The notes below the pieces were generated by a model. The model searched no databases and had not been told where the DNA came from. It saw only the letters and a program-made list of their open reading frames with translations. A program made the position numbers and the translations under genes. 64,000 nucleotides of DNA from Prevotella sp. MGM1 (GTDB lineage: Bacteria; Bacteroidota; Bacteroidia; Bacteroidales; Bacteroidaceae): positions 124,001 to 188,000 of the forward strand of contig NZ_BEWV01000136.1 of the NCBI RefSeq assembly GCF_002933775.1, given 5' to 3'. Below, one piece after another: positions 1 to 64,000 of this stretch; positions within the stretch are counted from its first letter, which is position 1, and each line of letters begins with the position of its first letter.

Positions 1-518
1 CCGTTATCTCCATCCGGTGAGACGATAGTCAGTTTCAGTGTCGAGTCATTTGGCTGTTCGGCATCATATACTTGATACATCCATCCGGAGTTACCGCCAT
101 GCAGGCAGTGTCCGAAGTTGTTTTGTGGTAATTGATATTCTTTTCCTTCGACAGTTATTTTGCCTTTGTTGATGCGGTTTGCATAACGTCCGACAGATGA
201 GCCGTAGTCACTTGGTGAATTGACCGTATCTGCGTATTGGGCGATATTATCATATCCTAATACAACATCGGTCATGTTTCCGTTTTTATCAGGAACCATA
301 ATAGATACCACTCTTCCGCCGAAGTTGGTTATGCATACTTCCATCCCGTTGTTGTTTTTTATAGTAAACAAGGATGTTTTTTTGCCGTTGATGACAGAAT
401 CAAAAGCGGTAGGATTTAATCCGGATAAGGTGGTAAGCTCTTTTTGGCTCGTGGAGCAACCGGCAAGTAGCAGGGCTGCAAAGCCAAATCCCAAACAGGT
501 CTTTTTAAGGTTTTTCAT
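1..518 (-). CDS. Aldose 1-epimerase lipoprotein (N-terminal part, cut by window edge)
   Basis: The reading frame starts at ATG 518 and runs off the left edge, so only about 172 residues are visible. It begins with a lipoprotein signal: MKNLKK, a hydrophobic stretch and the lipobox LLAGC with the cysteine near residue 21, so the protein should be lipid-anchored outside the inner membrane. It then shows mutarotase features: FTIKNNNGMEVCITNFGGRVV, GRYANRI and NNFGHCLHGG, matching the NRI..G and LHGG motifs of the GalM family. It would interconvert alpha and beta anomers of aldoses outside the cytoplasm, while the paralogue at 3275-4366 has no signal and should work inside. A weak -7-like box (TAACTTTA, minus strand, 567-574) lies upstream, and the galK terminator separates the two units. 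The family call is strong; the exact sugar is unknown. Confidence 0.88.
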   Translation of the reverse strand, partial: MKNLKKTCLGFGFAALLLAGCSTSQKELTTLSGLNPTAFDSVINGKKTSLFTIKNNNGMEVCITNFGGRVVSIMVPDKNGNMTDVVLGYDNIAQYADTVNSPSDYGSSVGRYANRINKGKITVEGKEYQLPQNNFGHCLHGGNSGWMYQVYDAEQPNDSTLKLTIVSPDGDN

Positions 519-740
519 TATCAGAATGTTTTTAATAATTTTATTATAGATTATATTATTTAGGCGTAAAGTTACTATTTAAATTTTAAATCGCAACATA
601 AAAAAGCATATTTTTTCACGCATAGTGTTTTCTTTACACTTAAAGGCGGTTTATTTAACGTACTATAACATATTTGTTGCATGATATTTATTATCAGGAT
701 ACTATTAATCGTGTTGATGGATAAAGATTTGTGTCTCTTG

Positions 741-794
741 ATATTCATGCAAAAAGGCACTTACAATCCTGTAAGTGCCTTTTTGCATGAATAT
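741..794 (-). terminator. Perfect 24-bp hairpin terminator after galK
   Basis: Arms 741-764 and 771-794 are exact reverse complements around a 6-base loop (AATCCT). The stem has a GC-containing centre flanked by A and T tracts on both sides. It sits 10 bases beyond the galK stop codon and should end the leftward gal operon transcript. Confidence 0.85.
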
Positions 795-804
795 TATGGG
801 GTTA

Positions 805-1965
805 TTAGCAGACTTTTCTTGAACCGTCACTTATGACGATGTCATATACTTTCGGAGCGTGTCCGAATTTGGCTGCAAACTTCTCTTTTGCATCGGCGAT
901 GAACTTGTCGTATAGTTCTTCTTTTACGAGGTTGATTGTACATCCTCCGAAGCCTCCTCCCATTATTCGGCTTCCGGTTACACCGTTTGCTTTTGCCAAT
1001 TCATTGAGATAATCCAGCTCTTCGCATGATACTTCATATTCTTTTGATAATCCGTGATGAGTTTCGTACATTTTTTTACCTACTGTTTCATAATCTCCGG
1101 CATTGAGAGCATCGCATACGGCCAATACGCGGTCTTTTTCACCAAGCACGAACTTGGCGCGGCTGTAATCCTCTGCGCCGACCTCATCTTTGACCTCTTC
1201 AAGTTGTTCCCATGTGCAGTCCCGTAATGTTTCGAATTTTCCTTCAGGATGTTTTTCCGCAATGTGTTTAACAACGTTCTCGCAACTGTTTCTACGGTCA
1301 TTATACGGTGAGCCGGCCAATTCGTGCTTGACAACAGAATCCAACAATACCAGTTTGTAGCCGACCGGATTGAACGGGAAATACTCGAATTCGCGGCTGC
1401 GGCAGTCAAGACGCATCAAACATCCTTCCTTTCCAAATACGCTTGCAAATTGGTCCATTATACCACAATTGACACCGCAATAGTTATGTTCTGTCGCTTG
1501 ACCAGCCAATGCCATATCCCATTTGCTCACCTTGTTGTCTCCAAACAAATCGTTTAGGGCGAGAGCGTAGCAACTTTCCAATGCTGCGGATGAGGACATG
1601 CCTGCTCCAAGTGGCACATCGCCTGCAAATGCGGTGTTAAATCCTTTGACATCCACGCCCAGTTTTTTCATTTCCTGGACGATTCCATAAATATAACGTG
1701 CCCAACTTGCCCGTGGGCCTTTCGGATCGTCAACCTTAAACTCTACGCGGTCTTTCAGGTCAATGGCGTATGCCATTATCGTGTCTGTTCCGTTAGGACG
1801 GATTTCACACATTATACCTTTGTCTACTGCTCCGGGGAATACAAATCCTCCGTTATAGTCGGTATGCTCGCCTATCAGGTTAATACGTCCGGGTGATGTA
1901 TATATATTACCCGTTTTGCCGTCAAAGTGCTTGATGAAGCGGCTTCTTACAAATTCAATATCCAT
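805..1965 (-). CDS. galK: Galactokinase
   Basis: 386 residues, the usual family length. It phosphorylates galactose at C1 with ATP, the first committed step of the Leloir pathway, in the cytoplasm. The galactokinase signature GRINLIGEHTDYNGG lies at residues 26-40, the GHMP-kinase ATP loop LGAGMSSSAALE at about 119-130, and the third GHMP motif GSRIMGGGFGGC near 332-343. It is the last gene of a leftward operon behind a mutarotase and a sugar transporter, 36 bases after the transporter stop, and is followed by a strong terminator. No galT or galE is visible in the window. The call is secure. Confidence 0.97.
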   Translation of the reverse strand: MDIEFVRSRFIKHFDGKTGNIYTSPGRINLIGEHTDYNGGFVFPGAVDKGIMCEIRPNGTDTIMAYAIDLKDRVEFKVDDPKGPRASWARYIYGIVQEMKKLGVDVKGFNTAFAGDVPLGAGMSSSAALESCYALALNDLFGDNKVSKWDMALAGQATEHNYCGVNCGIMDQFASVFGKEGCLMRLDCRSREFEYFPFNPVGYKLVLLDSVVKHELAGSPYNDRRNSCENVVKHIAEKHPEGKFETLRDCTWEQLEEVKDEVGAEDYSRAKFVLGEKDRVLAVCDALNAGDYETVGKKMYETHHGLSKEYEVSCEELDYLNELAKANGVTGSRIMGGGFGGCTINLVKEELYDKFIADAKEKFAAKFGHAPKVYDIVISDGSRKVC

Positions 1966-2001
1966 AGTTTTCAGGTTTTATAAAGTTATGAATGCTTTTT
2001 C

Positions 2002-3237
2002 TTATTTGCTTAATCCTATTCTGCTTCCCCAGTTGCAGAACCAGAATATATATAGGTAGTAGATGAACATCATGGCGATTGCGACTCCAACCCCAAGCCC
2101 CGGGTTGTCTACTACACGTCCCATTATTAATGGCAGTGTAGCGGCTCCGACGACACCAAGGTTGATTATACCGGAAGCCGCTTTCGTGTGAGGTCCGAGT
2201 TCTTGCAACCCGAGATTGAATATGAGCGGCCACATGACAGAGTGGAAAAGGCCGGCAGCGAGCATTGTGTATACAGCGGCCATTCCGCTAAGTGCGAATG
2301 AAGCGGCTACACAAACAGCTCCAAGAATCAGGCATACCGAGAGAATCTTGCGCGGTTCGAACTTACTGAGCACTCCGGCACCCACGAAACGTCCAACCAT
2401 CATGCCCCCCCAGTATAACCACAGGAAGTCTGTAGCATTACCAAGTGACGGGTCTGCCTTGAAATATGCCGGAAGCATGGAAGGAATACCGATCTCGACA
2501 CCCATGTACATAAATATGCCTAATGCGCCGAGCCACACATGTGGATATTTGAAAACGCTGTTTTTATATTCGCGTTTCACGTCTCCGGTTTCTGCATCCT
2601 GTTCTTCTTCATTGATATTTGGTAATTTGAGGAAATAAAGGATGATGCACAGTAATATTGTAAATAATCCGAGTCCTAAATAAGGATATGGTATATCGGA
2701 TGGTACAGCTTCTTTTGCGTCTTTGCCGTTTAGGATGACATTGAGGATAAATATCGGTGCTACGGTGGTGGCAACAGAGTTGAGAGCCTGCGATAGGGTC
2801 ATGCGGAACGCTCCTTTCTCAGGACTTCCAAGTACCATTACGTATGGGTTTGCCACGAGTTGCAGCATGACTATACCCAATGCGACAATGAACATGCAGG
2901 CCAAAAACATCCAGTATATAGATGCCGTACTGCCGTTTAAATTGCCGCTGATACAGAAATAGTTTATTACGAAACCTATGCCGACAACGGCAAGACCGAG
3001 AACCAGCGTGGCTTTATAGCCGATCTTATTCATCATGAATGCAAACGGTATCGACATTGCGTATGCGCCATAGAATGCCGAGTTTACCAATTGCCCTTGT
3101 GTCTCATTTAGGTTGAAAGCGTTTTTGCAAAACTCAATCATCGAATTGTTCATCGTTGTGACAAAACCGATGAGGAAGCATACGATAATTACGATTGTAA
3201 GAGCGAACGTATAGTTCGGTGTTTGTTTTTGATTCAT
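2002..3237 (-). CDS. Glucose/galactose-type MFS sugar:H+ symporter (GluP/FucP family)
   Basis: 411 residues with about twelve hydrophobic segments and a short polar N-terminus (MNQKQTPNYT). The sequence IGFVTTMNNSMIEFCKNAFNLNETQGQLVNSAFYGAY-type start and the loop GYKATLVLGL are typical of the FucP/GluP branch of the major facilitator superfamily. A charged central loop (residues about 208-225, EEEQDAETGD) separates the two six-helix halves. It is flanked by galM (37 bases upstream) and galK (36 bases downstream), so galactose is the likeliest substrate, possibly with glucose as well. The substrate is inferred from context. Confidence 0.9.
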   Translation of the reverse strand: MNQKQTPNYTFALTIVIIVCFLIGFVTTMNNSMIEFCKNAFNLNETQGQLVNSAFYGAYAMSIPFAFMMNKIGYKATLVLGLAVVGIGFVINYFCISGNLNGSTASIYWMFLACMFIVALGIVMLQLVANPYVMVLGSPEKGAFRMTLSQALNSVATTVAPIFILNVILNGKDAKEAVPSDIPYPYLGLGLFTILLCIILYFLKLPNINEEEQDAETGDVKREYKNSVFKYPHVWLGALGIFMYMGVEIGIPSMLPAYFKADPSLGNATDFLWLYWGGMMVGRFVGAGVLSKFEPRKILSVCLILGAVCVAASFALSGMAAVYTMLAAGLFHSVMWPLIFNLGLQELGPHTKAASGIINLGVVGAATLPLIMGRVVDNPGLGVGVAIAMMFIYYLYIFWFCNWGSRIGLSK

Positions 3238-3274
3238 TTTTTATAATGATTCTGATTGGTTATTTTAGTTAGAT

Positions 3275-4366
3275 TTATTTCTCTATACCGAATTTGTATA
3301 TTGTCTTCTGCTTGTATTGCTCGTTCGGATTGAGTATTACGGACGGGAAATAAGGATGGTTGGGTGTGTCAGGAAAATGCTGGCATTCGAAGCATATAGC
3401 GCTTCTGCGTGGGAAAGTGGCACCGTGTTGTCCGGTATATCCGTCTGCCCAGTTGTCGGTATAAACCTGTACTCCGGGTTCTGTGGTGTATACCTCCATT
3501 GTACGCCCGCTTGCCGGCTCTGTTATCTTTGCCGCATAACTTAACTCTCCTTCTTCTTCCTTGTTCAGGACGAAGCAATGATCATATCCGGCACCGTTCT
3601 TAATCTGTTCGTCATCGGTGTCAATGTCTTTTCCGACAGGTTTAGGCATTCTGAAATCGAAAGGTGTGCCCTTTACCAAACGAATTTCACCGGTAGGTAT
3701 TGAAGTGTCGTCGATCGGCAGATAGTAATCGGCGTTAATCTCGCATATCAGATTGTCTATTGTCGGTGTCGGGTTTGCGATTCCGGCAAGACTGAAAAAT
3801 CCGTGATGTGTCAGGTTTATGACAGTTTTCTTATTTGTTGTGGCAAGATACTCTATAATGAGTTCATTGTTGTCCGTGAATGTAAATTCCACTGTCACAC
3901 GGCATTCACCGGTAAACCCTTCTTCTCCGTATGCAGATACATAGTTTAAGGCTAATGAGCGCGGCCCCATTTGTCTTGCGTCCCATACGCGGGCGTGAAA
4001 ACCTGACGGGCCGCCGTGCAGGGCATTCGGGCCATTGTTGATTGCGAGTTGGTATTCCTTGGCGTTTAGTTTGAACTGTCCTCGACGGATGCGGTTCCCG
4101 TATCTGCCGATGAGAGTGGACAGGAATGGTTCGGGACTGTTGATGACATCCTGGATGTTGTCATGGCCTTGAATGACATTGGCGACGTTGCCATCTTTGT
4201 CCGGTACCATTATCGCAACGATGGCTCCTCCGTAGTTTGTTATGGCTACTTCGTATCCTTTTCTGTTTCTCAATATGTATAAGTCCGTTTTCTTACCATT
4301 TAAAGTGGTCTGAAAATCTTTGCGGTTAAGGCCGCATAAATTGGTGTTTCCCGCTGTGTTCGTCAT
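3275..4366 (-). CDS. galM: Aldose 1-epimerase, cytoplasmic
   Basis: 363 residues without a signal peptide, so cytoplasmic. It converts beta-D-galactose to the alpha anomer used by galactokinase. Family motifs in order: NRIRRGQF (about 91), NALHGG, NLTHHGFFSL with the catalytic histidine region, YDHCFVLN, GVQVYTDNW, and FECQHFPDTPNHPYFP, whose glutamate is the expected catalytic base. It is the first gene of the leftward galM-transporter-galK operon. A degenerate -7-like box lies about 40 bases upstream. It is related to, but clearly distinct from, the lipoprotein mutarotase at the left edge. Confidence 0.95.
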   Translation of the reverse strand: MTNTAGNTNLCGLNRKDFQTTLNGKKTDLYILRNRKGYEVAITNYGGAIVAIMVPDKDGNVANVIQGHDNIQDVINSPEPFLSTLIGRYGNRIRRGQFKLNAKEYQLAINNGPNALHGGPSGFHARVWDARQMGPRSLALNYVSAYGEEGFTGECRVTVEFTFTDNNELIIEYLATTNKKTVINLTHHGFFSLAGIANPTPTIDNLICEINADYYLPIDDTSIPTGEIRLVKGTPFDFRMPKPVGKDIDTDDEQIKNGAGYDHCFVLNKEEEGELSYAAKITEPASGRTMEVYTTEPGVQVYTDNWADGYTGQHGATFPRRSAICFECQHFPDTPNHPYFPSVILNPNEQYKQKTIYKFGIEK

Positions 4367-4401
4367 TATTCGTTTGTTTTAAGTTATTGATTATGTATTT
4401 G

Positions 4402-4409
4402 CAAAGTAA
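4402..4409 (-). promoter_or_regulatory. Possible -7 box for the gal operon
   Basis: The minus strand reads TTACTTTG followed by C, one mismatch from the Bacteroidetes TAnnTTTG consensus. It lies in the only gene-free stretch before galM, about 36 bases from its start codon. Confidence 0.45.
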
Positions 4410-4474
4410 CCTAAAAAAAACGATAATAACGAACGAATGTTTAAAAAAAACGTAATGCTCTTAGTTAAAAACAC

Positions 4475-5773
4475 CTAAAAACAAGTTTTCATAAAGTCTG
4501 AAATGATATAGCAACTTCCGCCTATAAAAATCAAATCTTCGGGTTGTGCTGTGGCCTTTGCTGAACTATAAGCTTCCTTTATTGTGCTGAAACATTTTCC
4601 GTTTAATCCGTATGCGGCGGCGATGCTTTTTATTTTGTTTTCGTTTAATGCTCGTTTGTTGTCAGGTTTAGTGAAGTAGTAGCGCGCACCGGCCGGCATC
4701 AGTCTTATCACTCCTTCTATATCTTTATCGTCAACCATCCCGAACACGATGTGTATATTTCCTTTTCCGGCATTGCTGAGCTGCCGGCCTATGTATTCCC
4801 AGCCTCCGGTGTTATGCCCGGCATCACATATTACGGTCGGTCTTTCTTCTATTTTTTGCCATCTTCCCGTCAGTCCGGTAAGACTAGTCACTTCCATGAA
4901 TGATTTTTTTATTATATTGTTTATGTCTTTGTTTTTTATGATGTGATTTCCCGCTATTAGTTCTTTAATTGCCGTAAGGATTGTTCTTGTGTTTTTTATT
5001 TGGTAATCTCCGCTTAGTTCGCCTTCGAATTTTCCAAATGAAAGTGTGTCGTATTCAATGCGCCCGTCAGCTGTGTGTGCCGCTTTTAATATTTCGGCTG
5101 TGTCTTCTGCAAATACGGTTTTTACCCCTGTGTCCTGTGCCTTGTTTTTAAATACTTGGCGAGTGTCTTCCGTTGTCTCTCCTATGACAACCGGGACGCC
5201 TGGCTTCATTATCCCGGCTTTTTCACCTGCAATTTTTGCCAATGTGTTTCCTAAAAACTGTGTGTGGTCAAGGCTGATGTTAGTTATTACCGATAGGATG
5301 GGGGTTATGATGTTGGTACAGTCGAGCCGCCCTCCGAGTCCAACCTCAATTACGGCAATGTCAACTTGCATGTCACTGAAGTACTTGAAAGCCATTGCTG
5401 TTGTCACTTCGAAGAACGACGGGTGTAGCGGTTCGAAGAAGCCTCGTTCCTGCTCAACAAAATCTACGATATATTCTTCGCTTATCGTGATGCCGTTTAT
5501 TCTTATCCTTTCCCGGAAGTCGATTATATGCGGCGAAGTGTATAATCCTACTTTGTATCCCATGTTTTGCAGTATTGCCGCTATGGTATGGGCGCACGAA
5601 CCTTTTCCGTTTGTACCGGCAATGTGTATGGTTTTGTAGTTCCGGTGAGGATGCCCGAAGTGTGCGTCAAGTGTCATGGTGTTGTCGAGTCCTTCTTTGT
5701 ACCCGGCTTTTCCCTGCTTTTCGAACATCGGCATCTGGTTGAATAAGTATTCGGTTGTTTCTTTGTATGTCAT
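4475..5773 (-). CDS. folC: Folylpolyglutamate synthase / dihydrofolate synthase
   Basis: 432 residues, normal for the Mur-ligase-like FolC family. It adds glutamate to dihydropteroate and folates using ATP. The P-loop GTNGKGS is at about residues 54-60, followed by YTSPHIIDFRERIRING, the typical FolC folate-loop region; then EVGLGGRLDCTNI, ISLDHTQFLG and the C-terminal-domain motif CDAGHNTGGWE. The start codon at 5773 lies only 13 bases from the dnaJ terminator hairpin, so it is either read through from dnaJ or has a promoter inside the dnaJ end. I saw no clear -7 box. Confidence 0.95.
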   Translation of the reverse strand: MTYKETTEYLFNQMPMFEKQGKAGYKEGLDNTMTLDAHFGHPHRNYKTIHIAGTNGKGSCAHTIAAILQNMGYKVGLYTSPHIIDFRERIRINGITISEEYIVDFVEQERGFFEPLHPSFFEVTTAMAFKYFSDMQVDIAVIEVGLGGRLDCTNIITPILSVITNISLDHTQFLGNTLAKIAGEKAGIMKPGVPVVIGETTEDTRQVFKNKAQDTGVKTVFAEDTAEILKAAHTADGRIEYDTLSFGKFEGELSGDYQIKNTRTILTAIKELIAGNHIIKNKDINNIIKKSFMEVTSLTGLTGRWQKIEERPTVICDAGHNTGGWEYIGRQLSNAGKGNIHIVFGMVDDKDIEGVIRLMPAGARYYFTKPDNKRALNENKIKSIAAAYGLNGKCFSTIKEAYSSAKATAQPEDLIFIGGSCYIISDFMKTCF

Positions 5774-5786
5774 GGCATAATGTTAA

Positions 5787-5818
5787 AAAGCGGAAAGCAC
5801 AGACATGCTTTCCGCTTT
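5787..5818 (-). terminator. Hairpin terminator between dnaJ and folC
   Basis: Perfect 13-base arms (5787-5799 and 5806-5818) with loop CAGACA. On the minus strand the stem is followed by TTAACATT. It starts 5 bases after the dnaJ stop and ends 13 bases before the folC start codon, so it could also influence folC translation or readthrough. Confidence 0.7.
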
Positions 5819-5823
5819 GTTTA

Positions 5824-6978
5824 TCAGTTGAAATAATTTTTGAAGCGTTCGAATATCGATCGTTTGGTCGATGAGTCGCCCTTGAAATTATCACTGTCCT
5901 TGAATTGTGTTAGAGCGTCTTTCTCTTCCCTGCTTAGAGTTTTCGGCACATATACGCTGATGTTCACTATCAGGTCGCCCATGCCGTGGCCGTATCCTTG
6001 CACAGCCGGCAGTCCTTTCCCCCGCAGGCGCAGGGTCTTTCCTGGTTGTGTTCCGTTATCAATCTTTACTTTCAGTCTTGTACCCTCTATGGTCGGTATC
6101 TCAACGTCGCCTCCGAGTGCGGCCGTGGGGAAGTCGAGCAGCAGGTTGTATATCAGGTTGTTGCCGTCCCGTACAAATATATCGTTGTCTTCTTCGTCAA
6201 TGAATACCTGTATGTCGCCGCTTATTCCGTTTCGCATACCGGCGTTACCTTTGCCTGGAACGTTTACGACCATGCCCTCGGCAACACCTGCAGGGATGTT
6301 TATTTCCACCACTTCTTCTCCTTTGACCACTCCCGAGCCTCCGCAGTGTTTGCACTTGTTTTTGATTACATGGCCCTCACCGTTACACGTAGGGCAGACT
6401 CCTTGTGTCTGCATCATGCCGAAGATGCTTTGTGTGGTATGCGTGATGACTCCTGATCCGTGGCATGTCTGGCATGTCTCCGTACCGCTTCCGGCCTCGG
6501 CGCCGCTTCCGTGACAGTGTGAACAGGTGATGTCTTTACGTACCTTGAATTTCTTTGTCACACCGTTTGCCACTTCATTGAGCGAGAGTTTTACTTTCAG
6601 TCTCAGATCGCTTCCACGATGCTGTTGCGGTCGGCGTTGCCCGCCTCCGAAGCCTCCGAAGCCGGCTCTTCCGCCGAATATGTCACCGAACATGGAGAAA
6701 ATGTCATCCATGTTCATTCCTGCACCTCCAAAGCCTCCGAACCCGCCGGCTCCCGCCGGGCCGTCGAAACCGAACTGGTCATACTGCTGGCGTTTCTGAT
6801 TGTCGTGCAATACATCGTAAGCCTCCGCCGCTTCCTTGAATTTCTCCTCGGCTTCTTTGTTGCCGGGATTACGATCAGGATGGTATTTAATGGCTATCTT
6901 TCGGTAAGCCTTTTTTATTTCGTCCTCTGATGCGTTTTTGTTGACGCCCAGCACTTCGTAGTAATCTCTCTTTGCCAT
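5824..6978 (-). CDS. dnaJ: Chaperone DnaJ (type I Hsp40)
   Basis: 384 residues. The J-domain (residues 1-70) has the HPD motif in KYHPDRNPG, followed by a Gly/Phe-rich linker (about 74-118, [11 protein letters not shown]). Four zinc-binding CxxCxGxG repeats follow: [24 protein letters not shown] and CKHCGGSG. The C-terminal client-binding domains complete the type I layout. It stimulates DnaK ATPase. It lies 4 bases downstream of grpE in a two-gene leftward unit; dnaK is not in the window. No CIRCE-type inverted repeat is visible upstream of grpE. Confidence 0.98.
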
Positions 6979-6982
6979 AATA

Positions 6983-7582
6983 TTATTGTCCTACTGCCAC
7001 CTTGGCGTGACGTATTACTTTATCGTTCAGTTTATAACCTGTCTGCACACAGTCGAGAACCTTGCCTTTCTTGTCGTCTCCCATGCCCGGAACCATGGCT
7101 ATGGCTTCGTGTACGTCCGTGTCGAAATCGGCGTTTGTTGTTTCGATTTTGCTTACTCCAAGTGTTTCAAGTGTTTTCTGAAACTTCGCAAAAATCAGTT
7201 CCATGCCTTCTCTCAGCACTTCGGGTTCTTCCGTCTTTGCTCCGTTGGCTATGGCGCGTTCCATGTCATCGAGTACCGGCAGTATTGCCGATATGGCTTT
7301 CTCGCCACCGTTCAATATTAGTTCGGTTTTCTCTTTGAGCGTGCGTTTGCGGTAGTTGTCAAACTCAGCCACAGTGCGCAGATACTTGTCTTTAAGCTCT
7401 TCAATCTTTTCGTTAGCTGCCTCAAGCGGGTCTTTTTCTTGCTTTTCGGCATCTTCCGCATTGTTTTCGGCTGTCTCTTTGGCGCAGTTCGCTTCTGTTT
7501 CGGATGCCGTTTCGTTATTCTCGTCGTTCAGCGGCTCTTTATCGAGAGTCTCGTTCTCGTTCATATTTGTTTTTTCTTTCAT
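6983..7582 (-). CDS. grpE: Nucleotide exchange factor GrpE
   Basis: 199 residues. An acidic, low-complexity N-terminal tail (about residues 1-50, rich in E, N and D) leads into the long coiled coil [23 protein letters not shown] and the C-terminal beta domain ending VGQ. The conserved [18 protein letters not shown]-type helix and [10 protein letters not shown] are present. It releases ADP from DnaK. ATG 7582 and ATG 7564 are both possible starts; 7582 is taken because GGTAGA lies just upstream. It forms a pair with dnaJ. Confidence 0.96.
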
Positions 7583-7620
7583 TCTACCGTTTGTTATTTG
7601 TTAGCATGAAGGTTGTAGCA

Positions 7621-7645
7621 AAAAGCGTGCCTGTCGCACGCTTTT
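7621..7645 (-). terminator. Hairpin terminator after the ABC-F gene
   Basis: Arms AAAAGCGTGC (7621-7630) and GCACGCTTTT (7636-7645) with loop CTGTC. It begins one base after the ABC-F stop codon. On the minus strand it ends in a T tract. Confidence 0.8.
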
Positions 7646-7646
7646 C

Positions 7647-9266
<1,620 letters not shown>

Positions 9267-9294
9267 TTAATAATTATTTTATTTTTTGCGGATG

Positions 9295-9302
9295 CAAAGA
9301 TA
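9295..9302 (-). promoter_or_regulatory. -7 box (TATCTTTG) for the ABC-F gene
   Basis: The minus strand reads TATCTTTGC, an exact TAnnTTTG match, 32 bases upstream of the start codon. Confidence 0.75.
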
Positions 9303-10020
9303 CTCAATTTCAATGTAAAAAATGAACGTATTTGAAGAAATAACGCAAATTTGATTGTAAATGAGGCATTTAACGTATGAGAAGGTTTGGGAAGTTGTGA
9401 ATCCGCTTGCTTTTTATCGGTTGTATCGTGATGTATATCGTGAACATGCTTGTTCGGTCGTGCTTTTTTATTTAACTTTGTACTCGGATAATACAAATTG
9501 AGATATGATGAAAGTAGTAAATATTTACAATATGGCATATCGTGATTGCATATTTATACGGTTTCGCAAATCATTGATTTTTGATATGGGACGATGTTTT
9601 AAGTATCGTTTCCGGTTTTTTGTCGTGTCTTAATATCCATTGATAATTGATAAGTGCATGCCGGCCGTGGCATCAGGTCTTGCGGGCAGGGGTTCACCAT
9701 AGTGTGAAGTCCTGCCCGTTCTTCTTTTTCGCAAATGAATATTTATGCAAAATAATGTTTTTTCGTGCTGTAATCGGATACCGATTGCTGCGCATTCGGT
9801 ATCCCGTTGCGACGTAACGGGATACTCGTTGCATCGCAACGGGTATCTAAATGCAGGATAACGGATGTCCGGTTGCGGATGAAGTCTTATACCGGTGTCT
9901 GCAAACTGCTTTTTTATCAAAAAATAATGTTTTTGTTGCTCTTCTGAAGTCGGTTTTTGCATAAATATTCATTTTCGGCAGTGTTAAATTGAATATAAAA
10001 ATCTTTACTGTGAACTAATA
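9303..10020. other. Gene-free stretch containing a repeat element
   Basis: About 720 bases with no credible gene. The left part (9303-9660) is AT-rich and shows nothing I recognise. The right part holds an imperfect 15-bp hairpin (9683-9718), and the 242-bp element at 9733-9974 described separately. A 110-codon minus-strand open frame at 9630-9962 coincides with the repeat, is rich in Arg, His and Tyr, and has no domain features; I regard it as a by-product of the repeat. Confidence 0.6.
9733..9974. repeat. 242-bp element with perfect 20-bp terminal inverted repeats
   Basis: Bases 9733-9752 and 9955-9974 are exact reverse complements (AAATGAATATTTATGCAAAA and its complement). Inside are a hairpin with 10-bp arms (9799-9808 / 9816-9825), a second hairpin (CGTTGC / GCAACG, 9827-9841) and the conserved motif CTAAATGCAGG. 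A 53-base core (9827-9879) is about 39/53 identical, without gaps, to 41302-41354. It codes for nothing convincing; it resembles a MITE-like or REP-like intergenic repeat. Confidence 0.65.
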
Positions 10021-10024
10021 GTAC

Positions 10025-10032
10025 TACCTTTG
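10025..10032 (+). promoter_or_regulatory. -7 box (TACCTTTG) for the flippase gene
   Basis: Exact TAnnTTTG match followed by CA. It overlaps the in-frame TTG at 10030, which shows that this TTG is not the start and that ATG 10051 is. The implied 5' leader is only about 13 bases. Confidence 0.8.
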
Positions 10033-10050
10033 CAGGAAAATAAAGAAAGG

Positions 10051-11496
10051 ATGGAAAATCTGAAAGATAAGACGGCCAAGGGATTGTTGTGGGGTGGCTT
10101 TGGTAATGGTATGCAGCAGTTCTTGGGATTGGCTGCGGGCATCGTGCTCGGCCGGTTGTTGTCTCCCGACGATTATGGACTGATGGCGATGATTGTTGTC
10201 TTTTCGCTTATAGCCAATGAGTTGCAGAATAGCGGTTTTAAGGTTGCTCTTACAAATCTTGACACTCCTACGTCCCGTGATTATAACTCCGTGTTTTGGT
10301 TTAACACGATGATGGGCGCCTTGATGTATGTCATCTTGTTTTTCAGTGCCCCGCTGATAGCCGGTTATTATCGCCGTCCTGAGCTGATACCGCTTTGCCG
10401 CTATGCTTTCTTGGGGTTTGTGTTTTCAAGTTTCGGGGTGGTGCAGTCAGCCTATCTGTTTAAGAACTTGATGGCTCGGCAACAGGCTCAGGCTAATATA
10501 ATGGCCACGTTGGCGTCTGTTGCGGTGGGTGTGGGTATGGCCTGGCTCGGTTTCGGCTATTGGGCGATAGCCTCACAGAACGTTGTTTACATAGGTACAA
10601 ACACGTTGCTATTATGGCATTACTCGTCATGGCGGCCTTCTTTCAGCATTGATTTCGGACCGGTAAGAAAGATGTTCCGTTTCAGTTGCAAGATTCTTCT
10701 GTCAGGAATATTCACCATATTGAACAACAACATACTTAATGTTTTGCTCGGGCGTTATTTTTCTGCCCATGCCACAGGCGTGTATAATCAGGCATATCAA
10801 TGGCACTCGAAGGTTTTTTATCTCATTCAAGGCTCTGTTCAGGTCGTGGCACAGCCCGTATTTGTGGATTTGCGCAGTGAGAAAGAGCGTCAGTTGAAGG
10901 CCCTTCGCAAATTCATGCGCTTCACTTCTTTTCTCGCTTTCCCGATGATGTTCGGTTTCGGCCTTGTATCGGAAGAGTTTATCGTGCTCACCATAACCGA
11001 GGTATGGCGGCCCAGTGCCATCCTGATAAAGTATCTTAGCGTTAGCGGAGCATTCGTTCCGTTGAGTTTCCTGTTGTCAAATGTAATCATGAGCAAAGGT
11101 AAGTCGGGTGTGTACATGTGGTCTACGATATGCCTCGGTGTCATTCAGGTATTGCTGATGATAGCCCTTCATTCATACGGCATACACACGATGGTGGTGG
11201 CATACGTTTGTGTTACTATTGCCTGGTTCTTTGTCTGGCATCATCTTGCCGGCCGCTATACCGGATACGGGGTTTTGATGGTACTTTCCGACGTGCTGCC
11301 TTTCTGTCTTTCTGCTTTCGCCGTAATGGCGCTAACGTATTTTATGACATCGGGAATAACCAATCTTTATCTTCTTCTCATCTCCCGGGTGGTGATAGCC
11401 GCGGCGCTGTATTATCTCGTGAGACGGGCGGTGAGGTGCGAGATACTTAACGAATGCATCGGGTTCGCAAAGTCGAGAATAAAGCGGAAACAGTAA
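10051..11496 (+). CDS. Polysaccharide flippase (MOP superfamily, Wzx-like)
   Basis: 481 residues from ATG 10051. It is very hydrophobic, with about 12 to 14 membrane segments. The N-terminus (TAKGLLWGGFGNGMQQFLGLAAGIVLGRLLSPDDYGLMAM) is typical of lipopolysaccharide/teichuronic-type MOP exporters (PF13440 group). It probably flips lipid-linked oligosaccharides across the inner membrane. No glycosyltransferases are adjacent, so the sugar cannot be inferred. The longer frame from TTG 10030 would begin inside the promoter -7 box and is rejected. Confidence 0.88.
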   Translation: MENLKDKTAKGLLWGGFGNGMQQFLGLAAGIVLGRLLSPDDYGLMAMIVVFSLIANELQNSGFKVALTNLDTPTSRDYNSVFWFNTMMGALMYVILFFSAPLIAGYYRRPELIPLCRYAFLGFVFSSFGVVQSAYLFKNLMARQQAQANIMATLASVAVGVGMAWLGFGYWAIASQNVVYIGTNTLLLWHYSSWRPSFSIDFGPVRKMFRFSCKILLSGIFTILNNNILNVLLGRYFSAHATGVYNQAYQWHSKVFYLIQGSVQVVAQPVFVDLRSEKERQLKALRKFMRFTSFLAFPMMFGFGLVSEEFIVLTITEVWRPSAILIKYLSVSGAFVPLSFLLSNVIMSKGKSGVYMWSTICLGVIQVLLMIALHSYGIHTMVVAYVCVTIAWFFVWHHLAGRYTGYGVLMVLSDVLPFCLSAFAVMALTYFMTSGITNLYLLLISRVVIAAALYYLVRRAVRCEILNECIGFAKSRIKRKQ

Positions 11497-11537
11497 TATT
11501 CGTTGCCGGTGATGGTGTCGGAATAGCGAAAAAGTAG

Positions 11538-11545
11538 TAACTTTG
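11538..11545 (+). promoter_or_regulatory. -7 box (TAACTTTG) for the pseudouridine synthase
   Basis: Exact consensus followed by CAG, 28 bases before ATG 11574. Confidence 0.75.
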
Positions 11546-11573
11546 CAGCCGTACAGATAAAAGACATTTTAAC

Positions 11574-12470
11574 ATGAGATATAATACAGCTTATAAGCGT
11601 GAGGGGGATTACGAGCATTTTACGGTGAATGAGAAGTCGGGACTGCTCGATTTTCTTCTTGCGAACGTGAAGGAAAGCCGCTCCAAGATAAAGGCCACGT
11701 TGCAAGGACGCGGAATAAAGGTAGATGGTAAGTGCGTCACACAGTTTGACTATATGCTTGAACCGGGGATGAAGGTATCCGTGAGCAAGACCAAGCGTAA
11801 CCAGAACGGTTTTAAGAGCCGTTATGTGAAAATCGTATATGAGGATCGCTGGCTTGTGGTGGTAGAGAAGAACATCGGTATATTGTCTATGGCTGCGGGA
11901 CACTCGTCTCTAAATGTGAAATCGGTGCTTGACAATTATTTTTCGAAATCACGCCAGCGCTGCCGCGCACATGTGGTGCACAGGCTCGACAGGGATACAA
12001 GCGGTTTGATGGTATATGCGAAAGACATGGATACTGAGCAGATTTTCGAACGAAACTGGCACGATATCGTTTATGACAGGCGTTATGTCGCCGTGGTAAG
12101 CGGAGAGATGGAGAATGAAGGCGGGACTGTCGCCAACTGGCTGAAAGACAACAAAGCGTACGTTACTTATTCGTCTCCAGTGGATAATGGTGGCAAATAT
12201 GCTGTCACGCATTATCATGTTTTGGACCGCACTACGGAACATTCACTCGTTGAGTTTAAGTTGGAGACAGGACGTAAGAATCAGATAAGGGTACACACGG
12301 CGGATATGGGACATCCCGTTTGCGGTGACGTGAAATACGGAAATGGTGACGATCCGTTGCACAGGCTCTGTCTCCATGCGTTCCTGCTTTGCTTCACCCA
12401 TCCCGTTACGGGGGAGCGAATGGAGTTTGAGACTCCTGTTCCTACGTCATTTCGCAGGATATTTAAATAA
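11574..12470 (+). CDS. RluA-family 23S rRNA/tRNA pseudouridine synthase
   Basis: 298 residues. An N-terminal S4-like RNA-binding region (about 22-75, LLDFLLANVKESRSKIKATLQGRGIKVDG) precedes the catalytic domain with the RluA motif HRLDRDTSGLMVYAKD (about 136-151), whose aspartate is the catalytic nucleophile, and the C-terminal RKNQIRVHTADMGHPVCGDVKYG motif. It isomerises specific uridines in structural RNA; which ones cannot be told. It has its own promoter and is followed 15 bases later by a tiny membrane-protein gene. Confidence 0.92.
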   Translation: MRYNTAYKREGDYEHFTVNEKSGLLDFLLANVKESRSKIKATLQGRGIKVDGKCVTQFDYMLEPGMKVSVSKTKRNQNGFKSRYVKIVYEDRWLVVVEKNIGILSMAAGHSSLNVKSVLDNYFSKSRQRCRAHVVHRLDRDTSGLMVYAKDMDTEQIFERNWHDIVYDRRYVAVVSGEMENEGGTVANWLKDNKAYVTYSSPVDNGGKYAVTHYHVLDRTTEHSLVEFKLETGRKNQIRVHTADMGHPVCGDVKYGNGDDPLHRLCLHAFLLCFTHPVTGERMEFETPVPTSFRRIFK

Positions 12471-12485
12471 TACAGGGTTATCGCA

Positions 12486-12638
12486 ATGACAGATATTACA
12501 TATTATATTGCGCTTTTGCTGATGATAATCGTCGGCTTTATCATTGTGAAAAAGGTTGCCGGTTGTCTCATACGCACGGTAGTAATAGTGACGCTCGGAG
12601 GCGTGCTTGGTTGTCTTTATTATTTCTATTTCAGGTGA
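12486..12638 (+). CDS. Small 50-residue membrane protein
   Basis: This frame is shorter than usual ORF cut-offs. ATG 12486 to TGA 12638 gives 50 residues: MTDITYYIALLLMIIVGFII, then VKKVAGCLIR, then a second hydrophobic stretch TVVIVTLGGVLGCLYYFYF and a final Arg. Two transmembrane helices joined by a short basic loop are predicted. It lies 15 bases after the pseudouridine synthase stop and just before a terminator, so it is probably cotranscribed. I recall similar small hydrophobic proteins with a KKxAGCLxR loop in Bacteroidales, but cannot verify this; function unknown. Confidence 0.65.
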   Translation: MTDITYYIALLLMIIVGFIIVKKVAGCLIRTVVIVTLGGVLGCLYYFYFR

Positions 12639-12681
12639 TAGGTATTTGATTTATACCTGAGGCAATCGGGTTATCATGTAT

Positions 12682-12712
12682 AAGTCTTTCACGCCAAATG
12701 CGTGAAAGACTT
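12682..12712 (+). terminator. Hairpin terminator
   Basis: Perfect 13-base arms (12682-12694 / 12700-12712) around CAAAT, followed by a T run. It ends the rightward pseudouridine synthase unit and sits 47 bases from the convergent menA stop. Confidence 0.85.
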
Positions 12713-12759
12713 TTTTATTATATGCAGGAAGAGCGTCTTTATACGTGACGAGGTTTTCT

Positions 12760-13671
12760 TTATGCGAGAAGAATACCGGCGGATACGCAAATTCCATATA
12801 TGAACATATTGCGGGCAGTCTCGCCAAGGCATATATTGAGAGCTTTTCCCCGATGTATACGTTTGATTTTCATATATGTAAAGAAATGAAGAACGAGGTA
12901 TATGAGTGGAAGGACAAAGGCGAGAATGTGATTCTCCAATATAAAAACACCCCCGATGAGACATGCGGAGACTCCTGTCATCAGGTAGGCATACAATCCG
13001 GTGTTTTCGCCGAAGCGTACTACAATGGTCCTTTTTCCGGTGTCACGGTCGTTATCGCGGTCACGATAGTTGTTTATAATCAGCAGACTGTCAATGACAA
13101 GCCCGCAGGCTATTGAAGCTACGAACACTTCAAGAGTGAAAGTGTGAAGTTGTATGTAATATGATACGCATACGGGAATAATCCCAAAAAATACTATTAC
13201 CAATGCGTCTCCAAGTCCCATATACGACAAATGGGTGGTATAGAGGAAACAGAAAACAACGCATACGCACCCAATGAGAATCATTTCCAGACCACCGTAA
13301 AGAATAAGTGGTAGGCCAATGATGCATGCCGCGCACGTGGTAAGTGCTATCGCACGCTTCATGGCATCGGTGCTTATCCATCCTTGGGCGCAGGCGCGAC
13401 GCGGACCGAGTCGTTTTTCTATGTCATCGGTCCCCTTTGCGTAGTCGAAAAAATCATTGATGAAGTTTGCGTCTATTTGCATTATGAAAGCAAACAGGAA
13501 ACATAAGACGGCCGCAGTCATACAGAAAGTGTCTTGGGGATATTCTCGTGAGTCGGCAAACGCAAGCGCGATGCCGATCATCACCGGAACGGCCGCTCCG
13601 GCAAGGGTTTTCGGGCGGGCGGCAAGAATCCATGCTTTTAGTGAGTTTTGTCTTATATCGGTTTCTGGCAT
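12760..13671 (-). CDS. menA: 1,4-dihydroxy-2-naphthoate polyprenyltransferase
   Basis: 303 residues from ATG 13671. It is a UbiA-type integral membrane prenyltransferase with about eight hydrophobic segments. The first aspartate-rich motif is NDFFDYAKGTDD and the second NNYRDRDNDRDTGKRT, both diagnostic of MenA. It attaches the polyprenyl chain to DHNA in menaquinone synthesis. The frame can be extended to TTG 13704, but that TTG lies at the -7 box (13694-13701), so ATG 13671 is the start. No other men genes are in the window. Confidence 0.94.
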   Translation of the reverse strand: MPETDIRQNSLKAWILAARPKTLAGAAVPVMIGIALAFADSREYPQDTFCMTAAVLCFLFAFIMQIDANFINDFFDYAKGTDDIEKRLGPRRACAQGWISTDAMKRAIALTTCAACIIGLPLILYGGLEMILIGCVCVVFCFLYTTHLSYMGLGDALVIVFFGIIPVCVSYYIQLHTFTLEVFVASIACGLVIDSLLIINNYRDRDNDRDTGKRTIVVRFGENTGLYAYLMTGVSACLIGGVFILENHILAFVLPLIYLVLHFFTYMKIKRIHRGKALNICLGETARNMFIYGICVSAGILLA

Positions 13672-13693
13672 GCTTTTGTTTTGTAAGTTCTTG

Positions 13694-13701
13694 CAAAAAT
13701 A
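13694..13701 (-). promoter_or_regulatory. -7 box (TATTTTTG) for menA
   Basis: The minus strand reads TATTTTTGC, 22 bases upstream of ATG 13671. Confidence 0.75.
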
Positions 13702-13713
13702 CAATTAATTCAC

Positions 13714-13721
13714 TATATTTG
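13714..13721 (+). promoter_or_regulatory. -7 box (TATATTTG) for the HD gene
   Basis: Exact consensus followed by CAAAA, 23 bases before the start codon. It is divergent from the menA promoter, with the two -7 boxes 12 bases apart. Confidence 0.75.
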
Positions 13722-13744
13722 CAAAAATATTAATTTATTTTATC

Positions 13745-14389
13745 ATGATGGGTAATACGGCAAGTCTCGACCTTGTTGAATTTATAGAGACGAGCATTCT
13801 TCCGATGTATGCGGCATTCGATAAGGCTCACAACATGGAGCATGTGACAAGGGTTATAAGGCGTTCTCTTGATCTTGCACGTAGGACCGGAGCCAATATA
13901 AATATGGTATATGCGATTGCGGCATACCATGACATTGGTATGTCGGGACCTCGGGCTATACACCACATCACGGGCGGTAAGATGCTTATGCGTGATGCCC
14001 GATTAAAGAAATGGTTCTCGTCGGAGCAGATTAAGATAATGAAAGAGGCGGTTGAGGACCACAGGGCGTCGGCATCGCATGCCCCTCGCAGTGTATATGG
14101 TAAGATTGTGGCCGAAGCCGACAGGGATTTGGATGCGGAAGTGGTGTTCCGTAGAACGGTACAGTTCGGGCTGGCCAACTATCCCGAGCTGGATAAGGAG
14201 CACCAGTGGATAAGGTTTAAAGAGCATATGGCGAACAAGTATTCTGTTCATGGGTATATAAAGCTGTGGATACCGGGTTCCGATAATGAGAAAAAGCTGA
14301 ATGTCTTGCGTTCGTATATAGCTTCTCCGAATGAGCTTCGGGATATTTTTGAGCGAATGTACAATGAGGAAACGGAAGCGAAAGGATAG
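13745..14389 (+). CDS. HD-domain metal-dependent phosphohydrolase
   Basis: 214 residues. HD superfamily metal ligands are visible in order: AHNMEH (about residue 30-35), the YHDIG doublet (near 61-62), DHRASA (near 100) and AEADRDLD (about 117-124). The protein is soluble. It would hydrolyse a phosphoester, perhaps a nucleotide, but the substrate cannot be read from the sequence. Start is ATG 13745 or the adjacent ATG 13748. A strong terminator follows. Confidence 0.82.
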   Translation: MMGNTASLDLVEFIETSILPMYAAFDKAHNMEHVTRVIRRSLDLARRTGANINMVYAIAAYHDIGMSGPRAIHHITGGKMLMRDARLKKWFSSEQIKIMKEAVEDHRASASHAPRSVYGKIVAEADRDLDAEVVFRRTVQFGLANYPELDKEHQWIRFKEHMANKYSVHGYIKLWIPGSDNEKKLNVLRSYIASPNELRDIFERMYNEETEAKG

Positions 14390-14492
14390 GTGATTTGGAT
14401 TAAAAGTACGAGCAGATGGGATTGAGTATGTTGTCAACTAAGATAATAAGTATAAGTAATTGAAAGAACAATAGGAACTGGTGTATGAAATA

Positions 14493-14531
14493 ATACGGGC
14501 TGTAGACTAAACGGTTGTCTGCAGCCCGTAT
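14493..14531 (+). terminator. Hairpin terminator after the HD gene
   Basis: 15-base arms with one mismatch (14493-14507 / 14517-14531), GC-rich core ACGGGCTG, followed by eight T residues. Confidence 0.85.
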
Positions 14532-14603
14532 TTTTTTTATTATATAAAACCAATAAGATTGCTGTTTAGAGTAATTATATACGGATGTTTATGGCGGTGT
14601 GTT

Positions 14604-16967
14604 TTAATTGAAGAAGTTCCATGACACTCCGATCCTTAGTATTCTTCCGTTCTGCGGATAATGTGGTGTGAGGAAGTACATCTTGTCTCCATTGCCTGCC
14701 GTGGCATGGCTGAACATGACGAAGAAGCGTGCGTGTTTCAGGTGCATGTTGGCATAAACGTCTACAAACGGGTAGCCTCCGAGTTTAAGACGGCTGTCAT
14801 TGTTTTCCTGAACAGCAAACTGATTGAGCTGCGGACAGAAGTCGGGGGCATAGTATTTGGTGAAGAAATAGGCGTCGCCTCCAAGCTCTACCAATAGTTC
14901 GTTTACTATTTTAAACTTTATATATAAGTTGGTAAACATGTTTAGGGCAGGCAGGGGGAGTACGTCCTGATTGCTGGAATTCTGGTATGTAACCACATTT
15001 TCCCAGTTTAGAATGCCCAATCGGAAATTCTGCATCAGTTGGGCGGTGAGCAAATTGATGTTGGAACCGTACTGTCTTACACCAGCCGAAAGGCTTGTTC
15101 TTGCGTCTTCGGATGCATTGTATTTCATGCCGAAGTATGTATAGTTCTGTATTTCCTCAATTGCTACTCTTAAAGTTGTTTTTGTTTTCTTGTAGGAGAA
15201 CAATCCTTCAAGGCGTGTTCTGGTTTCTTTGCTCATGTCGTTGCGATCCCACCAGAAATGCTTTGAGTGATAATTCCTTTGATAAAAGGATGGGTTGATG
15301 CGATAGAAGAAAGCTTTGGCGGCCAATGTCACAGTGTCTCCGAACAGCGGGAAGTTAAGATCTGTGCTGAAATCGATCTTTAATTGTCCGGCATCCTCAC
15401 CCGCAAGCCATGTCTCTGCCATGAGATTGTAGTGCAAAGTGTTGCCTTGTGTTTTGGAAATTTGTCCACCGATACTTATAGTATGTTCATTAAATGATGT
15501 CAGACGTGAATATGACAGTGGGCCTTCTCCAATGATTTCTGGCATTTTGAACTTTCTCATTTCATGACTTGCGAATACTTTCAGTCCGGCTTTCGCATAT
15601 TTGTTGAAGCCTTCGAGCAATGCTACCGCAAGCGTATTCTTTATCGAGTGATGCTTGGTCTGGTCGTAAATGGAGTCGCCTCCGTATGTTGAGCCGTCCG
15701 TGTAGTTGTAGAATGTGTCGGCATAGTAATTTTCAGGTGTATCGTATGCCTGATAAATGCGGTCGTGTGTGTTGTAGTCAAGGGTATGTATAAAGCTTGT
15801 CACCGGAACAAACTCTTCTCTTGTGGTTGCGTCCAAAGAGTCCTTTAATGCTTTTGCGGCTAAAAGACTGTCCATTTTTGCCTGGCTATCAACACTTATA
15901 CGTGTGGTATCATCCTTTGAAACATTATCTATTTGAGGCTCATTGCCGGCTATAGCCGCTCCGTCGGGTCTTCCGGCTGGTTCGCTGTCAGATTCTTTAA
16001 TACTGTTACGCTTCCTTGAACGGACGGTGCTTTCATCATACTTGTCTTTCTTTCTACTGCTTGCATTCTCTTTTCTTGATGCCGCCGCGAATTGTCTTGC
16101 CTTTATTTCATCCTCTGTCAGTTTGACACGTTTATAAAAGCCGAGGCAGTATCTGTGGGTCAAGAAGAAGTGCAGGTTATTGTTCCTATTCCAATTTTGG
16201 TTTAATATAGTTGGTATTTCGTTTTCGCTGTATGAGTCCTCAAAACTCTCCGGGTGCGTAATGTAATTATCGTTGGTTATTCCACCGTTTTCAGACACTT
16301 TCTGGTGGTAAGTGGAGAACATGGCATGCATCTTGTATTTGTCACCCAAATATGAGGCATAGAATGTCGCTCCGAAATGTGACGCACTTTGATTGGCATA
16401 ATACCCACGGGCGTATGCATAATTGAGATCAAAGCCCATGCCGAGTCTCCGGCCGGAATTTACAGCGAATTTAGCTTCTATATGGTCTTCACCGTTGGTC
16501 TTGTCTCCGCAATTGTCGTATGATAGGTTTGTGACCGGCGACAAAGTGTTGGTGAAATGCAACTGGTCCGGTTCTTTTATAATGTAGCTATATGGCCTGG
16601 TAAAAACGAACTGTCCCAAAAGCGGACGGTTGATGAATATTCTGCTTTCCCTTGCTGTGTAGTTATTACCGGTCGTATTGTATTCTCCGTATATTCCCGT
16701 GTTGAGTGTTGTGTTTGGGTATAAATGCGGGACAGTATCCGGAACGGCTTTCGTTATGTCGCCAAATTTCCGGTCTATCGTCCAGACATACAGCCCTTTG
16801 GGTATTTCCTTGTTTTTTGTTGTGTCGTTGTTGTGTTTGTTGAAGTTCCTATTCGTATTTTGGTCAAATTGCGTTATCTGTCCGTTTTCATCTATTTGAT
16901 TGAATTCCTGTGCGCAGACCGTGACAAAAAACAAACTCAACAAAAAAGCTGAGAATATACTTTTCAT
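14604..16967 (-). CDS. Putative outer-membrane porin (Porin_10-like)
   Basis: 787 residues with a cleavable signal peptide (MKSIFSAFLLSLFFVTVCAQ). The body alternates polar and hydrophobic residues like a beta barrel, with many Asn, Tyr and Phe, and ends in RILRIGVSWNFFN with a terminal aromatic stretch as expected for BAM substrates. Segments such as LGQFVFTRPYSYIIKEPDQLHFTNTLSPVTNLSY resemble the Bacteroidetes putative porin family. A charged, low-complexity insertion (about residues 283-375, rich in K, R, S, E) probably forms a long loop. Its start codon directly follows the stop of the upstream small membrane protein (TAAATG), implying coupled translation. Confidence 0.85.
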   Translation of the reverse strand: MKSIFSAFLLSLFFVTVCAQEFNQIDENGQITQFDQNTNRNFNKHNNDTTKNKEIPKGLYVWTIDRKFGDITKAVPDTVPHLYPNTTLNTGIYGEYNTTGNNYTARESRIFINRPLLGQFVFTRPYSYIIKEPDQLHFTNTLSPVTNLSYDNCGDKTNGEDHIEAKFAVNSGRRLGMGFDLNYAYARGYYANQSASHFGATFYASYLGDKYKMHAMFSTYHQKVSENGGITNDNYITHPESFEDSYSENEIPTILNQNWNRNNNLHFFLTHRYCLGFYKRVKLTEDEIKARQFAAASRKENASSRKKDKYDESTVRSRKRNSIKESDSEPAGRPDGAAIAGNEPQIDNVSKDDTTRISVDSQAKMDSLLAAKALKDSLDATTREEFVPVTSFIHTLDYNTHDRIYQAYDTPENYYADTFYNYTDGSTYGGDSIYDQTKHHSIKNTLAVALLEGFNKYAKAGLKVFASHEMRKFKMPEIIGEGPLSYSRLTSFNEHTISIGGQISKTQGNTLHYNLMAETWLAGEDAGQLKIDFSTDLNFPLFGDTVTLAAKAFFYRINPSFYQRNYHSKHFWWDRNDMSKETRTRLEGLFSYKKTKTTLRVAIEEIQNYTYFGMKYNASEDARTSLSAGVRQYGSNINLLTAQLMQNFRLGILNWENVVTYQNSSNQDVLPLPALNMFTNLYIKFKIVNELLVELGGDAYFFTKYYAPDFCPQLNQFAVQENNDSRLKLGGYPFVDVYANMHLKHARFFVMFSHATAGNGDKMYFLTPHYPQNGRILRIGVSWNFFN

Positions 16968-17195
16968 TTATATTCGTAAAAGTCTTATTGCAGATTCCGT
17001 TATTTTGAAAGGTATGGCGGCCAACATTATATACATTCCTGTTTCTTTGTCGGAACTCATGTATATGATGATTCCCACTATGGCGGTAAGCATGAATATG
17101 ATATTCAGCGCGTTTCTGATTATCAGTATCATGTTCTTTTGGGGCCGATGGTGTCTCTCCCTGTTGCCTATATTGTTTGTGTCTTCGTTTGTCAT
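16968..17195 (-). CDS. Small membrane protein, unknown function
   Basis: 75 residues from ATG 17195 (a longer frame from TTG 17222 would overlap the upstream gene). A polar, basic N-terminal half (MTNEDTNNIGNRERHHRPQK) is followed by two hydrophobic segments (IIRNALNIIFMLTAIVGIIIY and MYIMLAAIPF). It lies 7 bases after the DUF4468 gene and ends exactly where the porin starts, so the three genes form one leftward operon. I do not recognise the family. Confidence 0.7.
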   Translation of the reverse strand: MTNEDTNNIGNRERHHRPQKNMILIIRNALNIIFMLTAIVGIIIYMSSDKETGMYIMLAAIPFKITESAIRLLRI

Positions 17196-17202
17196 GATAA
17201 CC

Positions 17203-17808
17203 CTATTTAAGTAAAGCCTCAAATCTGTCGAACAAATAGTCTTTTCTGTCTATTGTCTTGCGACGGAATCTGCCGGTCACCCGTGATAGTTTCTCCTTAC
17301 TTTTTTTCAGTCCGTATTCATCGGTAATCCATTCTTCGGCTCTTAATGTCTGAGGCTCGCGTTCCTCATCATATAAGTAGTATATGCGTGTCATCTTGAT
17401 GTCGGCTTTGCCATCTTCGCATTTTACGAACAGGTTGTACATAAGCCGTGTGCGGTCGAGCACTAATGCTGTACTTTTAAACACAAGCCATTCCTGATAG
17501 AAACCGCCTATTTCATGAGTAACGGAGTCTTTATATGTGATTCTGCTTTGTTCAAACTGATTGTCTTCCTTTGTCAACTCGGTCATGAACTTCAGGGCAA
17601 TGTCGTAAATCTGTGCGGCGGTTTTACCTTTGGCATCTATCGTTTTCTCGAAAATCACTTTCCCGTCAGCCACTGGTACGGCTCCGGCGAGATATTTTTG
17701 GTCAGGGTTAGGTTTCGTCTTGCCTGTGGCATCTTTCATTTCCCATGTATTCTGTGCCATGGCCATAAGGGGCAGGCAAGATATGATCAGCATATAAATC
17801 TTTTTCAT
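17203..17808 (-). CDS. DUF4468 domain-containing secreted protein
   Basis: 201 residues with a signal peptide (MKKIYMLIISCLPLMAMAQ). The mature part contains GKVIFEKTIDAKGKTAAQIYDIALKFMTE, which matches the DUF4468 (TBP-like fold) family typical of Bacteroidetes periplasmic proteins. The C-terminus is basic and charged. Function unknown. First gene of the operon leading to the porin, with an exact -7 box 27 bases upstream. Confidence 0.85.
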   Translation of the reverse strand: MKKIYMLIISCLPLMAMAQNTWEMKDATGKTKPNPDQKYLAGAVPVADGKVIFEKTIDAKGKTAAQIYDIALKFMTELTKEDNQFEQSRITYKDSVTHEIGGFYQEWLVFKSTALVLDRTRLMYNLFVKCEDGKADIKMTRIYYLYDEEREPQTLRAEEWITDEYGLKKSKEKLSRVTGRFRRKTIDRKDYLFDRFEALLK

Positions 17809-17834
17809 ATATTCGTTATCTTTTTATAATTTGC

Positions 17835-17842
17835 CAAAATTA
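17835..17842 (-). promoter_or_regulatory. -7 box (TAATTTTG) for the DUF4468-porin operon
   Basis: Exact TAnnTTTG on the minus strand, 27 bases from the start codon at 17808. Confidence 0.7.
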
Positions 17843-17914
17843 CAAAATATATTGGTATTAGCATCTGCGATCACAGAGATTAACACACTTTTTTGCTTTT
17901 TTTTGCAACGTGAC

Positions 17915-18838
17915 TCATTTTGAATGTTTCTTGATGTTTCTGGGGTGGTGTTCCAGTATTGCCTGCCTCAGCATAGTAGTGTCTATGTGTGTGTATATCT
18001 CGGTGGTGTCTATGCTCTCATGTCCGAGCATATCCTGGATAACACGCAGGTCGGCTCCGCCTTCGAGCAAGGCTGTGGCGAACGAGTGCCGCAGTGTGTG
18101 CGGACTTATTGTCTTCTGTATTCCAGCCGTCTTGGCCTGGCGTTTTATCATTATCAGTATCATGGTTCTTGTGAGGTGTCCTCCTCGGCGGTTGAGGAAC
18201 ACATAATCCTCTTCGCCTGGTTTGACGTTCATCCCTTTTCGGCATTCGAACCAGTTATTGAGCTCTTGTATGGCCCGGGGGGATATGGGGACAAGCCGTT
18301 CTTTTTTTCCTTTTCCGAACACACGTATGAACTGTTCTTTGAAATATAAGTTGGAGAGTCTCAGATTTACCAGCTCGGTTACGCGCAAACCACAGGAAAA
18401 AAGAGTCTCTATGATGGCTCGGTTGCGATGCCCCTCCCATTTGGACAGGTCGATAGAGTTTTCAAGTTCGTCTATTTCGTCTGTCGACAGCACTTCGGGC
18501 AGGTGCAATCCAAGTTGTGGTGATTCCAAAAACTCGGTAGGGTCATCGTCACGGTAATCGTTTAATAGAAGAAACTTGAAAAAAGACCGCACACCGCTGA
18601 GTATGCGGCATTGTGAAGAAGCTCCTATGCCTGCATCGTGAAGCCCGGCCGCAAATGTCTGAAGATCTTCCAGTTTTACATCGAACGGGCTGATTTTCAC
18701 GCTTGACAGATAACCGTCCAGCTTCATCAGGTCTCTGTGGTATGCGTCGAGCGTATTTGGTGAGAAACTGCGTTCCAGTTTCAGGTATCGCATGTATTCT
18801 TCTACTATATTAGCATGGCTTTTCTTGTCAATATCCAT
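17915..18838 (-). CDS. xerD: Tyrosine recombinase XerD
   Basis: 307 residues. An N-terminal SAM-like core-binding domain (about 8-95) precedes the catalytic domain. The active-site residues are R152 (CGLRVTEL), K176 (FGKGKKER), H247 and R250 (HTLRHSF), H273 (LGH) and the nucleophile Y282 (TEIYTHID). Length and spacing match housekeeping Xer recombinases that resolve chromosome dimers, and nothing mobile surrounds it. In Bacteroidetes Xer proteins can be hard to assign as C or D; XerD is the better fit. Confidence 0.93.
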   Translation of the reverse strand: MDIDKKSHANIVEEYMRYLKLERSFSPNTLDAYHRDLMKLDGYLSSVKISPFDVKLEDLQTFAAGLHDAGIGASSQCRILSGVRSFFKFLLLNDYRDDDPTEFLESPQLGLHLPEVLSTDEIDELENSIDLSKWEGHRNRAIIETLFSCGLRVTELVNLRLSNLYFKEQFIRVFGKGKKERLVPISPRAIQELNNWFECRKGMNVKPGEEDYVFLNRRGGHLTRTMILIMIKRQAKTAGIQKTISPHTLRHSFATALLEGGADLRVIQDMLGHESIDTTEIYTHIDTTMLRQAILEHHPRNIKKHSK

Positions 18839-18847
18839 TTATTTTAG

Positions 18848-18855
18848 TATTTTTG
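18848..18855 (+). promoter_or_regulatory. -7 box (TATTTTTG) for aroQ
   Basis: Exact consensus followed by C, 33 bases before ATG 18888. Only 6 bases separate it from the oppositely directed xerD box, so the two promoters overlap face to face. Confidence 0.75.
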
Positions 18856-18861
18856 CCGAGA

Positions 18862-18869
18862 CAAAGGTA
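18862..18869 (-). promoter_or_regulatory. -7 box (TACCTTTG) for xerD
   Basis: Exact consensus on the minus strand, 24 bases from the xerD start codon. Confidence 0.75.
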
Positions 18870-18887
18870 GTAAAAATATTCGTAAAC

Positions 18888-19310
18888 ATGAAAATACAGA
18901 TTATTAACGGACCGAATCTGAACATGCTTGGAGTCCGTGAGCCGGGGATTTACGGAAGTAGTTCTTTCGATACCTATCTTATGAAGCTGAGAGACATGTA
19001 TCCTGATGTGGAAATAGAGTATTACCAAAGTAATATTGAGGGCGAACTGATAGACAGGATGCAGAAAACAGGTTTCGATAGCGACGGGATAGTACTCAAT
19101 GCAGGAGCGTATACCCACACGAGTATCGCCCTGCAAGATTGCATACGTTCGTTGAAATGTCCTGTGGTGGAGGTTCATATATCCAATGTACATAAGCGTG
19201 AGGGATTCCGTCATCATTCGTTTATCAGTTGTGTGTGCCGAGGGGTGATATGCGGTTTCGGGCTCGATTCATACCGCCTTGCGATAGAAAGTCTTTTGGT
19301 CGCAGAGTGA
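18888..19310 (+). CDS. aroQ: Type II 3-dehydroquinate dehydratase
   Basis: 140 residues from ATG 18888; an upstream extension to 18792 runs through the promoter and is rejected. It removes water from 3-dehydroquinate in the shikimate pathway. Motifs: INGPNLNMLGVREPGIYG with R17 and catalytic Y22, YYQSNIEGELID, VLNAGAYTHTSIALQD, EVHISN with catalytic H97, and REGFRHHSF. Type II enzymes are dodecamers of about this size. Transcribed alone, divergent from xerD. Confidence 0.96.
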   Translation: MKIQIINGPNLNMLGVREPGIYGSSSFDTYLMKLRDMYPDVEIEYYQSNIEGELIDRMQKTGFDSDGIVLNAGAYTHTSIALQDCIRSLKCPVVEVHISNVHKREGFRHHSFISCVCRGVICGFGLDSYRLAIESLLVAE

Positions 19311-19648
19311 TAGGTTTAAATTGTATTGCGACGTGTCTTATGACGCATGTTGTTTTCTTATTTGTAATCTTTATATCTTTGTTGGCGAAAAGTTGATTAC
19401 AGGCAATGAGAAAAATAATGTTTACAAATAAAGTGTCGGATACGGTGTGTATACAGGTCGGGAATGTATATTCATGCCTTTTCCGATGGCTTAGGAAAAA
19501 GGCTCCCGACATATTGCGTAAAGTGCCTTTTTCTTTGAAATAGTCTGCTTTTTGTATTGTAGAAAGATACTTATTGTGTTGCATTCCATTGGGTATCTAA
19601 ATTAATTGTAACGGGTATCTTTTGGATATACCTTGCTTCAATGTTACG
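19311..19648. other. Gene-free stretch with hairpin and repeat remnant
   Basis: No credible gene. A nested hairpin spans 19457-19510 (outer arms GTCGGGA / TCCCGAC, inner arms GCCTTTTCC / GGAAAAAGGC). A partial copy of the dispersed repeat lies at 19577-19602 (21/26 identical to 9827-9852). The 120-codon minus-strand open frame at 19225-19584 crosses aroQ and these repeats and looks non-coding. Confidence 0.55.
19577..19602. repeat. Degenerate copy of the intergenic repeat core
   Basis: Matches 21 of 26 bases of 9827-9852, including the shared string GGGTATCTAAAT, then diverges. A second GGGTATCT occurs at 19613-19620. Confidence 0.5.
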
Positions 19649-21691
19649 TCAGTCTTTGAGCTCAAGTTCTTTTTGCAGTCTTATGATTTCGTCGCGGTAT
19701 TGTGCCGCTTGTAGGAAATCGAGTTTCTTGGCTGCTTCCTTCATTAGTTTTGTTGTGTTTGCAATGCTCTTTTCGAGTTGCTGTCTTGTCATGCGCTCCA
19801 CAATCGGGTCGGCTGCGAAAACACTTTCTTCCGGTCCGATATACGCTGTATGTACAGGATGGTTGTCTCCGTTATCTCTGTCGTTTGATATTTCAGTCCT
19901 AAGGAAACTTTGTTTCAGTGATTTCCTTATCTGTGTGGGTGTGATGCCGTTTTCTTCATTGTAGCGCATTTGTTTCGTTCGCCTGCGCATTGTCTCGTCA
20001 ATGGTCTGCTGCATGCTGTCTGTTATGGTGTCGGCATACATTATTACCTTGCCGTTCACGTTTCGTGCGGCACGTCCCGCCGTCTGTGTCAGGCTTCGCC
20101 GGCTTCGCAGAAAGCCTTCCTTGTCAGCGTCAAGTATTGCCACGAGAGAAACTTCTGGCAAATCAAGGCCTTCGCGCAGCAGATTTACACCTACCAATAC
20201 GTCGTATACTCCTTGTCGCAGGTCTTCGAGTATTTTCACTCTGTCGAGTGTGGCAACATCGCTGTGGATGTATGCCGTCCTTATATTATGGTTCAGTAGG
20301 TATTCCGACAGTTCCTCGGCCATTCGTTTGGTAAGGGTGGTGATGAGTACCCTTTCCTCACGTTCGATACGTGTTCTTATTTCTTCCATTAGGTCATCGA
20401 TCTGGTTCTCGCTCGGTCTTACCTCTATTTCGGGGTCGAGCAGTCCGGTAGGTCGTATTATTTGCTCGACAACCACACCTTCAGCTTCCTGCAATTCAAA
20501 ATCGGCCGGCGTGGCAGATACATAGATGATCTGGTTTATCATATTGTGAAATTCATCGAATGTCAACGGCCTGTTATCGAAAGCCGCCGGAAGTCTGAAA
20601 CCGTATTCCACGAGGTTTGTCTTTCTCGCCCTGTCGCCTCCGTACATGGCATTGATTTGCGGTACGCTTACATGACTTTCGTCGATGACCATCAGATAGT
20701 CGTCAGGGAAGAAGTCGAGCAGACAGTAAGGTCGTTCGCCGGCTTTCCGTCCGTCGAAGTATCTCGAATAGTTTTCTATTCCCGAACAGTGTCCCAACTC
20801 TTTTATCATCTCCATGTCGTATTCCACACGCTCTTTTATTCTCTGGGCCTTGATGCCGTCTCCCAGTTCGGTGAAAAACTCTACCTGTTTCACCAGATCA
20901 TCCTGAATGTTTCTTATGGCGATGTTGGTCTGTTCCTGTGTGGTCATGAAGAGATTGGCCGGATATAGCTTGTATTCGTCGAACGATGCGAGCCTGTCCA
21001 TCGTCACCGCGTCCAATTCTTCAATGGCATCTATCTCGTCGTCCCAGAATGTTATGCGTAGTATGACTTCGTTGTAGGCCATGGCAATGTCTACCGTGTC
21101 GCCTTTCACGCGGAAGTTTCCACGTTGCAGTTCTATGTCGTTGCGGACGTACAGTGCCTGCACGAGTTTTCTCAGCAGTGCGTTACGCTCGATGCTCTGG
21201 TTTCTGCGTATCTCTATTATATTCTCGTTGAGTGCCACCGGGCTTCCCATACCGTATAGACAACTGACGGACGAAACTACAACAACGTCTTTTCTACCTG
21301 AAAGCAACGATGATACAGCCCGTAGGCGCAGTTTGTCTATTTCCTCATTGATGACGAGATCTTTCTCGATGTATGTGTCTGTGGTTGGGAGGTATGCTTC
21401 GGGTTGGTAGTAGTCGTAGTAACTCACATAATATTCCACAGCGTTTTCAGGGAAGAAGCTGCGCATCTCTTCGTATAGCTGTGCTGCCAAAGTCTTGTTG
21501 TGGCTCAATATCAGGGTAGGGCGGTTGATATTTGCAATGACGTTTGCGACAGTGAAAGTCTTGCCCGAGCCTGTGACTCCGAGCAGCACTTGCGCATGGG
21601 CGCCACGTTTCAATCCTTCGGTCAAATCCCTTATTGCTTCCGGTTGGTCGCCGGTTGGCTTGTATTTTGATGTAAGTTTGAAATCGCTCAT
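19649..21691 (-). CDS. uvrB: Excinuclease ABC subunit B
   Basis: 680 residues from ATG 21691. The frame extends to TTG 21700, but that codon overlaps the -7 box (21698-21705). It verifies damage and loads UvrC in nucleotide excision repair. Walker A is GVTGSGKTFT; the beta-hairpin region has YYDYYQPEAYLPTTDTYIEK; helicase motifs include VIDESHVSVPQ and QTAGRAARNVNGK; the C-terminal UVR motif is LMKEAAKKLDFLQAAQYRDEI. All key elements are present. Confidence 0.98.
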   Translation of the reverse strand: MSDFKLTSKYKPTGDQPEAIRDLTEGLKRGAHAQVLLGVTGSGKTFTVANVIANINRPTLILSHNKTLAAQLYEEMRSFFPENAVEYYVSYYDYYQPEAYLPTTDTYIEKDLVINEEIDKLRLRAVSSLLSGRKDVVVVSSVSCLYGMGSPVALNENIIEIRRNQSIERNALLRKLVQALYVRNDIELQRGNFRVKGDTVDIAMAYNEVILRITFWDDEIDAIEELDAVTMDRLASFDEYKLYPANLFMTTQEQTNIAIRNIQDDLVKQVEFFTELGDGIKAQRIKERVEYDMEMIKELGHCSGIENYSRYFDGRKAGERPYCLLDFFPDDYLMVIDESHVSVPQINAMYGGDRARKTNLVEYGFRLPAAFDNRPLTFDEFHNMINQIIYVSATPADFELQEAEGVVVEQIIRPTGLLDPEIEVRPSENQIDDLMEEIRTRIEREERVLITTLTKRMAEELSEYLLNHNIRTAYIHSDVATLDRVKILEDLRQGVYDVLVGVNLLREGLDLPEVSLVAILDADKEGFLRSRRSLTQTAGRAARNVNGKVIMYADTITDSMQQTIDETMRRRTKQMRYNEENGITPTQIRKSLKQSFLRTEISNDRDNGDNHPVHTAYIGPEESVFAADPIVERMTRQQLEKSIANTTKLMKEAAKKLDFLQAAQYRDEIIRLQKELELKD

Positions 21692-21697
21692 ATCGTG

Positions 21698-21705
21698 CAA
21701 AATTA
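21698..21705 (-). promoter_or_regulatory. -7 box (TAATTTTG) for uvrB
   Basis: Exact consensus on the minus strand, followed by CAC, only 6 bases from ATG 21691; the leader would be nearly absent. Confidence 0.65.
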
Positions 21706-21790
21706 CTTATTTCCGGTGTAATAAACGTTATAATCAGATACATTTTGGTAAAAAAGGTTTTAAATGCTTTGAAATTAAAGGAAAAATAAC

Positions 21791-21798
21791 TATTTTTG
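21791..21798 (+). promoter_or_regulatory. -7 box (TATTTTTG) for the bamD operon
   Basis: Exact consensus followed by CAC, 18 bases before ATG 21817. Confidence 0.75.
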
Positions 21799-21816
21799 CA
21801 CTTCAAATTTCGAGAA

Positions 21817-22641
21817 ATGAAGAAGTCTTTGTTCATATTGGCGTGTACCGTTCTTTTGATGACTGGGTGTGCAGCTGAGTTTAACAGGGTTTACAAATCC
21901 GCCGATTACGATTATAAGTATGAATTTGCCAAGCAGTGTTTTGCCGAAGGAAAGTTCAATCAGTCAATATCATTGTTGCAGGAACTGGTAACCGTTCAAA
22001 AGGGAACGGAGAACGCTCAGGAGAGTCTTTATATGCTGGCAATGGCAGAATATTGCGATCGTGATTATGAGGCGGCTTCCGCTACGTTCAGGAAGTATTG
22101 CTCTTCTTATCCGAAAGGTGTATATGCGGAACAGGCGTCATATTACATCGGTCAGTCGCTATATGAGAGTACCCCCGAGCCTCGTCTCGACCAAACACCC
22201 ACAGTGGGAGCTATAAATGCATATCAGGAGTTTCTTGACCTGTATCCGGATTCAAAAATGAGGCCGATGGCTCAGAAGAAACTGTTTGACTTGCAGGATA
22301 AGTTGGTACAGAAAGAATATCTTTCGGCACGATTGTATTATAATCTCGGTGACTATTTTGGAAATTGTACTTTTGGCGGATCTAATTATGAAGCTTGTAT
22401 AATAACGGCACAAAATGCGTTGAAGACTTATCCGTACAGCAATATGAGAGAGGACTTTGCCGTGCTTATAATGAAAAGCAAGTTTGAGCTGGCTCAGCGA
22501 AGCGTTGAGGAGAAGCGTTTGGAAAGGTATCGTGATGCAGAGGACGAGTGCTATGGTTTCCTGAATGAGTATCCCGATAGCAAGGAGCGTGACACGGCAG
22601 AGAAGTTTATTGCCAAATGCAAGAAAGTGACAAAGGATTAA
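21817..22641 (+). CDS. bamD: Outer membrane assembly lipoprotein BamD
   Basis: 274 residues from ATG 21817; the longer frame from TTG 21796 starts inside the -7 box. The lipoprotein signal MKKSLFILACTVLLMTGC has its lipobox cysteine at about residue 18. The rest is TPR-like helices: YEFAKQCFAEGKFNQSISLLQELV, ESLYMLAMAEYCDRDYEAASATFRKYCSSYPKG and later YPDS-ending repeats. BamD is the essential lipoprotein of the BAM complex that inserts outer-membrane barrels. Head of an operon with omega and DUF4293. Confidence 0.93.
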   Translation: MKKSLFILACTVLLMTGCAAEFNRVYKSADYDYKYEFAKQCFAEGKFNQSISLLQELVTVQKGTENAQESLYMLAMAEYCDRDYEAASATFRKYCSSYPKGVYAEQASYYIGQSLYESTPEPRLDQTPTVGAINAYQEFLDLYPDSKMRPMAQKKLFDLQDKLVQKEYLSARLYYNLGDYFGNCTFGGSNYEACIITAQNALKTYPYSNMREDFAVLIMKSKFELAQRSVEEKRLERYRDAEDECYGFLNEYPDSKERDTAEKFIAKCKKVTKD

Positions 22642-22677
22642 AAGATAAAAGAAATATTTAAACATATATAAGGTAAT

Positions 22678-23025
22678 ATGGATTACAAGAAATCAAAGGC
22701 ACCGGTAAACACCGTAACCCGCAACATTATGGATCTTTGCCAGGATACAGGCAATATCTATGAAAGCGTAGCTATTATCTCAAAGCGCTCCAATCAAATC
22801 TCAACCCAGATTAAGGAGGATTTAAGTAAGAAGTTGGCAGAGTTCGCTTCATATAACGATAGCCTTGAAGAAGTATTCGAGAACCGTGAGCAGATAGAAA
22901 TATCACGCTATTATGAGAAACTTCCTAAGCCAACATTGCTCGCTACTCAGGAGTTTGTGGACGATAAAGTGTATTGGCGCGATGCGGTTCGTGATGCACA
23001 GTTGCAAGGCGAAGAGCGGTTATAA
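22678..23025 (+). CDS. rpoZ: RNA polymerase omega subunit (Bacteroidetes type)
   Basis: 115 residues. The N-terminal MDYKKSKAPVNTVTRNIMDLCQDTGNIYESVAIISKRSNQISTQIKEDLSKKL-type sequence is the omega/RPB6 fold as seen in Bacteroidetes: a helix, the R-N-I/SVAIISKRANQI-like core, then a variable acidic tail. It helps assemble and stabilise RNA polymerase through beta-prime. It sits 36 bases after bamD and 17 before the DUF4293 gene. Confidence 0.85.
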   Translation: MDYKKSKAPVNTVTRNIMDLCQDTGNIYESVAIISKRSNQISTQIKEDLSKKLAEFASYNDSLEEVFENREQIEISRYYEKLPKPTLLATQEFVDDKVYWRDAVRDAQLQGEERL

Positions 23026-23042
23026 TGTAAATCTGTTTGTTT

Positions 23043-23504
23043 ATGATACAGCGTATACAGACTGTATATATTGTGATAGCCGTGATGCTGACCCTTGCCA
23101 GCCTGTGCTTGCAGATAGGCTATTTCAATTTGGAAGGGTTGACGGTAGCACGTGAATACAATCTTTGGATAATCGACGAGACTGGTAAGTGCGACTTTAT
23201 CACATGGCCTCTGTTTGCTATCCTTGTGCCTTCAGCCGCATTGGGGATATATACTGTTTTCGCATATAACAACAGAAAGAGCCAGGCTCGTATGTGTATA
23301 TTCAATGTGTTGCTGATTGTAGGTTGGTATATATTGTATGGAGTTTATAGTCGTGTGCTTCCTGGAGATACTGTTCGTCAGTCCGATTTTGTTCCGACTG
23401 TATTTGCGGCCTTTCCTGCTTTGTCTGCCCTTTTTTATGTTTTGGCTAACAGGGGAATTGTGGCGGATGAGCGACTTGTTCGTGCGGCAGACAGAATAAG
23501 ATAA
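23043..23504 (+). CDS. DUF4293 family membrane protein
   Basis: 153 residues from ATG 23043 (MIQRIQTVYI is the usual family start; TTG 23037 is rejected). Four hydrophobic segments: residues 8-26, about 57-76, 86-103 and 122-138, with the Bacteroidetes DUF4293 layout. Function unknown. Last gene of the bamD operon and followed by a perfect palindromic terminator. Confidence 0.85.
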   Translation: MIQRIQTVYIVIAVMLTLASLCLQIGYFNLEGLTVAREYNLWIIDETGKCDFITWPLFAILVPSAALGIYTVFAYNNRKSQARMCIFNVLLIVGWYILYGVYSRVLPGDTVRQSDFVPTVFAAFPALSALFYVLANRGIVADERLVRAADRIR

Positions 23505-23513
23505 GTTTTATAT

Positions 23514-23565
23514 ACAAAATAAAAGAGGCGGATATCCAATTGGATATCCGCCTCTTTTATTTTGT
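23514..23565. terminator. 52-bp perfect palindrome, bidirectional terminator
   Basis: Arms 23514-23539 and 23540-23565 are exact reverse complements with no intervening base. The GC-containing core GAGGCGG is flanked by A and T tracts, so it can terminate both the rightward bamD operon and the leftward gdhA gene, which converge here. Confidence 0.88.
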
Positions 23566-23581
23566 TTTGATGTGTTGTATA

Positions 23582-24919
23582 TTATACAATTCCTTGTCCC
23601 ATCATTGCTTTTGCAACTTTCATGAAACCTGCGACATTAGCGCCTTTCACATAGTTAATGTAGCCGTCTGCCTCGGTACCATACTTCACGCAGTTCTCGT
23701 GAATGTCGTTCATGATAATCTTCAACCGGTTGTCAACTTCTTCGGATGTCCAGCTCAGGCGTTCTGAGTTTTGGCTCATTTCAAGACCTGATACCGATAC
23801 ACCGCCGGCGTTTGATGCTTTGCCTGGAGCATAGAGTATCTTGGCATCCTGGAAAACTTTGGTCGCTTCGGGAGTGGAAGGCATGTTTGCTCCTTCGGCA
23901 ACAGCTATAACCCCATTACCAATAAGGGTTCGTGCATCGTCACCGTTTATTTCGTTTTGGGTAGCGCATGGAAGTGCGATGTCTGCCTTTTCGTTCCAAG
24001 GGCGCTCTCCTGCATGGTATACAGCGTTGGGATACTCTTCCGCATATTCTTTGATGCGTCCGCGCTCGATATTCTTCAACTCCATAACGAAATCAAGTTT
24101 GTCGCGGTCTATTCCGTCAGGATCATAGATATAGCCGTCTGAATCGGAGAGAGTGAGAACTTTTGCGCCTAACTGGATGCATTTTTCAGTGGCATATTGG
24201 GCAACGTTTCCTGAGCCTGATATAAGAACACTCTTGCCTTTCAGTTCAATGCCTCTTGTCTCAAGCATGGATAACAGGAAGTAAACAGTTCCGTATCCTG
24301 TAGCTTCCGGGCGGATGAGCGACCCGCCAAATTCACGACCTTTGCCGGTAAGAACGCCGCTCCATTCATGTGTCAGTTTCTTGTATTGACCGAATAGATA
24401 ACCGACTTCACGTCCGCCTACACCAATGTCACCGGCAGGAACATCTACATCGGGGCCGATATGGCGGTACAGTTCGTTCATGAAAGCTTGGCAGAAACGC
24501 ATAACCTCGCCATCGCTTTTACCGCGTGGAGAGAAGTCGGATCCTCCTTTTGCCCCTCCCATGGGGAGTGTGGTGAGTGAGTTTTTGAATGTCTGCTCGA
24601 ATGCAAGGAACTTCAATATACCGAGATTAACGGATTTATGAAAGCGGAGACCGCCTTTGTAAGGGCCTATCACATTATTATGCTGTACACGGTAACCCAT
24701 ATTTGTCTGTACGTTTCCTTTGTCGTCAACCCATGTCACACGGAATTGGATGATTCTGTCCGGAATGCAAAGGCGTTCAACAAGGTTTGATTTTTCAAAC
24801 TCTGGATGTTTGTTATACTCTTCCTCAATAGTGGGAAGAACCTGACTTACTGCCTGAATGTATTCCGGCTCATTGGGAAATCTAAGTTTAAGATCCTCTA
24901 CAACTTTAGCTGCATTCAT
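23582..24919 (-). CDS. gdhA: Glutamate dehydrogenase (NADP-type hexameric)
   Basis: 445 residues, the size of hexameric bacterial enzymes. It aminates 2-oxoglutarate with ammonia. The family signature with catalytic lysine is LPMGGAKGGSDF (about 121-132), followed by PAGDIGVGGREVGYLFG, the Rossmann motif SGSGNVAQYA and the adenosine-binding SDSDGYI. S rather than an acidic residue after the third beta strand suits NADP, but cofactor choice is an inference. Transcribed alone from a -7 box at 24992-24999, with a leader of about 65 bases. Confidence 0.96.
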   Translation of the reverse strand: MNAAKVVEDLKLRFPNEPEYIQAVSQVLPTIEEEYNKHPEFEKSNLVERLCIPDRIIQFRVTWVDDKGNVQTNMGYRVQHNNVIGPYKGGLRFHKSVNLGILKFLAFEQTFKNSLTTLPMGGAKGGSDFSPRGKSDGEVMRFCQAFMNELYRHIGPDVDVPAGDIGVGGREVGYLFGQYKKLTHEWSGVLTGKGREFGGSLIRPEATGYGTVYFLLSMLETRGIELKGKSVLISGSGNVAQYATEKCIQLGAKVLTLSDSDGYIYDPDGIDRDKLDFVMELKNIERGRIKEYAEEYPNAVYHAGERPWNEKADIALPCATQNEINGDDARTLIGNGVIAVAEGANMPSTPEATKVFQDAKILYAPGKASNAGGVSVSGLEMSQNSERLSWTSEEVDNRLKIIMNDIHENCVKYGTEADGYINYVKGANVAGFMKVAKAMMGQGIV

Positions 24920-24991
24920 GTTCTTTTACCTTTTTAGTTGTTTACTATTTAGTGATTTAAATATTTGCAAGCAATATTTGATTATCGAGTG

Positions 24992-24999
24992 CAAAGATA
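24992..24999 (-). promoter_or_regulatory. -7 box (TATCTTTG) for gdhA
   Basis: Exact consensus on the minus strand followed by CAC, 73 bases from the start codon. Confidence 0.7.
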
Positions 25000-25114
25000 A
25001 AGCATTTTTGTGAAATAACAAACTTTTTATCTGGTAAATTGCAAAATAAATATCTTTTTGTTATAATTTGGGCTGGTTTATTGACGAAATACATTTGTTA
25101 TTAAGATTTTGGCT

Positions 25115-25157
25115 ATCAAAAAAGACCATGGTTGATAATTGCCATGGTCTTTTTGAT
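25115..25157 (-). terminator. Hairpin terminator after the malic enzyme
   Basis: Arms 25115-25131 and 25142-25157 (core GACCATGG / CCATGGTC, one bulged A) with a 10-base loop and A/T tracts on either side, 8 bases after the stop codon. Confidence 0.85.
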
Positions 25158-25164
25158 TTGTTAT

Positions 25165-27462
25165 TTATTCTTCGCAGTCTCCTTGTTTTAATTTATCGAC
25201 GTATGCGTCAATTACAGCTACCGCTGTTATGTTCACCACATCACGAACCGAACATTCGAAATCGGTGAAGTGAATGGGTTTGTTAAGACCCATTTGAATC
25301 GGGCCGATGATTTCCGTGTCAGGGTCTAACGACTGTAACAATTTATAGGCACCGTTGGCACTGCTTAGATTTGGGAAGACAAGCGTGTTGACATCAAGTC
25401 CTTTTAATCGGCTGAACGGATACTTGCTGTCTCTTAATTCCTTATTCATCGCAAAGTTAACCTGCATCTCTCCATCGATGGCCAAATCGGGATATTCACG
25501 TTGCATCTCCTCAACTGCTTGATGGACTTGTACTGGACTTCCCGTTTCTTCCGTTCCGAAATTGCTGTAACTGATCATTGCCATTCTCGGTTCGTCGTTA
25601 AAAAAGCGGACGGTCATGGCGCTGAGTTTGGCTATGTCTACGAGTGTTTCTTTATCTGGATGCCTGTTTATCAGCGTATCGGTTATATAATATGTTCCCT
25701 TTTTAGAGTTGAGTATATGCATGGTTCCGAAATGTTTGTATTCGGGACGTATGCCGATAACTTCTTTCGCCACTTTAATCGTATTTGAATACTTTGTATA
25801 CAATCCGGTAATGAAAGCGTCGGCTTCGCCCGTTTCCACCATCATCATTCCGAAATAGTTGCGCTCGAACATCTTGTCATTGGCTTCCTGCTCCGTATAT
25901 CCCATGCGCTGACGTTTCTCGGCCAGTATCTTCGCATAGCGTTCGCGGCGCTCAGCTTGATTGTCGTGACGCAGGTTGACTATTTCTATGCCGTCAAGAT
26001 TAAGGTCAAGTTCCTTTGCCAGTTTCTCAATGCGTTCATCGTTGCCGAGCAGTATTGGATGGCAGATCTTCTCGGCTTTGGCCTGTACGGCAGCTTTCAG
26101 CATCGTGGGGTGTATACCTTCAGCGAATACCACACGTTGCGGATGATTGCGTGCCGTATCATATAATTTCTGTGTCAGTTTTGTCTCTTGTCCGAGCAAC
26201 TCACGAAGATGGTTCTTATATGCCGTCCAATCGGTTATTTCCTTTCTGGCTACACCGCTTTCAATTGCTGCTTTGGCCACTGCGGCGGAAACTTCTGTAA
26301 TTAATCGCGGGTCAACAGGTTTCGGAATGAAGTATGACGGGCCGAAAGTGAGATTGTTTACGTGGTAGACATCGTTGACAACGTCTGGTACCGGCTGCTT
26401 GGCTATTTCCGCAATGGCGTTTACTGCGGCCATTTTCATTTCTTCGTTAATGGCTGTCGCATGTACGTCGAGTGCTCCGCGGAATATGTATGGGAAACCA
26501 ATTACGTTGTTTATTTGGTTCGGATAATCAGAGCGTCCGGTAGACATGAGTACATCGGGGCGGCTCGCCATGGCCTCTTCATAACTGATTTCGGGGACGG
26601 GGTTTGCCAATGCGAATACGATTGGCTGTTCGGCCATCGAGCGTATCATGTCCTGTGACAGAATGTTTCCTTTTGACAGTCCGACAAAAACATCGGCGCC
26701 TTTTATCGCTTCTTCAAGTGTGTGTATGTCTTTACGGTCGGTTGCGAAAAACTTCTTCTGCTCTGTGAGGTTCGGACGGTCATTGGTTATCACGCCTTTT
26801 GAGTCGAGCATCACTATGTTCTCTCGTCTTGCGCCTAATGCCATGTATAATTTTGTACATGAAATAGCGGCGGCTCCGGCTCCGTTTACCACGATTTTGA
26901 CCTTTGAAATATCTTTACCGTTTACTTCAAGTGCGTTTTTAAGCCCTGCGGCTGATATTATGGCTGTACCGTGCTGGTCGTCGTGCATCACAGGAATATC
27001 CAATGTCTTTTTGAGTCTTTCTTCTATATAAAAGCACTCAGGAGCTTTAATGTCTTCCAGATTGATACCTCCAAAGGTAGGGGCAATCTTTTCTACCGCT
27101 TCGCAAAATTTCTCGGGATCTTTCTCTGCGACTTCGATATCAAATACGTCAATACCTCCATATATTTTAAATAGAAGTCCCTTTCCCTCCATGACCGGTT
27201 TGCCGCTCAATGCGCCGATATCTCCAAGTCCGAGTACAGCAGTGCCGTTGCTTATCACTGCGACAAGATTTCCTTTTGCCGTATACTTATAAGCGTCATT
27301 CGCGTTCTGTTGTATTTCAAGGCACGGATAGGCTACACCGGGTGAGTAGGCTAAACTTAAATCTGTTTGTGTGCGGTAAGATTTGGTTGGTTTTACTTCT
27401 ATCTTACCCGGTCTTCCGTTCTCGTGGTATTCAAGAGCGGCTTCTTTGGATATTTTTACCAT
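25165..27462 (-). CDS. maeB: NADP-dependent malic enzyme with phosphotransacetylase-like C-terminal domain
   Basis: 765 residues, the MaeB layout. The malic enzyme half (1 to about 430) has [15 protein letters not shown], the NAD-binding [27 protein letters not shown]-type segment, [15 protein letters not shown] and [12 protein letters not shown]. The C-terminal half (about 435-765) resembles phosphate acetyltransferase ([40 protein letters not shown]) and is usually regulatory. It decarboxylates malate to pyruvate, producing NADPH. Divergent from the TetR regulator. Confidence 0.95.
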
Positions 27463-27546
27463 ATTATTTATTATAAAGTTGGATTATTATCTTTAGTAAT
27501 AGTTTGTCAAAGCAGGTTTTCTTTGTTAATATTGAATATACAGAGG

Positions 27547-27554
27547 CAAAGTTA
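27547..27554 (-). promoter_or_regulatory. -7 box (TAACTTTG) for maeB
   Basis: Exact consensus on the minus strand followed by CC, 85 bases from the maeB start. Confidence 0.65.
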
Positions 27555-27596
27555 ATAAAAAAATATTCAAAATGTTTCTTTTTTTTATTATTTTAG

Positions 27597-27604
27597 TAAC
27601 TTTG
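27597..27604 (+). promoter_or_regulatory. -7 box (TAACTTTG) for the TetR-SGNH-MBOAT unit
   Basis: Exact consensus followed by CAA, 22 bases before ATG 27626. The palindrome at 27606-27620 covers the presumed transcription start. Confidence 0.75.
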
Positions 27605-27605
27605 C

Positions 27606-27620
27606 AACCTAATTAAGGTT
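27606..27620. promoter_or_regulatory. Candidate operator palindrome
   Basis: AACCTAATTAAGGTT: 5-base perfect arms around AATTA, starting one base after the -7 box and ending 5 bases before the TetR start codon. Its place is right for autorepression; binding is an inference. Confidence 0.4.
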
Positions 27621-27625
27621 AGGTC

Positions 27626-28258
27626 ATGCAAGAGGTTAAAAATCTTTCCATATACAGGCAGTCTTTGCGGGACAGAATATTGGAAACAGCGATATCATTG
27701 TTCATGAAGAACGGTATTCGTGCCGTTAAAATGGATGATATAGCCAATGTCATGTCTGTCTCAAAGCGTACATTATACGAAATGTATAGTGACAAGGAGC
27801 ATTTGCTTTATGAGGGGATTAAGAAAGACCATATAATGAGGCGTGAGCATTTGAAGGAATTCGCTTCGAAAAGCGACAGTGTAATGGATGTGATATTATA
27901 TGCTTACAAATTGAATATAGAGAAATTCCGCGAGGCAAATCCCCTGTTCTTTTCTGATATGGAAAAGTATCCTGATGTGATAGGTTATCTGAATGAAGAG
28001 AAGATTTATTCCGGAACGCAATTCGTTGATTTTCTTAACCGTGGTATTGAAGAAGGATATTTCAGGAGCGATATTAACTGTAAGCTTATTGTCTGCTTGT
28101 TTGACGCATTGGGCGATTATTTTAAGTCGGCCCAATTATATAAGCAATATACTTGGGAGGAAATAATGATGAATATTGTCTTTGTTTCTTTGAGGGGTAT
28201 ATGTACATCCAAGGGGGGGGAAATATTGGATGGTTTTTTGTTGACTTACAATAGGTAA
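27626..28258 (+). CDS. TetR/AcrR family transcriptional regulator
   Basis: 210 residues. The N-terminal helix-turn-helix is clear: RILETAISLFMKNGIRAVKMDDIANVMSVSKRTLYEMYSDKEHLL (about 14-58), with recognition helix SKRTLYEMY. The C-terminal ligand/dimer domain is all-helical and not diagnostic. It precedes an SGNH/MBOAT pair by 22 bases and probably shares its transcript, so it may regulate envelope acylation, or itself through the palindrome upstream. Ligand unknown. Confidence 0.9.
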   Translation: MQEVKNLSIYRQSLRDRILETAISLFMKNGIRAVKMDDIANVMSVSKRTLYEMYSDKEHLLYEGIKKDHIMRREHLKEFASKSDSVMDVILYAYKLNIEKFREANPLFFSDMEKYPDVIGYLNEEKIYSGTQFVDFLNRGIEEGYFRSDINCKLIVCLFDALGDYFKSAQLYKQYTWEEIMMNIVFVSLRGICTSKGGEILDGFLLTYNR

Positions 28259-28280
28259 GAGCATAGATTGGTTATAGGAT

Positions 28281-29663
28281 ATGAATCACGGTGCGCGGAC
28301 CTTTATATTGACAGGGTTGGTTGTTGTTGTCCTTTTGGCTCTGCATCAGTTACCTACTATTTATTTGAATGACTCCGAGATGCGTCATGTCAATATTCTC
28401 AGTGATATTATTCCTGAAGTATACGGAAACAGTGAAACCGAGGATACCATTCCGCTTTTGAAAGAAGTGCCAGACTCAGTTGCTCAGGCGGATACGGTGT
28501 CGATACCTTCGAGGCAGGTGATACCTGATGGGGTGACGATGATTGACGACTACTCCGGAGGCGCACCCGGAGGCATGAGGCATTTTTATGAGATGCTTAA
28601 CTGTGTCAAGTCTTTGGAACGTCCGGTTCGGATAGCTTATTTCGGCGATTCTTTTATAGAAGGTGATATTCTTACATGTGATATAAGGGAACGGCTGCAA
28701 CGGCGTTTCGGCGGAAATGGTGTAGGATGGGTTGACTGCGGCAATAAGATAAACGGGTTCAGGCCGACGATAAGCCAAAAGTTCAGTGGATTCTCTGGCT
28801 ATGAGGTAGTGAAGAAACCTTATAATCATAACAATGCTGGCATAAACCAGAGATATTTCATTCCGTCGGAAAATGCTGTCGTATGGACGGGGGGCACAAA
28901 GTACCGCAAGCATTCATCAGGTTGGAATGTAGCCCGGCTGTTTCTTCGTACCGGCAGTGGCCTGTCTCTGCATACAAGCATTAACGGAAGGTCGGAAACC
29001 GTTCGGGTGATAGACTCGGCCTCTGTTGTCAGGATGATAGAAGACCGCGACTCCATGAGAAATATATCATATCGCTTCACCGGTGTTGGCCATGATACAT
29101 TTATATACGGCATGGCACTGGAGTCTGATTATGGTGTGGTGCTTGATAATTTCAGTATGCGTGGTTCGGCGGGATTTACGATTGCCAATATCCCGCATTC
29201 TGTTTTGGCAGATTTTGCCCGTCTGCGTCCTTACGACCTCATCATATTGCATTTCGGTTTGAATGTGGTGAGTGAGAAAAGTCGTTCGGCCAATTACAAG
29301 GCATACATCAAGAGGATGACGCGTGCCGTGGAAAAACTTCGCGGTGCATATCCTGAGGCGTCGATACTGATAGTAAGTGTTCCTGATAGAAACCAGCGCA
29401 CAGCAGACGGAATAAAGACGATGCCAGGCATAGAGTCGCTTTCTGCCTATCAGCAGATAATGGCGTCTGAGTGCAAGGTGGCATATTTCAACTTGTTCAA
29501 GGCTATGGGCGGCAGGGAAAGCATGAAGGCACTGGTGGAGAGAAAATTGGCAAACAAAGATTATACCCATCTTAGTTTTGGTGGCGGAACCTGTCTTGCC
29601 GGGTATTTCTACGATTCTTTCATGGCTGGATACGACAATTATAAATACAGTATTGGTGAATGA
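28281..29663 (+). CDS. Membrane-anchored SGNH/GDSL hydrolase-fold protein
   Basis: 460 residues. A single N-terminal membrane helix (about 8-26) places the catalytic part in the periplasm. SGNH blocks: YFGDSFIEGD (block I, nucleophile Ser near residue 123), HFGLNV (block III, Asn), and DYTHLSFGG (block V, catalytic Asp and His). An insertion (about 190-320) that reads like a beta-rich accessory domain splits the fold. Its stop overlaps the start of the MBOAT gene (ATGA), the arrangement seen for PatA/PatB- and DltB/DltD-like pairs in which the SGNH partner completes acyl transfer to a surface polymer. Confidence 0.87.
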   Translation: MNHGARTFILTGLVVVVLLALHQLPTIYLNDSEMRHVNILSDIIPEVYGNSETEDTIPLLKEVPDSVAQADTVSIPSRQVIPDGVTMIDDYSGGAPGGMRHFYEMLNCVKSLERPVRIAYFGDSFIEGDILTCDIRERLQRRFGGNGVGWVDCGNKINGFRPTISQKFSGFSGYEVVKKPYNHNNAGINQRYFIPSENAVVWTGGTKYRKHSSGWNVARLFLRTGSGLSLHTSINGRSETVRVIDSASVVRMIEDRDSMRNISYRFTGVGHDTFIYGMALESDYGVVLDNFSMRGSAGFTIANIPHSVLADFARLRPYDLIILHFGLNVVSEKSRSANYKAYIKRMTRAVEKLRGAYPEASILIVSVPDRNQRTADGIKTMPGIESLSAYQQIMASECKVAYFNLFKAMGGRESMKALVERKLANKDYTHLSFGGGTCLAGYFYDSFMAGYDNYKYSIGE

Positions 29664-31153
29664 ACATGTTGGATAGAATATCAAGTATGCTTGCATATAA
29701 TCCCGAGGAGCCGTTGCTTTTCAGTTCGGGGTTGTTCCTGTTTCTTTTTCTTGGTTTCTCGTTTGTATATATGCTGCTCAATAAGCAGCGTACTTTGCGG
29801 CTTCTGTTTGTGACCGCTTTCTCATACTACTTCTATTATAAGAGCAGTGGTACGTATTTCTTTTTGTTGGCTATAGTGACAGTTTCCGATTATTTGATAG
29901 CCCGATGTATATGGAATTACAGGCAGAAAAGTCCGCAGAGTATGTTTGTTCCTCGGTTTTTGGTCACTTTGAGTTTGCTGATAGATCTTGGGATGCTTGG
30001 CTATTTCAAGTACACCAACTTTTTTGTCGGGATGTTCGAGCACATGATTGGGAATAATTTCCAGCCATGGGATATATTCCTTCCTGTGGGAATAAGTTTC
30101 TTTACATTTCAGAGTCTTAGCTATACGATAGACGTGTACCGTGGAAACCTTAGGCCGTTGGGCAATATTCTCGATTATGCTTTTTATGTTTCTTTCTTCC
30201 CGCAGCTCGTTGCCGGACCGATTGTCAGGGCGCGGGATTTCGTGCCGCAGATACATCATCCGCTCATAGTCACCCGCGAGATGTTCTCACGTGGTGTTTA
30301 CCTTATAATTATAGGACTGTTCAAGAAATCTGTGATAAGCGATTATATCAGTCTCAACTTTGTAGACCGTATATTCGATAATCCGAGGCTTTATACAGGA
30401 GTGGAGAATTTGTTGGGGCTTTATGGTTATGCTATGCAGATCTATTGCGATTTCAGCGGTTATAGCGATATGGCGATAGGCATAGCTTTATTGCTTGGCT
30501 TTCATTTTCCTCTTAATTTCGATGCCCCTTATCGCAGTTGTAGTATAACCGAGTTTTGGCGGCGTTGGCACATCTCTCTGTCATCATGGATTCGCGATTA
30601 TATTTATATATCGTTTGGCGGCAACCGCAAAGGAGCCGTGAGGACGTACGTAAATCTGATGGTTACCATGCTTCTTGGCGGCTTATGGCATGGCGCGAGT
30701 CTCAATTTCGTGGCATGGGGCGGGCTTCACGGGTTGGCTTTGGCAGCCCATAAATATGCGAGCGCTAATATATTCCGCCATGAAAAGAATTATGTCTCGC
30801 ATGGAATGCGTAGGTTTTTCGGTTGTTTATTTACATTCCATTTTGTTTGTTTCGCATGGATTTTCTTTCGCAATACCGATTTCTCGGCGAGCATGATGAT
30901 GCTTAACCGTATATTCACGGATTTTCATTCCGAGTTATTCATGCAAGTTATCGGGAGTTATCAATATGTGTTCGGTCTTATAGTTTTCGGATATGTCACT
31001 CATTTTATTCCCGACAGTTGGCAGGATGGAATTATAAAACTGCTTACCCGTGGCAATGTCTTGGTTGACGCTTTATTGGTTTCGGCAGTGATATATATAG
31101 TCATTCAGGTCAAGAGCAGTGCTATACAACCGTTCATTTATTTCCAGTTCTGA
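29660..31153 (+). CDS. MBOAT family O-acyltransferase (AlgI/PatA-like)
   Basis: 497 residues, about ten or more membrane helices. MBOAT hallmarks: DFSGYSDMAIGIALLLGFHFPLNF, FWRRWHISLSSWIRDYIYI and the catalytic-histidine segment GGLWHGASLNFVAWGGLHG. The family moves acyl groups across the membrane to an extracytoplasmic acceptor such as peptidoglycan or polysaccharide. Translationally coupled to the SGNH gene by a 4-base overlap. The acceptor is not known. Confidence 0.92.
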   Translation: MNMLDRISSMLAYNPEEPLLFSSGLFLFLFLGFSFVYMLLNKQRTLRLLFVTAFSYYFYYKSSGTYFFLLAIVTVSDYLIARCIWNYRQKSPQSMFVPRFLVTLSLLIDLGMLGYFKYTNFFVGMFEHMIGNNFQPWDIFLPVGISFFTFQSLSYTIDVYRGNLRPLGNILDYAFYVSFFPQLVAGPIVRARDFVPQIHHPLIVTREMFSRGVYLIIIGLFKKSVISDYISLNFVDRIFDNPRLYTGVENLLGLYGYAMQIYCDFSGYSDMAIGIALLLGFHFPLNFDAPYRSCSITEFWRRWHISLSSWIRDYIYISFGGNRKGAVRTYVNLMVTMLLGGLWHGASLNFVAWGGLHGLALAAHKYASANIFRHEKNYVSHGMRRFFGCLFTFHFVCFAWIFFRNTDFSASMMMLNRIFTDFHSELFMQVIGSYQYVFGLIVFGYVTHFIPDSWQDGIIKLLTRGNVLVDALLVSAVIYIVIQVKSSAIQPFIYFQF

Positions 31154-31275
31154 GCGGTTGGGGGATAATCTAAATGGAGAACCTCTTTGATAAAATACAT
31201 GTTTTGACGGCTTGTGACACTAATCCGTTGTTGTGAAAAATCTTATAAAAGTCCTTTTGGTATTATCACTTTTTG

Positions 31276-32100
31276 CTATAAGTAGTTTGCTGAGTATCTG
31301 AAACGTATGTATGTGCGGTCGTCAAATGAATTATTTCCGTCCATAAAGGCCTTGGTAGCCTTGAACGTTTTAATGTTCAGCGGATCATTGGTGAGCTGTT
31401 GATGAAGAGCTTCCTCCGACAGAGAAAGGGTGGGGCACAGGAACGGATATCCGTCGCTTGCCAATACCACGGTACCTTCATTGTCAGCGAGTGATATTCT
31501 TTTTACTTTGTCCATGGGGATAGGAAAACCGTCGACCACGGAGTATGTTTTGTTTTGGTTTTCCATGTTCCTTATCATATCCGGTATTATGGCTTTCCGG
31601 CCGATGTCGTTATTTCTTATGTCATCAATGGTATGTGTCTTTTCCGCCAGGGCTTTGCTTATGATTTCTGCCCGATGTCCGGCAAGGATGCTTTCATCCG
31701 GTTTGGGATTTTCATAAAGCTTTCCGTCTATCAGGCACTGGCAGTCTCCAATCATCCATATCTCCCGCCTTTTTTTGCTGAACACTATGCAACTTGCCGT
31801 GATTCTTTCTTCCGGATGAGATTTGGCATGTTCTTTTGTGTCTTTGTCATATACACTATTGACACATGAGGTTACACCGGAGCAAAAGCCATTGATATCG
31901 ATGTCTGCGTCGACACTCCTGATATATTCGCTTATCAGCAACATGCAGTATCTCCCGTTGGAGTGCTGGGGAGATATGCGTTTGGCCGTTTTACTTGTGC
32001 TTCCGTCTATTACGGCGATGAAATCATCTGTGATTACGATCCCGTCTTCCGGCTCTGTTGTCTTGCTTTTCGCTGTTATGCTTTGCTCTATTATTTCCAT
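31276..32100 (-). CDS. PP2C-like serine/threonine phosphatase domain protein
   Basis: 274 residues. Metal-binding PP2C signatures are present although divergent: DDFIAVIDGST (about 25-35), IWMIGDCQCLIDGK (about 114-127), VVLASDGYPF (near 216) and the C-terminal FDDRTYIRF. It would dephosphorylate a protein or small molecule. The start lies 77 bases inside the end of the ygiQ-like gene; a start at the next Met (residue 53) would lose the DG motif, so the overlap seems real. Partner kinase unknown. Confidence 0.75.
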   Translation of the reverse strand: MEIIEQSITAKSKTTEPEDGIVITDDFIAVIDGSTSKTAKRISPQHSNGRYCMLLISEYIRSVDADIDINGFCSGVTSCVNSVYDKDTKEHAKSHPEERITASCIVFSKKRREIWMIGDCQCLIDGKLYENPKPDESILAGHRAEIISKALAEKTHTIDDIRNNDIGRKAIIPDMIRNMENQNKTYSVVDGFPIPMDKVKRISLADNEGTVVLASDGYPFLCPTLSLSEEALHQQLTNDPLNIKTFKATKAFMDGNNSFDDRTYIRFRYSANYL

Positions 32101-33982
32101 TTCTGTTCTGTGAGGCGGTCTTTTGCCGTGTCTCTCTGTGGTGTTGGTAAACCATTTGCGGTTGTGACCATAATTCGCTGATTAGTTCCGGTCGCCCTAT
32201 ACGTCTGAGAGACTGCTCTATACCGCGCCTTTCTTCTGGCTTGTACCAAAAGAAAAACTGGCGCTGGGCAAGTTTTTCCCGTTGCGATTTTGCGCTGTAT
32301 ACCTGTTCCATGGTGTACGGGTCGTAGCCTGTATACCATGTCTCGGTGCTTACCGTCATTGGAGTGGGCGTGAAGTCTTGTATCTGTTCGAGGTGGAAAT
32401 CCAGCTTTTTTGTCTTCACTGCCAGTTCCGCCATGTCGGCTTCGCTGCATCCCGGATGGCTGCTGATGAAGTAAGGGATTATCTGCTGGTTCAAGTTCTC
32501 TTCACGGTTTATTCTGTCAAATATGCGTTTGAACTCGTCAAACTGTCTGAACGGCGGTTTGCGCATCAGCCGCAGCACGTTGTCCGACATGTGCTCGGGA
32601 GCCACTTTTAGCCGGCCGCTCACGTGTTTGCAAATCAATTCGCGCGTATACTCGGCTGCCGCCTTGTTTGTTTTCTCGTTGTCGCTTCTATGCAACAGCA
32701 GATCGTAGCGCACGCCGCTGCCGATGAAACTCTTTTTTATTCCGGGAAGTTTATCCACCGTCCGGTAAATGTCTGTCAGTGCGCTGTGGTCGGTATTCAG
32801 GTTAGGGCATATCTGCGGGTTTATGCAACTCGGACGTTTGCACTTCTCACATATATTAATGTTTCGCCCTCTCATTCCATACATGTTTGCCGACGGACCG
32901 CCGAGATCAGACAGATAGCCCTTGAAGTCGGGCATGTCAATGACTTGCCTCACTTCTTTTATAATACTTTCTTTGGAGCGGCAGGTAATGAACTTTCCTT
33001 GATGTGCCGATATGGTACAAAACGCACATCCGCCGAAACATCCGCGATGTATGTTTACAGAGAATTTTATCATCTCGTAGGCCGGAATACGCTTGTTTTT
33101 ATATTTGGGATGCGGGACACGGGTATAGGGCAGGTCAAACGATGCGTCCAGTTCTTTTGATGTCATGGGAGGATATGGAGGGTTGACAACGGCTAATCTC
33201 CCGTTCACCTCCTGTATAAGGCGTCGGGCATGGATTTTATTCGATTCTTCTTCGATATGCCTGAAATTTTCGGCTTGCGCTTTTTTGTCTTTTACGCATG
33301 TCTCATGGCTGTGCAGCAGTATGTCGTCTTTTGATATGCCGCCAGGTAGATCGTTTTTGTTTGTTAGGTAAACGGTCTGTGGAATGTCCGTAATCATTTT
33401 TATCGGCATTCCGCTTTCGAGCTGTCGGCAGAGCTCCACTATAGGTTTCTCGCCCATACCATATACTATAAGGTCGGCTCCGCTGTCGCACAGGATACAT
33501 CTGCGCAGCGAATCCTGCCAGTAGTCGTAATGCGTCAGTCGGCGCAATGATGCCTCAATGCCTCCAAGGATGATAGGAACATCAGGGTACAACTGTCTGA
33601 GTATCTTTGAGTATACGATGGTAGGATATTCCGGTCTCATGTCGTGCCGGCCTTCTGGACTGTATGCATCTTCAGAGCGTAGTCGCTTGTTGGCGGTATA
33701 CTTGTTTACCATTGAGTCCATACAACCGGGAGATATGCCGAAGAAGAGTCTCGGACGACCGAGTTTTTTGAAATCACGGAAGTCTCCATGCCAGTCCGGT
33801 TGAGGAACGACGGCCACTTTATATCCTGCCGCTTCAAGTGTCCGGCCTATTACCGCCGCTCCGAAAGAGGGGTGGTCTACATAAGCATCGGCTGAAAACA
33901 GAATGATGTCAGCCTCTTGCCATCCGCGAATATCCATTTCCTTTTTTGTCGTTGGCAGGAAATCCGATAGTTTATATTCCAT
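32024..33982 (-). CDS. YgiQ family radical SAM protein
   Basis: 652 residues. The N-terminal region (about 1-290) is the UPF0313-type domain starting FLPTTKKEMDIRGW. The radical SAM cluster motif is CFGGCAFC in HRGCFGGCAFCTISAHQG (CxxxCxxC). A later cysteine group CEKCKRPSCINPQICPNL may bind another cluster. The last 40 residues are basic and low-complexity (N, R, Q, K) and are encoded where the PP2C-like gene begins. The reaction catalysed by the family is not established. Confidence 0.9.
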   Translation of the reverse strand: MEYKLSDFLPTTKKEMDIRGWQEADIILFSADAYVDHPSFGAAVIGRTLEAAGYKVAVVPQPDWHGDFRDFKKLGRPRLFFGISPGCMDSMVNKYTANKRLRSEDAYSPEGRHDMRPEYPTIVYSKILRQLYPDVPIILGGIEASLRRLTHYDYWQDSLRRCILCDSGADLIVYGMGEKPIVELCRQLESGMPIKMITDIPQTVYLTNKNDLPGGISKDDILLHSHETCVKDKKAQAENFRHIEEESNKIHARRLIQEVNGRLAVVNPPYPPMTSKELDASFDLPYTRVPHPKYKNKRIPAYEMIKFSVNIHRGCFGGCAFCTISAHQGKFITCRSKESIIKEVRQVIDMPDFKGYLSDLGGPSANMYGMRGRNINICEKCKRPSCINPQICPNLNTDHSALTDIYRTVDKLPGIKKSFIGSGVRYDLLLHRSDNEKTNKAAAEYTRELICKHVSGRLKVAPEHMSDNVLRLMRKPPFRQFDEFKRIFDRINREENLNQQIIPYFISSHPGCSEADMAELAVKTKKLDFHLEQIQDFTPTPMTVSTETWYTGYDPYTMEQVYSAKSQREKLAQRQFFFWYKPEERRGIEQSLRRIGRPELISELWSQPQMVYQHHRETRQKTASQNRNGNNRAKHNSEKQDNRAGRRDRNHR

Positions 33983-34087
33983 ATTGTTCGCCCTTGTATA
34001 ATACTTGCTGGCTTTATGTCTGTATTGTTATTATTCGAAATGCGCAATCAGCCGGTTGGAGATGTCGGTGCGGTTGATTTGTTTTAC

Positions 34088-34396
34088 TTACTCTGCCTGA
34101 GGGTCTTTGTTTTTCCATTCGATGAAAAGCTGCACCAGTTTTTGCAGTCCGAACGCTTTCATATTGGGATGATAAATGACATCGAGGCAAAGGTCGAGCA
34201 GTGCCTTATCGTTATTCCCGCTTGATTCGAGAAGTGAGCGGGTGTTCAGTCTCAGTTTGTCGAGCACTTGTTCGTCCACGTATCCATTGCTGTCTATCAA
34301 ATCTCTGAACAGCAGATATTTGTCTATTGTTTGCAGATGTTCCTCGCTTATGCATATGTACCGTGTACCGGATAGGTTTGCTTGAATCTTGAACAT
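34088..34396 (-). CDS. Conserved-looking 102-residue hypothetical protein
   Basis: 102 residues, soluble, mainly helical, mildly acidic, with no motif I recognise: MFKIQANLSGTRYICISEEH, then YLLFRDLIDSNGYVDEQVL and a C-terminal helical segment ending KNKDPQAE. It lies 31 bases after the amidase gene and 105 before the ygiQ-like gene on the same strand. Coding is supported by its composition and its place in the gene string. Confidence 0.6.
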   Translation of the reverse strand: MFKIQANLSGTRYICISEEHLQTIDKYLLFRDLIDSNGYVDEQVLDKLRLNTRSLLESSGNNDKALLDLCLDVIYHPNMKAFGLQKLVQLFIEWKNKDPQAE

Positions 34397-34427
34397 AATC
34401 TTAATGTATTTGTTACAGTTATTGAAC

Positions 34428-37334
34428 TTATTTCATGAGGAAATCCATTATTCCCCTCATGATAGAATGTTTCTTTTGGTTTTCTTTGATGCATTCGAAC
34501 GGTATGCCCATCGTGAACGAGCGATAGTCGCTTCCTCTATATGCGATGGCGGCATTTCCTCCGTTGTTATAGCATAGTGCGGCGTATGCCTGTCCGTGCG
34601 GTGTGAATGCGTCGTGCTTTGTTGCGGCATAGTGTTCCTCATTGATGGCGTTGTGATAAGGAATGGTTGTGTTCATGCCGTATATGAAGTCATTTAGGCT
34701 TGTGTGGCTTCCAGCATAGCTGCATTTCAGTGTCTCTTTCAGGAAGAGTTGCTCTTCAGGGGCTGTCATATCGCTACCGATGTACGCTCCGGAGACCAGC
34801 AACCTTCCGCCACGTTTGGTAAATGCACGCAGTTGGTCACGTATCAGCAAGGGAAAGGTTTTGTAGTATTTGAGGCTGTGCCCGTCATTGCGTTCGAGTC
34901 CAAGTACCATATCTGCCAGTTTATACCGTGACAAGTCTATTTTTCCTGTTTCCAAGGCTTCACTTGAACAGCTTGCTATATTGTAACTGCCGGATGCTTG
35001 TATCGCTTCGGCATGGGTGCGGACATGGTTCCTGTCGTTGCCTGCAATGAACATACCTGTAAATTCATCGCCTGACCATCCCAACCCGCTTTCGTCTTCG
35101 ATGCCAATTCTGTCACGGTTGTAACATAATTGCCTGCCGACCCAACCGGCAGTTGGGCCGAGAGATACGCCAGGGTCGTCATCAAAGTCAAATCCTTGCT
35201 CAAAGACATTGTCACGGATAGCGGGCGAAGAGAGTCTGTGAAAGCCGTCTATGATTATTATATTGTCGGCGTATTCGCTGTCAGAGTTGTATAGGGCGCA
35301 TAGCGTTTCTGTGGTAAAACTCTTTCCGCCTTTGTTTGCCGCTGCGACTTTGAAACTGTAGAGCACGCCACGTTCCAACTTAACCTTGTGATAATTTGAG
35401 CCTTTTATGTATGTTCCGTTGTCGAAACCGGCACTTCCAACGCTTGTATATACGATGTATCCTGTCGGCCGTGAGGTGGCCTCTTGCGGGTCTTCGACCG
35501 GTTCCCATGCCAGTTTTACTTCATTACCATCCGTAAACTCTATGCGAAAATTGTTTGGTGTCATAGGAGTTACGATGTATGACCGGTCGTGCGAGTTGCA
35601 TATCTGGCGCAAAACAGTTTTGTATATAGAACGTGCAAGGGTAAATTTGAAGTTGGGATCTTGCCCGTAACGCATGTCTGGGAAGTTCTGGTGAGACATG
35701 GTTTCTATTATGGCGCTTGGTATTTCCGGTATGCGCGTTTCCGAAAAGTTCCTGTCATATATTTCCCTTTCCACCCATTTGCCGTATTTATATCTTATGT
35801 CTTGCGTAATATTTGTGAGCAATGATTTGGCGAAATCGAGGGAGACCGTACGCGAAATGCCGGAGTTGAGCATACCGCTGCCAAATCCTGTGGTGCATAT
35901 AGCCAGTGAACCGATAAGTCCTGTGCCGTTTGCTGAGTATCCGGCGTCGCTGTGAACGGCTAATGACAGTTCCAACGGAACTTTACGCCCCTCGACGGTC
36001 GGCATGTAACAGGAACCTCCGCCGAGATGATTGGTCATGTATGAGCGTGTGTTTATGTCGTCGCGGTAGTCGTCCGTACCGGATTTTGTACTGTATACGT
36101 AATATGGCATGCCTGCCCATTGGGCATAATATCTGGCACCTTCAAGACAACGGGGTAACCCGCTGGTTGCGTTTCCACGCATGATATTTCCCATACCGCC
36201 GCCGAAACGCACTGCATCTGACGTTACAACGCCTTTGCGTGCACTTTGATTGGTTATCACGACCCTGTTGAATTCATTGCTTCCCTTGTCGAACTCGAAC
36301 GTGCCGAGATATACCCATGTGCCGCTTCCCATTTTCTGATTGACCTTAAATACCGTTTTCTCACCTTTATGCCAAACAGTATAGCATGCGTCATCTATAC
36401 TGTTTGGCAATGTTTGATAGCTCACGTAAACGGCATATTTTCCCTCTTGTGGCAATTTGGGCTGGTAAGAGATAAGACTGTAACTGTTTGATTTTCTTGT
36501 TGTCTTTGCCATTCGTGCCGTACCGGCGGTGAACGGGTTTTCTCCGTCCGTGTAATATCCGGGATGTTTGGCAAATCCCTTGATACCGGTATTTTTCCAT
36601 GAGTGTTGCGAACTGACTTCTATATAGCTCGTCCCGACCATGTTGTCATCATTATCCACAATGACTTCGTTTTTCTGCCAGTCTCGTTCGCGTGGTGTAA
36701 AGACGATTGCTCCGGCGTTTTCAAGCATGGGGATGAGATACGGAACGACGATCGTTTGGGTAAATAAATCCTCAGTCGTACCGAAAAGTTTGGGCCTTTG
36801 CCATTTCCATAAGTTTTTATTGTTGTCATAATACCGTCCGTGGCTTGCCCATACCGATATGTGTCGATTTTGCAATCCGTGTGTTATTTGTGTTGGATCG
36901 GAAATGTTCTTGACCCATGGATTGCCTTTATAATCTATATTTATTCTGCCGGAAAGCCTTTTACCGGCCTCCGATTTTATGTTTGGCGCAAGGTTGTCTA
37001 TAGACAGTCCGTTTGAGATTATCGTTATCTTATGGTTCCGGTATCTTTTATCGAGTCTTTTGCTTATTCCTTCATATATCTTTCTTGTCGTTTTAGCGGA
37101 AAACTCCTGCATGGCAAAAGTCTCGTCAACTGTTATTCTTACAGTCCGTTTGCTATTGTCAACTTTATAGTCCAGAATAACAGGTGTCTGGCTTTTGTCC
37201 TTGTTGTTGACCTTGTATTTCTTGAGAAACTTTTCTATTTTCTTCACCGTTTTAGCGTCAATCCGCGAAGGTTGGGCGCTTATGGCGATGGAATACAAGA
37301 ACGATAATAATATAAAAAAATGCCTTATTCTCAT
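34428..37334 (-). CDS. Large secreted N-acetylmuramoyl-L-alanine amidase with inserted golvesin-like domain
   Basis: 968 residues with a signal peptide (MRIRHFFILLSFLYSIAISAQ). It carries the four zinc-site residues of Amidase_3 enzymes, spread widely: H165 (ASHGRYY), E216 (TPRERD), H461 (LAVHSDAG) and E544 (IIETMSHQN). Between E216 and H461 sits an extra domain (about 225-380) with the EVSSQHSWKNTGIKG and WVYLGTFEFDKGS pattern of golvesin-C-terminal-like domains. A fibronectin III-like module (about 600-690) and a C-terminal domain with GGRLLVSGAYIGSD follow. Such proteins are often misnamed xanthan lyase. It should cleave peptidoglycan stem peptides. Its start follows the acyltransferase stop by 4 bases. 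Confidence 0.82.
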   Translation of the reverse strand: MRIRHFFILLSFLYSIAISAQPSRIDAKTVKKIEKFLKKYKVNNKDKSQTPVILDYKVDNSKRTVRITVDETFAMQEFSAKTTRKIYEGISKRLDKRYRNHKITIISNGLSIDNLAPNIKSEAGKRLSGRINIDYKGNPWVKNISDPTQITHGLQNRHISVWASHGRYYDNNKNLWKWQRPKLFGTTEDLFTQTIVVPYLIPMLENAGAIVFTPRERDWQKNEVIVDNDDNMVGTSYIEVSSQHSWKNTGIKGFAKHPGYYTDGENPFTAGTARMAKTTRKSNSYSLISYQPKLPQEGKYAVYVSYQTLPNSIDDACYTVWHKGEKTVFKVNQKMGSGTWVYLGTFEFDKGSNEFNRVVITNQSARKGVVTSDAVRFGGGMGNIMRGNATSGLPRCLEGARYYAQWAGMPYYVYSTKSGTDDYRDDINTRSYMTNHLGGGSCYMPTVEGRKVPLELSLAVHSDAGYSANGTGLIGSLAICTTGFGSGMLNSGISRTVSLDFAKSLLTNITQDIRYKYGKWVEREIYDRNFSETRIPEIPSAIIETMSHQNFPDMRYGQDPNFKFTLARSIYKTVLRQICNSHDRSYIVTPMTPNNFRIEFTDGNEVKLAWEPVEDPQEATSRPTGYIVYTSVGSAGFDNGTYIKGSNYHKVKLERGVLYSFKVAAANKGGKSFTTETLCALYNSDSEYADNIIIIDGFHRLSSPAIRDNVFEQGFDFDDDPGVSLGPTAGWVGRQLCYNRDRIGIEDESGLGWSGDEFTGMFIAGNDRNHVRTHAEAIQASGSYNIASCSSEALETGKIDLSRYKLADMVLGLERNDGHSLKYYKTFPLLIRDQLRAFTKRGGRLLVSGAYIGSDMTAPEEQLFLKETLKCSYAGSHTSLNDFIYGMNTTIPYHNAINEEHYAATKHDAFTPHGQAYAALCYNNGGNAAIAYRGSDYRSFTMGIPFECIKENQKKHSIMRGIMDFLMK

Positions 37335-37338
37335 AGGC

Positions 37339-37893
37339 TTATATCTCCCCGACAGTGAATTTTTCCGGTATTTTCCCCTTGAAGTCTTTGAAATATAGTT
37401 TTATCTCTTTCATCTGATTGTCAACATCTCCGTTTGGGATAATTGTTTTCTTGCATTGTATGACGCGCTTTTCATAGTCGGCTCCATATAATAATATGGG
37501 AATGCCGGCTTTCATTGCAATGAAATAGAATCCTTTTTTCCATTCTGGATTAAGCGAGCGTGTACCCTCGGGAGTGACACACAGGTGGAAACTGCTCGAC
37601 TTTTTGGCTGTTTCGGCTAAGTTGTCTGTCATGCTTGTTCTTTTTGTGCGCCATACAGGAATGCCGCCCAAACGTCTGAAAATGCCACCCAACGGCCAAA
37701 AGAACCATTCTTTTTTCATCAAAAAGTTACTTTTCAGCCCTTCGGCGCCGGAATATAACTGCCCGATGAGAAAATCCCAGTTACTTGTGTGCGGTGCGAG
37801 ACATATAATATATTTATCGGGATGAGGCTCGGTCACGTCGGCAACCCATCCCATTTGTTTGTATAACAGCCATCTGCAAAATGCTTTCCACAT
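37339..37893 (-). CDS. PlsC-like lysophospholipid acyltransferase
   Basis: 184 residues, short for the family but with the key motifs: APHTSNWD (HX4D, His35-Asp40), FLMKKEWFFWPLGGIFRRLGGIPVWR, TPEGTRS (near 108-114) and GIPILLYGADY. It would transfer an acyl group to a glycerophospholipid or related lipid acceptor at the inner membrane. It sits between a 90-residue protein and the large amidase in a leftward gene string. Confidence 0.88.
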   Translation of the reverse strand: MWKAFCRWLLYKQMGWVADVTEPHPDKYIICLAPHTSNWDFLIGQLYSGAEGLKSNFLMKKEWFFWPLGGIFRRLGGIPVWRTKRTSMTDNLAETAKKSSSFHLCVTPEGTRSLNPEWKKGFYFIAMKAGIPILLYGADYEKRVIQCKKTIIPNGDVDNQMKEIKLYFKDFKGKIPEKFTVGEI

Positions 37894-37917
37894 ATATATT
37901 ATTCTCTTGCTCCGTGA

Positions 37918-38190
37918 TTAATTGAAATTATTTATTTGGTCGATGGTCTCATTGACACCTGCATGGAATTTGTCAATGAGGTCTTTAAAATATGTTTTTG
38001 CTTTCATTCCTGGCTCTGGATGTGATATTCTTCTGATAAAACAGCTTTCCAGCTTCAGTATAGAGAACATCAATGCTTTCACATTATCATCGTTTGTCTT
38101 TGCGCTATAAAGCGATACTGCCACACACTCGGCGAGTAAATCCGCGCAACTTGAATTGATGTACTTTTTTAGTTTTCTTTTGTTTGTCAT
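37918..38190 (-). CDS. 90-residue hypothetical protein heading the PlsC-amidase operon
   Basis: 90 residues, all-helical by composition, basic N-terminus (MTNKRKLKKYINSS), no membrane segment and no motif I know. Coding is supported by a good Shine-Dalgarno-like AAGGAGG (plus-strand 38199-38205), rare here, 8 bases before the start codon, and a -7 box further upstream. It leads a six-gene leftward string that runs to the PP2C-like gene. Confidence 0.7.
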   Translation of the reverse strand: MTNKRKLKKYINSSCADLLAECVAVSLYSAKTNDDNVKALMFSILKLESCFIRRISHPEPGMKAKTYFKDLIDKFHAGVNETIDQINNFN

Positions 38191-38231
38191 AATAATAGCC
38201 TCCTTGTCTTTTCGATTTATAATTACTTCGT

Positions 38232-38239
38232 CAAAGATA
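38232..38239 (-). promoter_or_regulatory. -7 box (TATCTTTG) for the PlsC-amidase string
   Basis: Exact consensus on the minus strand followed by ACG, 42 bases before the start at 38190. Confidence 0.65.
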
Positions 38240-38334
38240 CGGAAAAAAAGCGAATGACGATAAGTTTTTGTTATGAAAATTAATTAAATATTTGATTTTA
38301 TACAGTTTCTTTCTTATTTCTGTATGAAAATTGT

Positions 38335-38342
38335 TATTTTTG
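38335..38342 (+). promoter_or_regulatory. -7 box (TATTTTTG) for pfp
   Basis: Exact consensus followed by CATTC, 53 bases before ATG 38395. Confidence 0.75.
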
Positions 38343-38394
38343 CATTCATGAAATAAGCGATTAGTTCATTATTCATATAAAATATTAATTATTT

Positions 38395-40038
38395 ATGGAA
38401 AAGAGTGCTTTGCAAATTGCAAGGGCTGCTTATCAGCCGAAGTTGCCGAAAGCCCTTCAAGGTGCAGTGAAAGTAAAAGAAGGAGCTCCCACACAGAGTG
38501 TGGACAATCAGGAAGAAATTAAAAAGTTATTCCCCAACACTTATGGTATGCCGGTCGTTGAGTTTGTTCCGAGCGATGAGGCAAACACAAAAAAAATCAA
38601 TGTAGGTGTGATTTTGAGCGGAGGACAGGCACCCGGAGGTCATAATGTAATCACCGGCCTGTTTGACCAACTTAAAAAGCTGAATCCAGACAACAGGCTC
38701 TATGGATTTATTCTCGGCCCCGGAGGGCTTGTAGACCATAATTACAAAGAACTTACAAAAGAGGTTATTGACGAGTATCGCAACACCGGCGGTTTCGACA
38801 TGATTGGTTCCGGACGCACAAAACTCGAAGAGGAGGATCAGTTTGAGAAAGGTATCGAGATTATCCGTGAGCTGGACATTAAGGCAATAGTAATTATAGG
38901 CGGAGACGATTCAAACACAAACGCTTGCGTACTGGCGGAGTATTATGCCGCAAAGAAATATGGGGTACAGGTAATCGGCTGCCCCAAGACAATAGATGGA
39001 GACCTTAAAAACACACAGATAGAGACCAGTTTCGGTTTCGACACGGCAACAAAGACTTATTCGGAGCTTATAGGAAATATTGAGCGCGATTGCAATTCGG
39101 CTCGCAAGTATTGGCATTTTATCAAGGTTATGGGACGTTCGGCGAGCCATATAGCATTGGAGTGCGCTTTGCAGTGCCAGCCTAATGTTTGCCTTGTATC
39201 GGAAGAGGTTGAGAGCAAAGACATGACGCTTAACCAGATTGTTGAAAACCTCTGTGAGGTGATTGCCCGCCGTGCTGAAGACGGCAATAATTTCGGAACA
39301 GTGATCGTGCCTGAGGGCCTGATTGAGTTCATACCGGCGATAGGCCGCCTTATTCAGGAACTAAACGACCTGCTTGCCGCTCATGGTGACGAATACAAGG
39401 ATTTGGACAAAGACGCTCAGCGCAAGTACATCATGGCCCATCTGTCTGCCGAGAACGCATCCACGTTCGCAACTCTGCCGGAAGGCGTGGCAAGTCAGCT
39501 TTCTCTCGACCGCGACCCCCACGGAAATGTGCAGGTTTCGCTCATTGAGACAGAAAAACTGCTTTCCGATATGTGTGAGGCCAAGTTGGCCCAATGGAAA
39601 GATGAGGGTAAATACACTGGAAAATTCTCGGCATTACATCATTTCTTCGGATATGAGGGACGCTGTGCCATACCGTCAAATTTCGATGCCGACTACTGCT
39701 ATGCTCTCGGTTCGAGTGCGGTGCAGCTCATTGCTAACGGAAAGACCGGCTATATGGCTATCGTGAAGAACACTACGGCTCCGGCCGACGAGTGGATAGC
39801 CGGAGGTGTGCCAATCACTATGATGATGAATATGGAGCGCCGCAACGGAGAGATGAAGCCTGTAATCAGAAAGGCTCTTGTGGAACTTGATGGTGAGCCT
39901 TTCAAGGCGTTTGTCGCCATGCGTGATGAGTGGGCAAGGAAAACTTGTTATGTATATCCCGGTCCGATACAGTATTGGGGACCGACGGAAGTTTGCGACA
40001 AGCCGACTATGACTTTGGCCTTGGAGCAGAATAAATAA
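38395..40038 (+). CDS. pfp: Diphosphate-fructose-6-phosphate 1-phosphotransferase
   Basis: 547 residues, the long PPi-dependent class. It interconverts fructose 6-phosphate and fructose 1,6-bisphosphate using pyrophosphate, reversibly. ATP/PPi discrimination is readable: GGDDS (169-173), where ATP enzymes have GGDGS, and [10 protein letters not shown] (197-206), where ATP enzymes have PGTIDND. The PPi site starts [11 protein letters not shown] (74-84). Transcribed alone from a typical -7 box. Confidence 0.95.
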
Positions 40039-40046
40039 GATACTCT

Positions 40047-40109
40047 ACCGCAAGTTGCATTGGTAATACGATTGACATGGTATGTACCGTTATCAGTGTG
40101 ACTTGCGGT
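40047..40109 (+). terminator. Possible long-loop hairpin after pfp
   Basis: ACCGCAAGT (40047-40055) and ACTTGCGGT (40101-40109) are perfect complements followed by TTATATTTT, but the loop is 45 bases, so this is a weak terminator call. The T-rich end also overlaps a possible promoter for the GH25 gene. Confidence 0.35.
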
Positions 40110-40122
40110 TTATATTTTCAGC

Positions 40123-41022
40123 ATGCCGAATACAGTAAAACGACGCCCCAATAGAAAATCAACGAGAAAGAAATATCACAGTCCCGTGCGCAGGAACAAG
40201 CCGGGATTGCTGACCCGCATACTTCAAAAGATGCCCGGCTGGGCTTGGTGGATAGGTGGCGGACTCGTCGTTTTGGGATATGTATGGGCTTTTTATTATT
40301 TTTTTGTCGGCCCGTTCGGTTTCCGTTGGCGTGCTCTGTACGGTGATGTCTCTTATCCGGAAGGATATGAGATACACGGAATAGACATAAGCCACTATCA
40401 GGGCACGATTGATTGGGGTGATCTCAGGAACAACGGCATGATAGAGAGATGTCCCGTGCGGTTTGTCATGATAAAGGCTACCGAAGGCGCAAGCCGTATA
40501 GACAATCGTTTCAAAGATAATTTCTATCAGGCCCGTGAGTACGGTTTCATTCGCGGAGCATACCACTTTTGGAGTACACGCTCTACGGGAAAGGCTCAGG
40601 CCGAACATTTCATACGTAACGTGAAACTTGAAGAGGGCGATCTTCCTCCTGTACTTGATGTGGAGCATAAGGCGAAAGAACAAAGTCCGGAAGAGTTCAA
40701 GAAAAGCGTTCTCACATGGCTTGACATTGTAGAGAGGCATTATAATGTGAAACCGATAATCTATACTTATTATAAGTTCAAGACGGCCTATCTCAGCGAT
40801 TCCATATTCGATCAATATCCTTATTGGATCGCTCACTATTATGTTGACAAGATTGAGTATAAGGGTAAATGGAAGTTCTGGCAGCATACGGATTGCGGTA
40901 AGTTGCCCGGAATAAAGGGATATGTGGATTTCAATATATACAATGGCAGCTATTATGACTTGCGTCGCCTTACTATCGGTAATGAAGAGGGATCGGATGA
41001 GCCGGACTATTATCCACATTGA
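40123..41022 (+). CDS. Membrane-anchored GH25 lysozyme (N-acetylmuramidase)
   Basis: 299 residues. A very basic cytoplasmic tail (1-38, RRPNRKSTRKKY) and one membrane helix (about 41-65) anchor it with the catalytic domain outside. GH25 motifs: GIDISHYQGTIDW, MIKATEG, YHFW, and LDVEHK carrying the Asp-x-Glu pair, plus WIAHYYV and FWQHTD. It cleaves the beta-1,4 bond between MurNAc and GlcNAc. The single-helix anchor suggests a cell-wall remodelling role rather than a secreted weapon; that is inference. Confidence 0.92.
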   Translation: MPNTVKRRPNRKSTRKKYHSPVRRNKPGLLTRILQKMPGWAWWIGGGLVVLGYVWAFYYFFVGPFGFRWRALYGDVSYPEGYEIHGIDISHYQGTIDWGDLRNNGMIERCPVRFVMIKATEGASRIDNRFKDNFYQAREYGFIRGAYHFWSTRSTGKAQAEHFIRNVKLEEGDLPPVLDVEHKAKEQSPEEFKKSVLTWLDIVERHYNVKPIIYTYYKFKTAYLSDSIFDQYPYWIAHYYVDKIEYKGKWKFWQHTDCGKLPGIKGYVDFNIYNGSYYDLRRLTIGNEEGSDEPDYYPH

Positions 41023-41531
41023 CAGTCAGGAAGCGGTCATTTTTCAGGGCGTTTTTTGGGGGAGATGGTAGTGTAAGCCATTCCGTTGCCTGATATCATG
41101 TGCTCTTTGATATTGAGAATGTAATAATAAAGTCACGAATTTAACACTTTGCTTTTCTTCATTCTACGTTGGCAATGCGATATACATCACTATACATAAT
41201 GCGTCGGCATAATCATTTCATGACTATTATTTTACCTTTTTTCTGCAACGGGATACCCGTTGGAGTCTGTTCGGCAAGTAATTGCAAGACGTTTAGCCGC
41301 CCGTTACATTCTAACGGGCGGCTAAATGCAGGCCAAAGAGCGTCCCGTTGCGGAAAACTTGATGAATAATCACGATAATGTTTCCTGTTATATCAGCTTG
41401 AAGTGCGTATATACTTGATAAATAGTATGTTATGTGAAATGGTGAAATAAGGTGATATTTCAGGTCTACGGATTTTCATTACCAAATAATCGAAATACAA
41501 AACGTCTTTTGTCAATATTATTCCGAATGAG
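41023..41531. other. Gene-free stretch with repeat copy
   Basis: No credible gene in about 510 bases. It holds the second good copy of the intergenic repeat at 41302-41354, a perfect 12-bp hairpin overlapping it (41295-41306 / 41312-41323), and an upstream fragment (TGCAACGGGATACCCGTTG, 41243-41261) similar to the palindromes at 9799-9841. The rest shows nothing I recognise. Confidence 0.55.
41295..41354. repeat. Dispersed intergenic repeat, second copy
   Basis: Bases 41302-41354 match 39 of 53 positions of 9827-9879 without gaps, sharing CTAAATGCAGG and CGTTGCGGA-like ends. Where bases differ in the stem (CCGCCCGTTA / TAACGGGCGG) both arms differ together, so the hairpin is kept by compensatory changes. 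Confidence 0.6.
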
Positions 41532-41564
41532 AAAGCGGCTGCGATAGTTTTATATGACATATCG
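41532..41564. terminator. Hairpin terminator beside prmA
   Basis: AAAGCGGCT (41532-41540) pairs with AGCCGCTTT (41556-41564), with an inner CGATA/TATCG pairing, then a T run on the plus strand. It lies 29 bases beyond the prmA stop; on the minus strand the T tail is short, so it may act in either direction. Confidence 0.6.
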
Positions 41565-41592
41565 GAGCCGCTTTTTTATATATTCTTGTGGT

Positions 41593-42468
41593 TTAGCGTT
41601 TGTTGTCGGAAATGAACGATATGCATGCCCAGTCTCCGTCATTTTTCTCCTGTTTAGGAGTGAGGCCGATACTTTTGCCTTTAGTTTTGAGAGCGTCGGT
41701 GTCTTCTTTGTAAAATCCGCTCATAATCAATTCTCCATCGTCTTTCATCACGCTTCGGAATCGTTCCATGTCGTTCAACAGTATGTTTCGATTGATGTTA
41801 GCCACTACTATATCAAACTTCATGTCTGTATCATCGAGTACCGAGGCATCTCCAAGGATGGACTTGAATTTGTCATCCACATTGTTTATCACCGCATTGT
41901 GGCGTGCGTTGTCCACGCTCCATTCGTCAATGTCGTAGCCTACGGTTTTCGCTGCTCCGCCTTTCAGGGCCGCTATGCCGAGTATTCCCGTGCCGCAGCC
42001 GCAGTCGAGCACACTCTTTCCTGTAAGGTCTTCGGCCAGCAGCGTGGCAACCATCATCCGTGTCGTCTCGTGTGTGCCTGTTCCGAACGCCATGCGGGCA
42101 TCTATTTCTATTGAAATGTCGAAATTACCTTCCGGCAGGTGCCTGCCGTCGTGTATCACGCATTTGTCAGCTATTGTAACGGGCATGAATCCTTCGTTTT
42201 CCCATTGCTCGTTCCAATCCTTGTATTCGGCTTCCTTCGCATTATATGTAATGTCTGTTCCCTCCATCGGTATATTGTCTATGGCCTGTTTCAAGGCTTC
42301 CTCATCATACATGGAGGTCTGTATATAGCCTTTAATGCCGTTGTCTGTTTCCTCGAATGTCTCGAAACCCGCCTCTCCGGCAAAAGCCGCTATCAGGTCG
42401 CGCACGTCCTGAATATCGGCTCCGGACGTTCCGGTTGTTATTTTAAAATCAACTTCGTAATATCTCAT
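41593..42468 (-). CDS. prmA: Ribosomal protein L11 methyltransferase
   Basis: 291 residues from ATG 42468; a longer frame to TTG 42489 overlaps the -7 box. The N-terminal domain (1 to about 100) binds L11 and the C-terminal part is a class I methyltransferase: motif I LDCGCGTGILGIAALK, GYDIDEWSVDNAR, and VVANINRNIL in the NPPY-like position. AFGTGTHETT before motif I is typical of PrmA. It trimethylates L11 using SAM. Confidence 0.95.
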   Translation of the reverse strand: MRYYEVDFKITTGTSGADIQDVRDLIAAFAGEAGFETFEETDNGIKGYIQTSMYDEEALKQAIDNIPMEGTDITYNAKEAEYKDWNEQWENEGFMPVTIADKCVIHDGRHLPEGNFDISIEIDARMAFGTGTHETTRMMVATLLAEDLTGKSVLDCGCGTGILGIAALKGGAAKTVGYDIDEWSVDNARHNAVINNVDDKFKSILGDASVLDDTDMKFDIVVANINRNILLNDMERFRSVMKDDGELIMSGFYKEDTDALKTKGKSIGLTPKQEKNDGDWACISFISDNKR

Positions 42469-42486
42469 AATAATATGAATTTGATG

Positions 42487-42494
42487 CAAAAATA
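42487..42494 (-). promoter_or_regulatory. -7 box (TATTTTTG) for prmA
   Basis: Exact consensus on the minus strand followed by CATC, 18 bases before ATG 42468. Confidence 0.7.
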
Positions 42495-42559
42495 CAAAAA
42501 ATAGGGAAATTCCTATAACTATTTAGGGCTTTTCCATGTGATAATAGGTTTAATATGAT

Positions 42560-42567
42560 TATTTTTG
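42560..42567 (+). promoter_or_regulatory. -7 box (TATTTTTG) for the aromatic/Gly-rich secreted protein
   Basis: Exact consensus. ATG 42572 would coincide with the transcription start, which supports the later ATG 42605. Confidence 0.7.
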
Positions 42568-42604
42568 TATCATGAATGAAGTAAACAATAAAAAAGGAGC
42601 GATT

Positions 42605-43507
42605 ATGAGAAAGTTTATTCTTATGTCAATGTTTGTGTTGGCTATGCCGGCAAGCATGATTGCGCAAGACGATATGTACTTCGTTCCGACGAAGAAAAGC
42701 GTAGCCGAAAGTACCGCCGATTTCGGAATACCGCGCGGCACGTATTATTCGGGGAGCGATCGTGACGTCGATGAGTACAACCGGCAAGGCAGTTCTGTGC
42801 ATCAGATTGACTCGGCCGGAAATGACGTTATAGAGTTTGACAGTGTGGCGGGTGTATATCCGTCTGTGGCGCAAAACTCGGACGATGACTATGCATATAC
42901 CCGCCTGATGAGCCGTTTCGACGATTATCATTGGTCAGATTCCTATTGGGCCGGTTATCATGACGGCCGTTTTGACGCTTGGGGATGGGGGAGTCCTTGG
43001 TATTATTCGAGCTGGTATCACAGTCCATGGCATTATTCAGGTTGGTTTTATGACCCTTGGTATCACGGTTGGTATGATCCCTGGTATCACGGTTGGCACG
43101 GACATTGGTGGGGCGGTCCTATCTATGTTGGCAGTTCCGGCGGTCACACGGGTACAAAGAATCATCTTAACGGTACTGGACGTCGTCCGCTTGCGGGCTA
43201 TGGCAACGGCAACGCTACAAGTAAGGGACGTGTGACGACAGGTCATTCGAGAAACTCAGGATTTGGAAATCGTAAGTTTAACGCATCCGAGCGGTTCGGA
43301 ACAAACAGGACAAATACTGCGAACAGGCCCAATACCGTCAACAGGAATGATAATAAAACCGTGCGCCCGGTAACTCCGCCGCGCAATACCAACTCTTCGT
43401 TTGGCAGTGGAAACGGTTTTGGAGGCAGTAGGTCCGGTGGAGGAGGCTTCGGTGGCGGAAGCCGTTCCGGAGGCAGCCGTTCCGGAGGATTTGGCGGGCG
43501 CAGATAG
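42605..43507 (+). CDS. Secreted Trp/Tyr/His-rich and Gly-rich protein
   Basis: 300 residues from ATG 42605, chosen because AAGGAG (42594-42599) lies 5 bases upstream and a clean signal peptide follows (MRKFILMSMFVLAMPASMIAQ). The mature protein has a polar N-terminal part (about 22-115), an extraordinary aromatic block (about 120-177) built of YDPWYHGW-like units, an RPLAGYGNG-type Asn/Gly/Arg region, and a tail of GGSRSGG repeats. No enzyme motif is visible. It may coat the surface, bind metal through His, or interact with sugars; none of this is shown. It lies 33 bases before the FadL-like gene and probably shares its transcript. Confidence 0.75.
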   Translation: MRKFILMSMFVLAMPASMIAQDDMYFVPTKKSVAESTADFGIPRGTYYSGSDRDVDEYNRQGSSVHQIDSAGNDVIEFDSVAGVYPSVAQNSDDDYAYTRLMSRFDDYHWSDSYWAGYHDGRFDAWGWGSPWYYSSWYHSPWHYSGWFYDPWYHGWYDPWYHGWHGHWWGGPIYVGSSGGHTGTKNHLNGTGRRPLAGYGNGNATSKGRVTTGHSRNSGFGNRKFNASERFGTNRTNTANRPNTVNRNDNKTVRPVTPPRNTNSSFGSGNGFGGSRSGGGGFGGGSRSGGSRSGGFGGRR

Positions 43508-43540
43508 TAATAAGGTAATAGTATTAAAAGAACAACTGAT

Positions 43541-45130
43541 ATGAAAGTAAGATATTATTTGGCTGTTGCCTTGATGTGCGGGCTTATGCCGGCAGCGGCT
43601 CAGGAGACTTATGAGAATGCCAACATTGCGACGGGCGATTTGAATGGTACGGCGCGATATGTGGGAATGGGTGGAGCGATGGACGCTCTCGGAGCCGACA
43701 TATCCACGATAGCCACTAACCCCGCTGGTATAGGACTTTTCAGACACTCGACGGCAAGCATGTCTTTCGGTCTCGTGTCTCAGGATGGAGCGGAAGACTT
43801 CTCAACCGGCAATAAGACAAACCTGAGTTTCGACCAGATAGGATTTGTATACTCGAACCGTTTGGGACGCAGTTCGTTTGTGAACTTCGGTTTCAACTAT
43901 CACAAGAGCCGTAATTTCAACCATATACTGAAAGCTGCCGGGCGTATGGCTGCCGGCGCATCGCAGAACAAGATGTCGTATAACAAGGGTGTTGCGGCTG
44001 CGGAGAACGGTTGGGACTTCGTAGAGATAAAAGACGATGAAGTCATATCGAATGACCTTGCGTATAGTGTGACGGACTATTTGTACTACAATACGATATT
44101 GTATAATCCTCTGATAGACCCAAACGGAAAAGATATATATCATTATTATTCCTCTGAGCGCTATATGATGGACAGGGCAAGCAAAGGATATATAGGCGAA
44201 TACGATTTCAATATCAGTGGAAACATAAACGACAGGGTTTATCTTGGACTTACGGTGGGGCTTCACGACGTTCACTATAAAAGCTATTCGGAATATGCGG
44301 AGCTGTTCGCCCCAAACCATGAAGGGCTTGGAGGTACTCTGCTTGAAGACTCTCGTGAAATCACCGGACTGGGTTTCGACTTGAAAGCAGGTGTGATATT
44401 CCGTCCGTTTGAGAACTCGCCTTTCAGAATAGGTATGTCTATTGCCACGCCTACGTGGTACGACCTTACGACCCGTAACTACACGACACTCCTGATAGAC
44501 GACACTAATGCCAATCCGGAGACATATCGCGGGCTTGGTTCTCTCAGCCTGTCGGAAAGCTATGACTTCAAGCTTTATACTCCATGGCGGTTCGGATTAA
44601 GTCTCGGACATACGATAGGAAACTACCTCGCCCTCGGCGCTTCGTACGAATATGCCGATTATGGCAATCTTGACAGTCGTGTAAACGACGGGTATGACTA
44701 TTATGGCAATGAGACAAGCGTATCCGACGAATGGATGAACGAACACACCAAAAACACTCTTAAAGGTGTATCGACATTGAAACTGGGTGCCGAGTTCAAG
44801 CCCGATCCCGCCATTGCCGTTCGTCTCGGTTTTAATTATGTATCGCCGATGTACGAGAAAAACGGGATGAAAGACGGCACACTCGACTCTTACGGGGTTA
44901 TGTATCAGTCGGCGACAGACTGCACGAACTGGAAAGATACATACCGTGTGACGGCCGGTATCGGGTATCGTATAGACAAACTGTCTCTTGACCTTGCATA
45001 TCAGTATAGTCAGACAGATGGCACTTTCCGTCCGTTTACAGATGTTCTCGATGCTTCGAATGTCGCTGATGCGGTAGATATAAGCAATAAGCGTAATCAG
45101 TTGCTGTTCACTGTCGGGTATACTTTCTGA
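43541..45130 (+). CDS. FadL/OmpP1/TodX-like outer-membrane transporter
   Basis: 529 residues with a signal peptide (MKVRYYLAVALMCGLMPAAAQ). The mature start GTARYVGMGGAMDALGADISTIATNPAG is the family hallmark (N-terminal hatch with NPAG). The rest is a beta barrel rich in Tyr, Asp and Asn and ends QLLFTVGYTF with terminal Phe. The family lets hydrophobic compounds cross the outer membrane; Bacteroidetes members are often called hemin receptors, without evidence here. Probably cotranscribed with the aromatic-rich protein. Confidence 0.87.
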   Translation: MKVRYYLAVALMCGLMPAAAQETYENANIATGDLNGTARYVGMGGAMDALGADISTIATNPAGIGLFRHSTASMSFGLVSQDGAEDFSTGNKTNLSFDQIGFVYSNRLGRSSFVNFGFNYHKSRNFNHILKAAGRMAAGASQNKMSYNKGVAAAENGWDFVEIKDDEVISNDLAYSVTDYLYYNTILYNPLIDPNGKDIYHYYSSERYMMDRASKGYIGEYDFNISGNINDRVYLGLTVGLHDVHYKSYSEYAELFAPNHEGLGGTLLEDSREITGLGFDLKAGVIFRPFENSPFRIGMSIATPTWYDLTTRNYTTLLIDDTNANPETYRGLGSLSLSESYDFKLYTPWRFGLSLGHTIGNYLALGASYEYADYGNLDSRVNDGYDYYGNETSVSDEWMNEHTKNTLKGVSTLKLGAEFKPDPAIAVRLGFNYVSPMYEKNGMKDGTLDSYGVMYQSATDCTNWKDTYRVTAGIGYRIDKLSLDLAYQYSQTDGTFRPFTDVLDASNVADAVDISNKRNQLLFTVGYTF

Positions 45131-45214
45131 TGATTTGTGTCAATGTATTGTTGTGTCAAGCGCATAATGGCAGTGAGCGGTGATAATTTAGTGTAGAACG
45201 GAACATATATAAAC

Positions 45215-45257
45215 CCACAGCCGCACTTCAAATAAAGATTTTGAAGTGCGGCTGTGG
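45215..45257. terminator. Perfect 18-bp hairpin, shared terminator
   Basis: Arms 45215-45232 and 45240-45257 are exact complements (CCACAGCCGCACTTCAAA) with a 7-base loop. It lies between the rightward FadL-like gene and the leftward PqqD gene and can serve both. Confidence 0.82.
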
Positions 45258-45275
45258 ATTTTGGTTGAAATGTTA

Positions 45276-45542
45276 TTATTCTATTATTCCGGCTTCATGC
45301 CATTTTAATATCATGGCTTCAACATCTTTTTGAGCGGTTGGCTGTTCCACATCGTATTCCTTGGTTAGCAACAGCACAAGTTCGTCTGTCGTGAATTCAC
45401 GGCCTTGAACTTGTTGCCACAGGTACGCGGCGGTCTCGTTCATGCTTATTATCTTGCTGAAATCGATATTCTCTTTTCCCTCGGCCACGATGATATGCTC
45501 ACCGCAAATTGTGCGCAGATTAAATCCTTTCTTCGTTATCAT
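45276..45542 (-). CDS. PqqD-like peptide-binding protein (RiPP recognition element fold)
   Basis: 88 residues. The pattern FNLRTICGEHIIVAEGKENID, SMNETAAYLWQQVQGREFTTDELVLLL and DVEAMILKWHEAGIIE matches the PqqD family, a small winged-helix fold that binds leader peptides of ribosomally made natural products. It ends a leftward string behind an S24/S26 peptidase (gap 16 bases) and an HPr-kinase-like gene. No radical SAM, cyclase or obvious precursor gene is next to it. The family call is good; its partner peptide is unknown. Confidence 0.82.
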   Translation of the reverse strand: MITKKGFNLRTICGEHIIVAEGKENIDFSKIISMNETAAYLWQQVQGREFTTDELVLLLTKEYDVEQPTAQKDVEAMILKWHEAGIIE

Positions 45543-45558
45543 AATATTAATTGACTTA

Positions 45559-46011
45559 TTATTGTTTTATGAATAAATGCCTGTGTAAGTACAGTAGGTA
45601 TCGGCGGATAGGGTAGAGGCGTGTCCATAGCCATGAGTATATTAGCCATTTTGTTCCGTTGGTGTAATCCGCTGTGATTTTGTTCTTACGATAAAAACCT
45701 ACGGCAGTGGCTTTGATATCATCCAGATGGCAGTATTCCACTCCCAGATTTCCGTCTCCGCGGAGAGTGGCTACATCGTCGTAAATATTTACTATGCGGT
45801 GGAGCACAAAATTACCCTCACTGATTTCCGCCAGAACAACATCGCCGGCTTTTGCCTTTTTTGCTTTCGTTAGGATGGCTTTATCACGTCCGTCTTCAAG
45901 AAACGGCCTCATACTGTATCCGCGTAATGGTAATGTGACGGTGTGCCCGGCTTCTATAATCTTAATGACTTCTGGTATAAATGTCGCATTTGGCATTTGT
46001 TTTGTTGTCAT
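45559..46011 (-). CDS. S24/S26 family peptidase with Ser-His arrangement
   Basis: 150 residues. The nucleophile motif is RGYSMRPFL (Ser33) and the second catalytic site reads FVLHRIVNI (His71), as in archaeal/ER-type signal peptidases that use histidine in place of lysine; GDVVL and GDGN complete the fold. There is no N-terminal membrane helix, but the C-terminal 30 residues are aromatic and basic and could touch the membrane. With PqqD and an HPr-kinase-like neighbour, a role in trimming a leader peptide is plausible but unproven. Confidence 0.8.
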   Translation of the reverse strand: MTTKQMPNATFIPEVIKIIEAGHTVTLPLRGYSMRPFLEDGRDKAILTKAKKAKAGDVVLAEISEGNFVLHRIVNIYDDVATLRGDGNLGVEYCHLDDIKATAVGFYRKNKITADYTNGTKWLIYSWLWTRLYPIRRYLLYLHRHLFIKQ

Positions 46012-46231
46012 AAGGCTGTTTCTTTCATGTTTTGTCTGTTTGTTATTTAGTGCTTGTCGGATATATGTTGGCGAACATTTGGCATTCTGTTGATTTATTA
46101 CGATTTTCTTTATTGCCCTTTATTCTGTTAGCGGTTTCTGTTTGTTTAAATACATTGTTGCCTTTATTCAAATAACTGTTCCTTATTCGTTTGATTGACA
46201 ATCTGTTTGCTTATATATGATAAATTACTTT
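46012..46231. other. 220-bp gap inside the PqqD cassette
   Basis: AT-rich. On the operon strand the longest ATG frames are only 11 to 12 codons and none has a Shine-Dalgarno sequence, so no precursor peptide is visible. No hairpin terminator or exact TAnnTTTG box was found, leaving it open whether the peptidase and PqqD genes have their own promoter. Confidence 0.5.
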
Positions 46232-47125
46232 TTAGGAGCCGCTTCCAGCTATTCCTTTATGACAGACCAGGGCTGCTTCTTTATCAGGCAGGCAGTGCAT
46301 GGTGAACATCGGCACTGTTTCGACAAGTCGGGTGATTATGTTACAGATATTATTATAAATAATGCTGTCCCATTTCATTGAAGAGCATTGAGGGAGCATT
46401 GATGCAAATGCCTGAACTGGGCGTAGCCTTTCTATACGGTTTGCGGGTGCCCGGTCAATTCTTGTTACAGCTCCCAAGGGCGCTTTTATATCTTTATAAC
46501 ACGGAGTCTTGCCGCTCCATGGTGAACCGTATAGGAATGGTTTACCATCAATAATTCTTATTATGGGATTGTCATCATTCATTAATTCCGTGTCTTGGAT
46601 ATGCTTCAGCCACAGGCTTGAATGGGTGCTTTTACCGGTTCCGCTCTTGGCAATGAAAGGATAGGCATAGCCGCTGTGGCTAACGCATGATGCATGGATT
46701 AGAAGTGTGTCTTGATGACTGCCCCGGAACGCGAAAATCAACATAAGGGCATCATTTAATCCAAAACTGCGCATTGTCGCCGTCCCGTTCAATGCGCAGG
46801 TGCACAGGCTGAAGTCTTTGTTTGTGTGCAGTAAACAGCACGGATTATTGTATATGTCTTTTATGATATACTGATAGCCGCCGTCAGGCAGTGTATATAC
46901 CAAAGTATCTCCGTTGCCGGTGTCACATTTCTTTATAAGCTCTTTTTCCTGTGCCGGCTGCAGATTGTCGTCTACCGTGAGGGTAAACAACAGACAATCC
47001 GTTTCCGGCTGTTCGGTTTCAAAAACGGAGAAAGAAGGCAGCAAAGAAATGCTGTTTTGGTTTGAGTTTTCAAAAACTATGGATATATAAAAGTCCGCGA
47101 TACGGAAGAAGTGCCGCTTTTTCAT
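46232..47125 (-). CDS. HPr-kinase/PEPCK-like kinase
   Basis: 297 residues. The C-terminal half has the HprK fold: HASCVSHSG (144-152), Walker A AKSGTGKST (159-167), ELMNDDNPII and YGSPWSGKTPC (199-209). The N-terminal half (1-130) is a divergent beta-rich domain. Relatives include the kinases of lasso-peptide clusters, which phosphorylate precursor C-termini, and HprK proper; no HPr is nearby. Its ATG overlaps the stop of the secreted 144-residue protein (ATGA), so translation is coupled. Substrate unknown. Confidence 0.78.
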   Translation of the reverse strand: MKKRHFFRIADFYISIVFENSNQNSISLLPSFSVFETEQPETDCLLFTLTVDDNLQPAQEKELIKKCDTGNGDTLVYTLPDGGYQYIIKDIYNNPCCLLHTNKDFSLCTCALNGTATMRSFGLNDALMLIFAFRGSHQDTLLIHASCVSHSGYAYPFIAKSGTGKSTHSSLWLKHIQDTELMNDDNPIIRIIDGKPFLYGSPWSGKTPCYKDIKAPLGAVTRIDRAPANRIERLRPVQAFASMLPQCSSMKWDSIIYNNICNIITRLVETVPMFTMHCLPDKEAALVCHKGIAGSGS

Positions 47126-47556
47126 TCTACTTCTTCTATGCTCATGTCAATCCCTTTGAATTTGAATTCGCCTGTTTCCAGAAAACGAACATCAAACGGA
47201 GTCTTGGCTTTGACGGTATATTTGTTTTTCAATTTTATCAGTTTTTTCTCCACATCCTTTTTCTTTTGTCCGAAGAATACCACGCATGTTCTTGCCGGCA
47301 TATTCTTCTGTTGGGCGAAGTAATTCTTTAACTGATAAGAGTAGTTGTCACGACCGAGCAGGAATTTGCTTTTTGTGTCGATCCAAACGCTATCTACCGT
47401 TTGTACATTCGTAAAGTAAACGACCGAGTCTGTAAATGCGGCAGAAAAGCCGAACATGTATGCCTTTGGCAGCATTTTTTTCTTTGCGGAAACCTCTCCC
47501 ACGAAAAAAAATGGGATTAACATTGCCGCAATTGTAACGTATTTAAGTGATTTCAT
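47122..47556 (-). CDS. Secreted 144-residue protein of unknown function
   Basis: 144 residues with a signal peptide (MKSLKYVTIAAMLIPFFFVGEVSA). The mature part is lysine-rich with a beta-alpha look (AYMFGFSAAFTDSVVYFTNV, CVVFFGQKKKDVEKKL) and ends in acidic MSIEEVE. It starts 7 bases after the rpoD stop and overlaps the HPr-kinase-like gene by 4 bases, so it links the sigma factor to the cassette. I recall similar hypothetical proteins beside rpoD in Bacteroidales, but cannot verify this. Confidence 0.72.
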   Translation of the reverse strand: MKSLKYVTIAAMLIPFFFVGEVSAKKKMLPKAYMFGFSAAFTDSVVYFTNVQTVDSVWIDTKSKFLLGRDNYSYQLKNYFAQQKNMPARTCVVFFGQKKKDVEKKLIKLKNKYTVKAKTPFDVRFLETGEFKFKGIDMSIEEVE

Positions 47557-47563
47557 TATTCTT

Positions 47564-48427
47564 TTATTGTCCTAAATATGATTTTAACAGTATATTATTC
47601 GTATTATTTCTCAATTGCCTGATGGCTTTCTCCTTTATCTGTCGCACACGTTCTCGTGTAAGTCCGTATTTTATTCCTATCTCATCGAGGGTCATTTCAT
47701 TCATGTTAATGCCGAAAAAAGCTTTGAGGATGTTACTTTCCTTTTCACTCAGACATTTCAGAATTTCGTTTATTTCCGTGCGTAACGATTCCGCTACCAG
47801 CTCTTTGTCTGCCATTGTCGAGTCGTTAGAGGCCATAGTATCGAGCAGTGTGTTCTCTTCTCCATCCGTGAACGGGGCATCTACCGATACATGATGGCTG
47901 CCGGCCGTCAGGACATCGTTTATTTTGTCTTGTGGCATGTCTGTCCTTTCTGATATTTCTTCTGCCGAAGGCCGTCTTTCAAACTCTTGTTCGAATTTGT
48001 TCAACTCCTTGTTTATCTTGTTTACCGAGCCGATTTGGTTCAAAGGCAACCTCACCATTCTGCTCTGTTCCGCGATGGCTTGAAGTATGCTTTGGCGTAT
48101 CCACCACACAGCGTATGATATGAACTTAAATCCCCGTGTCTCGTCAAACTTCTCCGCGGCTTTTATCAGTCCTACGTTACCTTCGTTTATGAGATCGGGC
48201 AGACTCAGACCTTGATTTTGATATTGTTTTGCCACGGACACGACAAACCTCAGATTGGCTTTTACAAGTCTTTCGAGCGCTTTTCTGTCACCGTCATGGA
48301 TACGTCTTGCGAGTTCCACTTCCTCATCGACCGATACCAGTTCCTCGCGACCTATTTCTTGAAGATATTTGTCGAGAGTGACATTGTCTCTATTGGTGAT
48401 AGACTTGTTTATTTTTAGTTGTCTCAT
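47564..48427 (-). CDS. rpoD: Primary RNA polymerase sigma factor (sigma-ABfr type)
   Basis: 287 residues, short because the long region 1.1 of E. coli sigma-70 is missing, as in Bacteroidetes. Region 1.2 to 2: [56 protein letters not shown] and [15 protein letters not shown]. Region 3: [14 protein letters not shown]. Region 4.2 helix-turn-helix: [27 protein letters not shown]. It directs transcription from the TAnnTTTG promoters seen throughout the window. Four small genes follow on the same strand with 7 bases or overlap at first. Confidence 0.97.
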
Positions 48428-48450
48428 AGTCGTGTGGGTTATAGTTGATG

Positions 48451-48458
48451 CAAAGTTA
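48451..48458 (-). promoter_or_regulatory. -7 box (TAACTTTG) for rpoD
   Basis: Exact consensus on the minus strand followed by CATC, 23 bases from the rpoD start. Confidence 0.7.
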
Positions 48459-48505
48459 AAGTTTTTTTCCGAAATGCCAAATTAATGTGCAATAAAAAGA
48501 AAAAA

Positions 48506-48566
48506 GAAAGAGGCGAAGAGCAGGTAAGCACAGTGTTTTTTTGCCTTCCTTGCTTTTCACCTCTTT
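48506..48566 (-). terminator. Long imperfect hairpin after degQ
   Basis: AAAGAGGCGAAGAGCAGG pairs with CCTTGCTTTTCACCTCTTT apart from a few G-U type or mismatched positions. On the minus strand it is followed by a long T-rich run (CTTTTTTCTTTTT). It lies about 20 bases beyond the degQ stop. Confidence 0.7.
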
Positions 48567-48586
48567 ATAGTGTCAAATGATTGTTG

Positions 48587-50041
48587 TCATTCGTTTTGCA
48601 ACGGAACGGCAAAGTATGCTTTCTTACCTGTCGGGTAGATACCTTGTATGTATAGCACAGGATCCTTGCTCGTAGAGGCGTCTTTGACAACTTTCTGCAT
48701 GTCGTCTATCGTCTTAATAGTCTCGTCGTTGACTCTCTGTATTATAAATCCGCGGGCTATTCCGGTCTCTTTAAGTTTACCGTTGTTAACCTTTATGACC
48801 TCAATACCGTAGCTTATGCTGAGTTGTTTTTTCTGAGCCTCGGTGATTTCGCGGAAGTTTGCTCCCAATACATCAAGATCGGCATTCTTTACCACTTTGG
48901 TATTTCCCTGCTCGTTTTTGAGCACTACAGTTTCGGTTATCTTTTTCTTATTGTGCAGGTAGGTGATTGTCAGCTTGTCGCCGGGGCGTTTCTTGCTGAT
49001 AATCTCTTGGAGTTCGGCCATTCGTGTCACTTTTTGTCCGTCTGCCGAGATTATCACGTCACCTTTCTTTATTCCTGCGTCGAATGCCGCTCCCTCGTCC
49101 ATCACTTCGTCAACGTAGATGCCTTCCATCGTTCCGAGGTCAACTTCCTTGCCTTGTTCTTTTTGCGCATCTACATAGTTTTTCACGTCTCCGCCTTTAA
49201 TTCCTATCCAAGCGCGCTGTACCACACCGAATTTTTTCAGGTCTTCCACAATCTTGTTCATTATCGTAGTAGGTATGGCAAATCCATAACCGCTATAAGA
49301 ACCAGTCGGAGAGTAGAGCATGGCGTTGATACCAACGAGCTCACCGCGTGTGTTTACCAATGCGCCTCCTGAGTTGCCGGCATTGATGGCGGCATCTGTC
49401 TGGATGAAAGACTCTACATTGTTGGCGCCGAGCGAGCGGGCCTTTGCGCTTACTATACCTGCTGTGACAGTATTGTTGAGGCCGAGCGGATTGCCTACGG
49501 CAAGTACCCATTCGCCAATTTTAAGGTCTTCGCTGTTTGCTATAGTTATAGCTGGCAGGTTTTTGCCGTCTATCTTTATTAGCGCAAGGTCTGTGGTCTT
49601 GTCTGTTCCGATTATTCTCGCCGAGTGTTCTTGGTTGTCATTAAGCGTTACTGTCAGTTCGTCGGCTCCCTCAACCACGTGGTTGTTGGTTACGATATAT
49701 CCGTCGGTAGAGATGATGACACCCGAACCGGTGGCCGTTTTCTTCGGAGTCTGTACCTGGCGCTTCTGTGTTCCACCGTTGCCACGTCCGAAAAATCCTC
49801 CGAACGGGTCTGAGAAGAAATCGCTGAACGGGTCGCTCTGAACCTCTACCGTCTTTATCTTGCTGTTCTGTACATATTTGATATGTACAACTGAGGGCAG
49901 CGCTTTTTCGGCTGCATAAGTAAGGTCAACCGGTTGTCCAGCCGGAGTTGCAGCACCGGCTTTGTTGAAAGCGGCAACAGAAAAAATGATTGCCACCATG
50001 CAGATTGCCGGAAGTAAATAGTTTACGATCTTTTTCATCAT
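48587..50041 (-). CDS. degQ: Periplasmic serine protease DegQ/HtrA
   Basis: 484 residues with an N-terminal signal or anchor (about 8-31). The trypsin-like domain has H121 (TNNHVVEG), D151 (TTDLALIKI) and S224 (NAGNSGGAL). Two PDZ domains follow (about 265-370 and 395-484). It degrades or refolds misfolded envelope proteins. Transcribed alone on the minus strand upstream of rpoD, from a -7 box at 50099-50106. Confidence 0.96.
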   Translation of the reverse strand: MMKKIVNYLLPAICMVAIIFSVAAFNKAGAATPAGQPVDLTYAAEKALPSVVHIKYVQNSKIKTVEVQSDPFSDFFSDPFGGFFGRGNGGTQKRQVQTPKKTATGSGVIISTDGYIVTNNHVVEGADELTVTLNDNQEHSARIIGTDKTTDLALIKIDGKNLPAITIANSEDLKIGEWVLAVGNPLGLNNTVTAGIVSAKARSLGANNVESFIQTDAAINAGNSGGALVNTRGELVGINAMLYSPTGSYSGYGFAIPTTIMNKIVEDLKKFGVVQRAWIGIKGGDVKNYVDAQKEQGKEVDLGTMEGIYVDEVMDEGAAFDAGIKKGDVIISADGQKVTRMAELQEIISKKRPGDKLTITYLHNKKKITETVVLKNEQGNTKVVKNADLDVLGANFREITEAQKKQLSISYGIEVIKVNNGKLKETGIARGFIIQRVNDETIKTIDDMQKVVKDASTSKDPVLYIQGIYPTGKKAYFAVPLQNE

Positions 50042-50098
50042 AGAAATGTTTTTATGTTACATTAGTTATCAAATTATTATCGCTTATTTTAAACGTTG

Positions 50099-50106
50099 CA
50101 AATATA
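50099..50106 (-). promoter_or_regulatory. -7 box (TATATTTG) for degQ
   Basis: Exact consensus on the minus strand followed by CAACG, 58 bases before the degQ start. From here to the rnpB promoter (50107-50373) I see nothing coding: AT-rich sequence with no hairpin of note. Confidence 0.65.
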
Positions 50107-50373
50107 TCAGCAATTTTTGTTTTTCTGCCATTTTGGCATTTTAATTTGTCGCAATTTAACAGTTATAAAACTGCCGTTAACGGCTGTTTGCGTTGAATGC
50201 TGTCAATTTTACAAATCTTTAAAATAACAAATCGTTACAGAGGCCTTTTAGAAGTGTTTCGTGATTATGCTTGTTTGGAGCGGTTTTATTTCTATAATCC
50301 GATAATGACTGCCTGATAACTGTTTGCCGTTCTTAAAAAGACTTTATTGTTTTGCCGTTTCGATATTTTGCAG

Positions 50374-50381
50374 TACTTTTG
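50374..50381 (+). promoter_or_regulatory. -7 box (TACTTTTG) for the RNase P RNA
   Basis: Exact consensus followed by CAT, 7 bases before the predicted RNA 5' end. Confidence 0.75.
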
Positions 50382-50387
50382 CATAAT

Positions 50388-50760
50388 GAAAGCAGTGCTC
50401 CGGTCTGTCGCCGGCACCGTCATTGGTGCGGGAGGAAAGTCCGGGCAGCGTAGGGCGCTCAGCTTCCGAAAACAGAAGCCATTGGCGACAGTGGGATATG
50501 GCAGAAGAGAATGACCGCCGCGCCGAAAGGGGCGGTAAGGGTGAGAAGGTGGTGTAAGAGACTACCGGCCGGCGGGTGATCGTCGGGCCGTGCCATCCTG
50601 AGGCTGCAAGTTCGCGTATACCGTCGTTTGAGGGTTGCCCGCCCGAAAATATCCGACGGAGGGTAGAATGCTTGAGCCGCGTGGTGACATGCGGATTAGA
50701 TAAATGACGGACACCGCTGTATGGTGGTACAGAACCCGGCTTATAGGGGCAGTGCTTTCT
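50388..50760 (+). ncRNA. rnpB: RNase P RNA (bacterial type A)
   Basis: About 373 bases with the universal conserved blocks in order: GAGGAAAGTCCGGGC (P4 5' strand and CR-I, about 50430-50445), GGTGAGAAGGTG, AAGAGACTACCGGC (CR-II), GAGGCTGCAAGTTCG, and AGATAAATGACGG followed by ACAGAACCCGGCTTAT (CR-V, P4 3' strand, about 50698-50745). The ends GAAAGCA and TGCTTTC pair as P1. It is the catalytic RNA that removes tRNA 5' leaders. The ends are estimated from P1 and the promoter. Confidence 0.96.
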
Positions 50761-50794
50761 TTATTTTGAATGTTGGTGTTTCTTGATTTTGGGT

Positions 50795-52114
50795 ATGAAA
50801 GAGAAGTTGATGGATTTGGTGAGATTTCTTAAAGTTGACATCTGGCAGATATCAACAGGTGATGTCTCACCACTGAGATATCTCCTTTATAGCATTGTCA
50901 AGAAACTGATGATCACTATACGTTTTTTCACGACGAAGCGTGTGATGAACCATGCCTCCGCACTTACTTATTCGACACTCTTGGCTATTGTCCCGATTTT
51001 GGCTGTCGTGTTTGCGATAGCTCGCGGATTCGGATATAACAGATATATAGAGACATGGTTTAGAGGTACATTCGAGTCGCAGCCTCAAGCTGCCGATGTG
51101 ATTGTTGGGTTTGTCAACAGTTATCTTGTACATACGAAGAGCGGAATATTTCTTGGTGTCGGTCTTGTATTTATGTTGTATACTGTCTTGATGCTTGTAA
51201 GCAATATAGAGGTGACTTTCAATGAGATATGGCAGGTTAAGAAGCCGAGAAGCATATTCCGGACGTTTACCGACTATCTTGCCATGTTGCTGCTATTCCC
51301 TATTATAATAGTGCTGACATCAGGATTGTCTATTTTCATGGCTACCATAGCCGACAGCATGCCCGACATATTGTTGCTCGGACCTATGATGCGTTTTATC
51401 ATTGCCTTGTTGCCTTATGTGCTGATGTCTGCCATGTTCATTGGGCTTTATATCTTCATGCCAAACACACACGTGAAATTCAGATATGTGGTGGTGCCTG
51501 GAATTTTGGCAGGAGTGGCTATGCAATGGTTACAGTTGTTCTATATACATTCTCAGATGTGGGTGAGCAGCTATAATGCCATTTACGGTTCGTTTGCGGC
51601 ACTGCCGTTATTTATGTTGTGGATGCAGATTTCATGGACGATATGTTTGTTTGGGGCGACATTGTGCTATGCCAATCAAAATCTCAGTTATTATGATTAT
51701 AACACCAAGACATCGGATATAAGCCATCGCTATCAGATAATGCTCAGCGCATTGCTTGCCGCTCGTATATGCCGCAGATTTGACAAAGGTCAGCAGCCAT
51801 ATACGGCAATGGAACTGCGTGCCGAGACCGGTATACCGATAAGGGTGGTGAATGATTTGCTTTATGAAATGATCGATTCCCGCCTGCTTATCGAGATTAC
51901 GTCAGACGAGAAAGGAGAACCATCGCAGTTTGTTCCGGCGGAGAATGTTGAGAATTTGAGTCTTGGTGTTCTCATAGACCGATTGGAATCTCGGGGTCGC
52001 TGGAAAATAGACCTTCCGTTAGATGACTTTTATAATGATAATTGGCGGCAGGCATTTGAAGAACGACGCATATATTTAAGAAAATCAAGAAGTATATTAC
52101 TTAAAAACATGTAG
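50795..52114 (+). CDS. YihY/BrkB family inner-membrane protein
   Basis: 439 residues from ATG 50795 (a frame from TTG 50783 is rejected). The membrane part (about 45-300) has six or so helices and the family start MNHASALTYSTLLAIVPILAVVFAIARGFG. The C-terminal 130 residues are soluble and contain a helix-turn-helix-like stretch (YTAMELRAETGIPIRVVNDLLYEMIDSRLL), an extension missing from shorter relatives. Once called RNase BN, which is no longer accepted; function unknown. It begins 35 bases after rnpB. Confidence 0.88.
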   Translation: MKEKLMDLVRFLKVDIWQISTGDVSPLRYLLYSIVKKLMITIRFFTTKRVMNHASALTYSTLLAIVPILAVVFAIARGFGYNRYIETWFRGTFESQPQAADVIVGFVNSYLVHTKSGIFLGVGLVFMLYTVLMLVSNIEVTFNEIWQVKKPRSIFRTFTDYLAMLLLFPIIIVLTSGLSIFMATIADSMPDILLLGPMMRFIIALLPYVLMSAMFIGLYIFMPNTHVKFRYVVVPGILAGVAMQWLQLFYIHSQMWVSSYNAIYGSFAALPLFMLWMQISWTICLFGATLCYANQNLSYYDYNTKTSDISHRYQIMLSALLAARICRRFDKGQQPYTAMELRAETGIPIRVVNDLLYEMIDSRLLIEITSDEKGEPSQFVPAENVENLSLGVLIDRLESRGRWKIDLPLDDFYNDNWRQAFEERRIYLRKSRSILLKNM

Positions 52115-52173
52115 TATGGGTACATGTTAATGGAGAATAATTGTCTGTTGGTTACGGTATAATCATGTAGTAA

Positions 52174-52213
52174 AAAACAGGTGAAGACTTAATAAATAGT
52201 CTTCACCTGTTTT
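52174..52213. terminator. Hairpin terminator
   Basis: Perfect 16-base arms (52174-52189 / 52198-52213, core CAGGTGAAGACT) with an 8-base loop and A and T tracts. Ends the YihY gene and could also stop leftward thrC transcripts. Confidence 0.85.
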
Positions 52214-52290
52214 CTTTATTCGGTTTTCTTCAGTCATATTTATTTGAGAATTTATGTATAATGGTGTAATTACACATAATACATGGAGGC

Positions 52291-53592
52291 TTATCGGCTC
52301 ATGAGAAACTCCTTGAAAGCGCTGAATTCTTTTGGCATTACAATGCTCCGTTTCTCACCTCTCATGAAAGCTGCGAGTCGTGAGGGGATTTTAATTTCGC
52401 ATCCAATGACTGGTTCTACGGTATCTTTGAACTTTGCCGGATGCGCTGTTTCGCAGAAAACACCGGTTTCCCTTTCTTTAAGCAGGTCTTTCAGTGCCTG
52501 ATAACCGCACGCTCCATGAGGATCGAGGATATATCCGGTTGTTTTATAGCATTCGGCTATGGTCTCTTTGATACTCTCGTCGCTATACGTAGCTCCACTG
52601 ACAAGTGCTTTTATTGAGCTATGATCATATTCATATAAATCATATATGCGGGCGAAATTGCTCGGGTCGCCGACATCCATAGCATTTGCTATGGTCTGTC
52701 TGCTCGGCATCGGCTCGTATTTTCCGGTTTGAAGGTATTTATAGAAAATGTCGTTTGCGTTGTTGGCGGCGATAAATCGCTTTATAGGTAGCCCCATACG
52801 GTGCCCGAACAGGGCGGCGGTAATGTTCCCGAAGTTGCCGCTTGGCACGCACATTACCAGGTTGTCTGTCTTCCCTAGTTCTTTCATCCGTGCATAAGCA
52901 TTGAAATAGTAGAAAGCCTGTGGCAGAAAACGGGCGACATTTATCGAGTTTGCCGATGTCAGTTTCATGTGCTCATTCAGTTCTTTATCCATGAAAGCGC
53001 TCTTTACTAAGGCTTGACAATCATCGAAAACGCCTTCTACTTCAATTGCCGTTATGTTCTGTCCGAGTGTAGTGAACTGGCATTCCTGTATCTTACTTAC
53101 TTTTCCTTTGGGGTAAAGCACGTATACATGTATTCCATCTACGCCAAGAAAACCATTGGCAACAGCGGAGCCGGTGTCTCCGCTTGTGGCTACGAGGACG
53201 TTTACTTGTTCTCGCTTTTCCTTGCGTATGAAATATTGCAGGAGTCTGGCCATAAACCGTGCTCCTACGTCTTTGAACGCAAGGGTGGGGCCGTGGAAAA
53301 GTTCCAAGCTGTAAATATTGTCTTCAACTTTCTCTACCGGACAATCGAATTCCAGAGTCTCATATACTATTTTGCGTAACTCGTCAGACTCAACGTCATC
53401 TCCGAAAAATGCGTCAGCCACCTTATATGCAATTTCTTGGAATGTCATTGTCTCGATAGTATCGAAAAAATCGGAAGGCATTGCCTTTATCTTCTCAGGC
53501 ATATAAAGTCCTCTGTCACTCGCCAGACCTTTTACCACCGCTTCATGTAGTGTGGCATTGGGGGCTTGTCGGTTTGTACTGTAATATTTCAT
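52291..53592 (-). CDS. thrC: Threonine synthase
   Basis: 433 residues. It converts O-phosphohomoserine to threonine with PLP. The cofactor lysine lies in GPTLAFKDVGARFMA (about residues 105-119); the phosphate-binding and substrate segments ATSGDTGSAVANGF, PSGNFGNITAALFG and CETAHPAKF are present. It is the last gene of the leftward operon after thrA and the apgM-like gene, 21 bases behind the latter. Confidence 0.96.
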   Translation of the reverse strand: MKYYSTNRQAPNATLHEAVVKGLASDRGLYMPEKIKAMPSDFFDTIETMTFQEIAYKVADAFFGDDVESDELRKIVYETLEFDCPVEKVEDNIYSLELFHGPTLAFKDVGARFMARLLQYFIRKEKREQVNVLVATSGDTGSAVANGFLGVDGIHVYVLYPKGKVSKIQECQFTTLGQNITAIEVEGVFDDCQALVKSAFMDKELNEHMKLTSANSINVARFLPQAFYYFNAYARMKELGKTDNLVMCVPSGNFGNITAALFGHRMGLPIKRFIAANNANDIFYKYLQTGKYEPMPSRQTIANAMDVGDPSNFARIYDLYEYDHSSIKALVSGATYSDESIKETIAECYKTTGYILDPHGACGYQALKDLLKERETGVFCETAHPAKFKDTVEPVIGCEIKIPSRLAAFMRGEKRSIVMPKEFSAFKEFLMSR

Positions 53593-53613
53593 ATATTGTT
53601 TTTATTCATTATA

Positions 53614-54885
53614 TTATTTGTCAATGGCCATAAACTCATGCATAAATTCGCTGAGTCTTAACAGGCCGTAACTACCGTCCACACAGCTTTGTTCATTGTA
53701 TTGATGTACATTGTCTGGCATTATGTTCTTATGCCATATTAAGAATGGTACAGGTTCGTTCATGTGTGTACGTATTTCCACAGGTGTGGGATGGTCGGGG
53801 AGTATGGCTATGCACACGTTTTCTCCCTTCCATTTCATTATTTCATCATATATCGGTTTGATTATTCGGCTGTCGAGATCTTCTATTGTTCTCAGTTTTA
53901 ATTCAAGATCACCGTCGTGTCCGGCCTCATCGCTAGCTTCTATGTGAAGGAAAACAAAGTCGTCTCCTTCTTTCAAGGCGTTTATCGCAGCTTGTGCCTT
54001 GCCTTCGTAGTTGGTATCGGCTTGTCCGGTCATGCCGTCAACGACAATATTTTTCAGTCCGGCATATTTTCCAATGCCTCTGATCAGGTCTACAGCGGAG
54101 ATTACGGAGCCGTTTTTTATTTGCGGATACATTTTTTGTAATGTTTTCATGCGCGGTCTGTATCCGCCGCTCCACGGCCATATACTGTTTGCTTTCTCTT
54201 TGCGTCCTTGATTGAAAGGATGCGATTCAAGCAATTCTTGCGACTTTAATATCAGTCTGTTTATCAGTTCAGCAGTTTCTACAGCGGTCAATCTTTGTAA
54301 CGGCTGGGCTGAATCCGTGTTTTTGTTCTCGTCTGTTTTTGCTGTATCATTATTGTCAGCCTTAACTAATAACGGTCTCCATGGTTCTTCCGGATGATCA
54401 TGTGGCGGAGCACAGACAATATTTTTGTTACCTCCTTTTATTACAAGTAAATGCCGATATTGTATTCCGGTGATGAATCTAATGCGATTATTTCCGAGCT
54501 TTTCGTTCAGAAAGGCGATAAGCGTATCGCTTTCTTCGGTTGTGAGATGTCCTCCGTGATGATTTTTTATTTCTCCGTCTTTAATGGTTATGATGTTGCA
54601 CCGCATTGCAAGATCGTCTTCTTGCATATCATAACCGATGCTTGCGGCTTCGAGAGGGCCTCTTCCCTCGTATACCTCATCAAGGTCATATCCAAGTATA
54701 GCAGTGTTGGCCACCTCACTGCCTGGACTGTATCCTTCTGGTACGGTAATCAGTTTGCCTGTTCGTCCGCTTTTTGCAAGCATGTTCATGTATTTCGGGC
54801 GAGTGTATTCCAGCAGTGTTTTCCCGCCGAGCCGCCCGATAGGATGGTCGGCCATACCGTCTCCCAATATAATAAGGTGTTTCAT
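53614..54885 (-). CDS. ApgM-type phosphoglycerate-mutase-like protein, likely homoserine kinase
   Basis: 423 residues in the alkaline-phosphatase superfamily: LGDGMADHP at the N-terminus, PEGYSPGSEVANTAILGYD with the family nucleophile serine, NHHGGH, FLHIEASDEAGHDGD and ILPDHPTPVEIRTH as metal ligands. By homology alone it would be named cofactor-independent phosphoglycerate mutase, but this branch has been named proposed homoserine kinase in family databases. Its place between thrA and thrC, with no GHMP-type thrB in the window, supports that role. A variable acidic linker (about 175-198) is inserted. Confidence 0.85.
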   Translation of the reverse strand: MKHLIILGDGMADHPIGRLGGKTLLEYTRPKYMNMLAKSGRTGKLITVPEGYSPGSEVANTAILGYDLDEVYEGRGPLEAASIGYDMQEDDLAMRCNIITIKDGEIKNHHGGHLTTEESDTLIAFLNEKLGNNRIRFITGIQYRHLLVIKGGNKNIVCAPPHDHPEEPWRPLLVKADNNDTAKTDENKNTDSAQPLQRLTAVETAELINRLILKSQELLESHPFNQGRKEKANSIWPWSGGYRPRMKTLQKMYPQIKNGSVISAVDLIRGIGKYAGLKNIVVDGMTGQADTNYEGKAQAAINALKEGDDFVFLHIEASDEAGHDGDLELKLRTIEDLDSRIIKPIYDEIMKWKGENVCIAILPDHPTPVEIRTHMNEPVPFLIWHKNIMPDNVHQYNEQSCVDGSYGLLRLSEFMHEFMAIDK

Positions 54886-54957
54886 TTCTTTACTCTGTTT
54901 TTACTCATTAACTACATGTTCATCATATTCAGGCTTCTCACATTGTGTCTCCTTTAA

Positions 54958-57405
54958 TCATATATTCGCAATTGACATGATGTTTGCGAAAACTCCGGCA
55001 GCAGTAACTCCGGCTCCGGCTCCATATCCTTGTATCTGCATAGGATACTCACGATAGCGTTCTGTTGTTAGCAGTACAATGTTGTTGGATCCTTCCAGGC
55101 CATAGAACGGATGCCCGACAGGAACAGCTTCAAGACTTACGCTTGTCTTTCCCATGTCCATTTTTGCCACAAATCGCCATCGTTTGTTTTCTCTTTCAAT
55201 AATTTCCCGTTTACGTTCAAACTCATTATCGAGTGAAGGCAATGCTTTCCAAAAGTCATTCAAACTGCCTTTCAGCAGTTCGTTCGGTATGAAGAGATGC
55301 TTCTCCACGTCGTCTTGTTCCACTTTGTAGCCGGCCTCTCTTGCCAATATGACAAGTTTGCGAACCACATCCTTGCCGCTCAAGTCTATGCGTGGGTCTG
55401 GTTCGCTGTATCCCTGCTCCTTGGCACGCCGTACGGTTTCAGAAAAAGGCACGTCTGCCGCTATTTCGTTGAAAATGAAATTGAGCGTTCCACTGAGCAC
55501 GGCTTCTATCTTTAATATTTTATCTCCCGAGCTGCAGAGGTCACCTATTGTTCCTATTATTGGTAAACCGGCTCCTACGTTGGTTTCGAACAGAAATTTT
55601 ACTCCACGGCGCAATGCCGTGTCTTTGAGTTTGCGATAGCTCTCGTAGTCGCCAGATGCCGCTATTTTATTTGCCGCCACCACGCTGACATTGTGTTCAA
55701 GCAGGGTCTTGTATATGCCTGCGACTTCTTCGCTTGCAGTGCAGTCAACAAAAACGCTGTTGAAAATGTTCATTCCTGTAATTTCATTTACGAGCCGTCT
55801 CATATCGCTTGGCTGAGCATCGGCGAGTGCTTTTCTATAAGTACTCAGATCTATTCCATCTCGTGAAAACAGGGCTTTGCTGCTTGATGAAATGCCGACA
55901 ACATTCAACTTCAACCTTCTTGTGCGCATCAATTCATCGTATTGTGCGCGTATCTGTTCTATCAGATTGCCGCCAACTGTGCCAATACCGCAGATAAATA
56001 GGTTGAGTACTTTGTATTCGCTAAGGAAAAATGAATCGTGAAGAACATTGAGGGACTTTCTAAGGTATTTTGAGCTAACCACGAACGATATGTTTGTCTC
56101 TGAAGCACCCTGTGCGCAGGCAATAACGCTGATACCGCTACGGCCCAGTGTGCCGAACAGTTTTCCGGCGATGCCGGGCGTGTGTTTCATGTTTTCGCCT
56201 ACGATCGCAATAGTGGCCAGGCCGCTTTCTGCGTGCATTGGGAACATGGCTCCTGTTTCTATCTCTTTGACAAACTCGCTGTCAAGAACTTTCACAGCCT
56301 CATCAGCATCCTCGTCCCGTACACCTATGGATGTTGAGTTTTCCGAAGAAGCTTGACTGACCATGAACACAGATATGCCGTGATCGGCCAATGCGGTGAA
56401 TATTCGCCTGTTGACCCCAATGACACCGACCATAGAAAGACCGGTGACAGTGATGAGTGTAGTACCTCCGATACTTGAAATACCCTTAATGGGCTTGCTG
56501 TCGTTGGTTACCTTGTTTTTTATTATCGTTCCGGGATTTTCGGGGTTAAATGTGTTTTTTACTATTATCGGTATGTTCTTTACACATACTGGATATATCG
56601 TCGGCGGATATATAACCTTGGCTCCGAAGTTGCAAAGCTCCATCGCTTCTACATAGCTCAGTTCGGCAATTGTATATGCTGTGGGTATCACTCTTGGATC
56701 GGCAGTCATGAAGCCGTTAACGTCAGTCCATATTTCAAGTGTCTCTGCGTCCAATGCTGCAGCGATTATAGCTGCAGTATAATCACTTCCGCCGCGTCCG
56801 AGATTGGTTGTTTCGCCGGTGTTCTTATCAGTACTGATAAATCCAGGAACCACACATACCTTTGATGATATGGTCTTGTTGTCATTCGCCATAAAAGCGT
56901 CTTTTACAAGCTTCGCTGTCAGTTCGCTGTCGAGAGTATTTTTGCCGTGTTTCAGTTCTGTTTTGATAAACTCGCGTGAATCAAACCACTGTGCATCCTT
57001 CATGATTGCCGCTGTGATTCGGCTGCTCATGCGTTCCCCATAGCTCACGATTGCGGCCAGGGTTTTCGGGCTTAAATCCTTTATCAAAAACAGACCGTAA
57101 TATATGGAACGTAGTTCTTCTGCCAATTTGTTTATGTCTGTTTTCAATATACGGCACTGTTCCAGATCTGTGAATACGGAATCAATCATATCGTGATGCC
57201 TATGCACAATATCGGTAAATTCATCCTTATACCGTTCGTCGCCATGCATTGCAAGTCTCGATGTGGCGATTAGTTTGTCTGTTATGCCACCGAGTGCACT
57301 TACCACTACTATTACCTGCTGTTCCTGCCGCTCAACGATGCGTTTGAGATTCAGGATGCTCTCTGCGGAACCTACGGATGTTCCACCGAACTTCAATACT
57401 TTCAT
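54958..57405 (-). CDS. thrA: Bifunctional aspartate kinase / homoserine dehydrogenase
   Basis: 815 residues. The N-terminal kinase (1 to about 290) starts MKVLKFGGTSVGSAESI and has GRGGSDYTAAI. ACT regulatory domains lie at about 310-455 (TVTGLSMVGVIGV, IAIVGENMKHTPGIAGKLFG), allowing threonine feedback. The homoserine dehydrogenase (about 465-815) starts LFICGIGTVGGNLIEQI and has AANKIAASGDYESY, ETNVGAGLPIIGT and EQGYSEPDPRIDLSGKDVVRK. First gene of the threonine operon, from a -7 box at 57485-57492 with a leader of about 75 bases. Confidence 0.97.
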   Translation of the reverse strand: MKVLKFGGTSVGSAESILNLKRIVERQEQQVIVVVSALGGITDKLIATSRLAMHGDERYKDEFTDIVHRHHDMIDSVFTDLEQCRILKTDINKLAEELRSIYYGLFLIKDLSPKTLAAIVSYGERMSSRITAAIMKDAQWFDSREFIKTELKHGKNTLDSELTAKLVKDAFMANDNKTISSKVCVVPGFISTDKNTGETTNLGRGGSDYTAAIIAAALDAETLEIWTDVNGFMTADPRVIPTAYTIAELSYVEAMELCNFGAKVIYPPTIYPVCVKNIPIIVKNTFNPENPGTIIKNKVTNDSKPIKGISSIGGTTLITVTGLSMVGVIGVNRRIFTALADHGISVFMVSQASSENSTSIGVRDEDADEAVKVLDSEFVKEIETGAMFPMHAESGLATIAIVGENMKHTPGIAGKLFGTLGRSGISVIACAQGASETNISFVVSSKYLRKSLNVLHDSFFLSEYKVLNLFICGIGTVGGNLIEQIRAQYDELMRTRRLKLNVVGISSSSKALFSRDGIDLSTYRKALADAQPSDMRRLVNEITGMNIFNSVFVDCTASEEVAGIYKTLLEHNVSVVAANKIAASGDYESYRKLKDTALRRGVKFLFETNVGAGLPIIGTIGDLCSSGDKILKIEAVLSGTLNFIFNEIAADVPFSETVRRAKEQGYSEPDPRIDLSGKDVVRKLVILAREAGYKVEQDDVEKHLFIPNELLKGSLNDFWKALPSLDNEFERKREIIERENKRWRFVAKMDMGKTSVSLEAVPVGHPFYGLEGSNNIVLLTTERYREYPMQIQGYGAGAGVTAAGVFANIMSIANI

Positions 57406-57484
57406 TCTCTTCCTGTTTGTCTTTGTTTATATGTATCCCTGTTACAAACCGGGGATTTTATTTCAAAATGCGAGTAATAAGCCA

Positions 57485-57492
57485 CAAATTTA
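57485..57492 (-). promoter_or_regulatory. -7 box (TAAATTTG) for the thr operon
   Basis: Exact consensus on the minus strand. The leader between it and thrA holds only a weak 5-bp hairpin and no threonine-rich leader peptide, so classical attenuation is not supported. Confidence 0.55.
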
Positions 57493-57546
57493 ATAAGATT
57501 AATCGGTATAACCAACAAAATTACTGTGTTAATGAAACTTTTACGT

Positions 57547-57663
57547 TATATTTGCTTATAATTTGTAATTATGACAGTGAAGCTGATAATGTATGCCTAC
57601 AATAGATGTTGGTGTTTTTGTAAATATGTTCATGTACTTTGTTGTAAAGATACTGTATGGTAG
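57547..57663 (+). other. Promoter-like box plus 30-codon Cys-rich frame
   Basis: TATATTTG (57547-57554) is an exact -7 box on the plus strand. ATG 57571 opens a 30-codon frame ending at TAG 57661-57663, with cysteines at 13, 15, 17, 24 and 25 (CWCFC and CC). No Shine-Dalgarno sequence. It could be a tiny metal-binding peptide or chance in TG-rich DNA; I do not call it a gene. Confidence 0.3.
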
Positions 57664-57712
57664 AAATGTTCATACAAGCTTTTTACTTTGTCATTTATTG
57701 ATTATCTTTGCA

Positions 57713-57720
57713 ACGGATAG
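57713..57720 (+). promoter_or_regulatory. -7 box (TATCTTTG) for the FAD protein gene
   Basis: Exact consensus followed by CAAC, giving a purine-rich leader of about 78 bases before ATG 57805. The leader contains short complementary runs (AAGGT / ACCTT) but matches no riboswitch I know. Confidence 0.65.
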
Positions 57721-57804
57721 AGCTGGAGGTTATTTTCCCCAATTTAAGGTGGAAGGCGAAAAACCTTGAAGTTTCGGTTTTATTGTAATGAAATTAATAT
57801 TTTA

Positions 57805-59370
57805 ATGATAAACGAATATCAAATACGTGTATTGCCACATGTGGCGGCTTCAGAGCAAGGCATACGTGAATATGTGGCTCGTGAAAATGGATTGGATGTG
57901 CGTACGATGACATCTGTCAGAGTGCTCAAACGTAGCATAGATGCCCGTCAAAGAATAATATATGTGAATCTAAGGGTGAGGGTGTATATAAATGAGATGC
58001 CTGTCGATGATGCTTTCGAACGTACAGACTACTGCGATGTTTCACAGGCAAAGCGTGTGATTGTGGTAGGTGAGGGGCCTGGTGGACTTTTTGCCGCTCT
58101 AAGGCTTATAGAACTCGGTTTATGTCCAGTCGTGATTGAGCGTGGGAAAAATGTTCGTGACCGTAAAGCTGATCTTGCGAAAATATCGCGTGAACAAAAT
58201 GTAGATTGTGAAAGCAACTACTGCTTCGGAGAGGGTGGTGCCGGTGCATACTCCGATGGTAAGTTATATACTCGCAGCAAGAAACGCGGTAATACGGTGA
58301 AGATTCTAAATGTTTTCTGTCAGCATGGAGCGCCGGTGTCCATACTTGCCGATGCTCATCCCCATATAGGGACAGACAGGTTGCCGCGTGTCATTGAAAA
58401 TATGCGTAATACAATCCTTAAATCAGGTGGCGAAGTGCATCACCAGACGAAAATGACACGGTTTGTAATCAATGGTGATGAGGTTGTGGGGGTTGAGGCG
58501 CTCGACTTGATAACGGGAAAGGAACTTATATTCCGTGGTCCTGTCATATTGGCTACAGGCCACTCTGCACGAGATGTTTACAACTATTTGCATGAAGAAA
58601 AAGTTGAACTTGAGGCAAAAGGTATAGCTGTTGGTGTGAGGTTGGAACATCCTTCTGAAATGATAGACCAGATACAGTATCATAATAGGCAGGGACGCGG
58701 CCGGTGGTTGCCTGCTGCCGAATATTCTTTTGTAACCCAAGTTGATGGTCGTGGAGTGTATTCGTTCTGTATGTGTCCCGGTGGGTTTGTTATTCCTGCG
58801 GCTACAGGAAAGCAACAAATTGTAGTCAACGGTATGAGCCCGAGCAATCGTGGTGGTCGGTGGTCTAACAGTGGTATGGTAGTGGAGATACGTCCAGAGG
58901 ATATAGGGGGCAATGATCCGTTGCGCATGATGAATTGGCAGGAAGGTATTGAGCGAGATTGTTGGCAGCAGGGCAATATGCGTCAGACGGCTCCTGCGCA
59001 GCGAATGGCGGATTTTGCCAATAATAGGCTGAGCTATGATTTACCGCCAACGTCTTATTCTCCTGGTCTTATATCGTCACCACTTCACTTTTGGATGCCT
59101 AAACTTGTTGTTACACGTTTACAACAAGGATTCCGCCAGTTTGGGAAAATGAGTCACGGTTTTCTAACTAATGAGGCTGTGATGATAGCGGCGGAAACAC
59201 GTACATCAGCTCCAGTGCGTATATTGCGTGACAGTGGTACGTTGATGCATGTTCGTTTGCGCGGACTTTTCCCTTGTGGTGAAGGTGCCGGATATGCCGG
59301 CGGTATAGTGTCTGCCGGTGTGGATGGCGAGCGTTGTGCCGAGATGTGCGCAGAATATGTGGGCGTATAA
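57805..59370 (+). CDS. FAD-dependent oxidoreductase (BT-type NAD(P)/FAD family)
   Basis: 521 residues from ATG 57805 (MINEYQIRV); an upstream TTG at 57766 is rejected. A short N-terminal domain (1 to about 85) precedes the dinucleotide-binding motif VIVVGEGPGGLFAALRLIELG and a glutamate-ending strand VIERG. GGAGAYSDGKL and the C-terminal GLFPCGEGAGYAGGIVSAGVDG are typical of the large uncharacterised FAD-dependent dehydrogenase family. Redox partner and substrate unknown. Possible conserved cysteines near NVDCESNYCFGEGG. Confidence 0.85.
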   Translation: MINEYQIRVLPHVAASEQGIREYVARENGLDVRTMTSVRVLKRSIDARQRIIYVNLRVRVYINEMPVDDAFERTDYCDVSQAKRVIVVGEGPGGLFAALRLIELGLCPVVIERGKNVRDRKADLAKISREQNVDCESNYCFGEGGAGAYSDGKLYTRSKKRGNTVKILNVFCQHGAPVSILADAHPHIGTDRLPRVIENMRNTILKSGGEVHHQTKMTRFVINGDEVVGVEALDLITGKELIFRGPVILATGHSARDVYNYLHEEKVELEAKGIAVGVRLEHPSEMIDQIQYHNRQGRGRWLPAAEYSFVTQVDGRGVYSFCMCPGGFVIPAATGKQQIVVNGMSPSNRGGRWSNSGMVVEIRPEDIGGNDPLRMMNWQEGIERDCWQQGNMRQTAPAQRMADFANNRLSYDLPPTSYSPGLISSPLHFWMPKLVVTRLQQGFRQFGKMSHGFLTNEAVMIAAETRTSAPVRILRDSGTLMHVRLRGLFPCGEGAGYAGGIVSAGVDGERCAEMCAEYVGV

Positions 59371-59425
59371 CACAAATCTTTGAGTTAATACGGTGGAAAA
59401 ACTTGCGTGGCTAATGGATTTTTAG

Positions 59426-59433
59426 TAAATTTG
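59426..59433 (+). promoter_or_regulatory. -7 box (TAAATTTG) for pheT-yebC
   Basis: Exact consensus followed by CACG, 38 bases before the pheT start. Confidence 0.7.
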
Positions 59434-59471
59434 CACGACATTTTTATAGTATACTAAATAAAATCATTATA

Positions 59472-61934
59472 ATGAATATTTCCTATAAATGGTTAAAGGA
59501 ATACGTTGATTTTGAACTTTCACCGCAACAAGTGTGTGATGCTTTGACATCAACGGGTCTTGAAGTAGGTGCTCTTGAAGAGGTACAGACTGTCAAAGGT
59601 GGCCTGAAAGGGCTTTATGTCGGCAAGGTGCTGACATGCGATATACATCCAAATTCGGATCATCTTCATGTTACTACGGTAGATTTGGGGCATGAGATTC
59701 CCTCACAGATTGTTTGCGGTGCACCTAATGTGGCTGTCGGTCAGAAAGTTATCGTGGCTGATTTGGGGTGTGTGCTTTACGATGGCGATAGTGAGTTTGT
59801 TATAAAAAAGTCGAAACTCCGTGGAGTAGAGAGTTATGGTATGATATGTGCCGAAGATGAAATAGGAGTCGGTGCAAGTCATGACGGTATTATTGTTTTG
59901 CCGGAAGATGCTCCTGTGGGACAGCCGGCGGCGGAGTATTACAATTTGGAAAGTGACTGGCTGATAGAAGTGGATATCACTCCAAATCGTGCTGATGCAT
60001 TGTCGCATTGGGGGGTGGCGCGCGATCTTTATGCATGGTTGCGGAGCAACGGATATGAAACAAGTCTGCATCGTCCGGATTGTTTGAAGTTTACGGTAGA
60101 TAATACGGAACATCCGGTTGATGTGGTTATAGAGAATACGGAAGCATGTAAACGATATGCGTGTGTGAGCATAACCGGATGTGAGGTAAAAGAAAGTCCA
60201 GAATGGTTGCAGAATAAACTGAAAGTGATAGGTCTGCGCCCAATAAACAATATCGTGGACATAACCAATTATATCATGATGGCTTATGGGCAACCGTTGC
60301 ACTGTTTTGATGCAGATATGGTAACGGGTAACAAGATTGTTGTTCGTACACAGCCAGAGGGAACCAAGTTTATAACGCTTGATGGTGTGGAACACGTTCT
60401 TGGAGCACATGATTTGAGTATCTGCAATGATAAAGAGCCTATGTGCATAGCTGGAATATTCGGAGGAAAAGGCAGTGGAACATATGAGACAACGCATAGT
60501 GTGGTTCTTGAAAGTGCATATTTTCATCCTACATGGATTCGCAAGAGTGCACGCAGGCATGGTCTTAGTACGGATGCTTCATTCCGTTTTGAACGTGGTG
60601 TAGATCCCAATGGGATTATTTATGCATTGAAGCAAGCTGCGATAATGTGCAAGGAACTTGCTGGAGGTCAGGTGTCTATGGAGATAAAAGATGTCTATCC
60701 GGTTCCGATTGAGAATGCGAGAGCTAGACTTGAATATGATTATGTTAACACATTGATTGGCAAGGATATATCAGCTGATACGGTAAAGAGTATTTGTACC
60801 AGTCTTGAAATGGAGATATCCGCTGAGGATGCAGCAGGAATAGACCTTGAAATACCGGCATACAGAGTGGATGTGCAGAGACCGTGTGATGTTGTTGAAG
60901 ATATACTCCGTATTTACGGATATAATAATGTAGAGATACCGATGCAACTGAAGAGTTGTCTTGTGGTGAAAGGTGATGAAGACCGTAAGCATTGCCTGGC
61001 GGATTTAGTGAGTGAGCAACTTGTTGGGTGTGGTTTTAATGAGATATTGAACAATTCTATAACCAAGGCTACTTATTACGAAAAAAGTGCCGCATATGCA
61101 GTTGATGAGTGCGTTAAGATAATGAATCCGTTGAGTTCAGATCTTAACGTAATGCGTCAGACGTTGCTATTCGGTGGTTTGGAGAGTTTGGAGCATAATA
61201 TCAAACGCAGGAATGCCAACCTTAAATTCTTTGAGTTTGGAAATGTATATCATTTTAATCCTGAGAAGAAAAACGAGGAAAATCCCATTGCCGCATATAG
61301 CGAGAACCATCATATGGCATTGTGGCTGACAGGTAAACGTGTGCAAGGCAGTTGGATACATGCGGATGAGGATACAAGTTATTTTGAGTTGGAGGCTTAT
61401 ATTCGCAATATACTGAGCCGTATCGGAATGCTGGAAGGCATGGTAGTAAGAAAGAAGAGTGACAATGAGATATTCTCGTCAGGCGTGGCATTGGAAAACA
61501 GAGGGGGAAGAAAACTTGTTGAAATGGGTTGCCTTTCTAAGAATGTGCTCAAAGCGGCAGATATTGATATGCCGGTATATTATGCTGAATTGGATTGGGA
61601 CGCATTGATGAAAGCGACTGTCAAGAATAAGGTTCTGTATAAAGAGATTTGCAAATATCCTGCCGTAAGTCGCGACCTCGCCCTTTTGATAGACAAGAAT
61701 ATTGAGTTTGCGCAGATAGTGGAAATAGCCCGTCAGACGGAAAAGAAACTGCTGAAAAACGTTGAACTTTTTGATGTTTATGAGGGGAAGAATCTTCCGG
61801 AAAGCAAAAAGAGTTATGCCGTGAATTTTATTTTGCAGGATGAGACAAAGACATTGAATGACAAACAGATAGATGTCATAATGAATAAGTTGATAACAAA
61901 TTTAAAGAATAAACTTGGAGCAGAGCTCCGTTAA
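59472..61934 (+). CDS. pheT: Phenylalanine-tRNA ligase beta subunit
   Basis: 820 residues. Domains in order: N-terminal part MNISYKWLKEYVDFELSP, tRNA-binding OB domain (about 44-155, DLGCVL.. and CGAPNVAVGQKV), B3/B4 editing domain (about 210-380, GLRPINNIVDITNYIMM, QPLHCFDAD), B5 domain (about 405-475, YRVDVQRPCDVVEDILRIYGYNN), the core region with NPLSSDLNVMRQTLL, and the ferredoxin-like anticodon-binding domain (about 725-820, KYPAVSRDLALLIDKN). It pairs with PheS, not in the window, to charge tRNA-Phe. Followed 11 bases later by yebC. Confidence 0.97.
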   Translation: MNISYKWLKEYVDFELSPQQVCDALTSTGLEVGALEEVQTVKGGLKGLYVGKVLTCDIHPNSDHLHVTTVDLGHEIPSQIVCGAPNVAVGQKVIVADLGCVLYDGDSEFVIKKSKLRGVESYGMICAEDEIGVGASHDGIIVLPEDAPVGQPAAEYYNLESDWLIEVDITPNRADALSHWGVARDLYAWLRSNGYETSLHRPDCLKFTVDNTEHPVDVVIENTEACKRYACVSITGCEVKESPEWLQNKLKVIGLRPINNIVDITNYIMMAYGQPLHCFDADMVTGNKIVVRTQPEGTKFITLDGVEHVLGAHDLSICNDKEPMCIAGIFGGKGSGTYETTHSVVLESAYFHPTWIRKSARRHGLSTDASFRFERGVDPNGIIYALKQAAIMCKELAGGQVSMEIKDVYPVPIENARARLEYDYVNTLIGKDISADTVKSICTSLEMEISAEDAAGIDLEIPAYRVDVQRPCDVVEDILRIYGYNNVEIPMQLKSCLVVKGDEDRKHCLADLVSEQLVGCGFNEILNNSITKATYYEKSAAYAVDECVKIMNPLSSDLNVMRQTLLFGGLESLEHNIKRRNANLKFFEFGNVYHFNPEKKNEENPIAAYSENHHMALWLTGKRVQGSWIHADEDTSYFELEAYIRNILSRIGMLEGMVVRKKSDNEIFSSGVALENRGGRKLVEMGCLSKNVLKAADIDMPVYYAELDWDALMKATVKNKVLYKEICKYPAVSRDLALLIDKNIEFAQIVEIARQTEKKLLKNVELFDVYEGKNLPESKKSYAVNFILQDETKTLNDKQIDVIMNKLITNLKNKLGAELR

Positions 61935-61945
61935 AACTAATTCCA

Positions 61946-62677
61946 ATGGGAAGAGCATTTGAATATCGTAAGGCAGCAAAGCTGAAAAGATGGGGACACA
62001 TGGCCCGTACATTCACAAAGATTGGTAAGCAGATAGCCATAGCGGTGAAAGCCGGAGGTCCGGAACCGGAGAACAATCCTACACTGAGAGCTATCATTGC
62101 GAACGCAAAGCGTGAGAACATGCCCAAGGATAATATTGAGCGTGCAATCAAAAATGCGATGGGTAAGGATCAGAGTGAATACAAAGAAGTGACTTATGAG
62201 GGATATGGCCCTCATGGTATCGCCGTATTCGTTGAGACTCTGACCGACAATACAACGCGTACTGTCGGTGATGTGCGTTCGGTGTTTAATAAGTTTAATG
62301 GTAATCTTGGAACACAAGGCAGTCTCTCGTTCCTTTTTGACCACAAGAGTGTGTTCACGTTCAAGAAAAAGGACGGTATTGATATGGACGAAATGATTCT
62401 TGACCTTATTGACTATGGTGTGGAGGATGAGTATGATGAGGATGAAGAAAGTGGTGAAATAACCATTTATGGAGACCCGAAAAGTTTTGGTGAAATACAG
62501 AAACATTTGGAGACAGAAGGTTTTGATGTTACAGGGGCCGAATTTACGCGCATACCGAATGACCAAAAAGAAGTTACGGCAGAAGAGCGTGAGACGATAG
62601 ACAAGATGGTGGAGCGTCTTGAAGAGTTTGACGATGTGCAAACGGTTTATACAAATATGAAACCAGCTGAAGAGTAA
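61946..62677 (+). CDS. YebC/PmpR family protein
   Basis: 243 residues, full family length. Start MGRAFEYRKAAKLKRWGHMARTFTKIGKQI is the Bacteroidetes version of the AGHSKW-type start; ENMPKDNIERAIKNAMGK, YEGYGPHGIAVFVETLTDN and the acidic segment DEYDEDEESGE are characteristic. Members act as transcription regulators or, as recent work on the family suggests, help translation of difficult peptides; which applies here is unknown. Shares the pheT transcript. Confidence 0.93.
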   Translation: MGRAFEYRKAAKLKRWGHMARTFTKIGKQIAIAVKAGGPEPENNPTLRAIIANAKRENMPKDNIERAIKNAMGKDQSEYKEVTYEGYGPHGIAVFVETLTDNTTRTVGDVRSVFNKFNGNLGTQGSLSFLFDHKSVFTFKKKDGIDMDEMILDLIDYGVEDEYDEDEESGEITIYGDPKSFGEIQKHLETEGFDVTGAEFTRIPNDQKEVTAEERETIDKMVERLEEFDDVQTVYTNMKPAEE

Positions 62678-62684
62678 ATAGTTA

Positions 62685-62746
62685 ATTTCCAAAATTTAAT
62701 CGGGTGTAAAAGAACTGTCTTTTACACCCGATTAAATTTTGGAAAT
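62685..62746. terminator. Perfect 29-bp hairpin, bidirectional terminator
   Basis: Arms 62685-62713 and 62718-62746 are exact complements around loop ACTG. The core CGGGTGTAAAAGA is flanked by AAATTTAA-type tracts. It separates rightward yebC from the leftward lipoprotein gene and can stop both. Confidence 0.85.
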
Positions 62747-62780
62747 ATGTATTTATTGGCATTTGTTCATCTTATGATAG

Positions 62781-63170
62781 CTATTTATAGTCTTTTTCTG
62801 TAAATGTGGCATTGAATAAAACTTTACCTTTATCTTTTCCTGATAAATATGTATATGCGAAATTATAGCCATTGTCCTTGTATGCTTTTATTGACGTGGA
62901 ATTTTTTACTTCGTCAAGAAGAATTTTGCGTATGTCGACCGAGGAAAACACCCCCATATTATCCGCATTTCCGGTTAGAGTGTAATAGTAATGCAATGTG
63001 TGACTTTCTCTCTCGAATATCAAGCTATCAATTGTCGTATTCTCACCAAGCTTAGCAGGACATTTCTTTTCGGTGTATGACATGGCTTCTCGTGCACATC
63101 TATCTTCAAGTGATTCTTGGCAGGATACGAATAATAATGTAAAGATGGAAATATAAAAAAGTTTTTTCAT
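62781..63170 (-). CDS. Small lipoprotein, unknown function
   Basis: 129 residues with a lipoprotein signal: MKKLFYISIFTLLFVSC, lipobox LFVSC with Cys17. The mature part is polar, with CAREAMSYTEKKCPAKLGENT (two further cysteines that could pair) and beta-like stretches such as HTLHYYYTLTG and YNFAYTYLSG. I do not recognise the family. Transcribed alone from a -7 box at 63194-63201. Confidence 0.75.
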   Translation of the reverse strand: MKKLFYISIFTLLFVSCQESLEDRCAREAMSYTEKKCPAKLGENTTIDSLIFERESHTLHYYYTLTGNADNMGVFSSVDIRKILLDEVKNSTSIKAYKDNGYNFAYTYLSGKDKGKVLFNATFTEKDYK

Positions 63171-63193
63171 ATTAAATGTTTTTTATTATCATG

Positions 63194-63201
63194 CAAAATT
63201 A
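63194..63201 (-). promoter_or_regulatory. -7 box (TAATTTTG) for the lipoprotein
   Basis: Exact consensus on the minus strand followed by CATG, 23 bases before the start codon. Confidence 0.65.
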
Positions 63202-63353
63202 ATCAATTAATTGAAATAATAAACTTTATGTATTACTTTTTTATTTGGCAAAGAATTCAATATGGTATTCTGCCAAATGTTTTTTCTATGGATTATATTT
63301 GTCTATAATATTAGAAAACTTCTTAAAATATCTATTGTTCGCACTTTTTTCCT

Positions 63354-63361
63354 TACCTTTG
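63354..63361 (+). promoter_or_regulatory. -7 box (TACCTTTG) for the second ABC-F gene
   Basis: Exact consensus followed by C, 43 bases before ATG 63405. Confidence 0.7.
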
Positions 63362-63404
63362 CTGTTCCAATTTATATAAAATCAGGTTTTACAGAATTAT
63401 TATA

Positions 63405-64000
63405 ATGTTATCAGTAGAAGGATTAAAGGTTGAGTTCGGTATAAAACCATTGTTCGGTGATGTTAGTTTCGTTGTAAATCCACGTGATCGTATAGCACTT
63501 GTCGGTAAGAATGGTGCGGGAAAATCTACAATGCTCAAAATATTGTGCGGACAGCAAAAACCAACATCTGGTGTTGTTTCGGTTCCTAACGATACAACTG
63601 TTGGCTATTTGCCGCAAGTAATGAAGTTGCAGGATAATACGACAGTACGCGAAGAGACACGTAAGGCTTTTGCTGGCATAACGGCTCTGAAAGAGAAAGT
63701 AGAAGAACTAAACAACCTGCTGATGGAGCGTACCGATTATGAGAGTGAGGAATATATGGAATTAGTACAGAAGTTCACTCAGGAGCATGAGAGGTACATG
63801 ATGATGGGAGCAGAGAATTATGAGGCGGAAATAGAACGCACATTATGTGGCCTTGGATTTGTGCGAACAGATTTAGAGCGTCCGACAAGCGAGTTCAGTG
63901 GCGGGTGGAGAATGCGAATAGAATTGGCAAAAATACTGTTGCAGAAGCCAGATGTACTGCTTCTTGATGAGCCGACTAATCATCTTGATATTGAGAGTAT
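63405..64000 (+). CDS. ABC-F family ATPase (N-terminal part, cut by window edge)
   Basis: ATG 63405 opens a frame that runs off the right edge; about 198 residues are visible. The first ABC domain starts MLSVEGLKVEFG and has an intact Walker A (LVGKNGAGKSTMLK, about residues 35-48), Q-loop GYLPQ, signature FSGGWRMRIELAKILL and Walker [15 protein letters not shown]. The FSGGW.MR signature and the YE-containing helical insert fit the Uup/ABCF3-like branch, a different subgroup from the YbiT-like protein at 7647-9263. Ribosome-associated role is inferred from the family. Confidence 0.9.
   Translation, partial: MLSVEGLKVEFGIKPLFGDVSFVVNPRDRIALVGKNGAGKSTMLKILCGQQKPTSGVVSVPNDTTVGYLPQVMKLQDNTTVREETRKAFAGITALKEKVEELNNLLMERTDYESEEYMELVQKFTQEHERYMMMGAENYEAEIERTLCGLGFVRTDLERPTSEFSGGWRMRIELAKILLQKPDVLLLDEPTNHLDIES

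Follow-up and report, generated by a model that had tools for sequence, protein, structure and literature searches.

The locus studied here lies in a 64,000-nucleotide stretch of Prevotella sp. MGM1 DNA (the window), and it raises the question of whether a kinase, a peptidase and a PqqD-like protein encoded behind an RpoD-class sigma factor gene act together on a peptide, and which neighbours and precursors belong with them. The features concerned are listed below.

48451-48458, minus strand: box TAACTTTG, 5′ of the sigma gene, by pattern match alone
47564-48427, minus strand: RpoD-class sigma factor gene (287 aa) with Pfam r1.2, r2, r3 and r4 matches; neighbour
47122-47556, minus strand: gene of a secreted protein (144 aa), judged a neighbour of the pathway and a companion of the sigma gene
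46232-47125, minus strand: putative HprK/PEPCK-fold peptide kinase gene (LppK-like, 297 aa), from motifs and predicted fold
45559-46011, minus strand: putative S24/S26-type Ser-His-Asp leader peptidase gene (LppS-like, 150 aa), from the triad and a sub-threshold PF00717 match
45276-45542, minus strand: putative gene of a PqqD-type discrete RRE (LppB-like, 88 aa), from PF05402 and conserved N35, Y63 and D73
45213-45259: bidirectional terminator-like hairpin (18-20 pairs, 10 of them G-C), closing the operon and a convergent PorV-like gene

Gene layout and distribution

The positions and minus-strand orientation of all five genes were as the initial annotation had placed them, as were the 7-base spacing between the sigma gene and the secreted-protein gene and the 4-base overlap between the latter and the kinase gene. 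A 220-base gap, absent from that annotation, separates the kinase gene from the peptidase gene. The pattern of TAACTTTG is presumably a Bacteroidetes-type box. On the minus strand between this box and the end of the PqqD gene, a pattern scan found a single other copy of TANNTTTG, within the peptidase gene, and the terminator-like sites besides the hairpin were two short ones, both within the kinase gene. A single transcript across the five genes is plausible from these signals. Neighbourhood comparison found the gene order of the window again in many genomes, so that the order is not due to chance.

Among 151 sampled family genomes, the kinase (or a relative) and PqqD occurred together in 122, PqqD alone in 3, the kinase alone in 0 and neither in 26, with the genome lists compared by hand and with relatives in polysaccharide loci included in the kinase counts. 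The co-occurrence check proposed earlier came out positive for kinase and PqqD, the latter being present in 122/122 kinase-positive genomes. The kinase, peptidase and PqqD genes (hereafter, the kit) form a real unit. A search across the phylum gave at least 12 of 296 genomes, a lower bound because at most eight candidates per genome were scored.

The sigma factor carries RpoD regions 1.2 to 4, as the four Pfam regions scored over their cut-offs. A second RpoD-class sigma factor, at G000:C206, was the more conserved of the two in 27/36 genome pairs and in 8/8 pairs involving this genome, and the notion that the window sigma is the sole, most conserved RpoD of the genome was dropped for this reason. 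A sigma gene lay within 6 kb of the kit in 53/80 named loci, which makes the linkage common and non-obligatory; the proposed tie of the kit to the housekeeping sigma factor is not supported by these results. The secreted protein was linked to the kit in 73/80 named loci, and a sigma-like domain was fused in frame to it in L119 and L149. It was also present in 147/151 family genomes, kit-less ones included, and its 30 aligned relatives look secreted by eye; it was therefore rejected as a substrate or member of the pathway. Searches of the PDB by sequence and by fold gave no match for it, with top scores of E 0.73 in Foldseek and Z 4.0 in VIA. The sigma gene and the secreted protein stood together away from the kit in G009, G149, G105, G011, G075 and G108, and the kit occurred without either nearby in L037, L051, L053, L054, L068, L069 and L143. 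The sigma factor and the secreted protein are neighbours, not pathway parts. Of the earlier proposal, a linked unit of kinase, leader-type peptidase and PqqD matching a RiPP maturation core holds, and the inclusion of the secreted protein as a member is not supported.

The kit proteins and their exporter

The kinase gave no match to Pfam and a weak match to HprK_rel_A in NCBIfam (E 0.02). Its structure model (pLDDT 94.9) has a predicted PEPCK/HprK fold, aligned with PEPCK at Z 14.7 over 243 residues (rmsd 4.3), and HPr kinase 1knx was in the Foldseek list (E 2e-5); the model is thus consistent with the HPr-kinase-like call made earlier for the 297-aa protein. A kinase profile searched against PDB sequences gave ABC proteins and one PEPCK (E 0.025). 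The P-loop, NDD and G-x-PWSGK motifs were invariant or nearly so in the 35 relatives aligned out of 41. The family TIGR04352 of NCBIfam, which we take to be the HPr-rel-A system, resembles the kit in its HprK-related kinase and reportedly has a PqqD partner; the window kinase scored 14 bits against it, with a cut-off of 200.

The window peptidase scored 20.4 bits against PF00717, under the 23.3-bit cut-off, which its relative in L143 exceeded. S33, H71 and D86 were invariant in 30/30 aligned sequences (38 relatives in the set), in keeping with the annotated Ser-His S24/S26 peptidase. The PqqD-like domain was borne out by its match to PF05402 (1.3e-18), and N35, Y63 and D73 were invariant in 27/27 aligned sequences (37 relatives in the set). 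By sequence, the nearest solved relatives of PqqD were lasso RREs (TfuB1, E 3e-6), and it also aligned to the LppB chain 9x8z_B (E 0.042, HMMER).

LppB belongs to the linear polyphosphorylated peptide (LPP) clusters, published in 2026 and including lpp of Paenibacillus alginolyticus; the accessible text of PMC13381572 describes them as confined to Bacillota, with a patchy distribution and an unknown role. The residues given there are N33/Y60/D70 in LppB and S29/H68/D93 in LppS (PMC13381572). When N35/Y63/D73 are equated with those of LppB by spacing, the window PqqD appears to keep the residues that fix the YxxP leader. As far as that text describes them, the LPP clusters and the kit have in common an HprK-like kinase, a Ser-His-Asp peptidase of SipW-like type (assigned in the window from sub-threshold Pfam and NCBIfam matches) and a discrete RRE with Asn and Asp for a YxxP leader. 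LPP clusters also include an MsbA-like exporter and an uncharacterised nucleotidyltransferase, both of which this genome encodes away from the kit and relatives encode beside it; a cyclase is absent from both cores, and none was noticed beside the kit. Unlike the patchy LPP clusters of Bacillota as portrayed there, the kit belongs to Bacteroidota and is common across the family, often lies behind an rpoD-type gene, and has no precursor in the window; its exporter is mostly unlinked, as are the nucleotidyltransferases in this genome. The unit is probably the Bacteroidota counterpart of the LPP cluster core.

A dedicated MsbA-like exporter is present in this genome (C84), unlinked to the kit. 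Exporters were called at best E<=1e-60 among the best nine candidates per genome, and the lists were compared by hand. In the 151 genomes, exporter and kinase were both present in 112, the exporter alone in 2 and neither in 27; 10 genomes had the kinase and no exporter at that threshold among those candidates, and five exporter-positive genomes were borderline (235-251 bits). In the eight genera that vary, kinase and exporter agreed in 52/58 genomes, a level reached by 2/200,000 within-genus shuffles. The exporter adjoined the kinase in 27/112 genomes (counted by eye), and operons of the form kinase-peptidase-PqqD-exporter were found in relatives. The kit travels with its own exporter even where the exporter is encoded elsewhere. 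An LPP-type nucleotidyltransferase was found in 7/25 exporter-bearing kit loci, once as a peptidase-PF14907 fusion. This genome has four PF14907 genes, unlinked to the kit, three of them in polysaccharide clusters as judged by eye.

Candidate precursor peptides

The earlier statement that there is no precursor holds for the window, where no peptide with the LPP leader consensus YxxPxVLxHQxIxFETxxS was noticed; candidates lie elsewhere. These are small acidic peptides of the form MKKYxKP...[LM]LAxS, whose genes in many cases immediately follow that of a large secreted protein. They do not match the LPP consensus as given in the accessible text of PMC13381572, the features common to both being Y..P and a serine located 19-20 residues further along. 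In this genome, of which 0.797 Mb (27%) was read, one candidate was found, at G000:C203:28162-28338 and beginning MKKYIKPEIEV. A profile of five seeds, all found before any peptide from this genome, picked 1/8,175 small frames in that part (27.6 bits, E 8.4e-7), and the best of 20 shuffled sets reached 12.5 bits and the reversed set 8.3 bits. An earlier eight-seed profile, aligned by hand, scored the own-genome peptide at 31.5 bits; three of its seeds came from a profile that itself contained that peptide, and the five-seed profile is therefore the fair test. With the latter, the peptides of L054, L279 and L141 scored 9-10 bits, within noise. In the table of 12 candidates, the L141 peptide (14.0 bits) was retained and L050:5754-5951 (8.8 bits with the eight-seed profile) was left out.

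The motif by itself proves nothing: the fetched loci gave 18 matches vs 8 in reversed sequence, and the read part of this genome gave 1 vs 2 by the strict motif and 11 vs 48 by the loose one. None above decoys was found in 0.463 Mb (26%) of a kit-bearing Prevotella sp. oral taxon 299 replicon, where one decoy reached 14.0 bits, nor any YxKP peptide above decoys in a P. nigrescens record, of which 50 kb was read. Matches in the plasmid collection were confined to two records of Prevotella nigrescens (E 0.05 and 0.8), and two other candidate peptides had none there; the phage collection gave no match. Inspection by eye showed no precursor near any of the four PF14907 genes, near the unlinked PqqD genes found in G122 and G108, or near the exporter in this genome and in two of six others. 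Beside complete kits, a YxKP peptide lay 16 bases behind the exporter in L275 and another 294 bases 5′ of the nucleotidyltransferase gene in L281. Among the small same-strand frames listed near 25 exporter-bearing loci, with L280 covered in part, L269 and L283 share similar short frames before the kinase, without Y..P. The YxKP peptides may be substrates of the kit.

Under a loose rule, 8/25 long frames with a particular secreted-protein ending preceded a Y..P peptide vs 258/2,522 others, a comparison in which the pattern was devised after examples had been seen, L279 and L284 contributed one and the same peptide to the eight, and two more (L326, L327) came from loci that had been chosen for their peptide. 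In the read part of this genome, one of two frames with the ending preceded such a peptide. Pfam and NCBIfam gave no name for the ending, which we take to resemble T9SS tails.

Proposed pathway and its alternatives

We consider it probable that the kit is the enzymatic core of an LPP-like system acting in trans. Small precursor peptides would be held at their YxxP leader by PqqD and phosphorylated by the kinase on a serine that follows the tyrosine at a distance of about 19-20 residues. The leader would be removed by the Ser-His-Asp peptidase, and the product would leave through the dedicated ABC exporter, whose gene lies elsewhere in this genome. The precursors would here be encoded away from the kit, the short acidic YxKP peptides being the best candidates. 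Substrate, phosphorylation, cleavage and export by the kit are what we infer.

The kinase relatives within polysaccharide clusters in L047, L050 and L052, together with the three PF14907 genes in such clusters, would fit a kit whose substrate is a peptide connected with the export of capsule or exopolysaccharide and which has nothing to do with the YxKP peptides; LPP clusters also occur in capsule loci, according to the accessible text of PMC13381572. We regard this as unlikely, as neighbour lists gave no recurring polysaccharide genes near the sigma-linked kit and YxKP peptides stand beside the complete kits of L275 and L281. It is very unlikely that the kit serves the sigma operon as a regulatory module, with kinase and peptidase acting on the sigma factor or the 144-residue protein: the frequent linkage and the L119/L149 fusions speak for it, whereas the sigma gene and the secreted protein occur at kit-less places and the kit occurs without either, in the loci listed above. 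No function of an RRE in such a module is known to us.

Paeninodin-type pathways reportedly combine an HprK-type kinase with a discrete RRE. These phosphorylated lasso peptides share both parts with the kit, as described in part in PMC13381572, but their peptidase is of another class and the kit RRE appears to keep the Tyr-type (Asn, Asp) residues. A lasso-peptide pathway minus its cyclase, with the kit a relic or serving a lasso cluster elsewhere, would agree with the lasso RREs nearest to PqqD and with the HprK kinases and PqqD of rumen lasso clusters in the accessible text of PMC7533575. We judge it highly improbable, since the kit peptidase is of signal-peptidase type and the active-site residues are invariant in all three families, which argues against a relic.

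Extending the LPP-like reading, we suggest tentatively, with somewhat more doubt than confidence, that Prevotella and its relatives commonly possess one kinase-RRE-peptidase-exporter machine that finishes a dispersed set of small phosphopeptides, the gene of each lying behind that of a large protein that is secreted or on the surface. If so, one machine would serve many unlinked two-gene units, and unannotated small genes behind secreted proteins would be explained. Cluster-based mining can miss such scattered systems, since the accessible text of a Bacteroidales RiPP survey (PMC10352776) names neither S24 nor signal peptidase, and its kinase passages concern histidine kinases. The occurrence in 122/151 family genomes of a version whose parts are scattered around the genome suggests that peptide phosphorylation has a standing role in the cell.

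Gene layout and conservation of the kinase, peptidase, and PqqD genes

The initial annotation had read the HprK-like kinase, peptidase, and PqqD genes behind rpoD as a RiPP-like cassette; its coordinates and gaps proved correct when the gene positions were re-read on the minus strand, and a gap of 220 bases between the kinase and peptidase genes, absent from that annotation, was added.

Gene run of the window
48427-47564, minus: RpoD-class sigma factor (operon sigma)
47556-47122, minus: secreted 144-residue protein
47125-46232, minus: HprK-like kinase
46011-45559, minus: Ser-His peptidase
45542-45276, minus: PqqD protein
45213-45259: long bidirectional hairpin closing the gene run

A bacterial RNase P RNA of class A was detected at 50392-50759 (198.5 bits).

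The kinase, peptidase, and PqqD (hereafter, the kit) are conserved together. Of 151 family genomes sampled, 122 carried the kinase or a relative, a count that takes in relatives from polysaccharide loci. When the 151 genomes were compared by hand, PqqD was found in all 122 kinase-positive genomes and in three others (G044, G085, and G097), and it was retained even though it lay 37 kb (G122) and 164 kb (G108) from the kinase. At 40 kinase places from 37 kinase-positive genomes, picked by hand for genus spread, the peptidase and PqqD were found in 37 and 36, respectively. Among the best 80 named loci of the kinase matches listed, a set biased to close relatives and partly cut by contig ends, the peptidase, PqqD, and the secreted protein were found in 79, 75, and 73, respectively, and 53 had a same-strand sigma frame no more than 6 kb away (five short and one fused). 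The nearest named kinase relative among the matches listed was that of Prevotella sp. RGIG8660, with 82% identity, which suggests a Prevotella-like bacterium as the source of the window.

A murF-like Mur ligase gene, not the sigma operon, preceded the kit in six loci (L051, L053, L054, L125, L129, and L138; L053 checked). A clostripain-family secreted protease gene was located between the secreted protein and kinase genes in L040-L044, L121, L128, L133, L140, and L150, and downstream of the kit in L088; the protease of L041 belongs to PF03415.

Sigma factor and secreted protein adjoining the kit

The secreted protein was judged a neighbor rather than a kit member: 147 of 151 genomes encode it, kit-less genomes among them, and it also follows an rpoD-type gene at kit-less places, about 90 bases from it in the kit-less G009. 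At L119:8877-9941 and L149:8871-9944, one reading frame holds both a short sigma-70-like domain, with matches to regions 2 and 4 and none to region 3, and a protein of this type, signal peptide included; such a fusion would give a membrane-tethered sigma factor.

The operon sigma factor was likewise counted among the parts not belonging to the kit. The genome of the window (G000) also encodes a second RpoD-class sigma factor, with 64% identity, plus a third that is short.

Further RpoD-type sigma genes
G000:C206:80709-81578 (L168): second sigma, mostly more conserved
G000:C125:63063-63740 (L169): short third sigma, beside S1-like repeats (by eye)

When nine genomes from the genus were compared in pairs, the second type was the better conserved in 27 of the 36 pairs and in all eight that involve the genome of the window, and the operon type in 9; mean identity was 86.9% for the second type versus 76.1% for the operon type. 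In a midpoint-rooted tree, the operon sigmas clustered with the lone sigma that most other genomes have (support 99/97), and the second type formed its own clade (100/99), grouping with the sigma of four genomes that have just one (G023, G061, G082, and G125). The operon sigma was the sole match in G022, G047, G087, and G127. The pair identities, tree grouping, and single-copy genomes suggest that the common rpoD is the ancestor of the operon sigma, whose principal role in this genus may have been taken over by the other copy.

Similarity to linear polyphosphorylated peptide systems

The kinase model (pLDDT 94.9) matched PEPCK at Z 14.7 over 243 residues with an rmsd of 4.3, and Foldseek matched it to HPr kinase at E 2e-5. 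Its P-loop, NDD, and G-x-PWSGK motifs showed little or no variation in 35 aligned out of 41 sequences. Peptidase residues S33, H71, and D86 were kept in 30 aligned out of 38 sequences; according to PMC13381572, a change of S29, H68, or D93 abolished cleavage by LppS, the peptidase of linear polyphosphorylated peptide (LPP) systems. In PqqD, N35, Y63, and D73 were kept in 27 aligned out of 37 sequences. The same paper describes N33 and D70 of LppB, the recognition element, as holding the YxxP leader in place by its tyrosine and its proline kink, in a pocket lined by Y60; residues of the same types face each other in the alignment of PqqD with the LppB chain, whose E value is weak (0.042).

The kinase-peptidase-PqqD-exporter run recurred, with some losses and rearrangements, in 25 loci where a dedicated MsbA-like ABC exporter lies close to the kinase; 20 of them were chosen for this proximity, and five were already in the set. 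BLAST detected a PF14907-type nucleotidyltransferase in six of these; in a seventh locus, L143 (Paludibacteraceae), it was fused to the peptidase (135.5 bits for PF14907 and 25.1 bits for PF00717). In the loci compared, the exporter family scored at least 324 bits versus at most 132 for the next ABC protein. With nine candidates scored per genome, the best exporter matches in the 151 genomes were either at least 235 or at most 171 bits, five positive genomes lying at 235-251 bits. Counting by hand at a cut of E<=1e-60 gave 112 genomes with kinase and exporter, 10 with kinase only, 2 with exporter only, and 27 with neither. The two agreed in 52 of 58 genomes of eight varying genera, a level reached by 2 of 200,000 within-genus shuffles, and were within about 4 kb of each other in 27 of the 112 genomes (by eye). 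In the genome of the window, the exporter gene lies behind an NAD kinase gene (G000:C84), and none of four PF14907 genes adjoins the kit. Because kit, exporter, and PF14907 genes are all present in this genome, every core enzyme and the exporter named in PMC13381572 have counterparts here, partly in trans.

In the literature searched, "linear polyphosphorylated peptide" occurred in PMC13381572 only, which terms LPPs restricted to Bacillota. Searches pairing PqqD with HPr kinase, or RiPP recognition element with Prevotella, yielded no account of this system, and passages of PMC10352776 and PMC7533575 contained no description of it. Gene conservation, co-occurrence, residues, and fold were observed directly; the substrate and every chemical step are inferred in the pathway that we propose: a Y..P leader would be bound by PqqD, the serine of an A-x-S stretch would be phosphorylated by the kinase, the leader would be removed by the peptidase, and the acidic product would be released by the exporter.

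Candidate precursor peptides

At two kit loci, a small frame on the same strand opens with Y..P; it is located 16 bases 3' of the exporter gene in L275 and 294 bases 5' of the nucleotidyltransferase gene in L281; motif scans gave further candidates in L139 (one) and L048 (two). A profile built from these five seeds was run on the 8,175 small frames read in 0.797 Mb of the genome of the window, or 27% of its length, and selected a single frame, MKKYIKPEIEVCVLNVENCLLAASDP...FDLWADDEE (27.6 bits, E 8.4e-7), versus 12.5 bits for the best of 20 shuffled sets and 8.3 for the reversed set. By eye, a purine-rich stretch precedes its start and a hairpin follows. Weaker relatives were a candidate in L280 (15.9 bits) and a pair of peptides from P. 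nigrescens (17.0 and 13.6 bits). The candidates of L054, L279, and L141 scored at noise level, yet they resemble other candidates and follow similar proteins. Prevotella sp. oral taxon 299 carries the kit, and no peptide scored above decoys in the 0.463 Mb of it that was searched, which counts against the candidates.

In 12 listed candidates, the earliest serine lying over 15 residues past the tyrosine is at a distance of 19 or 20; the LPP spacing is 18 by the numbering in PMC13381572. Seven of the 12 (L312, L054, L141, L279, L280, L326, and L327) lie directly behind a long frame ending in Y.L.G...G-x-Y-I...K, a pattern drawn up after examples had been seen. By eye, the same ending precedes the candidates of L281, where it is cut by the contig end, and of L139, where it has no long frame. 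Two similar small frames, L269:7245-7430 and L283:7004-7213, directly 5' of the kinase in kits in which the peptidase was not found, possibly represent a second precursor type.
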